Positions 1 to 64,000 of a DNA stretch of 64,000 bases are shown here, one piece after another. Below the pieces are notes generated by a model. The model saw only the letters and a program-made list of their open reading frames with translations, did not search any database and was not told the origin of the DNA. The first letter of the stretch is position 1. Each line of letters opens with the position of its first letter. Both the position numbers and the translations under genes were made by a program. The stretch lies in the NCBI GenBank assembly GCA_016748015.1, contig JAAOMT010000718.1:648586-712585 (forward strand). The letters are read 5' to 3'. The stretch is from Geosiphon pyriformis. Taxonomy: Eukaryota; Glomeromycota; Glomeromycetes; Archaeosporales; Geosiphonaceae.

Positions 1-2382
1 AATATTATTGATAGAAAAAAATTCACTAGCAATATTAAGAGCATACTGTGTGGAAGCCTGGCAATCTCCTACCTAAATTGTATCATTTACAAAAGCACCA
101 GCAGCAAAAAAGAAGGACATCCCACCACTACTCTCAATTCTGCCAGTTCTTGCCACAAACTTAGTGTCAATCTTGTATCCACACAAATGTTCATGCCGTT
201 TGATCTCACACAATAGTGAATTATAGAAGATTCTCCAAAAAAGAGGAGAGAAAACCTCACCTTGATTCAAACCATTGTGCACATGATAGCCATCTGACAG
301 ACCAAAATCTGTCATGACCTTGTTAACTCTATTATTGTGTATGCCACTAAAGAAACTAATGAACTTACTGCACATCTTGATGTGCTTCAAGCTCACTTCC
401 AAGTAGTACCATCCAACTGAGTTATATGCTTTACTCATATCCTGCAACACTAACCAAAGTTTTCGATTTTTTTCCAAAGCATCCTCAACTACCGAGCCGA
501 CAGCAAACACTGGAGACTGGATAGACGTACCCTTTAAAACAGAAAAATTATCACCACACAGAACACCAAACTTGCTACAAGCTGACAAAATCCTGTCAGA
601 AAGAACCTTGGAGAGAATCTTCCTGGCAGTCTCGATCAGTGCAATAAGCCGAGTGTTCGTAAGAACCCCATCCCAGTCATAAGGTTTCGGAATCATCGAA
701 ACCTACACTTTCCTCCACAAAGTAGGCATACTCTCAACAACCAGACACGTATTTAACAGCTCCAGAAGGCAACCCAACACCACATCACTATCATGCTTCC
801 ACAGCTCATTAAAAATGCCAGACAAGCCAGCAGTCTTGTCATCAAGCAGACCCTCAACAACTAAGAACAGTTCACCCAAACTGATTTCACGCATTACCCC
901 AGAAAAAACATCATCCCATACATGATCCAGAGATGCATACTGGCAAGCCCAGAGTTCAGACACCACTATAGGCACCACCTGCTTCCTCGTCCATCCCACT
1001 ATAATCTCATTCACTTTAGACTTCACTTCCACAGGTTCCAGAACCAAACCATCATCAACAACCAAATGATCAAGAATTATCTTGCAAAAAGGCTGATCCA
1101 ATACACTCCTTATCATGCTCCCTTTATTAAAAGCAAAACTCTCTATGTGTCTCTCTACAGCTCTCCTAATAGAAACTTCCTCAGCCAACCTCGATTCAAA
1201 CATCTTTGACTTCCTGTATTCTTTGCGATTTGATGACAGGTACTTAAAAAGAACCATACTACTTACATTCAATCTAACCAAATCAGAGAATGCACAAGCT
1301 TTGGCCTCATCCAAAGTAGATCATTTCCTTATAAGATGATCAACTTCAAGCACGTTACTAGCGCAAACCACATCAACAATCTTGGCAATGAGTAAATCCA
1401 ACCCAAAGAACTTTGAAGAATGCTTATTTCTAGAACATTAAAATTCACTAAACCATTGTCTGGAAAAAATCTTATCAGCAGACTCAACCATTACTTTTCC
1501 TAAAATTGTTTACATAGTATCCAAATCACCACCAGCTTTGGCATCAGAGAAGAAGTCCTTGATCAACAGAAGCTTAGCTGAAACACAATTCCTAAACTCA
1601 GACCACTTGGAAGCATCTGCGTCTTTGATCTTGAACTTCCAACGATTCTTGTTAGCCTGCTTGCACAAACTATTTAGCTGAACATCCAAAAGTCTGCCCA
1701 GACCAACTGACACCATGACAGCCTTGTGGTCTGTATCAAAAAATTCTGAGACTGACCCAACCCAATGCTTAGCAACAGCAGAAGACAGATTTTCACTAAC
1801 CAAAATGTAATCAATAGTTTTTTCTATCCCTCTCAAGTTGCTTTATGTAAAAGCCTTTGCCAACTGATGGCCAGCAAGCAAATTGACCAGACCAAGACCC
1901 ATAACTCACACTCCTCCCAGATTCATTTTTGTTAAAATCCCCATCCAAGACAACAAAATTGCTGGCATTAACAGCCTTAGCAATGAATGAATTAACCTCA
2001 GATGCCTGCCTAAAATGAACGCCCAGAGATGCGCCAGCATACAAACCAAGTACAGTTACTGAAAGCTTGCCTTTGAACAAAAGACGCACTAAAATAACTT
2101 GACCAGGGATCTTTTCAATCTTAGAAACATGTCAAACCAATGAACTGTTCATAATAATTGCAACTCCAGCACTAACAAAACTCTTATCCAATCCTGAAGA
2201 AAAAATTTGCACTCCGTCGAACTTATCTGCAATCCATGGCCTAATAGAAGACCTCAACTTTGTTTCCGTAACAAACAAGACCAAATTGCCAGAATTGCAA
2301 TGTCAACGTACAACATCCTCCTGCTTGGCAGGGACATTGATTCCACAAACATTACATGTAGCAAATTTCCAAACCAGACTGC
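1..2382 (-). pseudogene. LINE ORF2 fragment: endonuclease and reverse transcriptase, inactivated
   Basis: Reading leftward from ORF1, an EEP-type (APE-like) endonuclease appears first. ETKL lies near 2255, GDFN near 1935, and the DH signature (DTDHKAVMV) near 1720. A frameshift lies near 1811-1836 and in-frame stops occur in the endonuclease N-terminal part. The reverse transcriptase follows from about 1314, with the conserved stretch MIPKPYDWDG at about 690, motif A (QDMSKAYNSV) near 430 and motif B (GLNQGEVFSP) near 260. Motif C at about 80-90 reads FVND, where the family has two consecutive acidic residues. A TAG follows at 73-75, after which the frame stays open to base 1. Another TAG at 703-705 interrupts the frame upstream of the RT core. 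Confidence 0.85.
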
Positions 2383-4320
2383 TCATTGGGATGAAAGCAG
2401 TAAAGAAGAACCCAAATCAGAACACAAGAGATCCAATCTCGCCAAAACAGAACCAACTAAAGCCTTCAAAGCCGACATTTTAGACTTCAAACCACCCACT
2501 TTGGTGGTCAGAACCTTTGAACTACTTGAACTGAAACCTGCATCCAACTCAACATTTGAGAGAGAGGGAGAGAGTAATGTCAATGTGCCATCCAAAACCA
2601 TATCTGAGTCCAAAACAGGAGCCATAGGTACAGAGCCAACCAAAGAAAGAGTATTAGAAGATGGCACCATAGGCACCAATTCAACAAAATTCAATTTCCT
2701 AAGAATGCCAGAAACCTGGTCAGCCAAAAGTTCAAGAGAGCGCTCCAAAGATGCCAACTGAGCATCCAAGGGAGACTCATCAATTGGGGAGGAGGGAGCA
2801 CTACCAACCAAATCCGAAGCACCTGACAAAGAGGGGCCAAAACCAAAACCAGAATTAGAGGGAGAGCCACCAGCAGAGGAAGCAAGAGAGACCACCTGAG
2901 CCCAAGATTTGCCACCAAAGGCAGCAGAGTGAGAGATAGAAACATTTTTTTTTACATATAACTTGGCTAAATGAAAACGATCCACACTGAAAACATGTCT
3001 TTCTTTTTTCAAAGCAATAGAAGGTGCAGGAACAGAAACATCAGAAGCATCACATTCCAAGACTGAGTGTTCAAATCTCCCACACTTTTCACACTGAACC
3101 AAGCCTAACCTAGCCCAAGAAAGTCTCACACTGCCAAAAATTGGTTCCGTGCAAAAAGCAGCTTCCAGCTTCTCCTCAGAATCAAAACCAACCACAGCAC
3201 AGCAAATCCTATTGCCTGTTTCAAATGACTGATTGATAATGCAAGTTTTCTTATCAGTCTCCTTTAACAGATTGCCAAAATTATGAGCTGTTGTTCCTAC
3301 TGGCAAAGTAAACAACAGTGCTCTGAACTGATCTCTAGAAGTCCAAGTCTTGCAATCTCCCACAGCCATAGTCATATGCACCAAATCTTTCCTGATTAGG
3401 AATGACCACTTAGAAGCCAATTGCACTGCCTGTTCCAATTTGGCAAACTCAACCACAGCCTTCTGCCATAGCCCAACCAGTTGTATGTGGATCGACTTAA
3501 TTTCTCCAAATTCAGTTACTGCGGTAATGATCATGCCTTTAGGCGTATCCATGGGAATTTTCTTGATTATTATGGTCCGATCTGAGCAAATTTCTTGTCT
3601 TTTGAGATCACTGTTTACAATGATTCCCTTTTTCCTAGTCAATGATGCAGCTCTTTCCATGTTTTTTTCTGACATGAATGTAGATCTGATGATCCCTTCA
3701 AATTTTGAGGGGGTAGTAGCCCCCCCAAAACCATTGATTCCTGAAAATAATTTCCTTATGACCTGAGTTTTGGCCGTTGCCAATTTCCTTTCTACAGCCA
3801 AAAGATTAATGTCCAAAGCAAATGATTTTTTCATGGTAACTTTCACTTGAGTTTTAATGATTTTGGGATCCACCCACACCTTATCCAAAGAGAAAGACTT
3901 ATGAGGAGGAGGGGAAACTTCCTTTTCTTCCTCCATGTCATAATTAATAGAGCCAAGAGGGGAGCCGACAGTTGCACTATTATTGAAACACTTGGCTTAA
4001 GGTGTATTCATCCTGGAATCAGGTACTTCTTTACCTTTGGAAGCTTCTCCATCAGTATCCATGTCATTAAACTGCCTGACCACACGACCAGACCCACCAC
4101 TTTTGAGAATTGCATCACTACTTGAGAACTTGGTACCACTGGAGAGTTTTTTGATTTTATGACCTAAATCACCACCAACTGAACCAGTAGTTGAAACTCT
4201 GGCTGACCTTCTCTTAACACTAGGGCCACTCATAATGGCAGCTGGACTGACAACGAAAGGGTTTGTTTCTTGTAAAATGGTGGAAGACAGTATATAAAAA
4301 AACAGAAAAACTTTTTTCAA
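2383..4320 (-). pseudogene. LINE ORF1 (RRM-like fold plus CCHC zinc knuckle), one in-frame stop
   Basis: The frame is about 645 codons long. It starts with ATG near 4320 and reads to a TAA at 3994-3996, followed by 20 further codons in the same frame into a 517-residue open stretch ending at 2383. A single nonsense change therefore splits an otherwise intact ORF1. Around 3480-3580 an RRM-like segment begins with IIIKKIPMDTPKGM. A CCHC knuckle of spacing C-x2-C-x4-H-x4-C (CEKCGRFEHSVLEC) sits at about 3058-3100. The C-terminal third is Ser/Leu-rich. LINE ORF1 proteins of this kind bind the element RNA and chaperone target-primed reverse transcription. No host function is inferred. Confidence 0.85.
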
Positions 4321-4914
4321 AATTTTGACTCTTTTTCAGGAATTTGAGATGAAGGAGAGAAAAAAGTTTTTTGTAGTTAAGCAAGTAAAATTAAAAATAA
4401 TGTAATTGAAAATAGTAATTTAATATTTGTTTTTTGTTTAAATATTTGCAAATATTTAACTGTAATTTGAGAAATATTGTAAGTAATTCTGAAGTTTGCT
4501 TTTGTCTTTGTTTTTTTTTACTGTTTTTTGGTTCAAATTTTAAGTCAAAAAAAATTTTAAGTTATATTAAGTATTTTTTTTCACAATATTAAATAATATT
4601 AAAATCAAGTTTTTAAAAATAAGTATCAGATATTTGGTTGTTGAAATCTTTAATACTTAAGTAAAAATAGTGTAACAAGTTTTTATATAGTTTTTTTTTA
4701 ACTTTAAATATGTTGTAATCTTTAAAAAAGTAGTTATTAATACAATTTTTAATATATTAGTAAAGTGTTTTTTTGAAAATTTTAATTTTATTCAAGATGT
4801 TAAATTTTTGTTTGCAATAAATGTAAATTGATTGACAATATTCTAAAGTAGTTATGTCTGTTAAAGTTGTCATTTTGAAGTTGTTGTTATATTAATTTGT
4901 AAAAAAACACCAAA
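4321..4914. other. AT-rich spacer upstream of LINE ORF1
   Basis: No coding signal is visible. The sequence is dominated by A/T runs and may include the former 5' UTR of the minus-strand LINE followed by host or relic DNA. I see no tRNA, promoter motif or repeat I can name. Confidence 0.5.
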
Positions 4915-5865
4915 TATTATTAGAAATTTTTGGTCTCTTTTTTTAAATATAATTAATGTTAATTTACTAGTATTTTCTAATTATTAGAAGTTATTAAACC
5001 TTTAATTACTGAATTTATTTTCAAATTATTTTTTATAATTTAAACTGCTAGTTTTATAAATAAAATAACTAATTCTATATTAGTTATTTTTATAATTACT
5101 TTATAGTAAAATTTAACTTTTTTTTAAAAAATGGTTGTTTAAAAACTTATTAAAAATATATAATTACTTTGCTGTAAAAGTCAATTCTTTTACAGAAGTC
5201 TTGTTTGTAAACTATCCTAATAAATATAATTAAAATAAAAATATAAAAAAAAATTTTGTTAAAAATTTTGTCTTCTGTTCAAATTTAAAGTTAATAATAG
5301 ATTACTGAAATTTATAGCTAGTCAATTTCAAAATATTAATTGAGATTTGAGAAATTTTAAATAAACTAATTATAATTTTGTTGTTGTTTAATATAGTTTT
5401 TATTAGAATGATTTGTATAAATATTAAGAAAAATATTTTTAATGAAAATAATTCTAGCTAAAATATATTTTTTTAAAGAAAGAAGCTTTTTTTTATACAG
5501 CTTATTATAATACTAGTTTATAAATTTGCACTTTTTTTTTGCTATTATTTTGTTAAACTAAAGATATATTTTAACAAATTACAAGTTATTTATATAAACT
5601 ATTTAGTATTTTGGTAAACTATTAATTATTTTTACAAATTTTTACAAATTTTAATAAATTTTTAAATTTTACATAGTTTGAAGTATTGTGTGATCTAATT
5701 ATTACAATTTGTGTATTGTATAAATTAAATTATTAATTAAATAGTAATTCAAATAATTTAATAAAATAATAAGTAATAAATTGAAATAATAATATATATT
5801 AATTAATAATAAGAATTATAAAAATAATTTTATGCTAAATAATATTTCAAATTTTATTGATAACA
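4915..5865 (+). repeat. LTR-like repeat copy A (~951 bp), heavily AT-converted
   Basis: This copy aligns collinearly with the repeats at 6181-7149 and 9331-10293 (the latter inverted). Shared landmarks include TTTTTGGTCTCTTTT near the start, the AATTTCAAAATATTAATTG region and the TTAATTAATAATAAGAATTA region near the end. The ends read TATTATTAG and ATTGATAACA, decayed forms of TGTTACCGG and CTGGTAACA. Nearly all differences from the other copies replace C or G with T or A. No target-site duplication can be recognised. Confidence 0.75.
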
Positions 5866-6180
5866 TTATATTTGAAATTTCTTTGTCAATAAAAGCAGTA
5901 ACCAAATTTGACAATATAAAAATATAATTAATTTTTTTTGATTCTTCTTGAATTCTTTTATATAAAAAATTTAATAAATAAACTACTAACTAAAAAATTA
6001 ACTAAACTTAAATCTACACATTTTTTGAAACTAATATTATGCTTAATACTATCTTTATTAAAATTATTCTCAAAATAACAAAAATACTTTTATTAAATAT
6101 ATTGACTATAAAAAAATTAATAATAATTGTTTAATTCAAATATTATTTTAGAAATACTCTTATATATAAACTTAAAACAG
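5866..6180. other. AT-rich spacer between repeat copies A and B
   Basis: This is about 315 bp of A/T-rich sequence without an open frame of note or a recognisable element. Confidence 0.5.
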
Positions 6181-7149
6181 TATTACTGGAGGTTTTTGGT
6201 CTCTTTTCTTGAATGTTGTTAATGTTAATTTGCTGTGAATTCATGTTCTCAGAAAGTAGTTAAACCTCTAGTAACTGAATTTATCTTTAAATTATCTCCT
6301 ATAATTTGAACTGCTGGGCTTATAAGTAGAATGGCCAATTTCTTATTAGTTACTTTATGTAGTTATACTGTAGTAAATGTCAACTCTTTCCCAGAAATTG
6401 CTCATCTGGAAGCTCACTAAAAATGTGTAGTTACTTTGCTGTGAAAATTAACTCTTCTACAGGAATCTCATCTGTAGGCTACTTTAATAATTATAATAAG
6501 AAAAAAAATAAAAATAAAAGAAATATAAAAGAAATAGAATTTTATCAAGGGAAACGTTTTCTATCCAGACCTGGAGTCACTAACAGTTTACTGAAATTGG
6601 TAGCTAATCAATTTCAAAATGTTAATTGTGTTGAGAAAATTTCAAGTGTAATAATCAAAGAATTTGGTTTTTGAATATTTAATTTTTATTTGAGATATGT
6701 AAAAAGTAATTTGTTCTAATTAAGATACTTAAAATAAGATACTATGGTAAGATATGAGAAGATATATTTTCTTGAAAAAAGAAGCTCTTTTTTTATACAA
6801 CTTGTTATAGTACTAGTTTTTTGAACTTGTACTTTTCTCTTTGCTACAATTTGGATGAATTAAAGATACATTTTGGCAAACTACAAGTTATTTTACTGAA
6901 CTATTGATTATTTCGGCCAATTTTCATTAATTTCGTTAAATTTTGACTATGTTAAATGGTTCAGAGTATTGTGTAATTTAATCATTTTAATTTCTAGAGT
7001 ACAAATTAAATTATTGATTGAGTAATAATATTTGATAATTTGATTAAATAATAAGTAATAATCAAAAATAATAATAATATATGTTAATTAATAATAGGAA
7101 TTATGAGGATAATTTCATGCTAATTAATAGCTAAATTCTACTGGTAATA
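6181..7149 (+). repeat. LTR-like repeat copy B (~969 bp)
   Basis: This is the same repeat as copy C at 9331-10293 but in the opposite orientation. It begins TATTACTGGAGG and ends CTACTGGTAATA. The TG...CA termini seen in copy C have each changed by one transition (TG to TA, CA to TA). It shows intermediate decay: more G/C than copy A, less than copy C. An 83-codon frame at 6423-6674 lies inside it and is not considered a gene, because the repeat shows no coding conservation between copies. The flanks do not give a convincing target-site duplication. Confidence 0.75.
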
Positions 7150-9330
7150 AAAAAAACTGATTATTAAAAATCTTTAAAATTTTTGAAACATATTTAACTA
7201 AATATTTATTTACAATTAAAGTCACACTAATATTTAAATAATCTAAATTTAAATTAAAAGTAAATACTCTTATACTTATAAACTTATTTACAACTTATGA
7301 TTTGATACTAAAACAAAGCTTAGTCTTAGTAATAATTAAAATATTATTTTTTGATTCTTTATGTTATCTAATAATATTATCTTGCTTAACAAAAACATTT
7401 ATTTTTTTAACATTATATGTAGCTATATTTTAAGTTAAATTACTTATTATAAATGAAAATAAAATATTACCTTATTATTTAAATTAAAAAATTTTAGTTT
7501 ATTTATAATAAATTTAATTAAACTTTTTAAAATTATTATGTTAGCTTTCAAATTACCAAGTTTAGTAATAAAAATTTTGGATTTATTAAGAGATATATTC
7601 TAGAAAATATCAGAATTAATACATAAAAAAAAATTAAACAATGATTCATTAACAGTCATGTTCAATACAAAGTCAACATTTAAAACAGATATTTTTACAA
7701 TATATTATAATAATAACAAATAAAAAAAGCTATCCAATTTGCAAGAAATTTTAATGACATAATTAAACAAAAGCTTTAAAAAGTATTTAAGAATATTTAA
7801 CTAAAAAACCAAAATTAAAATAACAGAAACTTTTTTAAAATCATTAACAAATATATCTATCAATAAATTACCAGTAAACAACTCAAATAAAAAATGTTTT
7901 GATTTATTACTTATCATAAAAGTTTATGTTATTCTATCAAAAAAAACCAGACAAAACACAAAAATCTGCTTTTTAGCATATATAAAAATAAGACATTTTT
8001 TATCTGATTCTGAAAAAAAAATTTAAACTCTAATTAAATAGTTTAAAACTACTCTTACAAATAGCTAAAATATAATTAAATATCTTATATTTAATATACT
8101 TAAAAAATAACAAACCAGTCCAAATCAAATTAATTTTTCTAAAGACAGAAATCAAACAAATAGTAATATTTTTGGCTATAACAAACTTAAAACACACAAT
8201 AATACAGTATATTCATATATAAAATACAGAATTATAAGATATAAAACATGTTTTCTTATTATAAAACTAGACTAAACATAATAAATTGTAAACAATAGTG
8301 CTTATTAATAAAGTATATAAGAAAGCACAATAGCAGTTTTTTTGATTTTATGTTAGTTTGTTAGTATTGGCTTTGGTAATATGTATTGAGTTTTTTTTAA
8401 CAAGATTAATTATTTGAAAACAATTAGATTAATAATTTCAAAATTCTTAAACTTAACCAAAGCTTTTTGTCAAAAACCAATAAATTGTATTTTAATAAAA
8501 ACAATCTTATCAAATTTAGAAAATATTAATATTTTTAGATTGGCATTAACTAAAATTTTTTTTTTATAGCTAATTGTTTTATAGCTTTAAGACTATATTC
8601 TGATGTAAAAAATATTCTAATAATGTCTTAGAATTTTAAAAAAGTTAACACTTTTCCAAAACTGTTAATTTTATAAAATAATTTTTTTACAAACTTGAAT
8701 TTATTATTTAAATTTTTGTCAAATATAGCCAAAAAGTTGATGTTTAATGCAAATAATTTAACTAAATTAAAGTTTTTTTTTAATATATACATTTAAGTAC
8801 CAAATAAAATCAATTGACAGAAATAATAAAAAAATAAAAACATTATTATTATTATTAAAGCCAAAATTACATAAGCCAATAGAAAAAATTAATATTTTTT
8901 TAAAGTTAAAACACTTTATTTTTGGAATATTGGTGTAAAATTCAGCAGTTTTTTATTTTTATTTTTAGTATTATTGTTAATATTAAATATAGCCAAACTC
9001 TTAATCATATTATCAAAAAACTGTTCATGTTTTCAAAATGATTAACATTATATAATAATATCTTGAATTCTAAATTTGCTTTATTACTTAAGTGTTTTAC
9101 TTTATTAATTAATATTTTTGGCTTTTATATTAAACTTTTATTTATTGAACTTAAAACAACAATACAAGCCAATTTTTTTTAGATATAGTACTATTAATAA
9201 TAATTGACAAAGCAATAAAAAAAAAGTTTATAATTTAAAAAATTGCAAATTTGAAATAGCAAAGAAAAACAAAACAAAAAAAACTAAAAACTTTTTTTAT
9301 TAAATTAGCTCTTTAGAGAATTTTAGATGT
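7150..9330 (-). mobile_element. AT-saturated relic of a LINE ORF1 region
   Basis: The segment at about 8440-8830 aligns base by base, at the same spacing, with the minus-strand LINE ORF1 at about 3440-3860. For example, AGCTTTTTGTCAAAAACC corresponds to AGCCTTCTGCCATAGCCC, and AGCCAAAAAGTTGATGTTTA corresponds to AGCCAAAAGATTAATGTCCA. Differences are mostly C-to-T and G-to-A, leaving no usable frame. The remainder (7150-8400 and 8830-9330) is equally A/T-rich and probably belongs to the same relic, but I could not align it with confidence. The relic sits between inverted LTR-like copies B and C. Confidence 0.6.
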
Positions 9331-10293
9331 TGTTACCAGTAGAATTTTAGCTATTAATTAGCATGAAATTACCCTCATAATTCCTATTATTAATTAGCAT
9401 ATATTATTATTATTTCGATTACCACTTATTATTTAATCAAATTATCAAATATCATTACTCAATCAATAATCCGATTTGTACCATAGAAATTAAGATGATC
9501 AAATTACACAATACTCTGAACCATTTAATATAGTCAAAATTCGCCAAAATTAATGAAAATTGGTCGAAATAATCAATAGTTTAGTAAAATAACTTGTAGT
9601 TTGCCGAAATGTATCTTTAATTCACCCAAATTGTAGCAAAGAGAAAAGTGCAAGTTCAAAAACTAGTACTATAACAAATTGTATAAAATAAGAGCTTCTC
9701 TCTTCAAGAAAATGTATCTTCTCATAATATCTTAACATAGTATCTTACTTTAGATATCTTAATTGGAACAAATCATCTTTTACACATTTCAAATAAAAAT
9801 TAAATATTCGAAAAACAAATCCTTTGATTATTACACTTGAAATTCTCCCAACACAACTAACGTTTTGAAATTGATTAGCTACCAATTTCAGTAAACTGTT
9901 AGTGACTCCAGGCCTAAATAGAAAACGTTTTCTCTTGACAAAATTCTATTTCTTTTATATTTCTTTTCTTTTCTTATTACAATCATTAAGGTAGCCTACA
10001 GATGAGATTCCTGTAGAAGAGTTGACTTTCACAGCAAAGTAACTACACATTTTTAGTGAGCTTCTGAACGAGCAATTCCTGAGAAAGAGTTGACATTTAC
10101 TACAACATAACTACACAAAGTAACTGGCATGGAATTGGCCATTCTACTTATAAGCTTGGCAGTTCAAATTATAGGAGATAATTTGAAGATAAATTCAGTT
10201 ATTGGAGGTTCAACTGCTTCCAGAAAACGTGAAAGTAGCAACAGACAAACATTAACAACATTCAAGAAAAGAGACCAAAAACCTCCGGTAACA
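9331..10293 (-). repeat. LTR-like repeat copy C, likely solo LTR with ATGT target duplication
   Basis: This is the best-preserved copy (963 bp). Read on the minus strand it starts TGTTACCGGAGG and ends CTACTGGTAACA, giving 7-bp terminal inverted repeats with TG...CA ends. It is flanked on both sides by ATGT (9327-9330 and 10294-10297). TG...CA ends plus a short direct duplication are the hallmark of a long terminal repeat. No internal retroelement region adjoins it, so a solo LTR is the simplest reading. A long MITE-like element is the alternative. Confidence 0.7.
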
Positions 10294-10767
10294 ATGTAAA
10301 AAAAAGAAGTTTATTATTATAGTTTATGTTTTTGTATATAAATATATTTAATTTTAAAAATTAAATTAATTAAATAAAACTAAAGTTGTTTTTTTTTTTA
10401 ATAGTATTGTTTTTAATAATACTTAAAAAAAATTGTTAATTATCAAAAAATTTTAAATAAATAATTTTTATTTTAATATTTTATATTTAATATTTTTTTT
10501 AAAAATAATATTAAGCTATTTTATATAAATTTGCTTTTTAAGTTTTTTAAATACTATTATTTAAATTAATTTTGTTAATTTTTTTTAAAGTTGTTAAGTT
10601 TTTAGTAATTTTTAAATTTATGTTATTATTAAAAAAATTTAATTTATTAATTAACATAAAATTATTTTTATTATTTTTATTAAAAATTAATATTTTTATT
10701 ATTTAATTAATAATCTAATTTAAATAATACACAAATATAAACAAATACTCTTTGTTTCCTTAATTTT
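10294..10767. other. AT-rich leader of the second LINE; shares a repeat with the window's right end
   Basis: The stretch at about 10395-10475 closely matches about 63885-63960, sharing the run ATTGTTTTTAATAATACTTA followed by collinear A/T-rich sequence. It lies directly upstream of the LINE ORF1 start at 10768. It may be the 5' region of that LINE family or another dispersed repeat. Confidence 0.45.
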
Positions 10768-12421
10768 ATGACCATGACCAGAGCAAAGAGTAAAAAAGCT
10801 GCACCTGATATCTGTTCTGAGATATCTAATAAAATTTCAACCAAAGGAGCTCTCTTTGTTGTAGAAGCAACTAGGCAAAACGTTTTAGAGGCCTTTTTTT
10901 TATCTAGTAATCATAATAAGCTGCCTTTGATAGCCACTGAAGCAACTTCCTCATCTTTGGCTGGTTTCTCACCAGTCAAAGTTTCCTTAAAGAAACACAC
11001 TTGGGTTAGTCCCAGTATTGCCTTTACCCTGACTAAGAGTCCAAAAGTTTTTAATAATAGACCAATAAATAAGCTGGTTTTTCCCTTTATAGATTTAATA
11101 CCTGGTGCTTCTAACACCATCTCTTTAAAAAAAATAGTCAAAAAAACCAAAAGTTCAGAAAAGTGGGGGCAATCACTTGCTTCTGCTATTGTTACACCAA
11201 ACCCTTTTGTAGTTCCAAATGAGATTTTAGATGAGATCCCCATAGCATTATCTGGCACATTGTCCAAGATGGGCCAAGATTAACCACTGGCTGTGTTGCC
11301 AAATATGGTATCTTCTGACAGATCATTGCCAGTTTTAGAAGCAAAACAATTTCCTTCTATTGGGTTATCTGTTCTTGAGAATTGGGCTGATCAAATAGAG
11401 ACTGAATTATCTTCTTCTCTAGTTTCTGGTGCTATTTCTGGTGGTGCTTAGGAAACTATTGCTAGTCATCAAAGGTTTGCTGAGTGAGTGGTCTTCACTC
11501 TGGTGTCTGATATTACTTTTAAGATTAAATTAGCTTATGTTAAGGCTCTTTTTCAGTCAGTACATGGTTTTTTGAATGCAAAGTCAGTATCAAAAGACAA
11601 TGTAAAGCTGTTTTGTGTAGAATTTGCTTCTCAAGTGTCTTTGGAAGCTGCATTTTTAGTTGAGCTTGCAAGCTCCGTACATTTGGCCACTTTCAAAATT
11701 GCCAAGTCTTTGGTGATTTCTGAGTCTGGTTCCCTTTCTGCTGCTGTTGCACTGCATGATATGCCCTTGGGTGTGTCTACTGCTAACATTAAAATGGCTC
11801 TCAGTGTGTTTGGTAGTGTTACTCGTGTTGTGCTGAAGTCTACTGGTATTTGGCAGTATGTGGTGGTTTATTTTGAAAAGTTGAACTCTGCTGTGTCTGC
11901 TTTGAATTATTGGTCTGTCTTGGTGGACAAGAATAGTGTTAGAATCCTCTCTCTGGTGAATCAAAATGAGACTATTTTGTCTTGTGATAAGTTTAAGACC
12001 AAGTTGGTCAATCTTTTTTCTAAATGCACAGCTTTTGAAATTAGTAATATGATTTCTTAAGTTGGTAGTTAGACATGCTTTATTTTTTGTTCTCCTGAGT
12101 CTGGTCATTATTTTCGGTTTGCTCTGATTATATTTGGTTCTCAAGCTGATTTGGATTCTGCTGTTGTCAAAACTGGTACACTAAAGAAGTGCCGTATTTG
12201 GTGGGAAACCTCTGGTTATCAGCATTGTTTTAAGTATCAAGAGTTGGGTTATCTAACTGCTGATTATAAGGTTTCTTTGCCTCCTTCTCTCAAGTCTCCT
12301 AAGATGTTTACACTCCGCTGTTACGGTTTAAGAATTTAGCAAAAAGAATCATAAAAATAATACAAACTATTCAATCATAATATAGCACAGTAATAATCTT
12401 AGAAAGGTAATGATTAACATA

Positions 12422-12513
12422 GTAGCAAACACCATCTCGCGATAGTGGCAAGCACCAGTTCACAATAGCAGCCAACACCAACTGGTGATAGCAGCAAGCA
12501 CCAGGTTGAAATA
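12422..12513 (+). repeat. 23-bp minisatellite, four units, abutting the assembly gap
   Basis: Four consecutive 23-bp units occupy 12422-12444, 12445-12467, 12468-12490 and 12491-12513. Each has the form G-[TC]-[AG]-G-C-A/C-A-[AG]-C-A-C-C-A, a variable middle, then ATA. The array runs to within one base of the N-run, so more units may lie in the gap. Confidence 0.85.
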
Positions 12514-12514
12514 T

Positions 12515-12852
12515 NNNNNNNNNNNNNNNNNNNNNNNNNNNNNNNNNNNNNNNNNNNNNNNNNNNNNNNNNNNNNNNNNNNNNNNNNNNNNNNNNNNNNN
12601 NNNNNNNNNNNNNNNNNNNNNNNNNNNNNNNNNNNNNNNNNNNNNNNNNNNNNNNNNNNNNNNNNNNNNNNNNNNNNNNNNNNNNNNNNNNNNNNNNNNN
12701 NNNNNNNNNNNNNNNNNNNNNNNNNNNNNNNNNNNNNNNNNNNNNNNNNNNNNNNNNNNNNNNNNNNNNNNNNNNNNNNNNNNNNNNNNNNNNNNNNNNN
12801 NNNNNNNNNNNNNNNNNNNNNNNNNNNNNNNNNNNNNNNNNNNNNNNNNNNN
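12515..12852. other. Assembly gap (338 N)
   Basis: This is a run of undetermined bases inside the solo LTR. Open frames spanning it are artefacts. Confidence 1.
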
Positions 12853-13861
12853 AGAAAAGCGCTAAAGACCATTAACATTCTGTGTTTCTAGATTAGAGAA
12901 ACACATCAGGCAATTGCAAGGATAGCCTCAGAGAAGACCCCAGACAGTGGGTAGATTTCAGTTCAGCCTCTGAGAAGGAGTACATAAACACACACAACAA
13001 TCAAGAATTAAAGAATAACTTACATCGCAACAGTAAAAAGAAAGCCTTCAGTGTAACAGTGACATTATCACACAAATAGAATTGAGGAACTCACGAAAGA
13101 CTGATTGCAATTAAAGCGGGATATCAGCAATTAAATATAACAAGAAAACCATCCCGTAACACCGCTTTGTTGGTTTTATATTTTATGCCAAAGCTTCTGC
13201 TCTTTTGAGCTCATCTGGATTTCCACTTCTGTCACTTTTTGTCTTTTCTTTGGTTGTTGTTAGTAATTCCATGATGCTATTCTGATTGTTTTCTTTGAAG
13301 TCTGATTTAACTAAGCTTTCTGCTTTGGTTGAGTCTATTGTTAAGCCAGTTGGTTCTTTGGTTAAATTGTTTGAACAATTTATTAATAGTGATCTGGTCT
13401 CAAGCAGCAAACTTGGTCTTAAAATCAATGAAGTTATGATGTATTTGGGTTTCTTTAGTAAAATTGTTGGTAAGTTGGAGAGAGAAGTGGTTTCTTTGAA
13501 GAACGAGTATTACATGAAAGATATAAACATGTTTGGTGATTTAGAGCACCCAGTTGATTTGGATAATGAAGTGTTCTCTAATTTGATGTCCCTTTGGGAA
13601 CATGAATCTGTTGATGTTAAATCTGATGGCTTGAAGACAACTGAATGGCTGGTTGAATTGGTTCTTTGTAGTGTTACCTTGTTTTCTGTTGTTCAAAAGA
13701 TGTCAGCTTTGGGTAAGTTTTCTTCAAGAGCTTCAACATAGTATAGTTTAAACTGGCTTGAGTAGCTGGTTACATATAGAAAGCGCATAAACCACATTTA
13801 ATTTAAGATCCTGCATAATCATATTGTATTAGATAGTGGTTGGGTCTTGTTCATTAAACTT

Positions 13862-15880
13862 AATATATAATTAAATATAATAATCATATTATAAAATTAT
13901 TTAAACTATATAACATTTAAAAAATTGTCAAAATATTTAAAAATTTGCTAAAATATTTAATAATTTATTAAAATAAGGTGTAGCTTATTAAATATATATT
14001 TAGTTTATTAAAATAATAACCAAAAAAATGTTAAAACTCAAAATAATATTATAATAAAATATATAAAAAATAATTTTTTAAAAAAAAATATATTTAAAAA
14101 TATTAATTACAAATTAACAAAATAAATTTTTATTTTTAAAAACCCAAAACCTTTTTTATAATTTTATTATTTTGAAATTTATAATTAATAAAAATATTTT
14201 TTTTACTTTTATATATTATTAAGAAGTTTATAATCAAAACTTTTTGTTAAAATTTGATTTTTATTACATATTATTAAATTTATAATTAAAAATTATTATA
14301 AAAAAATTAACTTTTATTATAAAGTAATTAATTAAGTAATTAATATAAAATTAGTTATTTTATTATAAGTTTAATAATATAAACAATCTAAAGTATAAAA
14401 GATAATTTAAAAATAAATTAACTTATTAATAATAAAACATAATTTAATATTAATAATATTAAAAAAAATAACAAAAATTTTAATAATAATATTTTTATTT
14501 GCTGTTATTATTTTGTAAAATATATTTAAAAAATATTTTTGTTGTTAATATTAAAAATGCTTTTAATGTTTTTGGTAATATTTTTTAAATTATATTAAAG
14601 CTTATTAATATTTATTTTAAGTTTTTGATATAATTATAACTATTTTTGCTTATTAATTAATTTTAATAATAAAAAATTATTGTCTTTAAAATTAATCAAT
14701 TGAATTTTAAGTTTATAATTATATTTATTTTATTTTTTAATTTTTTAATTTTTTTTAATAATTAAAGTATACTATTATTATTTTTGGTTTTTAAAAAACT
14801 TAAATATTATAATTGTTAAAATTAATACTTTAAAAAAAATTATATTTGATAAAAAATATTTAATTATTAACAATATTTTAAATATTAAAATTTTGATTAT
14901 ATAGTTTTTATTCAAATTTGTAATTAGTTTTAAAGTTTTTAAATTTTATTTTGTTAATAAAAAATTTTATGTTGAAACTGTTATTTTTTTAGTTTTTTTT
15001 ATGATTAATATTGTTGTTAATTTTATAATTAATTTTAAATTAATATTTTTAGAAAAATTGTTGAAAATTTAAGTAAAAATATTATTAATCTTAAAATAAA
15101 TAGTTTTTTTAATAATAATTTCAAGTTTTTATTAATAAAAATATTTTTGTTAAAATAATAGAATTTTAAAAGTTACAAATTTTTAATATTAAATTTAATA
15201 CCAATAAAATTGTTATATAATTAACTAATTTATTTTTAATAGTAATAATTTAATTGTAATTATATATAAAATAATAGGTTTAAATATGTTTATTTTTTGT
15301 AAATTAATGTAATTTAGTTTAATTTGAATTTGAATTTAATTATATTTAAAAAATACATAAATCATGTTTAATATAAAATATTTTATGATTATATAATATT
15401 AAATAATAATTAGATTATATATTAAACTAAAAATTATTGTATTATTTTTAATTTTTATTAAAAAAATGTTTTTTTTGTTTATTGTTATCAAAGTATAAAT
15501 TATTAATATTTACAAAATAATCAAATTTTTTGTTTTTAAAAATATTTGATATATAATTATTTTTATTTAAATATATTTGTATTTGAATTTAGATTTTATT
15601 AAAAATTATATACATAATTAAATTTAAAGTTTTTATATAATTTATATATTATTGTTGGTTTTATATAATTATACAAATTTTATAATATATTTATTTAATT
15701 TTAATTTATTATATTGTTAACATAAAAATTAAATATTATGCATATAATTGTAATTAAAAACAGCATTATAAATAAAATGAATTAAAAAATATTAAAATTA
15801 AATTTTATAACTTTATATAATTATTTAAAGTTTTTTAAGTTATTTTAAATTGTTTCTTGACCAATCAGCGATTAATAAAA
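13862..15880. other. AT desert, about 2 kb
   Basis: This is almost pure A/T with scattered single G or C and no recognisable gene or RNA. It resembles the AT-saturated relics elsewhere in the window and is probably decayed transposon DNA, although no parent element can be aligned by eye. Confidence 0.6.
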
Positions 15881-15993
15881 CTATATGTATTTTAGAAAAC
15901 TTTTTTCAAGATCGGCACCAAAATTTTTTTACGCGTCATTCGAATTTACAATAAGATCAAAGAAGGATATTTTAAATTCCCTTTTATACTAGG
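15881..15993 (+). promoter_or_regulatory. Candidate promoter of the DEAD-box helicase gene
   Basis: Base composition shifts abruptly at about 15.85 kb. A CCAATCAGCG box lies at about 15862, and an ACGCGT element followed by CATTCG lies at 15931-15936, before the ATG at 15994. These resemble CCAAT-binding-factor and MCB-type sites by consensus only. Confidence 0.35.
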
Positions 15994-18207
15994 ATGCCCT
16001 TTCTCATTCATTTTCATTTAAATTATCTTCCGTTCCTTAATTCAACTTATAAACCTTGTAAGAGTGGAATTTATCACTTCACATGGAGACTTATATGTCA
16101 AAAAGAACCAATCAAACACGGCGCTAGCCGCACTGTTTGGACTACACCGTTTGCTTTAGCCCCAGGACAACGACATGTGGCCAGAACCAGCCGTACTAGC
16201 CGAGCAGAATCTTCACATAATCGCACACTAATTCATGGTAAAAAAAGGGTAGGAAAACAATCGGCAACATCTTCAAGATGGGGAAGTGGCTCCAGCACTA
16301 GAGGAAGGCCTGAAACCCACAATCGAAAGGACGAGCGTTTAAGAATTTCTTCTGAACGTAGGCAGACATCCCATTTAGAGAACGGGAAGCCGACCAAAAT
16401 TATTGAATCTTGGAAAAAAAAAAGAGTGATTGAACCGATAGGCATTTCTTCTGAGATGAAAAATAATTATATTTCAAGTGATAAAGGTGAAATTGGAAAT
16501 TCCAGGAAAAATATAAATAAATCTTTTGACGCTCAACTTAATAATGGGCGAACCTATGCATATGAAAAGAATGCCCATGTTCAAAGATCAAAAAATCCCT
16601 CGTTTGCAGGTAAAGATGAGTCAGCAAAAAATAAATATGAGAAAGAATTCCCCATTCCTCCTAAAATTTATGAAAAAATCAAAAACAAGATCCCAATTTC
16701 TGTTAGACCCACACAGCTCCCCAAACTGGCACGATTTTTCTCTAAGAGAAAACCCACACCCGTGTCCAAAAAGACTCGTGGTTTTATTCCCGCAAAGTTC
16801 AAGCTATTGCCCATTAAAAGCGATCTTAGACAAACAAATCTTCGCCTCAAAGGCTCATACCAGTTAAGCGATATGGATGAAAGTCCACTTACAAAACTCA
16901 AAAATCGAGATATTGAGGAGATGACTATTCGTACCAATATATCCTCTTTTGAAGGGATGGGTTTGCTTCCAGAAGTCTTAGAGGCCGTAAAAAAAATTGT
17001 ATTGAAAAATATTAAGGATCCGAAACCAACCGAGATTCAAGCGTTGGCAATTCCAGAGATTATAAAAACTGATGAAAAGGATTTTCTGTGCGCTGCTGAA
17101 ACAGGCTCCGGTAAAACATTAGCTTATTTATTGCCAATTATTAATAAATTAAAAGTCCAAGAGAAATCTGAGATCAAAGAGAAATCAGTCCATGATGAAA
17201 CCCCTGCTTCAGAAAACTTCGAAATTCTTCCAGATTTTGAAACACCAACGTCCAGTAGAAAAGTGCAACCTGTCCGCCGATTGAATAGGCCACGTGCTAT
17301 CGTTCTCTTACCATCACGAGAATTAGTTGACCAAGTTCATTTCATTATGAAGCAGCTATCTGTTAAAGCAATACTTCGTACAATAAGACTTACGTCGCAC
17401 ATGTATAGAAACAATGTAAGACGCGAATTGGACCACCCTCCCGACATGGTTGTAGCGACACCTGCAGGTATCCTCGAATATACCAAAAATGGGATTTTAT
17501 CTTTTGCCGATACCCGTTACGTTGTCGTTGATGAAGCAGATACAATGTTCGAACCTGGATTTGAGGAAGATGTTAAAGAAGTTATTACAAATGTCAAAAA
17601 TTCCTGTAGAAATCAGAACCGTCAATGCCAAGTAATCGCTGTTTGTGCTACCTTACCCAAAACAATAAATCAAGCAATTAGCCAAGAATTTCCAAATATG
17701 ATAAAAATCTCCACATCATCCCTTCACAAAACCCTTCCAAAGTTGAGACAGACCTTTGTTGACATGCATCAGTTTAATTCTAACAAGCATTTAGCCCTTT
17801 TGGACCTCCTGAAAAATAATCGTGAACAATGCATAATGGTGTTTTGTAATACGCGCAAATCTGCCATGAATTTGGAAGCGTTTCTCCTCACTAGAAAAAT
17901 TCCTGTCATCGGATTGTATAAAGATGTTGAAGGACGCGAAGAAAAATTGAAGATGTTCCGTTCCTCTGATCCGGACGCAAGAATTTTAATTTGTACCGAT
18001 ATTGCATCTCGGGGAATTGATACCACTTTTGTCCAACATGTAGTACTCTACGAATTTCCCACAACAGTGGTTGATTATTTACATCGTATTGGACGTACAG
18101 CGCGAGCAGGAAAATCTGGGCAAGTCACTTGCTTCATCACAAGAAAAGATCGGACTTTGGCGGACCGAATTAAAAGAAATGTTAGAGATAATAAAGTATT
18201 AAGTTAG
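15994..18207 (+). CDS. DEAD-box ATP-dependent RNA helicase, possibly mitochondrial (Mrh4/DDX28-like)
   Basis: This is a single-exon 737-codon gene. Helicase motifs appear in canonical order: Q motif PTEIQ at about residue 344, Walker A AAETGSGKT at about 367, Ia-like PSRELVDQV, Ib VVATPAG, DEAD in VVDEADTMF at about 512, motif III as CATLP (usual form SAT) at about 551, motif IV IMVFCNTRKS, motif V CTDIASRGID at about 667, and motif VI HRIGRTARAG at about 697. About 330 residues of basic, low-complexity N-terminal extension precede the core. The beginning lacks acidic residues, which fits a mitochondrial presequence. DEAD-box proteins unwind short RNA duplexes, and Mrh4/DDX28 act in mitochondrial large-subunit assembly. 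The core family is certain; the Mrh4 assignment is an inference from the DEADT motif and N-terminus. Confidence 0.9.
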   Translation: MPFLIHFHLNYLPFLNSTYKPCKSGIYHFTWRLICQKEPIKHGASRTVWTTPFALAPGQRHVARTSRTSRAESSHNRTLIHGKKRVGKQSATSSRWGSGSSTRGRPETHNRKDERLRISSERRQTSHLENGKPTKIIESWKKKRVIEPIGISSEMKNNYISSDKGEIGNSRKNINKSFDAQLNNGRTYAYEKNAHVQRSKNPSFAGKDESAKNKYEKEFPIPPKIYEKIKNKIPISVRPTQLPKLARFFSKRKPTPVSKKTRGFIPAKFKLLPIKSDLRQTNLRLKGSYQLSDMDESPLTKLKNRDIEEMTIRTNISSFEGMGLLPEVLEAVKKIVLKNIKDPKPTEIQALAIPEIIKTDEKDFLCAAETGSGKTLAYLLPIINKLKVQEKSEIKEKSVHDETPASENFEILPDFETPTSSRKVQPVRRLNRPRAIVLLPSRELVDQVHFIMKQLSVKAILRTIRLTSHMYRNNVRRELDHPPDMVVATPAGILEYTKNGILSFADTRYVVVDEADTMFEPGFEEDVKEVITNVKNSCRNQNRQCQVIAVCATLPKTINQAISQEFPNMIKISTSSLHKTLPKLRQTFVDMHQFNSNKHLALLDLLKNNREQCIMVFCNTRKSAMNLEAFLLTRKIPVIGLYKDVEGREEKLKMFRSSDPDARILICTDIASRGIDTTFVQHVVLYEFPTTVVDYLHRIGRTARAGKSGQVTCFITRKDRTLADRIKRNVRDNKVLS

Positions 18208-18532
18208 TTAATGTAATCATCTATATTATCGCTTAGTGGTAGAGGGGATTCTTAATATCGTGCTGTGGAATAAAATGTAATAGACTTGGAACAAGCACGA
18301 ACACATTATCATAAAAATAATATATTATTTGGGATGTTGAAATGGGTCAAAATGCTTGAACGTTGTATATACATAAAAAATTTTCTGGCTTTATTTACAA
18401 ATCGACGGGTTGCCCAATCCTATTATTTTCCTTTTGTTTAACGACCACCCAATTATATAAAAAGTAAGTATATAATCCAGCATTATATTCTTAACTCTAT
18501 TCTACTTGCGCCCTTTTTTATGCAACGTAGTC
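18208..18532. other. Convergent 3' flanks of helicase and PP2C genes
   Basis: This is 325 bp between two stop codons, presumably overlapping 3' UTRs. No additional feature is seen. Confidence 0.6.
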
Positions 18533-20557
18533 TCAAGCGTCCTCAAACTTCACAGAGAATGCAATAACAGTGCAATCATCGTAACGTCCTTGATCTTTAG
18601 CAAATATCCTCATAGGATCTTCTAACCGATCGCACAAAGACACAGCAAGCTCCCTCAGTGTATCAGGTGATGTTGTCAAGTTTTCGACGAGCATAGAAGA
18701 TGAAGCAGATTGATGTATGAGAGCGCGCGGAGTCGAAGTACAATTTTCTTCTTCTGAATCTGAGGCTGAGGAAACAGAGGATGAGGTGCCAGATGTACCA
18801 GAGGGAGATGTTGTTAGTTGATAATCCATCTCTTGGTACATGAGGTCCCCCAAATATTTTGCCACTTTTCGCAAAAACTCTGGCATTTTGACCATCAAAT
18901 GATCCCATAGACCATCAGGTGCCATGATTCCTAAGTATTCTACCCCCGATTCTAAAATTACGAATTCAACATCTGGTTCACATGGAAACAGTGGTGGATC
19001 GAGCTTGAAATAAAGATCACCCATTGTATCACCAATATTTACTGATTGGTCTTCAGGTAATCCGTAAGAATTTGTATATCCAGGCGGGCGAGCAACGCGG
19101 GCTCTTTGCAAACTGGGATATGTTTTTCCCGATGAAAAAGATGTTGATGTTAATGAGTGTGAGTAGTTAGGTGAGGGTTGAAGCACTTTTGTCTTGATTA
19201 ATTTTTCATTTTCTTCCCGACGGAAAACACCCCCATTTTTATATATATGGTAAGCTTTCTGCGGATGCCCTGGTGATTGATCTGTTGATTGATAAATCAA
19301 ATCTAATTTTATTTTTGTGTTTTTAGAAATATGTGTTTGCTGAGTTTTGCATAATATAGTTTTTGAATCTCCAATGTTCGAAACAATAGCAACTCCATCG
19401 AACAAGACAACTATTATTAAAGTAGAGCCTTCATCTGCCAATGTTGGTTCTGGCTGTCCTATTGCCACCCACTCCGAGAATTTTCGTTTTTGAGAAGCTA
19501 AAAATTCATGATCAAGTGCCTTCAACATATCACGAATCTTGTTACGAAATAAATGCTGATCTTTAAAATCTCGAAAATCCCAGCTTGGTTCCGAATTCAA
19601 AACCTCCCGGACGTTGTCTGGAACTATATGACAAAAGTGTTCGGCCGCTTTTGCACCACCATGACCATCCGCCAGGACAAATATATTATACTGTGTTTGT
19701 GAAGGCAAATGAATTTGTTCGTTAACAGAACGTGGTACATTAAACGCATCTTCAATGACCGGATGAGTAGATTTTGCGGCTCTTTTACTACGACGACCGA
19801 GAGTTTCCCACCCTTGCTGTTGTGTAACGGCATAATTAATCAAAGCCGGACCAATTCGCTTTTTTTTCTGCTGATGATTATGGTGGTGGAGGTGATGATT
19901 ATGGTTATGATGAAGGTGCTGGTGTTGTTGCTGCTTAATCCAATAACATGAATTTTCAAAAGTAGCTATATCGCTGTCAGAAGATATTGTCTCCGCATAC
20001 AAATCACTGCCCCAATCAGCACTTGTTGGCGTTGCTTCGCTATCCTGCGAGGCGGCCTCCACAACTGATTCCTCTGGTATGGTTACTCGGAGATTCGGTG
20101 AAATAGGTGGTTTAGATTCGGACGAGATTTCTAATGAGTCAACTTCCATGTCATTAATGCCAATTTCACGGTTCGTTATTGTTTGACCGCTATTTTGTTG
20201 AAGGTCAGCCAGATTCATCAGGATAAGCTGCTGCGGATTTTCTGCGGAACTTGCAAGCGTGCAGTAAAAGGGTCTTTTAGGAAAAATGCACTTATGATAT
20301 CTTATTGTGGTCTCAATAAAAGACTGCTTAAAGGGAGCAAGTTACGAATAGAATGAGATTTGCAAAGAAAAAAGCTCTGCAAGTTTTAAATACCTTTCAG
20401 ACGAATTTGCCAAAGGGAGAGAATCAGAGTCGTCCGTGTCAGAATCAATTACTATTATTTCCGCGGCGGGGTTTAGAAAGCCATTGCTTCGCACTCGCTT
20501 TCTTTGAAGCCTTAAAGACCTTCGAGGAGCTTGTGGAAAATTTCTGTTTCTGGGCAT
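18533..20557 (-). CDS. PP2C-family protein phosphatase with SUMO-interaction-like N-terminus
   Basis: There are two exons, 20557-20394 and 20249-18533, giving about 626 residues. The 144-nt intron (donor G|GTATTT, acceptor GCAAG|T) joins in phase 2 and adds 65 N-terminal residues to the frame that starts at 20218. PP2C motifs are FVLADGHGG at about residue 245, the GSTLIIVV...SNIGDSK segment, APDGLWD, and the closing YDDCTVIAFSV, consistent with a metal-dependent Ser/Thr phosphatase. A His/Gln-rich tract lies ahead of the catalytic domain and a Ser-rich insert sits near the C-terminus. Exon 1 encodes a basic RRSLRLQRKR patch and the hydrophobic-acidic string EIIVIDSDTDDSD, a good SUMO-interacting motif that suggests a nuclear role. 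The substrate is unknown. Confidence 0.85.
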
Positions 20558-20856
20558 GATTGCAGACACTTGAAATATCCGATAAATTTTTGAATGATAC
20601 TTCTTGACACAGAATAAAGGTCAAACTTCTTAGAATCACATTATAGTGTAAGTGTAGATTTTATGTTTGTTAGAAAATACATTTTGTCCAATCAAAATTT
20701 CGCGCGCTGATTTATGAGTCACTGGTATGGTATTCGTGATTTTGGTTGTAACCACCGGGATTTTATAGTATTAGGTCTGCAAGCTTTTAGAGTAAAATAT
20801 AATCGATAATGATCACTGGAGTAATTAATACAAAATTCTAACTAATTTAGCATTTG

Positions 20857-23126
20857 TCATTTCACTTCCTCAGCACTAATCTCATCGAGGATTTTCAACA
20901 ATGTTTCTGGTTTCTTGTATCCCAAATGGCCACTAGTGAATTTGGTCACATCTACATTTTCAACTCGGGGAAAATTTACAGCTTTGAGTCCAGCAACATT
21001 TAAATCCAAAGAATGCATTCGATAAACTATTGCAAGTATTAAATCGTTTGTAGCATACGCATTTATGATCCGACGGGAAACAACCGTGGATGCAAACTTC
21101 CATTGATCTGTAGAACCTGCTGAAATAGGTGCTCCAATTAAGATGACTGAAACCAAGATATAACAAAATCAAATAATTTAGGTTGATGAAGTAAATTTGT
21201 AAGAGGAAAATTGTCTGAGGTTTATTTGATATGATAACTCTTACCAGTATCAAGCAATCCATATTCTTCCCGCCTTGCGAGCTCTTGCATACATTCCCAA
21301 ATCACCAACGCACCCATTGAGTAACCAATCTGATAAAAAAATTTGAAAATTCAGATTAAAAAAGAAAATTTAATTCAGAAAATTTCTAAATTAACCTACC
21401 AACACCGTTGGTCTCTTGCCTTGGACACGTTCTATCAATACGTCGGCTAATACCAATCCTGCTTTGACAGCACGATCAGCACTTAGAGCCCAGGGGTTGT
21501 CGATTAGATCACCTGCTTTCATTAGAGTCGCCGGCAAGAAAAGTGCACTTGTCAATAAACCAAAGACTGTGCGTTTGATAACTTCATCAGCGGCCATTTG
21601 AACCGCCTTTTCTGCGAGAAATCTTCGAAAAGCTTTTCCTAATGATAAAAGTATTTCCGGGTCAAAACTCAAAGCAAACGTATCGTGATATATGTTTGTA
21701 TTTTGAAAACTGGGAAGCCATGGTGTAGTCACTTCATTAGAACTCTCAAGAAGATAACCCGAAATAACTATATTAAGCTATATAGTGATATAACATCAAC
21801 GGTTTATAAGAACATAAAACGATGTAGAACAATCAAAGTAAAATATTAAATTGAAAAATGCATACGTAAAGAGAGGGAACTGGGGTCAAGTCTTGAATTG
21901 GATGAATATGAGTAAATGAAAATTCTTTCAAGCTATTTGTCCGTTTACGCATTTTATATCCTAAAATAACAAAAAACATACCTTTGAGAACCATGTATTT
22001 CATAATAACAAACAATTTTACGAGTTAATAAAAGAAATCTAAATACCAGTAAGACCTCCCCCGGCAACCCCAAACAAACTAGTGATCAACACGAGACTAG
22101 AAGCGGTGAAGAAAAAACCACCAGTTATCGTCCCTAAGGCGATCGCGACAAATGGAGCAGCTTTACCGAAAAAAAGTTCGCTATTATCTTTCTATAAATC
22201 CTGAATTAAACAAAAAGAACATCCAAAAGTTGAGAACTCCTCACCTAATCCCCCAGTGATGCCAATTGCTGTCGCACCTACAACAACACCAATACTTGTA
22301 GCCAACCATCGCCATCTCTGTTTGCGCTTATCATGCTTATCTAGAGTTTCATTTGCAATATCCTGCAATTTACCATGGACTTCATTGCTACCCTCCTGAG
22401 CTTCATGCTCTTGTTGAAACAAATATAGTTGGTGTGCCATGGCATTTTCAAACATTAATACCTTTTCTTGCGAAAAGCTAAGATAGGAAGCAACCCTAAA
22501 TAAAATTGCTCTAGCTCTTGAATCGTACTCGGCTGGTTTTATTTGAGGCGGCTGCGAAGATTCAGTGGATGTTGAGGAATTACTACTAATTTCTACGACA
22601 TTTGAAACCACTTTCTCCAATCTATCTTTCAGATTCATTCGTCCCGGGGAAGATGAATTTTCAACATAAGGTTTCTCAAGAATTTTGGGTGAAAGACCAA
22701 TACACACTAAGAGTAAATCTGACATTATTTCAGAACAAATGTCTTTTTTCTCGTTATTTTCGACATTTTGGGGGACTTTGAAAGAATCGCATAAAGTTTT
22801 TATAACTTCCTGATCATTATTTCCTTTAAGCATTCTGAGAATTGAGTCTTTTTCTAGAAGCATAGACGCAAAGAACTGAGCCTTAGTGCTATGCAAACTG
22901 ACTTGAAAAATGTCCCTTTCAAATAATTACCTCTTGGGTTTTGAATGCTCAAATGCTCAAAAATGGCTGACATGAACGTCTGTCGGAATATTTTTTCTTT
23001 CTCATTTTTAGACCATGATATTGTGTTGACAACATGAGAGCAAAGTGCTGCAACGTTAAAGCGTTGTTCGATTGACCAAGAATCACTAAAACATGGAATT
23101 GCAAGTTCTTCTCGGAGTTTAGGCAT
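20857..23126 (-). CDS. DUF726 / TMCO4-Mil1-like membrane alpha/beta hydrolase
   Basis: Seven exons are proposed: 23126-22931, 22901-22245, 22160-22047, 21960-21866, 21777-21400, 21329-21245 and 21146-20857. Introns 2-6 are 84-98 nt GT-AG and keep frame. The middle encodes a strongly hydrophobic block (WLATSIGVVVGATAIG through LITSLFGVAGG) of two or more membrane segments, joined across intron 2 as GLAAPF. The nucleophile-elbow motif GYSMG opens exon 6, followed by ILIGAPISAG, the arrangement expected of DUF726 proteins such as TMCO4 and yeast Mil1. The first join is doubtful because the in-phase solution leaves only a 29-nt intron. Catalytic activity of the family is not well established. Confidence 0.8.
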
Positions 23127-23387
23127 GCTTGTTGCTCACCTACACCCTTTTTTTAGTGTACTATCTATCTATTACTAAATCGGGCTACATCTGAAAATGT
23201 GTGTTATTAGGCGAACACATTGTCTAGGCCATTATCCCCCTAGATTCATTCCCACGTTGCCACTTTCTATCAGACTACTTTGAATTACCTCCCAAGATCT
23301 TTGTTCGCGAGACACTCTTAATTGCGCCTAATCTTTTGAAATTTACCTAGTCTATTTGAGAATTCTTTCCTGAGGCTTAGAATTTAG
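23127..23387. promoter_or_regulatory. Shared upstream region of divergent DUF726 and PTC1 genes
   Basis: This is 261 bp between two divergent start codons. No clear TATA or named site is visible; control of both genes from here is inferred from position. Confidence 0.4.
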
Positions 23388-25283
23388 ATGTCTACCAAGT
23401 CTTCTACAACAAACAACGGAGAAGGCTCTAAACGTTCTTCTAATGCTAGTATAGATGAAAATAAAGTTGCTCAAGCTGTTGATCTGAGCACTCCCACTCG
23501 GAAAAAAACAGAAGGCTCAACTGGTTCCCCTTCTGAACAACTGGAGTTTACTACCTCACCTGTACCTTTGACCCCCAAAGACAAAACAAATTATCAAGAG
23601 TTCAACACAACTATAAGCCCTTCTAGCTCGGTTGTTGAGTCTTCTGTGAGTACTAGTGAACAAGAAAAGACATTGGTGCACAGTAAAAGGACAGATTACC
23701 CATATTTTCAAATTGGCATCAGTGAAGATAAAAATAAAAGGTGTCGGCGAACTATGGAGGTTAGACTGATATCTTTTTCAAACAATAGCTCAAACGTGTC
23801 TGAATCATCACTAATTTGGTATATCAATTGATTCATTAGGACGCTCACTCTTTCTTTGAAGATTTTGGAGGAGTTGAGGGTCAAGGTTTCTTTGCTATTT
23901 TCGATGGTCATGCCGGGAAACAGGCAGCGGAATGGTGTGGTGAACACTTTCACGAGGTAAAGAGGAATTACCTTATCTCTTTCGGGGGAAGTGAGTTTTC
24001 CTTAGTCCCAAAGATTACTTGGTATCTTTCAACCCATTAAGATACAATTTTTAAGGAGCATTTGGCTATAATAATTTTCTGAGACGCTTTTTTGCGTTTT
24101 CGCGTTTAACCAATTGCCAAGTTTTATTCCTGTATTTGTTGTGAAACACCAAATGTATAAAAACCGAATCGATATCTTCCTCCAAATCAAAAACCAAACG
24201 TCAGACTTTCCAGCAAGTTCTTCAACAGTACCCGGGTCTTACTGTTCCAGAAGTGTTCGCTAAAGCATTCCATGAGGCCGATAAAGAACTGAAGCAAAAT
24301 GCCGGAAAACATTCAGGTTGTACAGCTATCACAGCTTTCCTTAGGACTGAAGAGGTCAAAGATGGGGAGGTAATAAATGGCAAAGAAAATGATGTACGGC
24401 TTGGAACAGCAGAAATAAAAAAGAAATCCAAGGTTTTTATCATTTTCTAACTACTTGTTTTTATTCTTGATCTTGATTTGAGAAATAAGCCTCGCTCTGC
24501 CACTTTTGATTCAAATTTCAACTCTAGCGTGTTTTGTATACTGCGAATGTAGGTGACGCTCGGGCTGTCTTGTGGTATGTTTTATCAGGCAAATTAAGCT
24601 TTGAATAATTTCACTTTTCCTTTCTTTAATTCGTCGAACCATTAAACTTCATGAATATCAGTCATGATGGTAAAGCTATTCGTTTATCATACGATCACAA
24701 AGGAAGCGATGCTCAGGAAGCCAAAAGAATTGTGGATGCAGGAGGATTTGTGATGAACAATCGAGTTAATGGTTGGTGATTTTTTGAATTTGTTTCAATA
24801 GCTGACATTCTCAAAATTATGGAAACTTACCCAAAAATGGTCGAAAAAGGTGTACTTGCCGTAACTCGAAGTCTTGGTGATAGTTCGATGAAAGAATTTA
24901 TGTATGTAATGGATGGAATGCTTTAAGATCCTATCATTAAAGTGGCATTCAAATGACCTAAAATGTTATTTATTGCAGTGTTGGAAGCCCATACACTACC
25001 GAGACGATCATAACGGAGAAAGACCCTTTTCTGATATTGGCTTGTGATGGGGTAATGAATCAGTACTCTCGATTTCCTGTTATTGCAAAGTTAAAAACAA
25101 CCTCAATATTAATAGATACCAATTATTTAGTTGTGGGATGTTTGCGAAGATCAAGACGCGGTTGACCTCATCAAAGATACTATCGACCCTCAACGAGCCA
25201 GTGAAGAATTACTGCAGCATGCCTTGAAGAATTTCAGTACTGATAATCTGAGTGTTATGGTAGTGAGGCTAACGAATAGGTAA
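23388..25283 (+). CDS. PTC1: Ptc1-type protein phosphatase 2C
   Basis: Eight exons (23388-23759, 23840-23956, 24214-24432, 24528-24574, 24662-24771, 24850-24901, 24979-25051, 25131-25283) give about 380 residues, all joined by GT-AG introns in frame. The variable, Ser/Thr-rich N-terminus (about 115 residues) is longer than in yeast Ptc1. The catalytic core has [35 protein letters not shown]-like [54 protein letters not shown] and LACDGLWDV, all diagnostic of Ptc1-type Mg/Mn-dependent Ser/Thr phosphatases. In yeast Ptc1 counteracts MAP kinase (HOG and cell-wall) signalling; the role here is inferred. It is a second PP2C within 3 kb of the first, but the two are distant paralogues rather than a tandem duplicate. 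Confidence 0.93.
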
Positions 25284-25905
25284 AGGACAACGAGAAAAGC
25301 TGAAGTCAAACAATCTAGAAAAAGGAGATGCAATAGAAATTATTTGTTTGAGGTTCTAACTTATAGTGGTTGGGTAAAATAGTATCTGGCAAGCAAAAGG
25401 GAGTGAAAGAGGATTAAATCAACAGCATCTAATATATGTCGGCAAAGATGAAGTTTGGTAAGGGAAAGAGAAGTACTATAATTTCGAAACGTAGAATTCT
25501 TTTCTTAGATTATTTCTTTGCTCCCCGTGAATATATCCTATATCAGAGTTTCTTTCTAATAAAAAAGAAATCATTTTCAAAATCGAATTGGCAATTTTCA
25601 AACCGCGAGTCCATTCTCCTAATATTAACGGATATGCTTTTTTCGTTCATCCAGCATATATTCGATTACGGAAGGAATGAGAACAGAAGATGTGATAACA
25701 ATCATCTAAATTCTCCGAATTTCGGGAAAGATGATATGACTTGTGCGATTTAAATGATCCTTTTGTTCTTAGATGAATCCATGAATGAAATATCACTCTA
25801 TATATTTAATTATTGAAATGAATAATTTTAGATTATTTTCAAGTTGAACAATTTATACTTTTAATAAGTATTAGCATTTTGCAATAAATTTAATGGAAAA
25901 CTTTT
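25284..25905. other. Spacer downstream of PTC1
   Basis: This is 3' flank of PTC1 followed by AT-rich DNA. A 105-codon frame at 25436-25753 shows no domain and unremarkable composition; I do not call it a gene. Confidence 0.5.
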
Positions 25906-26390
25906 TAAGCCTAAAATAACAACCTAATTATTTTTATTTTTATTATGCGATAACGAGTGTGGCTACTTAAATAATACAGCTCAACAGTGAAATCACGAAA
26001 AATTCTAAAATAGGCGCAGCTCACGCACTTGCTACATGTGACCAACCACTCGAGGCTACAGAAAAGTCCGCTTTTACGGCTTCTAGCCTCAAAAAACAAG
26101 TCAGAAACAAATATACACTTTCTTGTCAAGCCAAAGCATTGGAAACAACCTATACCCACACCTACACCAAAGTAATCTTCGCGCATAACATTCAGGCCTA
26201 AAACCAACAATCAAGTCTTTCTTCTTTCAACTTAGCCAAATTCAGGTTCTGTGGCTTGTTAAGGTAAAGCAACCAAGATTAATAACATGTGACAGTGCCA
26301 CTTTGGCATTCTTTTTTAAAGATGTTGATTTCTCAATTCAAGTCTTAAAAGCCAAACCCTTAGCCATAACCATATACAACATAATATCAA
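25906..26390 (-). mobile_element. 5'-truncated LINE 3' end, minus strand
   Basis: Read on the minus strand, the block GGTCACATGTAGCAAGTGCG at about 26025-26045 matches the 3' tail of the LINE at 28229-28488 (GCCACATGTAGTAAGTGCG), and the sequence ends in an A-rich tail at about 25920-25946. The 99-codon frame at 25911-26210 is part of this tail and not a gene. The 5' boundary is approximate. Confidence 0.6.
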
Positions 26391-27254
26391 CAATTCTTCT
26401 TTTAATAAAATTTCTTTACACATAATCTAAATTTTTTAATAATTTATATTGAATACAATAAATTTAAGCCAAACATATTTATTAAAATATTATATTAAAA
26501 CTGTTTTTAGTTTATATTAACATATTTTTTAACATATTTTAATTTATAATTTGTAAATTTTATCAAATTATATAAGCTTTTAATAAAATATTAAGCATTA
26601 TTTAAAATTGTTACATTATTAATTTTAACTAATAAAAAACAGATTAAGTTTTTAAAACTTAATATTAAAAAAATTTTTAATTATAATTTATATGATTTTA
26701 TTAATTAACTAATCTACAAAAACAATTTCACATTTTTTAATTAAAACAAATATAAATTGGTTAAAACATTTAATACAAAAATATTATTTAAGAATTAAAA
26801 ATATTAATATTAATATTAATTAACAAAATTTATAATTTTTTAGTATTATTATTATATATAATTTTTTTAAAAGATTTTAAATTATAATTTTTTATATTAT
26901 TATTATTATTTATTTTTAAGTTAATTAATAATTGAAAAAACAATTTATTAAAAACAATTAAAAATTTAAAAAAATTTAATTTTAACTATATTAATATATT
27001 TATTATAATAATATTAATTTACAAAATACATTTGTTATTAATTATATTTATAATTCATATACTTATTATTTAGTTAAAAAAATTTATAAAAAATAAGAAT
27101 AATATTTTAAGCTTAGTTAAATAATATTAAAAAATTTAATTAAAATATTATAAAATTAATATAATCAATTTTATACTTTTTTTAGAATACATATTTGTAA
27201 TATTAAAGTTTAATTATAAAATTAATTAATTTTAAATTGTTTTTTTATAATATT

Positions 27255-27291
<37 letters not shown>

Positions 27292-28228
27292 TAAACTATA
27301 AAACCAATTTAATATTATTAAACAAAGTAATAATAAAATAATTATTATTTATTTAAAATGGTTTAATTATAGTTTGTAATAAATACAAATAATTAAATTA
27401 AATTATTATATCAAGTTACAAATACTGAATTAATTTATTATATTTTAAAAATTTTGAATTAACCAAACAAAAAATAAATTATATTTAGATTATTAACTTA
27501 ATAATAAAATTATTTAAATTAAAAACCAAATTAAAACAATTTGGCAAATTTATTATGTAAAAATTCAAAAAATATTTAATTAATAATTAATTTATATATT
27601 AATATTTATAACAATAAAAACAATTAAAACCAATTATATTTTTAAAATTAAACATATTTATAAGTATTAATTTAATAATAATTATAAAAAAATTAAATTT
27701 GTAATTATTAAAAACAAAGTTATATTAAGATAAATTATTACTTATAATTAATTATTTAAAGATTAAAAAACCAATTTTAAAACTTTAATAATTACTAATA
27801 AATCTTAATTTATTGATTTAAAACTTTATAAAAACAATATTAATTAAATCTATATTATATTTTAACAATTAATATATATATATATATATATTATTTTTAG
27901 CAGTAATTTTAAATTATATATTAAATATAATCATTAAAACCAATACAATAATTATTAATATAATTTAAAATTAAAAAATATTAATTTTTAATAAAACTAA
28001 TTATTTATTAATCAATTTTCAATATTATTAGTTTTTAATAAAAAAATTGCATTAAAAATTTAGAAAATTTTTAATTATAATACTTAAACCAGCAAATTTA
28101 TTTAAGTTTTTATAAAACTTTAAAAATTAAGATTATTTTTAATTATTAAATCATATTTTTAAAAGTAAAAAAATAAACAAATAAATAAATTTTATAAATT
28201 TAATTTGTATATTAGATTAAAAAATATA
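26391..28228. other. AT desert, about 1.8 kb
   Basis: This is nearly pure A/T and contains simple (AAT)n at about 27257-27290 and (AT)n at about 27869-27888. No coding or RNA feature can be recognised; it is probably decayed repeat DNA. Confidence 0.6.
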
Positions 28229-28488
28229 GGTGTGGTCAGGATGCTCGGTATTGTTGAGTCTTTTGCTGTTAGTTTTGGCCGTCGGAGGCCTTGTCTTTTT
28301 TATTCTGGTTTGGGTGGTGATGTTCGTGTTCATATAGGTGTGTAGTGTTGCCTTGTCTGGCCTGAGTGGCTAGCCACATGTAGTAAGTGCGTGAGTCGCG
28401 TTTAGTTTGGGCCACTTAGTCTGGCTCTATGTACTAGATAGCGGTTGGGCTTCACTCGTAAAGCTTTAATAAAAAAAAAAAAAAAAAA
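28229..28488 (+). mobile_element. 5'-truncated LINE 3' end with poly(A) tail
   Basis: A G/C-balanced island of about 260 bp in the AT desert ends in an 18-base A run at 28470-28487. It contains the palindrome GTGGCTAGCCAC (28366-28377) shared in altered form with two other LINE tails. The left flank A6TATA recurs after the poly(A) tract, consistent with a target-site duplication. Its composition shows little decay, so this is probably a recent insertion. Confidence 0.7.
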
Positions 28489-28906
28489 TATAAAAATACA
28501 TTATTATAAAATAAATTTAAATAGTTAATTATATTTTTAATATTATTACATTAATTTCAAAAATTATATATTAAAAAATAAAATAATTTATAATACAAAT
28601 TAAAAATATTTGTGAAATTTATAATGTTATTAACAATAGATTTAAATATTATTATTCATAATAAATATGTAAAATTATAATATTAATATTGTTTATAACT
28701 TAAATAAAATAAAATAAAATCAAAATTTTTTTCAAATGTAATTTAAATTAATGTTCAAGAATTTTTGCATTTTTAATTCTTAAATACAAATGCCAACATA
28801 TAATATACCTCATGATAATTAAAAATGACCACCAAAAGATTGCCAATACAAAAGTGATAATCAGGCGCGAATTCAAATTAAAGGAGCTCACATTTTAGTA
28901 TTAATA
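28489..28906. other. AT-rich flank and 3' region of GPI18
   Basis: This is A/T-rich DNA grading into the GPI18 3' UTR at about 28.8 kb. Nothing else is recognised. Confidence 0.5.
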
Positions 28907-30601
28907 TTAGGCTGGCGGGAAAAAGTTAGCAAATAAAATAATGCCGGAAAGCCCATATACCAAAAAATACAATAACAAGATCCTCGCCCAAAATTCTGTA
29001 AGCCGATCATGTTTTCCTTTCATTAACATATGAGCGGCGAACCAGTAAACAGTCGGCTGAGAAGAAAAAAAACGCGTGATAACTTGAATATGCATTGATG
29101 TGATGGCATATATAAGGAGAAATCCCCATAAATATATAAAAGGCAAAAGATCTCTTGATACATATGGTGATTGCTTGTTAGGGTTATGGTTGGAATCTTT
29201 CAGACCTTTTTGTTCAAATTTGGATCCTAACAAAAAATGATTCAGTAAAATTTATAGGTAAATTTTTTGATAAAAAAACAAACCTTGTTGAATCACATTC
29301 GATCCAGACTCCCTAAGCCCAAGAGTTAACATTCTTTGCCAATCATGATTTGCATAAATAAAAATACCACAGAAAGACAAAATAATCATGGGTGCAGCCA
29401 AAAGAAAATTGGGTATCTGATGGATTTGATAATATGTGAAAAGCCCACAATTCCTAATAGTTACTTAATGGAATTAATTTCTAATTGAAATGATTCAAAT
29501 TCAGAAAAGTTGTTCTGAACTTGCCAATAATATTTTTGCACAAAAGTGTATAGCAATGGAATGGGTGATTGACACCATGGACGTATTGAAATCGGGTCAG
29601 TGCAATATCGAAGATAGCCGAATCGTTCAAATGACAAAAATCCGAAAATAGTGATCAAACTAAGTACGATACAGTTCAATAGATTTTGAACAAAAGTCTA
29701 GAGACAGAGATAGTAGTTAACGGGTTTAGAAATTAAATCCTAAGAAAACTTTGATGTTTTTTTTACCTTTACTTCCAATCCATGAATATTCTTTAGCAAT
29801 AACTGAAAAATAAAAAATCCGACATACACAATCCCATTCGATCTTGTCATTGATGCAAGGGACCATGTAAAGGCGGCTTTCCAATAATGTTTTTCTACAA
29901 CCCAACGCATTCCCAAGAAACTCAAAAAAGCAAATAAGCTCTCCGCATATAGAGAAGACATGAAGATGCAAGATGGAGTGAGTATATAAATTATCGAGGA
30001 AATCATGGCAAATTTTTTATTATGGAAAAGAACGTTGCTAAGGCTAAAAACGATAAAATATTTATGAAAATTAAAGGTCAAAATTTAGGTCAGGAAAGCG
30101 AAAGCGAGAAGGAAAATGAAAAAATTTTGGATCTTTACTTGAAAAAAGCGATGGTGGCACAGGCAAAGAAAAAATTGGAAAGTAAAACTCCAGACAGAAG
30201 CAGTGTTATTCTGTAACTTAAAAAGTGGCCTAATGAGAGCAAGTATACTAAAGAAATGCAGCTTGAAGTTATAATTCTAAACAGAAGAACTATGAAAGAC
30301 CAAAGCTAGAAATAGTACTCTTACAAGTATTTCCAAAACCTCTAACAAGGAGTGGAAACAAGGGAAGAAAGGCATGTTCTTGTTCATAAACATAACCTTC
30401 TTCGGCTAAGTGCAAGAAATAAAAGGCATCCCAACGCAAAAACCCTCGGATAAATACGCTATTACCCTGCAATATTATGTCTGCTGCCGAGTCATATTCG
30501 TCCAATATATAGGTAGAAATAATAACTAAAAGCGAAATTAATAGACGGGAGACAATAGCTATGAAAAATAAGAAAGAGTAATTTTTCAAAGTGGAGAACA
30601 T
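28907..30601 (-). CDS. GPI18: GPI mannosyltransferase 2 (PIG-V / Gpi18)
   Basis: Six exons (30601-30325, 30229-30139, 30043-29773, 29697-29525, 29453-29284, 29226-28907) give about 433 residues, the usual fungal Gpi18 size. The end of exon 3 could also be 29767. Family signatures are RWDAFYFLHLAEEGYVYEQE near residue 55, PSCIFMSSLYAESLFAFLSF, IRPWCQSPIPLLYTFVQKYY, QIPNFLLAAP and the C-terminal MHIQVITRF...VYWFAA. The protein is a multi-pass ER membrane enzyme that adds the second mannose to the GPI-anchor precursor. The exon 4/5 join is only in frame, and only gives the family-like YYWNCG, if the intron at 29524-29454 uses a GC donor (G|GCAAGT). It is divergent from enolase. Confidence 0.92.
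29454..29524 (-). other. GC-AG intron in GPI18
   Basis: The intron begins GCAAGTTC after exon ...TATTG and ends TATTAG. The nearby GT (CAA|GTTCAG) would be in the wrong phase for exon 5, whereas GC gives phase 2 and restores YYWNCGLFTYY. Confidence 0.75.
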
Positions 30602-31001
30602 TAGACTAACTGATCATCGATTTATTATTAAATTACAGATAAAAGATAATAAATAGATCTTTTACATACCACGAGGAAATAATAATCTTGGCTCAATTGA
30701 ATATTTAAAGGTTCTACTTTTATCTGAAATATCTGATATAAATTTTGCGTTCTCAAACTTTTGACAACCCTAAACTAATTAATCTAAATTAAATCAAAGC
30801 TTAAATTGGATCCAATCATGGTTGTTAAGGAGAGATGGAGGCTCAATCAATCTAGAATCATCCCCCCACTTATCAATCGCCGTTTTCACAGATCAGATCT
30901 CTTTTTCGATTATTTAATTTTTTACTTTAAATAACTAACTAACCTGCTACTCGCAAGAACTCTTACTCTCAACTCGTCCTTATTTCAGAAAATTATCTTC
31001 A
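30602..31001. promoter_or_regulatory. Shared upstream region of divergent GPI18 and enolase genes
   Basis: This is 400 bp between divergent start codons. A pyrimidine-rich stretch precedes the enolase ATG (about 30945-31000), as in many highly expressed fungal genes. No specific operator is identified. Confidence 0.4.
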
Positions 31002-32626
<1,625 letters not shown>

Positions 32627-32956
32627 AGGCTGAGCCTGATCTAAATTTATCCTACAAGCCATATATATTATATATAATGTGGTTTGTCTCACTCACTTTC
32701 CGTCAGAGTTCTATATTTGATTGGATACGGATACTTGATTACATAATATATTTCGCCCGCAACAAGAAAATGGAACACCCGGTGGATATGCATATTATTC
32801 TTAAATACAGACAGGAGATTAAATATTGTCTCAAATATTAAGTTGTGATGTCATATTATACAGTTACTCAGCGAACAGATTACAAATTTACTTTGGCTTT
32901 GTTGCGTCGGCATTTCTTAGTCTTGGAAATTTAATTCTTTTCTATTGATCGTGCTA
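32627..32956. other. Enolase 3' flank / AFG1 promoter
   Basis: This is 330 bp between tandem genes. It holds a (TATA)-rich patch at about 32665-32680 and no other feature. Confidence 0.5.
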
Positions 32957-34817
32957 ATGTGCACTTTGAACACCCACAAAATATTATTGCGATCCAGTTC
33001 ACTCAACCCCTACTCAAGTCTAAGAATTATTCGCGTTATTAATACACGATCAAAATGTAAAATCCATTTGCAATCAAAAGCTCCTCTTGCAATCTTGAGC
33101 TCTAAAGCTAAAACTACTAATACCAATAGCTCGAGTGCTTCACAACAACGTTCAAGCTCAAACTCAAGTATTTTTATACAAAATTATGATGCACTTGGTA
33201 GTTCTCTTCCGTTAGAATTAGAAAACGAGAGAAATGTCAGCACCGAGAAGCAAGTGTCGCGAGTCTATCCGGCTTCAAACGGTATATCTTTAAATTTTAA
33301 TTTTTTTCAGGCATCTCAAACATAAATCGCACTAGAATAGGAAAAAGAAAATATTAGTAGGTGAATTTGTTTTACTCACTCTAGATTTTCATTTCAGGAG
33401 CTAGTCCAATTTCGCGATATAATTCTTTAATCGCATCCGGTATGGTACAACGTGATAAATATCAGACAGAAATAGTTTCCCTTTTACAAAATCTACATGA
33501 TTATGTACAAGGATATGACCCACAGCTTATATCTGATTTACATGGCACTGTGAACAAGGGATCAATATTTGGCAAAGTAATTAATTTCTCTAAATGTTTC
33601 ACAATCTTTTTTAATTTTTGCTAACTTTTGATTTCATTTTTCGAGTTATCAAAATTATTTAGCATTTCATCTTTTAGCTCACGTGTTTCATCGACAATCG
33701 GTCCAAAAGGATTGTATCTGTATGGAGATGTCGGTTGCGGCAAGACTATGCTGATGGATCTATTTTACGATACTCTATCCACAAAACGAAAACGTCGTGT
33801 ACATTTTCATGCTTTCATGCTAGATATACATTCTCGAATTCATAAATTGAAGCAAGCAAATTCTGGTTATTATGATCCAATTCCACCAATTGCAACTGAT
33901 TTGGCCAATGACGCGATCATTTTGTGTTTTGACGAGTTTCAGGTTACCGATATTGCTGATGCGATGATTCTTAGGCGTCTCTTTACCGAATTGTTGGCAA
34001 GAGGTGTAGTCATGGTTATAACCTCCAATCGACATCCGGATGAACTATACAAAAACGGTATTCAGCGAACAAGCTTCATACCATGCATCAAATTATTAAA
34101 AGAATATTGTCAGGTTCAAGAACTTGGGTCTAGAACTGATTATCGCAAGCTCAAAAGAGAGAAAAGTCACGTTTACTTTAATCCTCTCAATCAGCGAACT
34201 TCTAGAGAGATTGAGAATGTATTCGATAAGCTAACACAGGGACGACAGATTAAACAAGAGGTTTTAAACTTTTTGGGACGCTCGCTTATTGTACCTCTTG
34301 CATGCGAAGATATTGCAAGATTTACTTTTGCTGAATTATGTGGTCAGCCTTTGAGCGCAGCAGATTATTTGGAATTAATAAAATATTATCGTACATTTAT
34401 ATTAACGGATATTCCTCGATTGTCATTGACTAAGAAAAATGACGCTCGACGTTTTATCACGTTAATAGACACGCTCTATGATAATAAGGTCATTATTGGT
34501 CGTTATTTTTTAAAGGCTTGGCTCATTGCTAATCAAAATATTGTTTACCATTTATATAGTCGATGCTAATATGTTCGGCTGAAGTTCCTATCGATGAATT
34601 GTTTACAACAAAAGAAAAATATGATCCTGCTGTTCGGGATCATGATGAACACCGTCAACTCATAGATGATCTGGGACTCCAAGATGATGAAAATAAATTG
34701 AGTCCTATATTTACTGGGGAAGAAGAGATATTCGCTTTTAAACGAGCTGTTTCTAGGCTAATACAAATGCAAGGAACTGATTGGATTAATGATAGTATAA
34801 ACAGCAGGAAACAGTAA
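32957..34817 (+). CDS. AFG1: AFG1/LACE1-family mitochondrial AAA-type ATPase
   Basis: Four exons (32957-33281, 33398-33576, 33646-34488, 34560-34817) give about 534 residues. The start at 32957 yields an Arg/Ser-rich N-terminus with few acidic residues, typical of a mitochondrial presequence. The ATPase has Walker A LYGDVGCGKTMLMDLFY, Walker B ILCFDEFQVTDIADAMIL, and the family block VITSNRHPDELYKNGIQR. The C-terminal exon has LICSAEVPIDELF and the closing FAFKRAVSRLIQMQG. AFG1 proteins sit at the inner membrane and help degrade or extract mitochondrially encoded respiratory subunits. The third intron has a weak donor (GTCATT), but the join is in phase and family-like. Confidence 0.93.
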
Positions 34818-35327
34818 TTTAGCAAAACTTGACGAATTATAAATTCCTCATTGAACATTAAGCTGATTTTTGAATTCGGAGACTCACTTTAATATGATCG
34901 AGAGTGTTGATAGAAAGCATTTATAATTTGTATTTATTTGTAGTAAATTATATTGTATAAAGGAAGCCAAGTTTGGATGAAGCCTATCTCATTTTGGAGG
35001 GCAAATTTGTATTAGTTTCTAGATTTTGTTAAAGAGCTGTGATAGAATACAAGAAAATTCCCTACTATTCCAGCAGTTGCTAATTTTAAAATATCCTTTG
35101 GGACTATGAAATATGGATATAAAGTTACGAATTGACTAGAAATAAAAGCCCCTTTGATAAACTTGCCTTTCTTGCATTTAGAGTGGTAATCTTTCACGCA
35201 TTGATTTTTGCTGTTCCAAAACTTATTATATTCACAAATATTCCTGATAGGTTCAATCAATTAAAAATCAAAGTGTTTCTGGTCAAATGTAGATCCTCTT
35301 TGAGTTCCTTCTAAATACTGATGGGTT
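34818..35327. other. Region between convergent AFG1 and S18m genes
   Basis: This contains both 3' flanks. A minus-strand frame 35260-35012 (82 codons, no ATG, hydrophobic C-terminal half, three Cys) could be an exon of a small membrane protein, but no start or splice partner was found. It is left uncalled. Confidence 0.4.
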
Positions 35328-36284
35328 TCAACCAAAGGCCTTCGGTGGGTGGAGGGAAGGAGCCCTAGCGAGTGATGATAAAACATTTTTGGGTTATTGT
35401 TGGTTCAAGTAGTATTTAGGATAGCAAAAGGTAAATAAAAAACATGCCAAAGGATCTTGCTCGGTTTATAGCTTTGGTGAGCCGACGTTGGTTTTTTTTT
35501 GTTATTCCTGTAAAATGAATGGTCAAATAGATAGAACGAAAAGTATCCAAAAAAATCCATATTCTGTCTTTACCTGTTTGTGATCGAGGTAATATTCTCC
35601 CCATATCTGACACAAAGCCCGAGAGTAAGTTGAAATTCTGTCGATTTATCAAATCAATATTGAGGCTACTATCCAAAAGAATTCAAGATCCTCATCTAAA
35701 CGTGACCTTATATTCAAAAAGTGGGTTTATCTTCAAAATTTTGAACACGTCAGTAGTTGGCTTGGATTTCTTGAATCTAGGCTTTCCACTGAGCGGCGAA
35801 GCTTCACTCAGGTCCAAAGGTTTGTATACCTGTCATATAAAATAGAGTTGAATACTAATACAGCAGGCAACATGAAAATGAATAAAATTACCTGACCAGC
35901 CATGAAGATTTTGTTAAATCTTGCTGGAGTTTCTTGAGTTCTGACCCCGACACCACTTGCGGTCTCTTAATGAGTTAATAAAAGAAAATCGGATCAAACC
36001 AAAATCTTGACTTCCATAAAATTTCGGTAAAAAGACATACTCATTACGGTAGATCTTTGAATCAGATTAATGAGTTTATTGTGTGGATCTTCTCGTTCTT
36101 CAACTACTTTCTCTGCTTCTCTTGTAAAGTCCCTGGCTGTATAGAATTAAAAAAACTTCATGGCTAATTGCTAAAAAAAGGTTCAAAAGTCTTCAAAAAC
36201 TCGTCTAATTCCACTACTTTGCCCTAAGCTTCCGCGAAGTGTTCCCATTGAAAGGGAATAGGGAAGCCGAAACTTGGAACCCAT
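35328..36284 (-). CDS. RSM18: Mitochondrial small-subunit ribosomal protein bS18m
   Basis: Seven short exons (36284-36218, 36136-36041, 35965-35892, 35829-35707, 35637-35574, 35507-35444, 35364-35328) give about 174 residues. The S18 core is unmistakable: DVFKILKINPLFEYK, then LLSGFVSDMGRILPRSQTG, then ITKKNQRRLTKAINRARSFG, followed by a short MAPSLHPPKAFG tail like fungal S18m. The N-terminus (MGSKFRLPYSLSMGTLRGSL) is basic and Ser-rich, as in a presequence. It binds 16S-type rRNA on the platform of the mitoribosomal small subunit. The last intron has a weak donor (GTTTTT). An upstream start is possible because the frame stays open 5' of 36284. It is divergent from RAD54 with 276 bp between starts. 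Confidence 0.88.
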
Positions 36285-36560
36285 GTTTCCAAATTTGCAG
36301 ACTGTATTTATACAAGTGAGGGCGCGCATTATCACACAGCAAGAAAGCCCCAAAATTTTTGCATAAAGTAGGTGACTCACACTGTATTTGTGATACAACA
36401 TATATGATGTCATCCTTGATTCTCTGGCGCGTATGTGAAAATCTACGCGCCTAACTTGGAAGCCGTATTAACTTCTTTTGAAAACTCTTTTGCACACGTT
36501 ACGGACACGCGGTCCCTTCTTTTGATAGTATTGTCGTGTTAAGAACCTGGAACTCCCAAA
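36285..36560. promoter_or_regulatory. Divergent S18m/RAD54 promoter with GGCGCGTA...TACGCGCC inverted repeat
   Basis: A perfect 8-bp inverted repeat, GGCGCGTA at 36426-36433 and TACGCGCC at 36444-36451, is separated by 10 bp, and another GGCGCGC lies near 36320. Both arms contain CGCG cores (ACGCG, GGCGC) resembling MBF/E2F-type G1/S sites. This fits the regulation known for RAD54-class genes but is only consensus-based. Confidence 0.45.
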
Positions 36561-39500
36561 ATGGCTCACCAACTTAATTTCAAGACTCCTTTTAAAACTC
36601 CTTTTAACAAAAATGTTGTGAAGCCTGCCGAGAAAGAAGAGAAATCTCGCTGCATTCCCTTTAAGCCCAAAAAGATACCTGCGCAAACAGTACCTGTAAA
36701 AAGAACAAGACACACTTATGTCGACGAGAGTGACGAAGAGCAAAATTCCTCAGATGGAAGTGATTATAATTCCGAGTCAGCCTATTCAGAAAGCGACAAA
36801 GATAGCGATACCGATGTTAAACGTCCTCGAAAAAAGACGAAAGGCTCTCAAATTCAAAAAGCCCGAGTTCCATTAGCTAAGCTCTCGACCAGAAGTAATA
36901 ATGCTTCAAAGAATACAAAGTCATCGATACCTTTGATTCATCATGATCCAATCAAGACACTTACCTCGAGATTTAAGATCCCAACCTTTAAAAGCAAAGG
37001 GGACGGTCAACAACCGATCCCCTGCGAAGAAAATAATGACAATCAAAAGACTTTAGGAATTCGTCGAAGACCTTTTCTTGCAACCAAAGCTTTATATGAT
37101 CACACTGCAGAAAATGCTCTCGTTCTTCATTCTCCCTCTGAAGAGGAAGAGCAAAAAGTAGTAGAAGTAAAAGAAAAAAAGGAAAAAACCTTGGGAGAAA
37201 TTTTGGGAGTCGTTATTCCAAAGAATGAGAACAAAGTCCATGTAGTTTTAGGTAAGACTGTTGGTTGTCAGAATCGCAATAATTTGCGGGATCTATAACA
37301 GACAACTGTATTTTCGAAAAAGATCCTAGGCTTACCGCAAAATTGCGCCCCCATCAGAGAGAGGGTGTAAAGGTAAAATAACTTTTCTCAAACACATTGC
37401 TTAATCTATTTGAACATTTTTTACGTTATTTACATTCTTTTTTCTCTGAAAAAGTTTCTTTATGAATGCACAACTGGAAGGGTGGTACCGAATGCCTATG
37501 GGTCAGAATTCACAGACTGAACAATTGACATCATAAATCACAATGAAAGGAGACTAATAAGTTTTTCTTCAAATAGCTGTATCATGGCCGACGAAATGGG
37601 TTTGGGCAAAACTGTAAGCTATATTATGGATATTTCAGTATTCTAGACAATTGACAAAAAAAAATTCTCGCATACTATTTCCGGTATTAGCTGCAATGTA
37701 TCGCCCTGATGTGGACTTTGCTTCGCCAATCCTCAGAACCGAACAAGGGTACGATTGAAAAATGTATTATCGTATGTCCTTCTAGCTTGGTACGCAATTG
37801 GGCCAATGAAATCGGTAATATATTATCTTCTATTACCGAAGATCTCATTTTTCATAACTTATATTTGTGGATATTCTTCTAAATAGTGAAATGGCTTGGT
37901 CCCAATGCGATCAGGCCTTTGGCCATGGACAGCAAGGGTACCAAAGAGAATACAATCAATGAGTTGCGGAAATTCGCCAATGCCCAAGGTCGAATGATAA
38001 TGAATCCAGGTAGAAGATTTTGTCTCTATTTCTTTTATTTTTCGGAAGTTTCATAGACATTCGGGCTCTTTCGTATCATTCTGGGAAACTTTATCAAGTA
38101 TTGATCATTTCATACGAGACGCTTCGTATCAATATATCCGAACTTTCTAATGGGGAAATTGGGCTGTTGCTTTGCGATGAAGGACATCGATTGAAAAATT
38201 CAGGTGGTTTACAAGTTCCTATAATTTTTTTTCTCAATACAATGCTAGACAGAATGTAAATTTCTACTAAATTGCTAAATATTTTGTAGATTCGTTGCTG
38301 TTTCAAGCTCTGAATTCTCTTAAAGTACAACGTAGGGTGATTTTATCTGGCACGCCAATTCAAGTATAATAATTAAAGATAATTAACCAAAGACACTCCC
38401 AAGATAAAATTTTTACAATATTATTCTTTAATTTCAGAACGATCTCTCCGAATATTTTTCCTTGTTGAATTTTGCCAATCCTGGGCTTTTGGGAACCCCC
38501 AGTGAATTCAGGAGAAATTACGAAAACGCCATCATACGTGGTCGTGATGCCGATGCTACTGACCGAGAACGCGAGATTAGTGATCAAAAGCTTTCAGAAC
38601 TTTGGGGGGTTGTTAGTAAATTTATAATTAGGCGAACCAATGATATTTTATCCAAATTCTGTAAGTGGATTTTGCTGAATTTCGTAATCCTGCAACTTAT
38701 TTCACCTTTTACTCCATCCATTTTAGTGCCTCCCAAGTATGAACATGTTGTTTTTTGTCGCCTAAGCAAATTCCAACTTGCGCTTTACAATTTATTCGTG
38801 ACATCACCGGAAATTCAACGCTTACTTCGTGGCGTGGGATCCCAACCTCTCAAAGGTTTTTCATGACCTTGTTTATAGCTCTGTCTTTCAAACACGCTTA
38901 ACCAAATTTAATCTCGTTCCTCAGCCATTAATATCTTGAAGAAATTGTGCAATCATCCTGATTTGCTTAATTTACCTGATGATTTACAAGGATCAGAAGA
39001 TTTATATCCAACGGGGTATTCTATCAAAGAAAAAATGAGGACTGTTAGGCCAGAATTTTCTGGTAAAATGATGGTTTTAGATAGGTTGGTATATATGTGT
39101 AATCACTAAACTGATTTATATAATAAAATATTAAATTTCTCACAAAACGCACTATTCACAGGATGCTATCAAAAATTAAAGAAGAGACAGATGACAAAAT
39201 TGTCTTGATCTCTAATTACACCCAGACTCTCGATTTATTTGAAAAATTATGCCGAAACAGAAAGTATGAGGCATAATCTTTTGTTTTTATAAGATTTATG
39301 GTTTAAATATTCATTTATCGCAGACATCGTTTCCTGCGTTTGGATGGAACAATGAGCGTTCCAAAACGACAAAAGCTGGTTGACAGATTCAATAATCCAG
39401 AGGGCCAAGAATTCATCTTTTTACTAAGTAGTAAAGCGGGTGGTTGTGGCCTGAATCTTATAGGGGCAAACCGACTGGTTTTATTTGATCCAGGTAAGCA

Positions 39501-40257
39501 AACAATAAAAAAGCAAATTTGATTAATCAAAATTTAACCAATTATTTTTGATTTTCCTGTATTCCAGATTGGAATCCTGCGGCCGACCAACAGGTTTTTC
39601 TGTTTTGTTTTGTTTTTTAATTTTTTTTGTCAAATTCCTATTAATTCAGAACTTTTATTTATTAGGCATTGGCAAGAGTATGGAGAGATGGCCAAAAAAA
39701 AGAATGTAATTAAAAAGCTCATTTTACTTTGATAATAGCACTTAATCATAAAAACATTAGACACAAGTTTTAATGGGTGCCCTCAACGTTGAGAATTTTA
39801 TTTTTATCAGGTTTCATCTATCGATTTATCAGCACAGGATCAATTGAAGAAAAGATCTTTCAACGTCAGTCACACAAGCAATCACTTTCCTCTTGTGTGG
39901 TGGATGAGGAAGAACATGTCGAACGGCACTTTTCCGGGGAATCATTAAGACAATTGTTTCGATTCAATGGGAATACTGATTGCGACACACATGGAACCTT
40001 CAAATGTGGAAGATGTCAAAATGGTGTCCAAGCTTCACTAAGTTTAAACATGAATTACGGTGATTCTAGCTCGTAAGTTAAAACATGTTGAATCAAAATT
40101 TTGCATTTGGCTAAACCTTTCAAATATCTGTAGATGGGATCACTTTACAGGAGGCAATGATTTAGTTAAAATCAATGATATAATGCTGAAAGAAGAAGCA
40201 AATCGTGGAACAGTTTCCTTCGTTTTCCAATACAATTCGAAATATGGTAAAAAGTAA
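36561..40257 (+). CDS. RAD54: RAD54 DNA-dependent ATPase / recombination translocase
   Basis: Seventeen exons were resolved: 36561-37251, 37302-37372, 37455-37501, 37577-37613, 37691-37814, 37887-38009, 38099-38203, 38290-38363, 38438-38660, 38727-38855, 38925-39084, 39162-39263, 39324-39493, 39568-39593, 39666-39705, 39811-40072 and 40134-40257. They total about 835 residues. The N-terminus is basic with an acidic [14 protein letters not shown] patch. SNF2 motifs follow: [15 protein letters not shown], Walker [27 protein letters not shown] ([12 protein letters not shown]), [55 protein letters not shown], and the C-terminal Rad54 zinc-finger-like [12 protein letters not shown]. Rad54 remodels DNA with Rad51 in homologous recombination. 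The terminal exon may splice once more at 40254 (GTAAGT), which would add only one residue. Confidence 0.95.
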
Positions 40258-40671
40258 GTATTGAAACATTACCCGTATTTATTTTCTTGGATCTATGGTA
40301 ATCTAATAATTGTTATGTGCGGCATTCTATAACAGGTCGTGAATAAGAAAAGCTTTTATACGAGATAAAGTGAAAGAAGGTGGCTACTGGCCTGTGATGA
40401 TTAAACATGGAATTTGACATGTTGAATTTTATAGGGTAGTTGCTGAAAATTGTTCTTAATGTTTTTGGCTATCCCGAAACTATCCTGATCAGAAATGTCC
40501 ATTTCGCCACCTCATTTTCATTTATCTATTAATGTCTGTGGAAACTCACTTATAATCCTTTACTAAAAGCATTGTAAAATTGTAATTATGTGATAGGATC
40601 TTGACCATTGGATATTCCCTGTACACATGTGGTCCCACTTATCAAAATGCTTGATTCTTTTTTGATGTAAT
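40258..40671. other. Convergent 3' flanks of RAD54 and ATG9
   Basis: This is about 410 bp of moderately A/T-rich sequence between two stop codons, with no other feature. Confidence 0.6.
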
Positions 40672-43600
40672 TCATATTGCGGATTTATCCAACTCATAAA
40701 ATTGATTAAGTAAATTAAAGATTCCTACTTGTCGTGGTCGATCTTGTTCCATTAATACATCATTCCCAGATTTGGCACCCGTTAAAAAGTAAGAATCACC
40801 TAATTCACTCTCATAATTTTCTTGAGGCGAATGCGAAGAATTTAACTGTTCTGTTGTTCCGATGACAACATTTTTTCGAAGCGTTGGACCTTGTGGAGAG
40901 TCGGACGGGCCATCTTCTTGCAGCAATGAATCAATACCAAACCCAAGACTAGAACGACGCGCATGAGGGGCGTTAATGTGCCCTTTTGAAGTCCCGAAAG
41001 GTATATTGCTCCCGCGACGATTATTTCGAAGAATCGAATCAATACCAAACAGGCGTGTGTTACTGGTGCGCTCAGGATTGATTTGATTATTAAATTCAGT
41101 CAGGCGAGTAAGATAAGCAGACCCAGTAGGATCTGTAGGTTCCCAATCAGGATGATTCGCCTGTGTGTAAAACAATGAAATGTTTTTGTTTGTTTGTTTG
41201 TTTGTTGTTTTGTTTGTGAGCTATTGATATAATGATGTAGAAATGTAAAAAAATGATATATGGAAGTTTACCTTGAAATTCAAAAAGCTCTTTTCCATCT
41301 TTCCTTGGTTTGAAATATAATATTCGTTGGCAACTTCAGTTGGGGCGCCATACTGGGATAAGCATTCATATTGGTAAGCTGAATTGGAACCAAACATGCA
41401 AGAAGATAAAGGAGTTATGAAAAAATTTACCTTCACATTCCCATGTCGCTTGAAATCAAATACTGCAAAGCTGCAGACGTAACCGACTCCTTCCACATGT
41501 AGAGTGAATTCACGGAAAAAGTCCACGATCTTTTGTAAGTATAAAGTTAAGGAGGTCTTGAAAGATTGAAGGAAAAAGAAATTGGATGCTTGCAAAAGTA
41601 TTTCAAAGGATATCACTACAATCTGGCAAAGAGTACCACAATATAAGTGGGGTGAAAATGACGCTGACAATTTCTTGGATAAAAAGAATCACTTTCATGT
41701 CAAATAGTTGAGCAAATCCTTTGCGGACCTATAAATGTATCAATAGGTAAGGTCCAACTTATCGGATGAAAAAATTAATAAATAAAGCTGTAAAAATGAA
41801 GAAACCTTCTCAGCATGCAAATCTTCTCTCCAATCATCGGGCAAATAATGAGTGTATTCTATAACTTCCTTCAGAATCATTTCAGGATCAAATACCGAAT
41901 GTTCATCTGGGATCAGACCACGGCTAACATGCAAAATGGTACCACATAATCCGAGGTAAAAAATAAGGGTACGTTCAGGCGTGATCTCAAATCTAAATAG
42001 CTCGGGATCGATCACGGTAGCCAACAGAAGAATAGCGGCAAAAGATCCAGCAATAAATGAGACAAATCTTTTTTGATAAAAATTCAAAAGATTACATAAT
42101 AATCAAAACGCGTTCCTCCAACCAACCAACCAACCAACCAAAAAAAAGCCTCACCTGGCAACCAAGACAGATTTCTCTTTTGGAAATTGATTGATATATT
42201 TCATAGCGGGTTCATAGCTATTATTTAGCCTTGTTTGGAATAGGTGGGGCAATTCATTAAACTCACGAAACATCCATCGGGCAAAAGGTGACCATTGGCG
42301 AGATCCGATTGAACTGGGGTTCTTGTGATATTCCTTGTTAAATTACCAGGGAAATTATAAATTATGATTAATGAAATTTAAAGTGAACCGAACCAAGCAA
42401 CCGACCGACCGACCAACCATGTAAAATCAAAGCAATCTCGGAAAAGTAATGATAATATGAGACTTACATCAAAATATCTGAAGAAAAAGAACATGAGAAG
42501 ATAGACAACAATAAAGGGAGCAAAAATAAGGTTAATCCAACCCATAAGGACAAATCGGTTGCTCAATCTATAAAAATTTGATTGTAAAAAAACTATTAAG
42601 AGGCCAATAGCAAGATGATTATTTGAGATATGATTTTGAGATGAAAGTTAAAATTTATGCATATGTGAGTACCCTTTGGTTAATTCTTCTTTCGGAACAT
42701 CCTTGAGATATTTCTTTTTGACTTGACCCTCATCATTAAAGGCATAATCCATTATGCAAAGGTTCAGGTTCCATTCAAGTGTTTTTGTTAAAATTTGTTG
42801 TCGATTCAAAAAGGGAAGGGGAATAGTAAGTTTCAATATATCCTTGTTTATGAGGGCAATTAAATAATTTTCTTGACGCATAATTCTATTAGCAATATTA
42901 TGAGCGTCAAGGCGTTGTTGCGGTTGATCTTGGGTCAAATGATAGACTTGATGACTAGTGGTGGGATTGTTGTCCCGAAGTCTTACTATTTGATTGACGA
43001 TTCTTTGCCAAGATACAGTTTGGATATCATCCTATGTAGGGCGCGAATTCGAAGATTTAAATCAGATGACGAGTTGAAATAGAAGACTGAGGAGGAGATA
43101 ACTTACGTCAGGGATTTCCAACAAATAAGTGTAAAAGTTGAACATATCGTTTAACCGACCAATATCCAATATTAGACGAAAGACTTGGTAGACAAAAAAG
43201 CAGCAGAAGATGGTTACAAAAAATTGACTTAATCCTGATAACCTAGCCAAATTGTAATAGAAAATTGTAAGGACTTGAAACAGGTCAAGTCAAATATAAT
43301 GATGATTTTTTCCTGAAAAATTACCTGCTAAAACATTGAGCAATTACCACTTCAGATAATTTTTTGCTATGTCTAATTGACGAGTAATCAACACAACCGA
43401 TCAGAAATACCGAGAATCCTATTACGAAACCCAATTGCCTGAATCGGGAGAAAATCTAGAATTATTTCTAGGAAATAAATGAGATAAATTGACAAATAGC
43501 GATAAAAACTTACAACAGGCTCAGAACTCTATTCAACAAGATGCAATTCATGCCTTTACCAATGTAATAAGCATATACCTAAGTTAAAAGTATTAATGAT

Positions 43601-44107
43601 TTTCTTGATGTATTAGGGTGTAATGAAAAAGCAAAAGTAAAAAGTTTTTTGATACGCTACCTGGCCAAGAAATGAGTCCAGATTCTCCACATTAGCCCAT
43701 TTCCACATTGTGAGTTCTTTCATGATCTCCTTTTGTGATCTCGTATTGGGCTGTTGCCTTTGACCTTGGTTAACAAAATTCCAACCAGGAGCTGGTGTCC
43801 CGCGACGATCATCCTCTGGGTTATTGCGAGGCATTTCAACCATTAGTGAGGCGGGAACTTCTTCCTCTTCTCCTTCTTCTTCTTCTTCTTCTTCTTCTTC
43901 TTGGAAATCACCAGTGGGTAAAGGTTGATAGATGGGCTGTCGGTTACCAGAGAAATTTTTAAATGGAGATGCATGTGAGGTCGGTTTTCTTGAAGAGCTA
44001 GAGTTTCTCGTTGGTTTTATTGAATAGCTCTCTGATAAATTTTCTTGGTCCTCGTGAAGGGTAACATATGCGGATTCATTAGGCTGAGGTCGATTTCTAT
44101 CTGCCAT
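40672..44107 (-). CDS. ATG9: Autophagy lipid scramblase Atg9
   Basis: Twelve exons (44107-43661, 43578-43514, 43438-43325, 43242-43107, 43031-42673, 42567-42468, 42333-42155, 42067-41806, 41728-41614, 41534-41431, 41352-41272, 41160-40672) give about 816 residues. APG9-domain hallmarks include [114 protein letters not shown] and ANHPDWEP. Several membrane segments lie between about residues 190 and 620. The cytosolic N-terminus carries an uninterrupted Glu-rich tract. Atg9 vesicles seed autophagosomes. The exon 9/10 join uses an AT-AC, U12-type intron (separate entry). All other introns are GT-AG. Confidence 0.95.
41535..41613 (-). other. U12-type AT-AC intron in ATG9
   Basis: This is a 79-nt intron. 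The donor is G|ATATCCTTTG (minus strand, first base 41613), an exact match to the U12 AT-AC donor consensus. The branch-site-like TCCTTAAC lies at 41553-41546, and its second A is 12 nt from the 3' end. The acceptor is TTAC|AAAAG, last base 41535. The join gives [15 protein letters not shown], as expected for Atg9. No GT-AG pair in the area restores the frame. Confidence 0.85.
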
Positions 44108-44294
44108 ATTTAGTGGCAAGAGTCACCTGTTATTCAGTGATAAAATAAGAAATAAGAAATAGATGTTTAATTTAAAAAGAAAGTGAGGAAAGAGTAAAGA
44201 AAAGTACGTGTTTGGAATGCGTAATATAGTAGACATTATGGTAATAGACGTGTGGGGTCTCCACCTACGTAATGGGTGCGTTGATGATGTTTTA

Positions 44295-44328
<34 letters not shown>

Positions 44329-45780
44329 TAAATCCAAAAAACACGTGAATAGCCACCTGTTATTTATAAAGATAAAATTTTATTTTTTGAAATTAAAATC
44401 AGTTATTATGATTTTAATTAACAAATGATCATAAGAATAATATGTATATGTTTTTATGTTTCTATGTGTCTATGTATGTATAAGATACAAGAATGAAAAA
44501 CAAAATTATGAAAAAAAATGTTTATGTTTAAAAAAATTCAACTATTTTATTTCGTAAATTTTACATAAAAAAAAAAGTGAATATAAACATATTTGCCATT
44601 TATATATTTAAATTAATAATTTTTAATGCGCTTTTATAACATCATGCAGATTTTTATTTTCTGTTAATGGAACATTATTTTTTTTTCTGGGATTTGAATT
44701 GTTATTATTCGGTATCGGGGGGAGGGGAGGGGAAATCGAAATCGAAATCGAAATCGAAATCGGGGGATTATTAAAAAAAGAGATGAATTTTTTGATTTTT
44801 AATTTTTTCGTTTTAATTGAAATTTTTTTTTTTTTTTACATGACCTTGTGACATGGGGAAACAATTATTTAGGGGGGTTTTTTTTTCTAAATATTAATTT
44901 TCAATGCCAATAGGAAAATGTGAATAAATGGGAAAAAAAAAATTTGTTGTTGTATGTGTGTATATTTAATGTTTGAGTTTTGTCATTGATTTTCAACGCA
45001 TTGACCCCAATTGATGATGATAGTAGTCAGGGACATGAAAAAAAAATTTTTTTTATGAAAATCCGCATTGTTCAGTTTTTCACAAACAATGTGATGATTA
45101 TGATTATGATGATGATCATTATGATTCAATATTATTTTTTATTATTTGTAAAAAGTGAATTGTTCTCTTTAGGGGTGGAGTGACGAAATAAATTTTTGAT
45201 TAAACATCATAGGTTAAAGATATTATATCTGTCTTTCAATTCTTTAAACCTGGTTAAATTTCAAACCCAAACACACGGGTTTTAATCAAAAAAATCAAGA
45301 TATAATGTTATTTTACGTAAGAAAAAAAAACTTTTTAAACCATATATAATTTTTTTGGTTATCCTCATATCAAAGAGAAAGAGAGAGAGAGAGAGAGAAA
45401 GAAAGAAAGAAAGAGAAAGAGAGAGAAAGAGAGAGAAAGAAAGAAAGAAAGAAAGAGAGAGTATCAGAAATAATCTTCTTTTTTCTTTTTTTTCTTTCTC
45501 CTTTAAATTTTAATCTTATCTTTTAACAGAAAAGAAAAAGTTTAAGGCGTTTTTCAACTTTAAATTTAAATTTCTTCTATGAAAAAATTATTGATACATG
45601 ATTAAATTAACATTTAAAGTTTTTTTTTTGGTTTCTATTTTATAAAAAATAAAAAAAATTTTCAAGACTTGGAGTTATCTCAGCCAAAATCTTTAAAAAA
45701 AAAAACCTTATTTTTTGTAATGTGATATCTCCTCATATTAATCTTTAAAGCATTTTTAAATTAAAATAATCAGGTATTTG

Positions 45781-45816
<36 letters not shown>

Positions 45817-45933
45817 GTATATATTTATAATTTCAAATCTTTTTTTAAATTTTTAATTACAATGGTTTTTTTAATATTACGGCCGTGTTCTCGGTCACAA
45901 AAAACAATAATTGTCCGAGACAATTATTATTAC

Positions 45934-46030
<97 letters not shown>

Positions 46031-47308
46031 TATTATCACAAACTTTTTAATAGTAGTACATGAAAAAGCCTTCTTCTTATTACACAAAAAGAAAAAAATG
46101 TAAATTTCACAACCAGAGTTTTCCGTAACCCTTCAAATTTGAATTTATAAAACGATCGGAACTTACGTTTACCATTTTTGAAGATCTCCCGAATAAGTTA
46201 AAATGACCAATCAAAATAAAAAGAACAGCCGGAAAACTGAATATCAAAAGTTTCTTATCCCTCTATCCCTCTATCCTTCTACCCCTCTACCCCTCTCTCT
46301 CTCCCTCACACTATTCTTTTCATTACACCACCTGTCACAAGTTTTTTCCCATCTTAACCATATTTGTTCATATAGATAATACTTTTGTTAGGATCACGAC
46401 TTTTTTAACGGTTACCCGAAATTTCTTTTTTACTTATAGTAGCAGCTAAGTTGTTTTCCCAATACGAGGTTGTGTGTCCCAAAGATTCACCATTTTTGAT
46501 CATCATCATCATCATCAAAAAAACCCATTTATCCTGATATAGAAAACTGTCCTTTTTTTTTCCTCACCTGGATATCGAATATTAAAAATAAAAATTTGAA
46601 CAGATAAAGTTGTCGGATAAAATAATTAAATTTCTTTAAGGAAAAATTCGGAACCGTTAAAATTTTTCCTTAAAAACATATATCTGCTTAAACCACATCA
46701 AATTTTAAACCCATTAACGTACAAATCTTTCGAAATAGGTCGTGACCAATTTTTCACTTGCACAAAAAACCAAATTATATATTATCAAACTGACTTATTC
46801 TCGTTATCTTTTTTTTCTGGAAATCATCATCATCATCATCGTCCTTCTCCCTTTTTATTATTATAATCTTACTTCTTATTCAACTATTCAAAACTTTTTT
46901 TTCTAATATTTTACACATCACTAGAACTATTACCAACAAAGTTGCTTGAAAATCCCTCCTCCGACTCCCACATATATCACACAAAATCATAATTTACTCC
47001 TAAAACCTTTTTCTCTCGAAACACCCCCAAATAGCAATACTCAACTCAAAGTTTCCTCCTGGTAACGAACAATTCTTTTCAACTTTTCTCTCAGACAACT
47101 TTAACGACTCGGAAAAAAAAACAAAAAAAAAACGAATCCCAACAGACCAAACTCAACAAACATTGTTCAGGTTACTGTCCTCTCTCATCTTTACCATAAC
47201 CCATAGTAGCGACAACAACAACAACAACAATAATAATAATAACAACTACTACAACTACAACTACAACTACAACTATAACAACAAGAACGAAAAAGAACTC
47301 ACTATATT
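44108..47308. other. 3.2-kb intergenic region with microsatellites; RasGEF promoter and 5' UTR at right end
   Basis: This divergent spacer between ATG9 and the RasGEF gene has no coding features. Simple repeats include (AAT)n at about 44299-44326, five GAAATC units at 44732-44762, GA/GAAA-rich DNA at about 45375-45462, (ATT)n at about 45781-45816 and a long (ATT)n at about 45922-46031. Pyrimidine (CTCTATCC)-type repeats lie at about 46258-46308, and AAC/AAT/ACT triplets at about 47214-47285 just before the start codon. CCAATCA occurs near 46207. Confidence 0.6.
45906..45928. repeat. 10-bp perfect inverted repeat at the edge of a long (ATT)n array
   Basis: AATAATTGTC and GACAATTATT are separated by CGA, forming a hairpin-capable palindrome directly abutting the ATT array that runs to about 46031. 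Confidence 0.8.
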
Positions 47309-48118
47309 ATGACTTCACTTTTAGTCCGAGCCTTATACGATTTTAACTCGTCTGATTCTTCGAGCCTTTCTTTTCGTAAAAACGATATCATACAAGTGAT
47401 AACACAGCTGGAGTCTGGTTGGTGGGACGGAATATGTAATAATGAACGTGGATGGTTTCCCTCAAACTATGTCACTACTTTTGAAGATTATGAAGAACTA
47501 CTGGAAGATGATGAGAACCAGGTGAGAAAAACTTTAGATAAAGGAAACAATTGGACGTGATTTTAATTGCAAAGTTATTATGTGTGTGTGTGTGAAAAAT
47601 TCTTAGCCTTATTAATTGACTTTTTTGACTGGGGTTTGCTTCAACGAAAGAATGTGGTTAGAGAAATGTGAGGACATGGTATTTAAGACTATTGGTGTGA
47701 TAAATTTGATTTGATTGAGTCCAATCATCCTAAGGATTATTTTAATTCAAATTCAAAATTTCAATCAAAATTTTCTTATTTCATAATTTCCTTTTTGAAT
47801 TCATGACTAAAGAATCCCAAAATCACTCACACAATATTAATACGCAGATGTCTGATTGGATAATGCAGGAAACAGCTGATGGAGAAATATTTTATTACAA
47901 CATACAAACACGTGAATCTGCTTGGGAATTACCACAAGATGATACTGAATCTGTTGTAACCTCTCGTTCTAACCCAAACACTCAAGATATTGTTACAGAA
48001 GTGGTCACCAATGAAACCATTACAAACAATAGTAACGATAATAATTATAATATTAACAACAGTAACAACAACAACAACAAAAATAGCAATTTGAATCATT
48101 ATAGCTTGAATTCAACCA

Positions 48119-48150
<32 letters not shown>

Positions 48151-48852
48151 CTATCATCAAATTTCACGGGAGCAGTTTATACAAATAATAATCAAAGAAT
48201 TTCATCAGAATTACCAGACCCTGATTCTGCTCTATCATTATCATCTGCATCACTAAGTAATCATTATATCGAATCATCTCAAATATTACCCGAGGATTGG
48301 ATAAAACAACCCACCGAAGATGGAAATACTTATTATTATCTTAACACGAAAACTCGAGAAATTCGTTGGACATTTCCTGGGAATACTGCCGGCGCTTCAC
48401 CTTCCACTTCAATCCCAATTGTAAATGGTAATAATAATATCAACAATAACAATAACAATAACAATAACAATTCTGATCTTAATCTTAATAGCAGCATAGC
48501 AACCAGTTCACCTGATATTATTGGAGATGAAAGAAATCACGTTGATGTTAATAATCTTGATGATAATAATTATCAAGAAATTGAAAATGTTCCTTTGATC
48601 TCATCAATCCCATTAAAACTTGAAGAATCAGTGATGAAAAATGATGAAGTATTTGATATTGAAACCGAAGATAAAGAAAGTATCACTAGCTCATGTGAAA
48701 ATCATCAAAGTTCCATTACCATTGAAGCAATAGATCAACAACAACAACAACAACAATTACTATTAGCACACCAATTACAAGAAAAAGAAGAAGCTTCACT
48801 CAATGGAATTGATAATGTTGTTGTTGATAACGATGAGGATGATGATGATTAC

Positions 48853-48918
<66 letters not shown>

Positions 48919-49828
48919 GATGATAATATCATTAATCACTCGGAACAAAGACCTCCACCTAATTGGGCTATAAAGAAAACACCTCAAGGTCAAATTTATG
49001 CTTTCAACAAATTGACCGATTTGGTAACTTGGAGGCTTGATAAGAATGATGTGGGATCCGCTCAATTGAATCAATTAAAACATGAACATTCATCGTTAAC
49101 TCAACAAGATCAAATTAATCAAATACATTATCAGCAACAATTAGAACAAGAAGATATTACACAACAACAACAACGGTTATCTCTACCACCACCATCACTA
49201 CCACCAACTCCAACAACTCCAATTCCGACAACCCCAATTTCACCACAAAGGCGTAAATTATCAATTGCTTCAATGGGCATGACACCAAACATTTTGACAC
49301 CACAAAATTTTATTGAACCATTAACTTGGGAATCATTATCCGGGACAGTAATAATGGCAATTCATCAATTAAATTTGGCCGCTAAAGAAAATGAAAAACA
49401 TAATTATACATCATGTACAAATTCTATAGCGGAAAGTATTCGAATAATGCTATACGCTTCAGGAACTGTGGAAAAAGATTCTTCAATAATACGTCAGAAT
49501 CGTACCTTGAAAATTCATCATCGTCATATAATGGCCTCACTATCGAAATTGGTTTTATCAACAAAAGTTGCTTCGGGAGTTTGGCCTCCTTCAGATGCCG
49601 TTTACAAAATGAAAAATGATGCGGATGAGGTATTGGTAGCGGTACGTCAATTTGTTCAAGCTGCCGAACAAGTGGTTGAGATTAAACGTCCTGATCCTCG
49701 AATTTTGGATAGTACCAATGGTGGAGCTTGGCGTGGTAATAATTTACCTCCGATTTTATCACCGAACGGTCGACATCTTAATAAACCACTATCAATTTCT
49801 ACTACCGCTATAATCCCAATCAATGATG

Positions 49829-49876
<48 letters not shown>

Positions 49877-50554
49877 GTAAAAAACATGGTGGTGATGGTG
49901 GTGTTGGTGGTAATAATAGTAATGAAGCTAATGGAAATAGTTCCGCAAGTCCTTCTTCTTCTCCCATCTCCCATAGTCCGGCTCGATCATTAACACCAGA
50001 TCTTCTAGCATCACTTGATCATACATCAAGAATAGTGACGAAAGCGATCACACTTTTATTAAATCACATCAAAAAAACCATAGAAATTCCACGTGATTCA
50101 TTGGTCAATAATTCAGGATTCGCAACACAATTAATTTCACAAACAAGACAAGTTGTGACACATGTCGGACAATTTCTATTGTTGATTGAAGATATAAATT
50201 TGGAGGATTTGGATTCAACAAGTTCGGGATCTATCGATGAATTTAAAGTTGCCAAACAAGCTCTTTATAATAATATTGCCGGTTTAGTAATTTGTACTCA
50301 ATCTGCCACCGATCCGTTAGCACCACATAATGCCATGGACCAAGTCTTAGTATCAACAAATGTTGTGGATAAATCTGTCAAAGATGTTATTATTGCCACG
50401 AAATTTTTGGTCGAAGAAAAAGATGCTCAAGATCAAAGGCTTCTTCAGTTGAACATGAGAAGAAGAAATAACTCGATTACCAATAATGATTTTCCCATAA
50501 AAACTAGACGATTGACGGGGATGAGCTATGGTTCCATACAAAATTCTCACTACC

Positions 50555-50585
<31 letters not shown>

Positions 50586-53217
50586 TCATCAAAATCATCA
50601 AAATCAACATCAACATACTTCTTCCACTTCTTCTACCTCCTCCTCTTCTTCATCAAGTACTAGTGTTGGTAATGGTGTTGGTGTCTCAAGTATTCGAGAA
50701 AGTAACGAATCAATTTTATTACCTGATGACGAAAATGAACAAGAATATCCTACGGGAACTATCACGTCGGCACAAGCAGCAGCAGGGTTGGCTACAGTAC
50801 CTGAACATGATGTGATGGGAATTGATTCGGTTTCCATCTCATCAGCAACGCAATCATCTACAATAATTGGAGATCAGAGTAGCACTCATGACTATGACTC
50901 ATCCGTTTCATCCTTGACCGAAACTGAATCATCAACAAGGGTTAATCTAGGTCGTTCATATACGACTAATAGTCGTCTTCGTTCTACTAGCTCGGCTTCT
51001 ATATCAGCTCACGAAGCTTCCAACGCACCATCAAATCAAAACTATCCTCCCCCTCTTCATCGTTCTCATACGCAACCCATACAAGGCGCTTCTACCTCAG
51101 CCGAATATTCAAATTCCTCGTCATCAACAAATTCCGCTCCCGGTTCCCTGAAGACACCTGGCGCTCGATCACCCCGAGATAAAAAAGTTCAAAAATTTTT
51201 CGGAGAAGATTCAATTCCAACGGCATTACAAGCGTCACGACAACGTGAGGATAAACCTTGGTTTTTGAATTATGATTATGATCCACAAGACATCATATTC
51301 AACATGGAAGGTCATGTAAAAGGTGCCACTTTAATGGCATTGGTGGAACGATTAACGATGCACGATTTACTGGATAGTAGTTTTATTGCCACCTTCTTAT
51401 TGACCTATCGCTCGTTCACGACTACCGATGAGTTTTTTGCCATGTTGGTAAAACGATTCATGATTCAACCACCCGAAAATCTTACACCCGAAGAGGCAGA
51501 AATTTGGCAAGAAAAGAAACAAATCCCTGTTCGATTAAGGGTCTTCAATATCATGAAGAGTTGGTTGGAAAATTTTTATATTGACGATCAGGATTCACAT
51601 TGTTTGGAACGGATGCGTCACTTTGCTCAGAATATCATGCATGAGCACATGGTTTTACCAACCGTGAATTTGATTAAAGTAATTGAAAAGAGGGTATGCA
51701 ATCAATTTTTCAAATGTATGAAAAGAGTTGGGGATTATAGGTTTAGGGAATGGTTTTTTGTTTGTTTTTTGAATATTGAAATTTACACATCTTTACCCTC
51801 CATTTAAAAGCAACAACAACCAAAAGATCCTAAGTTTAGGGGGATGACGTTGACAGCTCCTGTACCACCACCCAGTTCGATTCTTCCTAAAAATATGAAA
51901 AAGCTGAAATTCTTGGATTTGGATCCACTCGAGCTCGCTCGTCAGTTAACCATAATTGAAAGCAAATTGTATAACAATATACGGGCGGTCGAATGCCTGA
52001 ACAAGGCATGGAGTAAGGATGAAGGTGGTGAGATTGCCGAGAATATCAAGGCGATGATTGTCAATAGTAATCAGGTATCTGTAAAAGTTCATTTCTTTGG
52101 ATGTGTGCACACCTTTCACGAATATACTTTTATTACGTCATGTATTAAATTTCAAAATCCATTCGCCTTCATATCAATAATACTTTACAAAATTTTCATC
52201 ACCTAATTTTTCTCAAGATCACCGGTTGGGTAGCGGAATCGATTCTGAATCAGGGCGAAGTGAGAAAACGAACGGCTCTAATAAAACATTTCGTCACCAT
52301 TGCCGATAAATGTCGTATTCTAAACAATTTCAACTCGTTAACCGCCATTATTTCTGGTCTCAATTCTGCCCCGATTCATCGACTTAAACGAACATGGGAA
52401 ATGGTCAATGCGAAAACGATACAAACTTTGGAAAGTCTCAACAAGATCATGAATTCGACGAGAAATTTCTCGGATTATCGAGAGATGTTGCACAGTGTTA
52501 ATCCACCATGTGTTCCCTTTTTGGGTGGGTTATCAATTATGATAAAATTTGGAAATATTGATTTTTAAACTCTTGAAATTTAATCTTTTGGATTACTTTT
52601 CCTTTATCCATTTCCCAACTCACACACACACACACACACATCTACTTGTATTTCAGGTGTATACCTTACCGATCTAACGTTCATTGAAGACGGTAATCCA
52701 AACATACTAAAGAAAGCTCGAACATTGATCAACTTTTCAAAACGTATGAAAACAGCTGAAGTGATTCGAGAGATACAACAATATCAATCGGTACCATATT
52801 TCTTGAACCCGGTTCAAGAAATTCAAATATTCATCAAAAGTCATCTGCAAGAGAGTAGAGATGTGAGCGACCTCTATGAACAAAGTTTAAAAATGGAACC
52901 AAGGTAATTTGTCTTTTTAATTTTTTTTAAAGGTCTCAAATTTGAGGACACCAATTTTTTCCAGTTCAACTAGTAGTCTAATAGATTTTCATGTGAGCTA
53001 CGATTTTCAATGTATAATTTTGTTCATTTTTATTTTTATTTTAAACATCAATTACAACACTAACAACAACGACAACAAACTTCGTCTTCATCATCATCAT
53101 CAACATCATCATCATCATCATCAACATCGTCGTCGTGATCATCTCCTTTTCAACTTTCCCAGGGAACGTGAGGATGAAAAAATTGCACGGCTACTTCAGG
53201 AGTCAGGTTTCCTATGA
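47309..53217 (+). CDS. Cdc25-type Ras guanine-nucleotide exchange factor with SH3 and WW domains
   Basis: Six exons (47309-47521, 47848-51693, 51811-52074, 52218-52524, 52657-52903, 53163-53217) give about 1643 residues. An SH3 domain lies at residues 1-60 (VRALYDFNSSD, GWWDGICNNERGWFPSNYV). Three WW-like repeats follow at about 74-100, 219-248 and 441-468; the third lacks the closing Pro. A long low-complexity middle holds Asn, Gln and Ser homopolymers, with a conserved helical region (about 560-900). RasGEF_N is at about 1225-1350 (LLTYRSFTTTDEFFAML). The catalytic RasGEF domain is at about 1388-1620 (LDPLELARQLTIIES, LNSAPIHRLKRTWE, YLTDLTFIEDGNPN). It activates Ras by GDP release, upstream of cAMP or MAPK signalling. 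The exon 2 start at 47848 is chosen because it alone is in phase with exon 1. Confidence 0.92.
48853..48915 (+). repeat. In-frame (AAT)n microsatellite encoding polyasparagine
   Basis: About 21 consecutive AAT codons occur in the RasGEF gene. A second AAT array lies at about 49829-49875 and a CAA array at about 50553-50583. Length polymorphism would change homopolymer length without frameshift. Confidence 0.85.
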
Positions 53218-53985
53218 AGCGAAGCCAGAAACCCATTTACCAGCGTGAGCTAGTTATCTGGATTCCACTCCACGAAAAATGAACAATCGTGACAAGAATT
53301 AAAGACATTTATGTGTTTTTACATATACCACCCATGCATCATCACATCCCGGCAAAGTATTTTATTTCTTCTAATTTCTGACTTGAATATTATTCTACAA
53401 CCCACGAAAAACACATGGATTAATTTCATCTCTACCAAATTAATTTGTCCGCATCTTTGATGATGAAGCAGTGTCGAACTTTTTTAAAAATATATCAAAT
53501 CCAAATTTATCATAAATAATTTATTACCACCATCATCACATTTACGCTCTTCCGTGTTATTAAAATTGATTTTTTTTGTAACTTAACAAAAAAGCGGTTT
53601 TTGATTTCTTTTAACTATTACAAAAACACTCGCAATAACTCTTACAAATTACTTTGAAAATTAACACCACCCTTAATGTTATAAGTTTTTCCCGTCTTTA
53701 AATGATTCCATGCCTTGTTTTATTTCAAATAAAAAATTTTCTCGACACCGCTCACAATCACCCTCTCATCAGCAGTATTGCTGAAGACACGTTCAACGAC
53801 AAACTTCATCATCATCATCCCAACCTTTACTCTATCAGTTATTTGATCATTTTGTGCTAGCCACATTTTCACCATGATTAAATGTAAAAAAAAAAAAGAC
53901 ACTCCTTACAATTTCTCTTGATTTCTGGAACAATCAAGAAAACTCCTATTAAAAATTTTGGAGTTGTAGAATTCATCATCATTAC

Positions 53986-54032
<47 letters not shown>

Positions 54033-54335
54033 CTATTCTTTTTTGTACCATTTCTTTTAATCACTTATAAATAGATACATAAATAAAAATTTTTGGTTAT
54101 GAATTTTCTTTAACCTCTACTTTCCTTGTTAAAAAAATGTAATTATAAATATATATATATATATATACATACACACATACCCAACGAATCTCTTGTTTTC
54201 CAAAATTACCTTTACCATCACTATTAAACTTACATATTCTCGCATGCATTTTTTTAATTTGGTCATTTTTGTTGGTTTAAATTTTTCATTTTTTCTACAA
54301 TATCAACCTTATTGTCACGATTATCATTATGATTA

Positions 54336-54375
<40 letters not shown>

Positions 54376-55260
54376 TACCATTATTACATATATACATAAT
54401 TCAACAAAATGCTGAAATGCATTGCAATTAAATTAAAATTTAAATGTAAGATTTTTGAAATTTTTTTTTGTCAAATTCGATCGTTTCAATTTTGGATTCT
54501 TGGTTAAAACTCCTTCCTTTTATTGGTTTCTAAGTAAAATATTACGTTAGATTAGATTGAATTGAATTGAATTGAATTGAATTATTATTATAATTATAAT
54601 TATTATTATGATTCTTATTATGATTCTTATTCTTATTCTTATTCTTATTCCTTATCATTATCATATTAATCGTTTTATCTCTTCTTTCTTTCCTTCCTTT
54701 CTTTCCTTCCTTTCTTCCTTCTTTTGCTTTCTTTTTGTATACATAAATATTATATATAAATTCTAATACTATCTTTATTCATAATTGTCTTGATTCTTTC
54801 TCTTTATTATATGTATTACATTTATTACAAATCTAAAACAAAGACAAAAGACGAAGCGTAATACACATATCGAGAATTATTGCAAATTATAATATATATT
54901 TCGTTGTTTCGTTGTTTTCAATTTTTTTTGTGATTTTTCTAAACAAGAAGTAGTTTGTGTAAATGTGTGTTAATATAAAGATAAATGATCAAAGAATCTT
55001 TTTTGTAATGTGTTATGTTATGTTATGTTATGTTATGTTATGTTATGTTATGTTATGTTATGCTATGTTTTTTAATGTGAATGATAAATCTCAATGATAT
55101 TTAAAATATAATATGATAAATAAGTTTTTTATATTTATATTTATATTTATATATATTTTTTTTTTGCAATTTTTTTTTAAAATTAAATCAAAATAATTGG
55201 TTTTGTTAACGAAATTAATATAATGAATAAAAACATTTAATTAAATAATTTAAATCTCAC

Positions 55261-55301
<41 letters not shown>

Positions 55302-55648
55302 CATACATTATTTTAAAAACTTAACAAATCAAATAAAAAAATAAGACAAAACAACAGATTATAATTTTAAATAATATTTATTATTTGATTTATTTGAAAT
55401 TATACAATATAGTTTAATTGCAAAAATCATTAAGAATTTTTTTGAAAATTTAAACCCAATTTCAAATCTTGGCAATTTAATTCACTTCAAAATTGTAATC
55501 GAGTCCCATATTCAATTAATAGATGTAAATGTGAATTTGTTTCAATTCTAATGCTGAAAATAATATTTTCCTATCTCGTCAAACTTTATAATCAAAGCTA
55601 AAAAATTAAAGGAAAGAGTCCAAAAATATTTTTTCAATGTCAGGATTC
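53218..55648. other. 2.4-kb spacer rich in simple repeats
   Basis: This holds the RasGEF 3' flank, then repeats: (CAT)n at about 53973-54030, (AT)n at about 54150-54167, (ATT)n at about 54336-54374, GAATT units at about 54556-54582, CTTT/CCTT-rich DNA at about 54685-54730, (TTATG)n of about 11 units at 55012-55065, and (ACAT)n/(AT)n at 55258-55300. No gene is recognised. Confidence 0.6.
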
Positions 55649-56231
55649 CTAGCGATTTATTTCAACAGTTCCATTCAATCGTGTATATTTAGCCATAAGC
55701 TTATTACAAGATGGACACTTGTGAACACAATCCTTTAGATCATTGATACCTAAATTTCAAACGTCTAAAGTTAATATCTGCAACTCATCATTAAAAAGAC
55801 AAATTAAAATACATCAAATCCTTACAGAATGGGAATAAACAACATCCCCAACTCGTTATTCCAATAAAACATAATGCAATCGACGTTAACCAAGTAGCCG
55901 CGCCAGAGGTATACTTCACTGAACTTAGCACCGTGTTATGACAATGAGGACATACAGTAACCGCAGGACGGTCCCGGAGATCTCGTACCAAAGTTGGTGC
56001 TGGTAGAATAACAAATTCAGGTTGAGGAGAAATCATAGGTGAGTAATGAGGATTTGGAGTTGGAGTTGGACTATAATATTTTGGGACATCTGGGTAAAGT
56101 GGGGTATGTTCAGAGATTATTGGAGCTGAAGAATCTTGTGAGCCTGAAGAAACAAGAGTGTAAGGTGGAGGCGAATCTTTGGGAGGCATGGCTGGAATGT
56201 TGTCATTGTTATTATTCTTTTTGTTTGTCAT
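55649..56231 (-). CDS. LITAF-domain (SIMPLE-like) membrane protein
   Basis: Two exons (56231-55826 and 55749-55649) give about 168 residues. A Pro/Ser/Tyr-rich N-terminus includes PPPYTLV, a PPxY motif of the kind bound by WW-domain ubiquitin ligases. The LITAF zinc domain follows: VTVCPHCHNTV, a hydrophobic membrane-dipping stretch (TWLTSIALCFIGITSWGCC), LFPFC, and after the 76-nt intron KDCVHKCPSCNKLMAKY. The paired CxxC motifs coordinate zinc across the inserted hydrophobic segment. LITAF proteins sit on the cytosolic face of endosomal, lysosomal or plasma membranes. The exon join is in phase and completes the domain. Confidence 0.92.
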
Positions 56232-57120
56232 GATGAATGAAATGACAGAGATCAAAAAGCTGAATTTATTCAATATCACAAAAAGAAAAAATAAAAGATG
56301 TATCTATAAATATGAAAACTGGGAGTATAACTCCGGAGATGATCAATTGCCAAGTGATGAACCTGTGACTGCCAAGTAACATCGTAAAGTGTGGCGTATG
56401 CTATAGATAAGATTATAGGCTTGGCGTTGTTTTCAATAATAATTTGTGTCGATCTTCTTACCACCCACCGGGTTTTCCTGTTGCCTATCTTTGTATCTCT
56501 TTCACCATTTGTAATTTTTTTGTTTATTAAATGTACACCCATAGTGAGAACGCCAAGGTTCCCCTTTTGTTGGCTGCCACTTCTACCAAATTTTATACAG
56601 CTCTGTCCCAACCCCATTTCACCCTTTTTATATACATGCAAAAGCTGCTGCTGCGGTAATAGCGGAGATGGAAAAGTAAAAACAGGGTTGGCAGAAATGA
56701 GGCTTGAATTTTTTGTTAATTCAAATAGTAAAATAATATGGGTCCATGATTACCAGCATAATTGTACGATTTCATGTGACTTTGTAGATCAAATATGCTG
56801 ATAAACAATAAATTCGCGAAAACGATAATCTTTGTTCTTGCCTTCCTGCGTTGTTTGTTATTGCCAACCTTAAAACATATACATTCTTTTTTCTATGTGA
56901 GTTAGGTATTTTTTTTTTTTTTTTTTACAAATATACCAATAGTTCTGTTTATGCATGAAAGTAAGCGTCTGCGACAGAGAGAGTCTGTCGGAAGCCAGAA
57001 ATGGCAAGTAATCATCCAAATGCGATGGCCGGTCTTTTGTAAAGAAACAACTCGCTTTAACAATTGTTTTATTTGTTAAATTAAAACAAGTAACTACAAT
57101 TTATTTTATTTTACTACTCT
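56232..57120. other. Spacer upstream of the LITAF gene
   Basis: This includes a 136-codon plus-strand frame (56391-56801) with no recognisable domain, not called. A run of about 16 T lies near 56911. Nothing else is recognised. Confidence 0.5.
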
Positions 57121-57129
57121 CTTGCAAGC

Positions 57130-57660
57130 TTATAATGAAAAACGTAAAGAAGTCCTCGCGTGGTATAACGCAGCAAGAAAGCCACATCAACTGGATTTTG
57201 GCCAACTTCGATCGCATTCTTTAGACACATATTCCCATTACATAGAGTTCAAGCAATCAACAAATATCATAATTTGCTCAACTTGGCCATAGGTCAAACA
57301 GGTGATTGGGAATTACGAGACAAACTCAATATCAAAAATGGACAACATCAAAAAATGTCTTAAAGATGAGCTTTACGAGCTCGGGGTTAAATGCATTTAT
57401 GAGCAGTAAGTACTGATTGTTTTATTGGTCCTGGGTTTTAAGGCTTTAACATTTCCCAAGTCTTCCATTATCGATAGGAATAATTAAACGTATTTTAAAG
57501 AGAAAGTACTCACGAAGCAAAATTTTAAGAGATTCGTGAATTCTAATTCAAGGCAATTCCTGAAATTCCTCGTGATATCCTGATTTACCTAATAGCTTAT
57601 CGCCTCACTGACATGTTATTCGGCCACGTTTTCTACTTGCCAGATGATGAACAGTCATAG
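57130..57660 (+). pseudogene. Degraded coding remnant, faintly like cytochrome bc1 subunit 7 (QCR7)
   Basis: Composition is gene-like but frames are broken by stops. One frame near 57136 reads EVLAWYNAARK. Another near 57552-57660 reads AIPEIPRDIL, later AYRLTDM and FYLPDDEQS before TAG. The order WYNAA, then a Pro-rich ...P-[RE]-[DN] helix, then [YF]-R-[LI] and LP-x-[DE]-EQ recalls QCR7/UQCRB. Similarity is weak and the intervening part cannot be aligned, so it could be an unrelated dead gene. Confidence 0.25.
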
Positions 57661-58274
57661 TTTACCAAATGTAGCAATTAATAAGCCCTGAAAAACTAAT
57701 CAATAGATGGCCATTAATACAAACGTAAAGAATCAAGAAAAAAATGAAAAATATTCATTACTATTAAATGTTTTTATGGTAAAAATAGATAAAAACAGAT
57801 AAAATAAACCTCAATTTTACAACATTTAGATTGTTAAAATTTAACTTTTTTTTTTTAAAATGCTTTATTGAGTAGTTTAATTACACATGTTCTATAATAA
57901 ATGTGGTTTATGCACTTTTACACATATTCAGCCACCTAAACCAATGAAAACTACATTACAAAAAATCATTTTTAACCAATCAAATTTAATACATGTAATA
58001 TAATATGCATAGACTTTCTTAAATTCATAAATTCTAAGTAATTTACTCAAACATCACTTTTTAATATTTTTAAACCCAACTTATTTACATATTATCTAAA
58101 GTAATATATACAATATTATTATTAATAATTAAATTATTTTTTAAATTTTAAAATATTTTAAACTTATTATAATAAATATTGTTTACAAATTACTACATAA
58201 ATTTTATACATAATATTATTAATAAATTATTATTTTATAATAATTAATTCAAGTTATTATATTTTAAGTTAAAT

Positions 58275-58305
<31 letters not shown>

Positions 58306-58615
58306 TTGCAATAAATTTAATTAATTATTTTTTTATTCTTTGGTCAATTTAAACTATTTGTTTAAAAAATAAATTATTAATCTTTTGATTTTAAAAAACA
58401 TTACATTTAATTAACTTAATATTTTTTATTATTTAAAAAATGAAGATTGCTAAATAAAAATACTCATGCAAAAAAATAAAGTTAATTAAATTGATCCCAA
58501 AAATTAGAATAAATCAGTGAAATCCTATTTATTATCGGCATTTAACAAGAAACTTTTTATTATCATAATAAAAAGAAGTACAAAAAGTCTCAAAAATATG
58601 TTTTAACCCATTTTG
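57661..58615. other. AT-rich spacer downstream of the bZIP gene
   Basis: This is A/T-rich and includes (AAT)n at about 58278-58304. It grades into the bZIP 3' UTR near 58.5 kb. No gene is seen. Confidence 0.55.
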
Positions 58616-59776
58616 TTAATCAGTTGTATCAGTTTTTCTTCGCTTTCCTGGCCTTTCAATATCTAACAATCTAGCATCTTTTTCTACAATTAAACTTCTA
58701 AGCCATTTAATCTCCATTTCTAATTCCTTTACTCTACCCTCCAATAACTCTGCCTTTGTCGTCATTTCTTTAGCTGTATGTTCAAGAGCTTGTTCACGCA
58801 TTTTTTTCTTGATTCGAAATCTAGCTGAAGCTGCAGTATTTCGTCTTCTTTTATCCTCTTCAGCTGCTAATTTAGCTGTATTATTTGGATCATGATCTTT
58901 TTTGTTTTCTTCATTTTCATCTTCAACCTCAGCATCATCATCATCATCGTCATCATCATCATCCCCACCCTCATCATCTTTCTTTTCAGCCTTATTCATA
59001 TCATTGATGGGCGGCTTTGAAGTTGACGATTTTTTAGATGATGAGGCTGATTTTGAGGTAGTATTCAATGAAGATTGAGAATTAGCCGTAACCTTCTTAT
59101 TTAAACGTGGGGTTGGCCCGGCTGATTTCGCAACTGCCAAAGAATTTTTACGACTGGAATTTGAAGCTGCTGGTGATGGTGATGGTGATGGTGATGGTGA
59201 TGGTGCTGGTGCAATCTTTTGTTCAGTTTTACCTTTAGTAGTTGACGGTTTAGGCAAGATCGGCGCATTACTATTGCTTCGTACCCCAATAACACCGCCT
59301 GGCAAGGTAACAGCCGAGGTTGACAAATTTGTAGGATAAATCAATGGAAAATTAGCAGTAGTAACTGGACTGTTAGCACTCGTAGATGATGGGATTGCTA
59401 CCATTGGCTGCAAATTAGTAACAATTGGTGTTGATGTATTAGTAGCAAACGCAATAAAAGGTGTCATGCCCGCTGAGAGGACTTGTTGCGTTTGTTGAAG
59501 AGATAATTGAGGTAAAAATTCAAATCCCTGAAAATTTGTCGGAATGTTCAGAGTGACATCATCTTTAATTTTTGGAGTTTTGGGTGAAACATCAAAGTCG
59601 TCATCCAATAAACCGATCCCAGGGGGAACATCAAAAGCAAATTGAGCATTACGCCAAAAATCTAATTCGGCTGCCAACTCGTCTTGCGACAATTCCGTAG
59701 TATTGGGCTCGGGATTTAGAGCGTTAAGATGAGAAATGTAAGACGAATACGGGTTATAGCTATTGTTGGAAGACAT
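58616..59776 (-). CDS. bZIP transcription factor, Cys3-type (sulfur-regulator-like)
   Basis: This is a single exon of 386 codons from ATG 59776. The C-terminal bZIP has basic region RRRNTAASARFRIKKKMREQ at about residues 299-318, followed by a leucine zipper with heptads through LLEGRVKELEMEIKWLRSLI. The NTAASARFRIKKK string is characteristic of the Neurospora CYS-3/yeast Met28-Zip1 group rather than of Gcn4 or AP-1 families. An acidic Asp-rich run lies just N-terminal of the basic region, and a Ser-Pro repeat (PSPSPSPSPSP) and Thr/Ser-rich stretches precede it. Cys3-type factors activate sulfur-assimilation genes; that role here is inferred from the basic region only. Confidence 0.88.
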   Translation of the reverse strand: MSSNNSYNPYSSYISHLNALNPEPNTTELSQDELAAELDFWRNAQFAFDVPPGIGLLDDDFDVSPKTPKIKDDVTLNIPTNFQGFEFLPQLSLQQTQQVLSAGMTPFIAFATNTSTPIVTNLQPMVAIPSSTSANSPVTTANFPLIYPTNLSTSAVTLPGGVIGVRSNSNAPILPKPSTTKGKTEQKIAPAPSPSPSPSPSPAASNSSRKNSLAVAKSAGPTPRLNKKVTANSQSSLNTTSKSASSSKKSSTSKPPINDMNKAEKKDDEGGDDDDDDDDDDAEVEDENEENKKDHDPNNTAKLAAEEDKRRRNTAASARFRIKKKMREQALEHTAKEMTTKAELLEGRVKELEMEIKWLRSLIVEKDARLLDIERPGKRRKTDTTD

Positions 59777-60033
59777 TTTCACCTATATTAATATTACGTT
59801 ATTATTTTAATAAAAAGAAGAACAGAGAAAAAATGATACTGCCAATAGAACAAATTTGTCAGTAGCTAAAAAGAACAAAGTTCCTAAAACTATGATTACT
59901 AATGATTGTTCAGTTTTTGACTCGGCCAATGAACAGCCGTATAAGGAAAATTCATCAGATATATAAAAAATGGTGCAAACATATGTGTGTGATCGTGTGT
60001 CACAGCGACATCAAGACTCAATGATTTCTTACA
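59777..60033. promoter_or_regulatory. Shared upstream region of divergent bZIP and CLYBL genes
   Basis: This is 257 bp between divergent starts. A GGCCAATGA CCAAT box lies near 59925, and a TATATAAAA element lies at about 59960, some 70 bp upstream of the CLYBL ATG. Both are consensus matches only. Confidence 0.45.
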
Positions 60034-62146
60034 ATGTTAAAAAAAATCCTTTCCCCTGCTTCACGCGCTTTGCTTCAAAAGTCCTTTACATTATCTAAGG
60101 TTTCCAACCAAGGCATGAAAGAAAGAGCATTAATCAATCATGCCGAATTTCTTTGCGAAAAATTGACAATTAAATTCCGTTTCAAAAAAATAGGAAATTG
60201 TGTATTATCAACTACGACGCGTGATCCTGGCTCAATAAAGTATTCATTATTCACGCGTTTTGTTGCTACTAAAGCACAGGTGATTGATAAACCGGTAAAA
60301 AAGGAAATTCGTTCTAGGAGAGCATTATTTTATGGTAGTATCATTTGGCTTTTTCCTGATGATTTTTAACTCTTGAATTTAAAAAAATCGTCAATTTTCT
60401 TAGTTCCAGGGAGTGAAGAAAGAAAAATAAATCGATCTCGGACCTTAAATGCAGATTGCATTGTATATGATCTGGAAGATGGGGTCGCATACAATAGAAA
60501 GGGGATAGCGAGAGAAATGGTGTTCGATACATTAGAGGTAATTTTATCTCAAAGATCCTCATTCATCTCGTGCGAAATCTAGAATTGACTTTATAACTAT
60601 ATTAAGGCATCTGAACCAGGATTGTCAGAAAAAGCTGTTCGAATTAATGCTGTTGGCTCAGGTATTTTTGACTTCAAAGTTATTTGATTGATTATTTTCA
60701 TCTATTCTGCACTATAATTTAAACACCCAACTACTTTAGGTCTGGATTTAGATGACCTGAATGTAGTGGTGAGTTTAGACCTCGAAATATTTTCTTTCTT
60801 TAACTTCACTCACACAATTATACTCATTTCCTTTTAATTAGCTACGCTCTAAACACTTGCAAGCTATAGTTATTCCTAAAGTACAAACACCAAAAGATAT
60901 TCAATTTGTTAGTAGAATGATCGATTCTGTCGCTATAGATACGACGTAAGTCATAGATAAAACCTCATTTAATACTATTTTAGAATATTAACCCTATTTA
61001 AACCGTTTCTAGTCAATCCAACATTCGCCTTATAGCCTCCATTGAAAGTGCACTAGGTATCATGAACATTAAAGAAATTGCGATATCTGATCCGCGGTTA
61101 GACGCATTAATTGTAAGATTTGTTTAACTTTTTTGATCTAGAGTAATGAAATTCTTCAACTTAACTCTAATCTAGTAACAGTTCTTTCTTATTTATCCTT
61201 AAAATTTTCATATCTAGTTTGCAGCCGAAGATTATTGTGCAGACCTAGGCAAGCCTTTTACTTATTGAATATTCACGGTCAAGTTACTTTTAAGAATATT
61301 AATTTGAGACCAACCATGTGTTCAACTCGACTCAACTCAATTTTCAAGGCTTAATTCGCACTTCTTCACGCAAGGAGGTAACATACGCAATTTATTAATA
61401 TTTTCATGAAACGTTTATCCTTTATGTATTCTTATATATCTGTCATCTATCACTGAAGCTTGCATATGCGCGCCAAGTTATAGTGACGGCTGCATGCGCC
61501 TATGACCTCCAAGCGATTGATTTGGTATGTTCAAATGTCCAATTTTTAATAAAATGTATAAATAATAAATCCGCATTTGTTTCTAGGTTTGTTTAGATTA
61601 TAATGATGATGCAATTCTAACCGAAGAATGTCGAGAAGGAAGAGAAATGGGGTTTCTTGGAAAGGTTTAGAAAATGAATAATTTACTAAAGATTACTAAA
61701 ATGATTTTACAGCTTACAAGTAAATAAAGTTTCATTCTAAAATTCTAAAAAAACCAGCAAGCGATTCATCCACGTCAAGTCGACATCATACAACAGACTT
61801 TCTTACCAGATGAGAAAGGTTATCCAATTGCTTCATTATTGTCGCCATTATTATTCCTTGTTACAAGTTCAGTTTATATTAACCTTTTTTTATAAAGATA
61901 TTGATAGAGCTGCTCGAATTATTAAAGGATTCAAGCATCATACACAAAAAGGAATAGGTGCTTTCAGTCTGGATGGCAAAATGTAATATCCTTTACTCTT
62001 CGAGATTTTTTTGGTTAATTCAACTTCTAATTCCACAACTTTTATCTGAATCGATTAGGATTGATCTTCCTATGGTTAAATGGGCTGAACGAATGATTAC
62101 TCGAGCTAAAGCAGGTGGCCTAACTGTTCCTACACCTAAAGAATGA
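60034..62146 (+). CDS. CLYBL: Citramalyl-CoA lyase-like protein (CitE/CLYBL family), mitochondrial
   Basis: Thirteen exons (60034-60334, 60404-60537, 60607-60661, 60740-60768, 60842-60945, 61013-61112, 61218-61248, 61349-61377, 61459-61524, 61587-61664, 61758-61818, 61898-61982, 62059-62146) give about 386 residues. The first 90 residues are basic and Ser-rich (MLKKILSPASRALLQKSFTL), consistent with mitochondrial import. The HpcH/HpaI-CitE core has RRALFYVPGSEERKI, CIVYDLEDGVA (metal-site Glu/Asp), KAVRINAVGSG (CoA-site Arg), IVIPKVQTPKD, LIASIESALG, FAAEDYCADLG and the C-terminal KMIDLPMVKWAERMI. CLYBL cleaves citramalyl-CoA to acetyl-CoA and pyruvate in the itaconate/C5-dicarboxylate pathway. 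Several exons are tiny (29-31 nt). The intron after exon 7 begins GC (separate entry). Confidence 0.93.
61249..61348 (+). other. GC-AG intron in CLYBL-like gene
   Basis: The exon ends ...GACCTAG and the intron starts GCAAGC, ending TTTTCAAG at 61348. The join yields CADLGLIRTSSRKE in frame. No GT near 61248 gives this join. Confidence 0.75.
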
Positions 62147-63955
62147 TGTCACCAATTTTTATCTATTCCTTTCGTACTTTGGTTGGCCATCCTGGAAGAT
62201 CTATTTTCTACGCTAGCTGTTTCAATAATATCTTTATTACTAGGCGGGATCTTCATCAAAGATTTATGATCTTTTTTTCTCGATTTGGTTCTTATTATTA
62301 ACAGCTCAGCAATAATTGCCTAGCCTGCTCGAGTTTGGTTATGTTTGTTCAATGTTTTTTCCCATGTTAAATGTTGGACTAATTATGGTTTTTATAATAA
62401 ATATACTTGGTGAATATTTAAAATTAAAAACCAAACTTTGTTCTATGTTTTAATGTATTACAAATTTGCAGTAATAATTATTATAATATGTTAATTGTCA
62501 AGATATATTAAAACCAAAAATTTTAATATAATAAAATAGTAAATTTTAGTTTTGAAAAAAGGTGTTTTTAATTGCAAAATGTAATTATAAATGTTATATA
62601 AATTGTAATTATTAGAACATTATTCTTTAATATTGTTAATTCTAAATTTTTAAAAATATAATTCTTTATTTTTAATAATAAAAAAACATTTAATACAAAT
62701 ATTAAATAATATTTAAATATAAAAATTTTATTATTATTAAAAAATAAATAAATTTTATTAAATTTAATATTAAAAATATAAAATAATTAAATATTTTACA
62801 TTTTGTATTATATAAAAATTTGAATTATAAAAAATAATAATATTTAAAATTAAAACTAAAATATTTTAATTTATATTTTAAAATATTATATATAATTAAA
62901 ATTAATAAAGTTTTAAATCGAAATTTTTTAAATAAAAGTTTATTAATATAATTTTAATTAACTTAAATAATAATTATATTTAATTTATTATATTATATAA
63001 AATTAATTAATAATTAAATTATATTGTATATATAATAAAAAAATACAATATTAAAAATAAATAATAATAATAATAATAATAATTTTTTACAAATTTTATT
63101 GTTTTTTTTAATTATATTAATTATATTTATATATAAATTTTTTATTATAATAAATTAAAAATAAAAAAAAATTTTTTTCTTATCTTTTTATAATTATAAT
63201 TAAAATAAAAAGTCATTTTTTTATTTTTTAAAGTATTTTTACTAATAACATATTTATAATTATTAAAACTGTTTAATAATATTTTATAAAAGTATTTTTT
63301 TAAAAAAAAATACTATTTTTGTTTTTAATTAAAAGTTTTTTTTTAAAAAAATTATTTAAAATAATTTCAATGTAATTTTTGTCTTATTTAAAAGTCTTAA
63401 AATATTAAATAAAAAGTTATTAACAAAGTTATTTTTTTTGGTTTTTTATTATTAATATTTAAATAATTAAAAAAACTAAAATAGCTAAAAAACAATTTTT
63501 TAATATTTTACTATAATTAATATTTTTTAAAAATACTGAAATTTTTTTTTAATATTTTAAGATTAGTTTTTTTTTGTAAAAATTAAAGTTTTAGTTTTTT
63601 CTATTCTTTTTGGCTTTTTTGTCAATTTTGTATTATTCATACTAATTATAATACTCAATTTTATTATAATTGTATATAAAAAAAAAATATTTTAAATAAT
63701 AACAATAAAAATATGTTAGCTAGTTTTAATTTAAATTAATTTTTGACTATATTATTTGATAAATTGGTTTTTAACTAATTATTATTAATTCTAAAAACAA
63801 AATAAATTATATTTTTATATATGTTTTATTTAATTAGACTATTAAATTACTAATTAAATAAAAACTAAAATAATTTTTTTATTTTATTTCTAATAATATT
63901 GTTTTTAATAATACTTAAAAAACTATTATTAATTATTAAAATTTTTTAAATAAAT

Positions 63956-63996
<41 letters not shown>

Positions 63997-64000
63997 ATGT
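62147..64000. other. CLYBL 3' flank then AT desert ending in a poly(T) tract
   Basis: About 300 bp of normal composition is followed from about 62.45 kb by nearly pure A/T. About 63885-63960 repeats the sequence at about 10395-10475. A run of about 37 T ends at 63995 and could be the poly(A) tail of a minus-strand retroelement starting beyond the window. No gene is seen. Confidence 0.55.

What the first reader, a model, noticed from the sequence alone, without database searches (positions are those of the whole stretch)
41535..41613. U12-type AT-AC intron in fungal ATG9
The minus strand shows donor G|ATATCCTTTG, branch-site-like TCCTTAAC, a 12-nt branch-to-acceptor distance and an AC acceptor. 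These are all the hallmarks of a minor-spliceosome AT-AC intron in one 79-nt stretch. The join restores the conserved [12 protein letters not shown] segment, and no GT-AG or GC-AG alternative is in phase. Most fungi have lost the minor spliceosome, while some early-diverging lineages are known to retain it. A standard GT-AG gene predictor would break ATG9 here.
Basis: partly seen in the sequence, partly recalled or inferred. Interest (0 to 1): 0.85.

Follow-up and report, generated by a model that had tools for sequence, protein, structure and literature searches.

The report
Fungal ATG9 minor-spliceosome AT-AC intron
The autophagy gene ATG9 of this probably early-diverging fungus is interrupted by a textbook intron of the rare kind removed by the minor spliceosome; its genome carries RNAs and several proteins of that machine, so the find is real but belongs to a kind already reported from fungi.

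Summary
On the minus strand, window 41613..41535 is a 79-nt, phase-1 AT-AC intron in ATG9, with a 9/9 minor 5' splice site, an 8/9 branch site and 12 nt from branch A to the 3' end. Removing it gives an 816-aa ATG9 that aligns without a gap across the join to S. pombe Atg9 and human ATG9A. The other 10 introns are GT-AG. The 124.7-Mb genome holds candidates for U11, U12, U6atac and (below Rfam's cut-off) U4atac, plus U11-48K-type, PDCD7 and CENATAC/CCDC84 pieces. Fungal minor introns with all four snRNAs were published for Rhizophagus in 2023 (PMC10639083, passages): a new member of a known kind. Unexpected is a subtype skew: a strict AT-AC pattern hits 8 places, 7 of them credible introns; the matching GT-AG pattern hits none; a laxer one gives one credible intron among 9 places. 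Splicing itself was not observed.

The parts
40672..44107 (-). ATG9 gene, start to stop codon, 12 exons, 816 aa
   Evidence: exon join; S. pombe Atg9 E 3.7e-150; 8 PF04109 pieces, all here
41535..41613 (-). AT-AC minor (U12-type) intron 9 of ATG9, 79 nt, phase 1
41605..41613 (-). 5' splice site ATATCCTTT
   Evidence: 9/9 to RTATCCTTT; the other 10 ATG9 introns match 4-6/9
41546..41554 (-). branch site CTCCTTAAC, branch A at 41547
   Evidence: 8/9 to TTCCTTRAC, 12 nt from A to intron end
41535..41536 (-). 3' splice site AC
41614..41728 (-). exon before the AT-AC intron, ends ...LPDCS plus G, first base of the split codon for E
   Evidence: gapless to S. pombe and human
41431..41534 (-). exon after the AT-AC intron, begins with AA, the rest of the split codon, then KIVDFFREF
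43579..43660 (-). intron 1, GT-AG, phase 0
43439..43513 (-). intron 2, GT-AG, phase 2
43243..43324 (-). intron 3, GT-AG, phase 2
43032..43106 (-). intron 4, GT-AG, phase 0
42568..42672 (-). intron 5, GT-AG, phase 2
42334..42467 (-). intron 6, GT-AG, phase 0
42068..42154 (-). intron 7, GT-AG, phase 2
41729..41805 (-). intron 8, GT-AG, phase 0
41353..41430 (-). intron 10, GT-AG, phase 0
41161..41271 (-). intron 11, GT-AG, phase 0

Best explanation
The 79-nt segment is a U12-dependent AT-AC intron of ATG9. Shown by sequence: consensus donor, branch site, spacing and acceptor; a join that restores the conserved Atg9 core; and a genome that encodes minor-spliceosome RNAs and proteins. Inferred by analogy with animals and plants (recalled mechanism): U11 pairs with CCUUU of the donor while U12 pairs with UCCUUAAC, leaving branch A 41547 bulged; U6atac then replaces U11 at the donor after U4atac unwinds; and the machine joins G41614 to A41534. 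Retention would truncate ATG9 at 595 aa, so full-length ATG9 should depend on minor splicing.
For: Motifs and phase. Gapless homology over the join. Rarity: one strict match in the window, 8 in the genome against 1 for the reversed control. Other genomic matches lie in real genes: the RAD2/XPG join (L020) is gapless to yeast RAD2. A calcium-channel-like join (L022) aligns across the join to human L-type alpha-1C at E 1.3e-5, with a 3-residue gap about 13 residues upstream of it. Vac14 and Det1 family matches over cut-off, and an NRDE-2 match below its cut-off (27.4 against 34 bits), lie beside three others. Minor snRNAs: U11, U12 and U6atac above cut-off, U4atac below. The candidate U4atac and U6atac pair at -30.8 kcal/mol against -14.4 (sd 2.9) for 500 mononucleotide shuffles of the U6atac piece, 1 of which reached it; one pair that is G-C in the Rfam consensus is A-U here. 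Proteins: CCDC84/CENATAC pieces, PDCD7, U11-48K-type finger.
Against: No transcript data. U4atac is below Rfam's gathering score. SCNM1's zinc finger was not found, though nothing rang in the controls either. The U11-48K finger hit is weak (E 7.2e-4), and its model also rang in one control genome, an archaeon. On the human ATG9A segment some 82-nt removals score slightly higher (176 against 172), and on the S. pombe segment one removal shifted by 1 nt (GA-TA) scores 193 against 190; none of these has the minor donor or canonical ends.
Confidence: 0.95

Rival explanations
1. A U2-type (major-spliceosome) AT-AC intron, like intron 21 of human SCN4A.
For: AT-AC termini alone do not decide the pathway (PMC2831892, passages).
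Against: The U2-type AT-AC introns of sodium channel genes have G at +5; here +5 is C and all nine donor letters fit the minor consensus, with a minor branch site at a fitting distance. The genome has minor snRNAs.
Confidence: 0.02
2. An ordinary GT-AG or GC-AG intron with other borders, the AT-AC motifs being chance.
For: In-phase open alternatives exist: 20 GT-AG and 6 GC-AG.
Against: The best, of 31 nt, keeps 54 intronic nucleotides and scores 157 against 190; it ranks 497th of 7,373 open removals. It also ignores a motif set found once in the window.
Confidence: 0.02
3. Retained segment, assembly error or decayed gene: no intron is removed here.
For: No RNA data were available.
Against: ATG9 is otherwise open through 12 exons (816 aa), and it is the only ATG9 place found in the genome (8 pieces). 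Retention ends the frame four residues into the segment's reading (DCSDIL*). The segment carries the full set of minor signals.
Confidence: 0.01

Closest known systems
Minor introns of Rhizophagus irregularis and Basidiobolus meristosporus (Larue and Roy 2023, PMC10639083; passages read)
   Same: Fungal minor introns with animal/plant-like donor and branch motifs; for Rhizophagus all four minor snRNAs and a bias away from phase 0.
   Different: ATG9 does not occur in that paper's text (0 occurrences); its supplements could not be read here. 205 minor introns were reported for Rhizophagus; here only those fitting strict patterns were counted, and they are mostly AT-AC.
U12 introns of Phycomyces and Rhizopus (Bartschat and Samuelsson 2010, PMC2846911; passages read)
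   Same: Minor introns in zygomycete fungi, AT-AC subtype included.
   Different: There the subtypes are about even in Phycomyces (8-9 AT-AC, 8-12 GT-AG, by method); here strict patterns give 7 credible AT-AC and 0 GT-AG.
AT-AC-rich minor introns of Blastocystis sp. subtype 1 (in PMC10639083, passages)
   Same: AT-AC as the commoner subtype (196 of 253 there).
   Different: Blastocystis minor introns average just under 42 bp with 49% in phase 0; the 7 here are 68-79 nt and their best joins are in phase 1 or 2.

Membership tests
U12-type (minor) AT-AC intron | 5' splice site ATATCCTT(T) | tested here: met
   9/9
U12-type (minor) AT-AC intron | branch site near TTCCTTRAC | tested here: met
   8/9, CTCCTTAAC
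U12-type (minor) AT-AC intron | short branch-to-3' distance, about 10-15 nt (range recalled) | tested here: met
   12 nt
U12-type (minor) AT-AC intron | AC at the 3' end | tested here: met
U12-type (minor) AT-AC intron | removal restores the reading frame and a conserved protein | tested here: met
U12-type (minor) AT-AC intron | genome encodes minor snRNAs | tested here: met
   U11, U12, U6atac above gathering score; U4atac full length but 43.7 against 53 bits
U12-type (minor) AT-AC intron | genome encodes minor-spliceosome proteins | tested here: met
   3 of 4 families tried: CCDC84, PDCD7, U11-48K-type finger; SCNM1 finger not found
U12-type (minor) AT-AC intron | splicing depends on the minor spliceosome | not testable with these tools
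   needs RNA and a block of U12 or U6atac
U12-type (minor) AT-AC intron | same intron position in orthologues | not testable with these tools
   no eukaryotic gene models held; an ATG9 scan of genome contigs (prokaryotes) found no relative
U2-type AT-AC intron | G at donor position +5 | tested here: not met
   +5 is C; criterion from PMC2831892 passages
ATG9 (PF04109) | match to the family over its length | tested here: met
   8 exon pieces marked over the cut-off; phmmer E 3.7e-150 to 7d0i

The most novel reading that the evidence does not exclude
This fungus keeps a minor spliceosome that serves mainly AT-AC introns, with CENATAC, the factor that favours the AT-AN subtype in human cells. GT-AG minor introns are nearly gone, so core genes such as ATG9 hang on the AT-AC branch of minor splicing. 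ATG9 intron retention could then act as a switch on autophagy.
Probability: 0.35. Interest if true: 0.5.

Novelty: new member of a known kind. Interest (0 to 1): 0.3.

Why it matters
It gives a clean, checkable minor intron in a core autophagy gene of a fungus. It also warns that GT-AG-only gene finders will break ATG9 there. If the subtype skew is real, the genome is a natural system for asking why AT-AC and GT-AG minor introns are treated differently and what CENATAC does outside animals.

Tried and rejected
Rejected: canonical alternatives and U2-type AT-AC (C at +5). A further minor intron in the window was sought with a lax scan. It gave 10 rows, of which only the ATG9 row combined a 9/9 donor with an 8/9 branch site; five shuffles gave 2-8 rows on one strand.

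Led nowhere: Rfam on the window, no match; ATG9 relatives in genome contigs, none; VAC14 fragment against PDB, none; naming the species through '406 contigs' papers, none of the 6 listed fits by its listing; SCNM1 family; 'minor spliceosome' with 'early-diverging fungi', 0 papers; ATG9 with 'minor intron', 1 paper, unrelated by its listing; 'U12-type introns' with 'Mucoromycot', 2 papers, seen as listings only.

Of the 8 strict AT-AC places, L019 was dropped because its reading frame runs open through the supposed intron. L023 has no family match over a cut-off. Of the 9 lax GT-AG places (L031 and L032 overlap), only L033 gave a convincing join (TRAPPC8-like by recall). L027 was mis-indexed because its locus ends 55 bases past the match; it gave an open join with no homology to judge it by, and is counted as not credible. 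The reversed control of that pattern gave 22 places, so the lax GT-AG count shows no excess.

The count of upstream elements against shuffles is not used: its pattern did not match U12's upstream as written and was chosen after looking.

Full report
WHAT WAS CHECKED. ATG9 lies on the minus strand, window 44107..40672. Joining 12 exons gives 816 aa. Against solved structures the best hit is S. pombe Atg9 (7d0i, E 3.7e-150, 505 bits; species name recalled), followed by human ATG9A (317 bits) and ATG9B (248 bits). All eight PF04109 pieces found in the genome lie at this one place.

THE INTRON. Intron 9, 41613..41535, is 79 nt and interrupts a codon after its first base. Donor ATATCCTTT matches the minor consensus 9/9. 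The branch site CTCCTTAAC matches 8/9. Branch A 41547 is 12 nt from the last intron base, and the end is TTAC. The other ten introns are GT-AG, match the minor donor at only 4-6/9 and lie in phase 0 (six) or 2 (four), so intron 9 is the only one in phase 1. The alignments to S. pombe and human run without a gap over the join. With the segment retained, the frame ends in DCSDIL*, a 595-aa product lacking the last 221 residues.

ALTERNATIVES. Between the neighbouring introns there are 20 GT-AG and 6 GC-AG open in-phase removals within the limits set. With wider limits, 7,373 of 10,710 frame-keeping removals are open and 31 of these have canonical ends. The best canonical one scores 157 against the S. 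pombe segment and ranks 497th, while the AT-AC removal scores 190. A GA-TA removal shifted by one base scores 193 because the coded residue changes from E to Q, and 82-nt removals score 176 against 172 on the human segment. None of those has the minor donor or canonical ends.

THE MACHINE. Rfam models find one match each in the genome at E up to 0.001 among the candidates scored: U11, 80.9 bits (cut-off 39); U6atac, 70.9 (33); U12, 55.1 (53); and U4atac, 43.7 (53, so below its cut-off, but full length 1-132). U12 holds GTAAGGA, complementary to the branch site with one A bulged; U6atac holds AAGGAGAGA; U11 begins TAAAAGG. The candidate U4atac and U6atac pair strongly (-30.8 kcal/mol; mononucleotide shuffles mean -14.4, sd 2.9; 1 of 500 reached it), and one pair that is G-C in the Rfam consensus is A-U here, which supports both. 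The pairings of U11, U6atac and U12 with the intron (-7.8, -6.5 and -8.0 kcal/mol) were computed without controls. Proteins: three CCDC84/CENATAC pieces on one contig, PDCD7 (U11-59K by recall) and a CHHC finger of the U11-48K type. The ORFs beside that finger look like U11-48K, by recall. SCNM1's finger was not found, without any positive control. The tool's 14 control genomes gave 0 for the four RNAs, CCDC84 and PDCD7, and 1 (an archaeon) for the CHHC finger; what the other control genomes are was not shown. CENATAC promotes AT-AN minor introns in human cells (PMC8280824, passages).

OTHER MINOR INTRONS. The strict AT-AC pattern hits 8 places in the genome against 1 for the reversed control. 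Seven give open joins of coding sequence: ATG9; RAD2/XPG (gapless to yeast RAD2, E 1.2e-32); a calcium-channel-like gene (E 1.3e-5 to human alpha-1C; Pfam Ion_trans below its cut-off); genes with Vac14 and Det1 matches over cut-off and an NRDE-2 match below cut-off nearby; and L023 without a family name. The best joins of all 7 are in phase 1 or 2, as expected of minor introns, and all have T at donor position +9, which the pattern did not require. The eighth, L019, lies inside open coding sequence and is taken as chance. The corresponding strict GT-AG pattern hits 0 places (reversed control 2). A laxer GT-AG pattern hits 9 places, fewer than its control of 22, and only L033 gives a good join. 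Human minor introns are about 69% GT-AG and 24% AT-AC (PMC8280824, passages), and Phycomyces is about even (PMC2846911, passages). Against even odds, 0 GT-AG of 7 has a probability of 0.008, and 1 or fewer of 8 (counting L033 from the laxer pattern) 0.035 (own arithmetic). The skew is therefore suggestive only. It rests on short introns with perfect donors, and GTATCTTT-like donors were not counted.

WHAT IS KNOWN. Larue and Roy 2023 reported 205 minor introns and all four snRNAs in Rhizophagus irregularis, 249 minor introns in Basidiobolus, and no convincing minor introns in Ascomycota and Basidiomycota (PMC10639083, passages). Searches for ATG9 with minor introns listed no paper that describes this intron; supplements could not be read. 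The kind is thus known, and only the particular intron and possibly the skew are new.

VERDICT. A genuine minor AT-AC intron, with confidence 0.95 short of RNA evidence. It is of modest interest because the lineage-level fact has been published.

Noticed in passing
L009, L010, L012, L013 (own genome; U12, U6atac, U11, U4atac): The four minor snRNA candidates have a CCNAYAAT-like element (CCATAAT in U12) starting 63-67 bases upstream and a TATA-like box starting within 26-37 bases upstream, which suggests a shared snRNA promoter. Noticed after the fact, no sound control.
   Followed up: partly
own genome, L017-L024 and L026-L034: Minor introns fitting strict patterns are AT-AC (7 credible) rather than GT-AG (0 strict, 1 in a laxer pattern).
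   Followed up: partly
L022:1501-1573 +: A calcium-channel-like gene of this genome has an AT-AC minor intron between the last membrane segment and an EF-hand-like stretch; animal voltage-gated channel genes also carry minor introns (PMC6865273, passages). Positions were not compared.
   Followed up: partly
window 73..4335, minus strand: Row of ORFs resembling a non-LTR retroelement (by eye; no family search was run on them) beside the gene-rich part.
   Followed up: no
window 36543..40672, plus strand facing ATG9: ATG9 is convergent with a Rad54-like gene (Rad54_N and SNF2 matches); an ORF at 39774..40076 may be its last exon (by eye).
   Followed up: no
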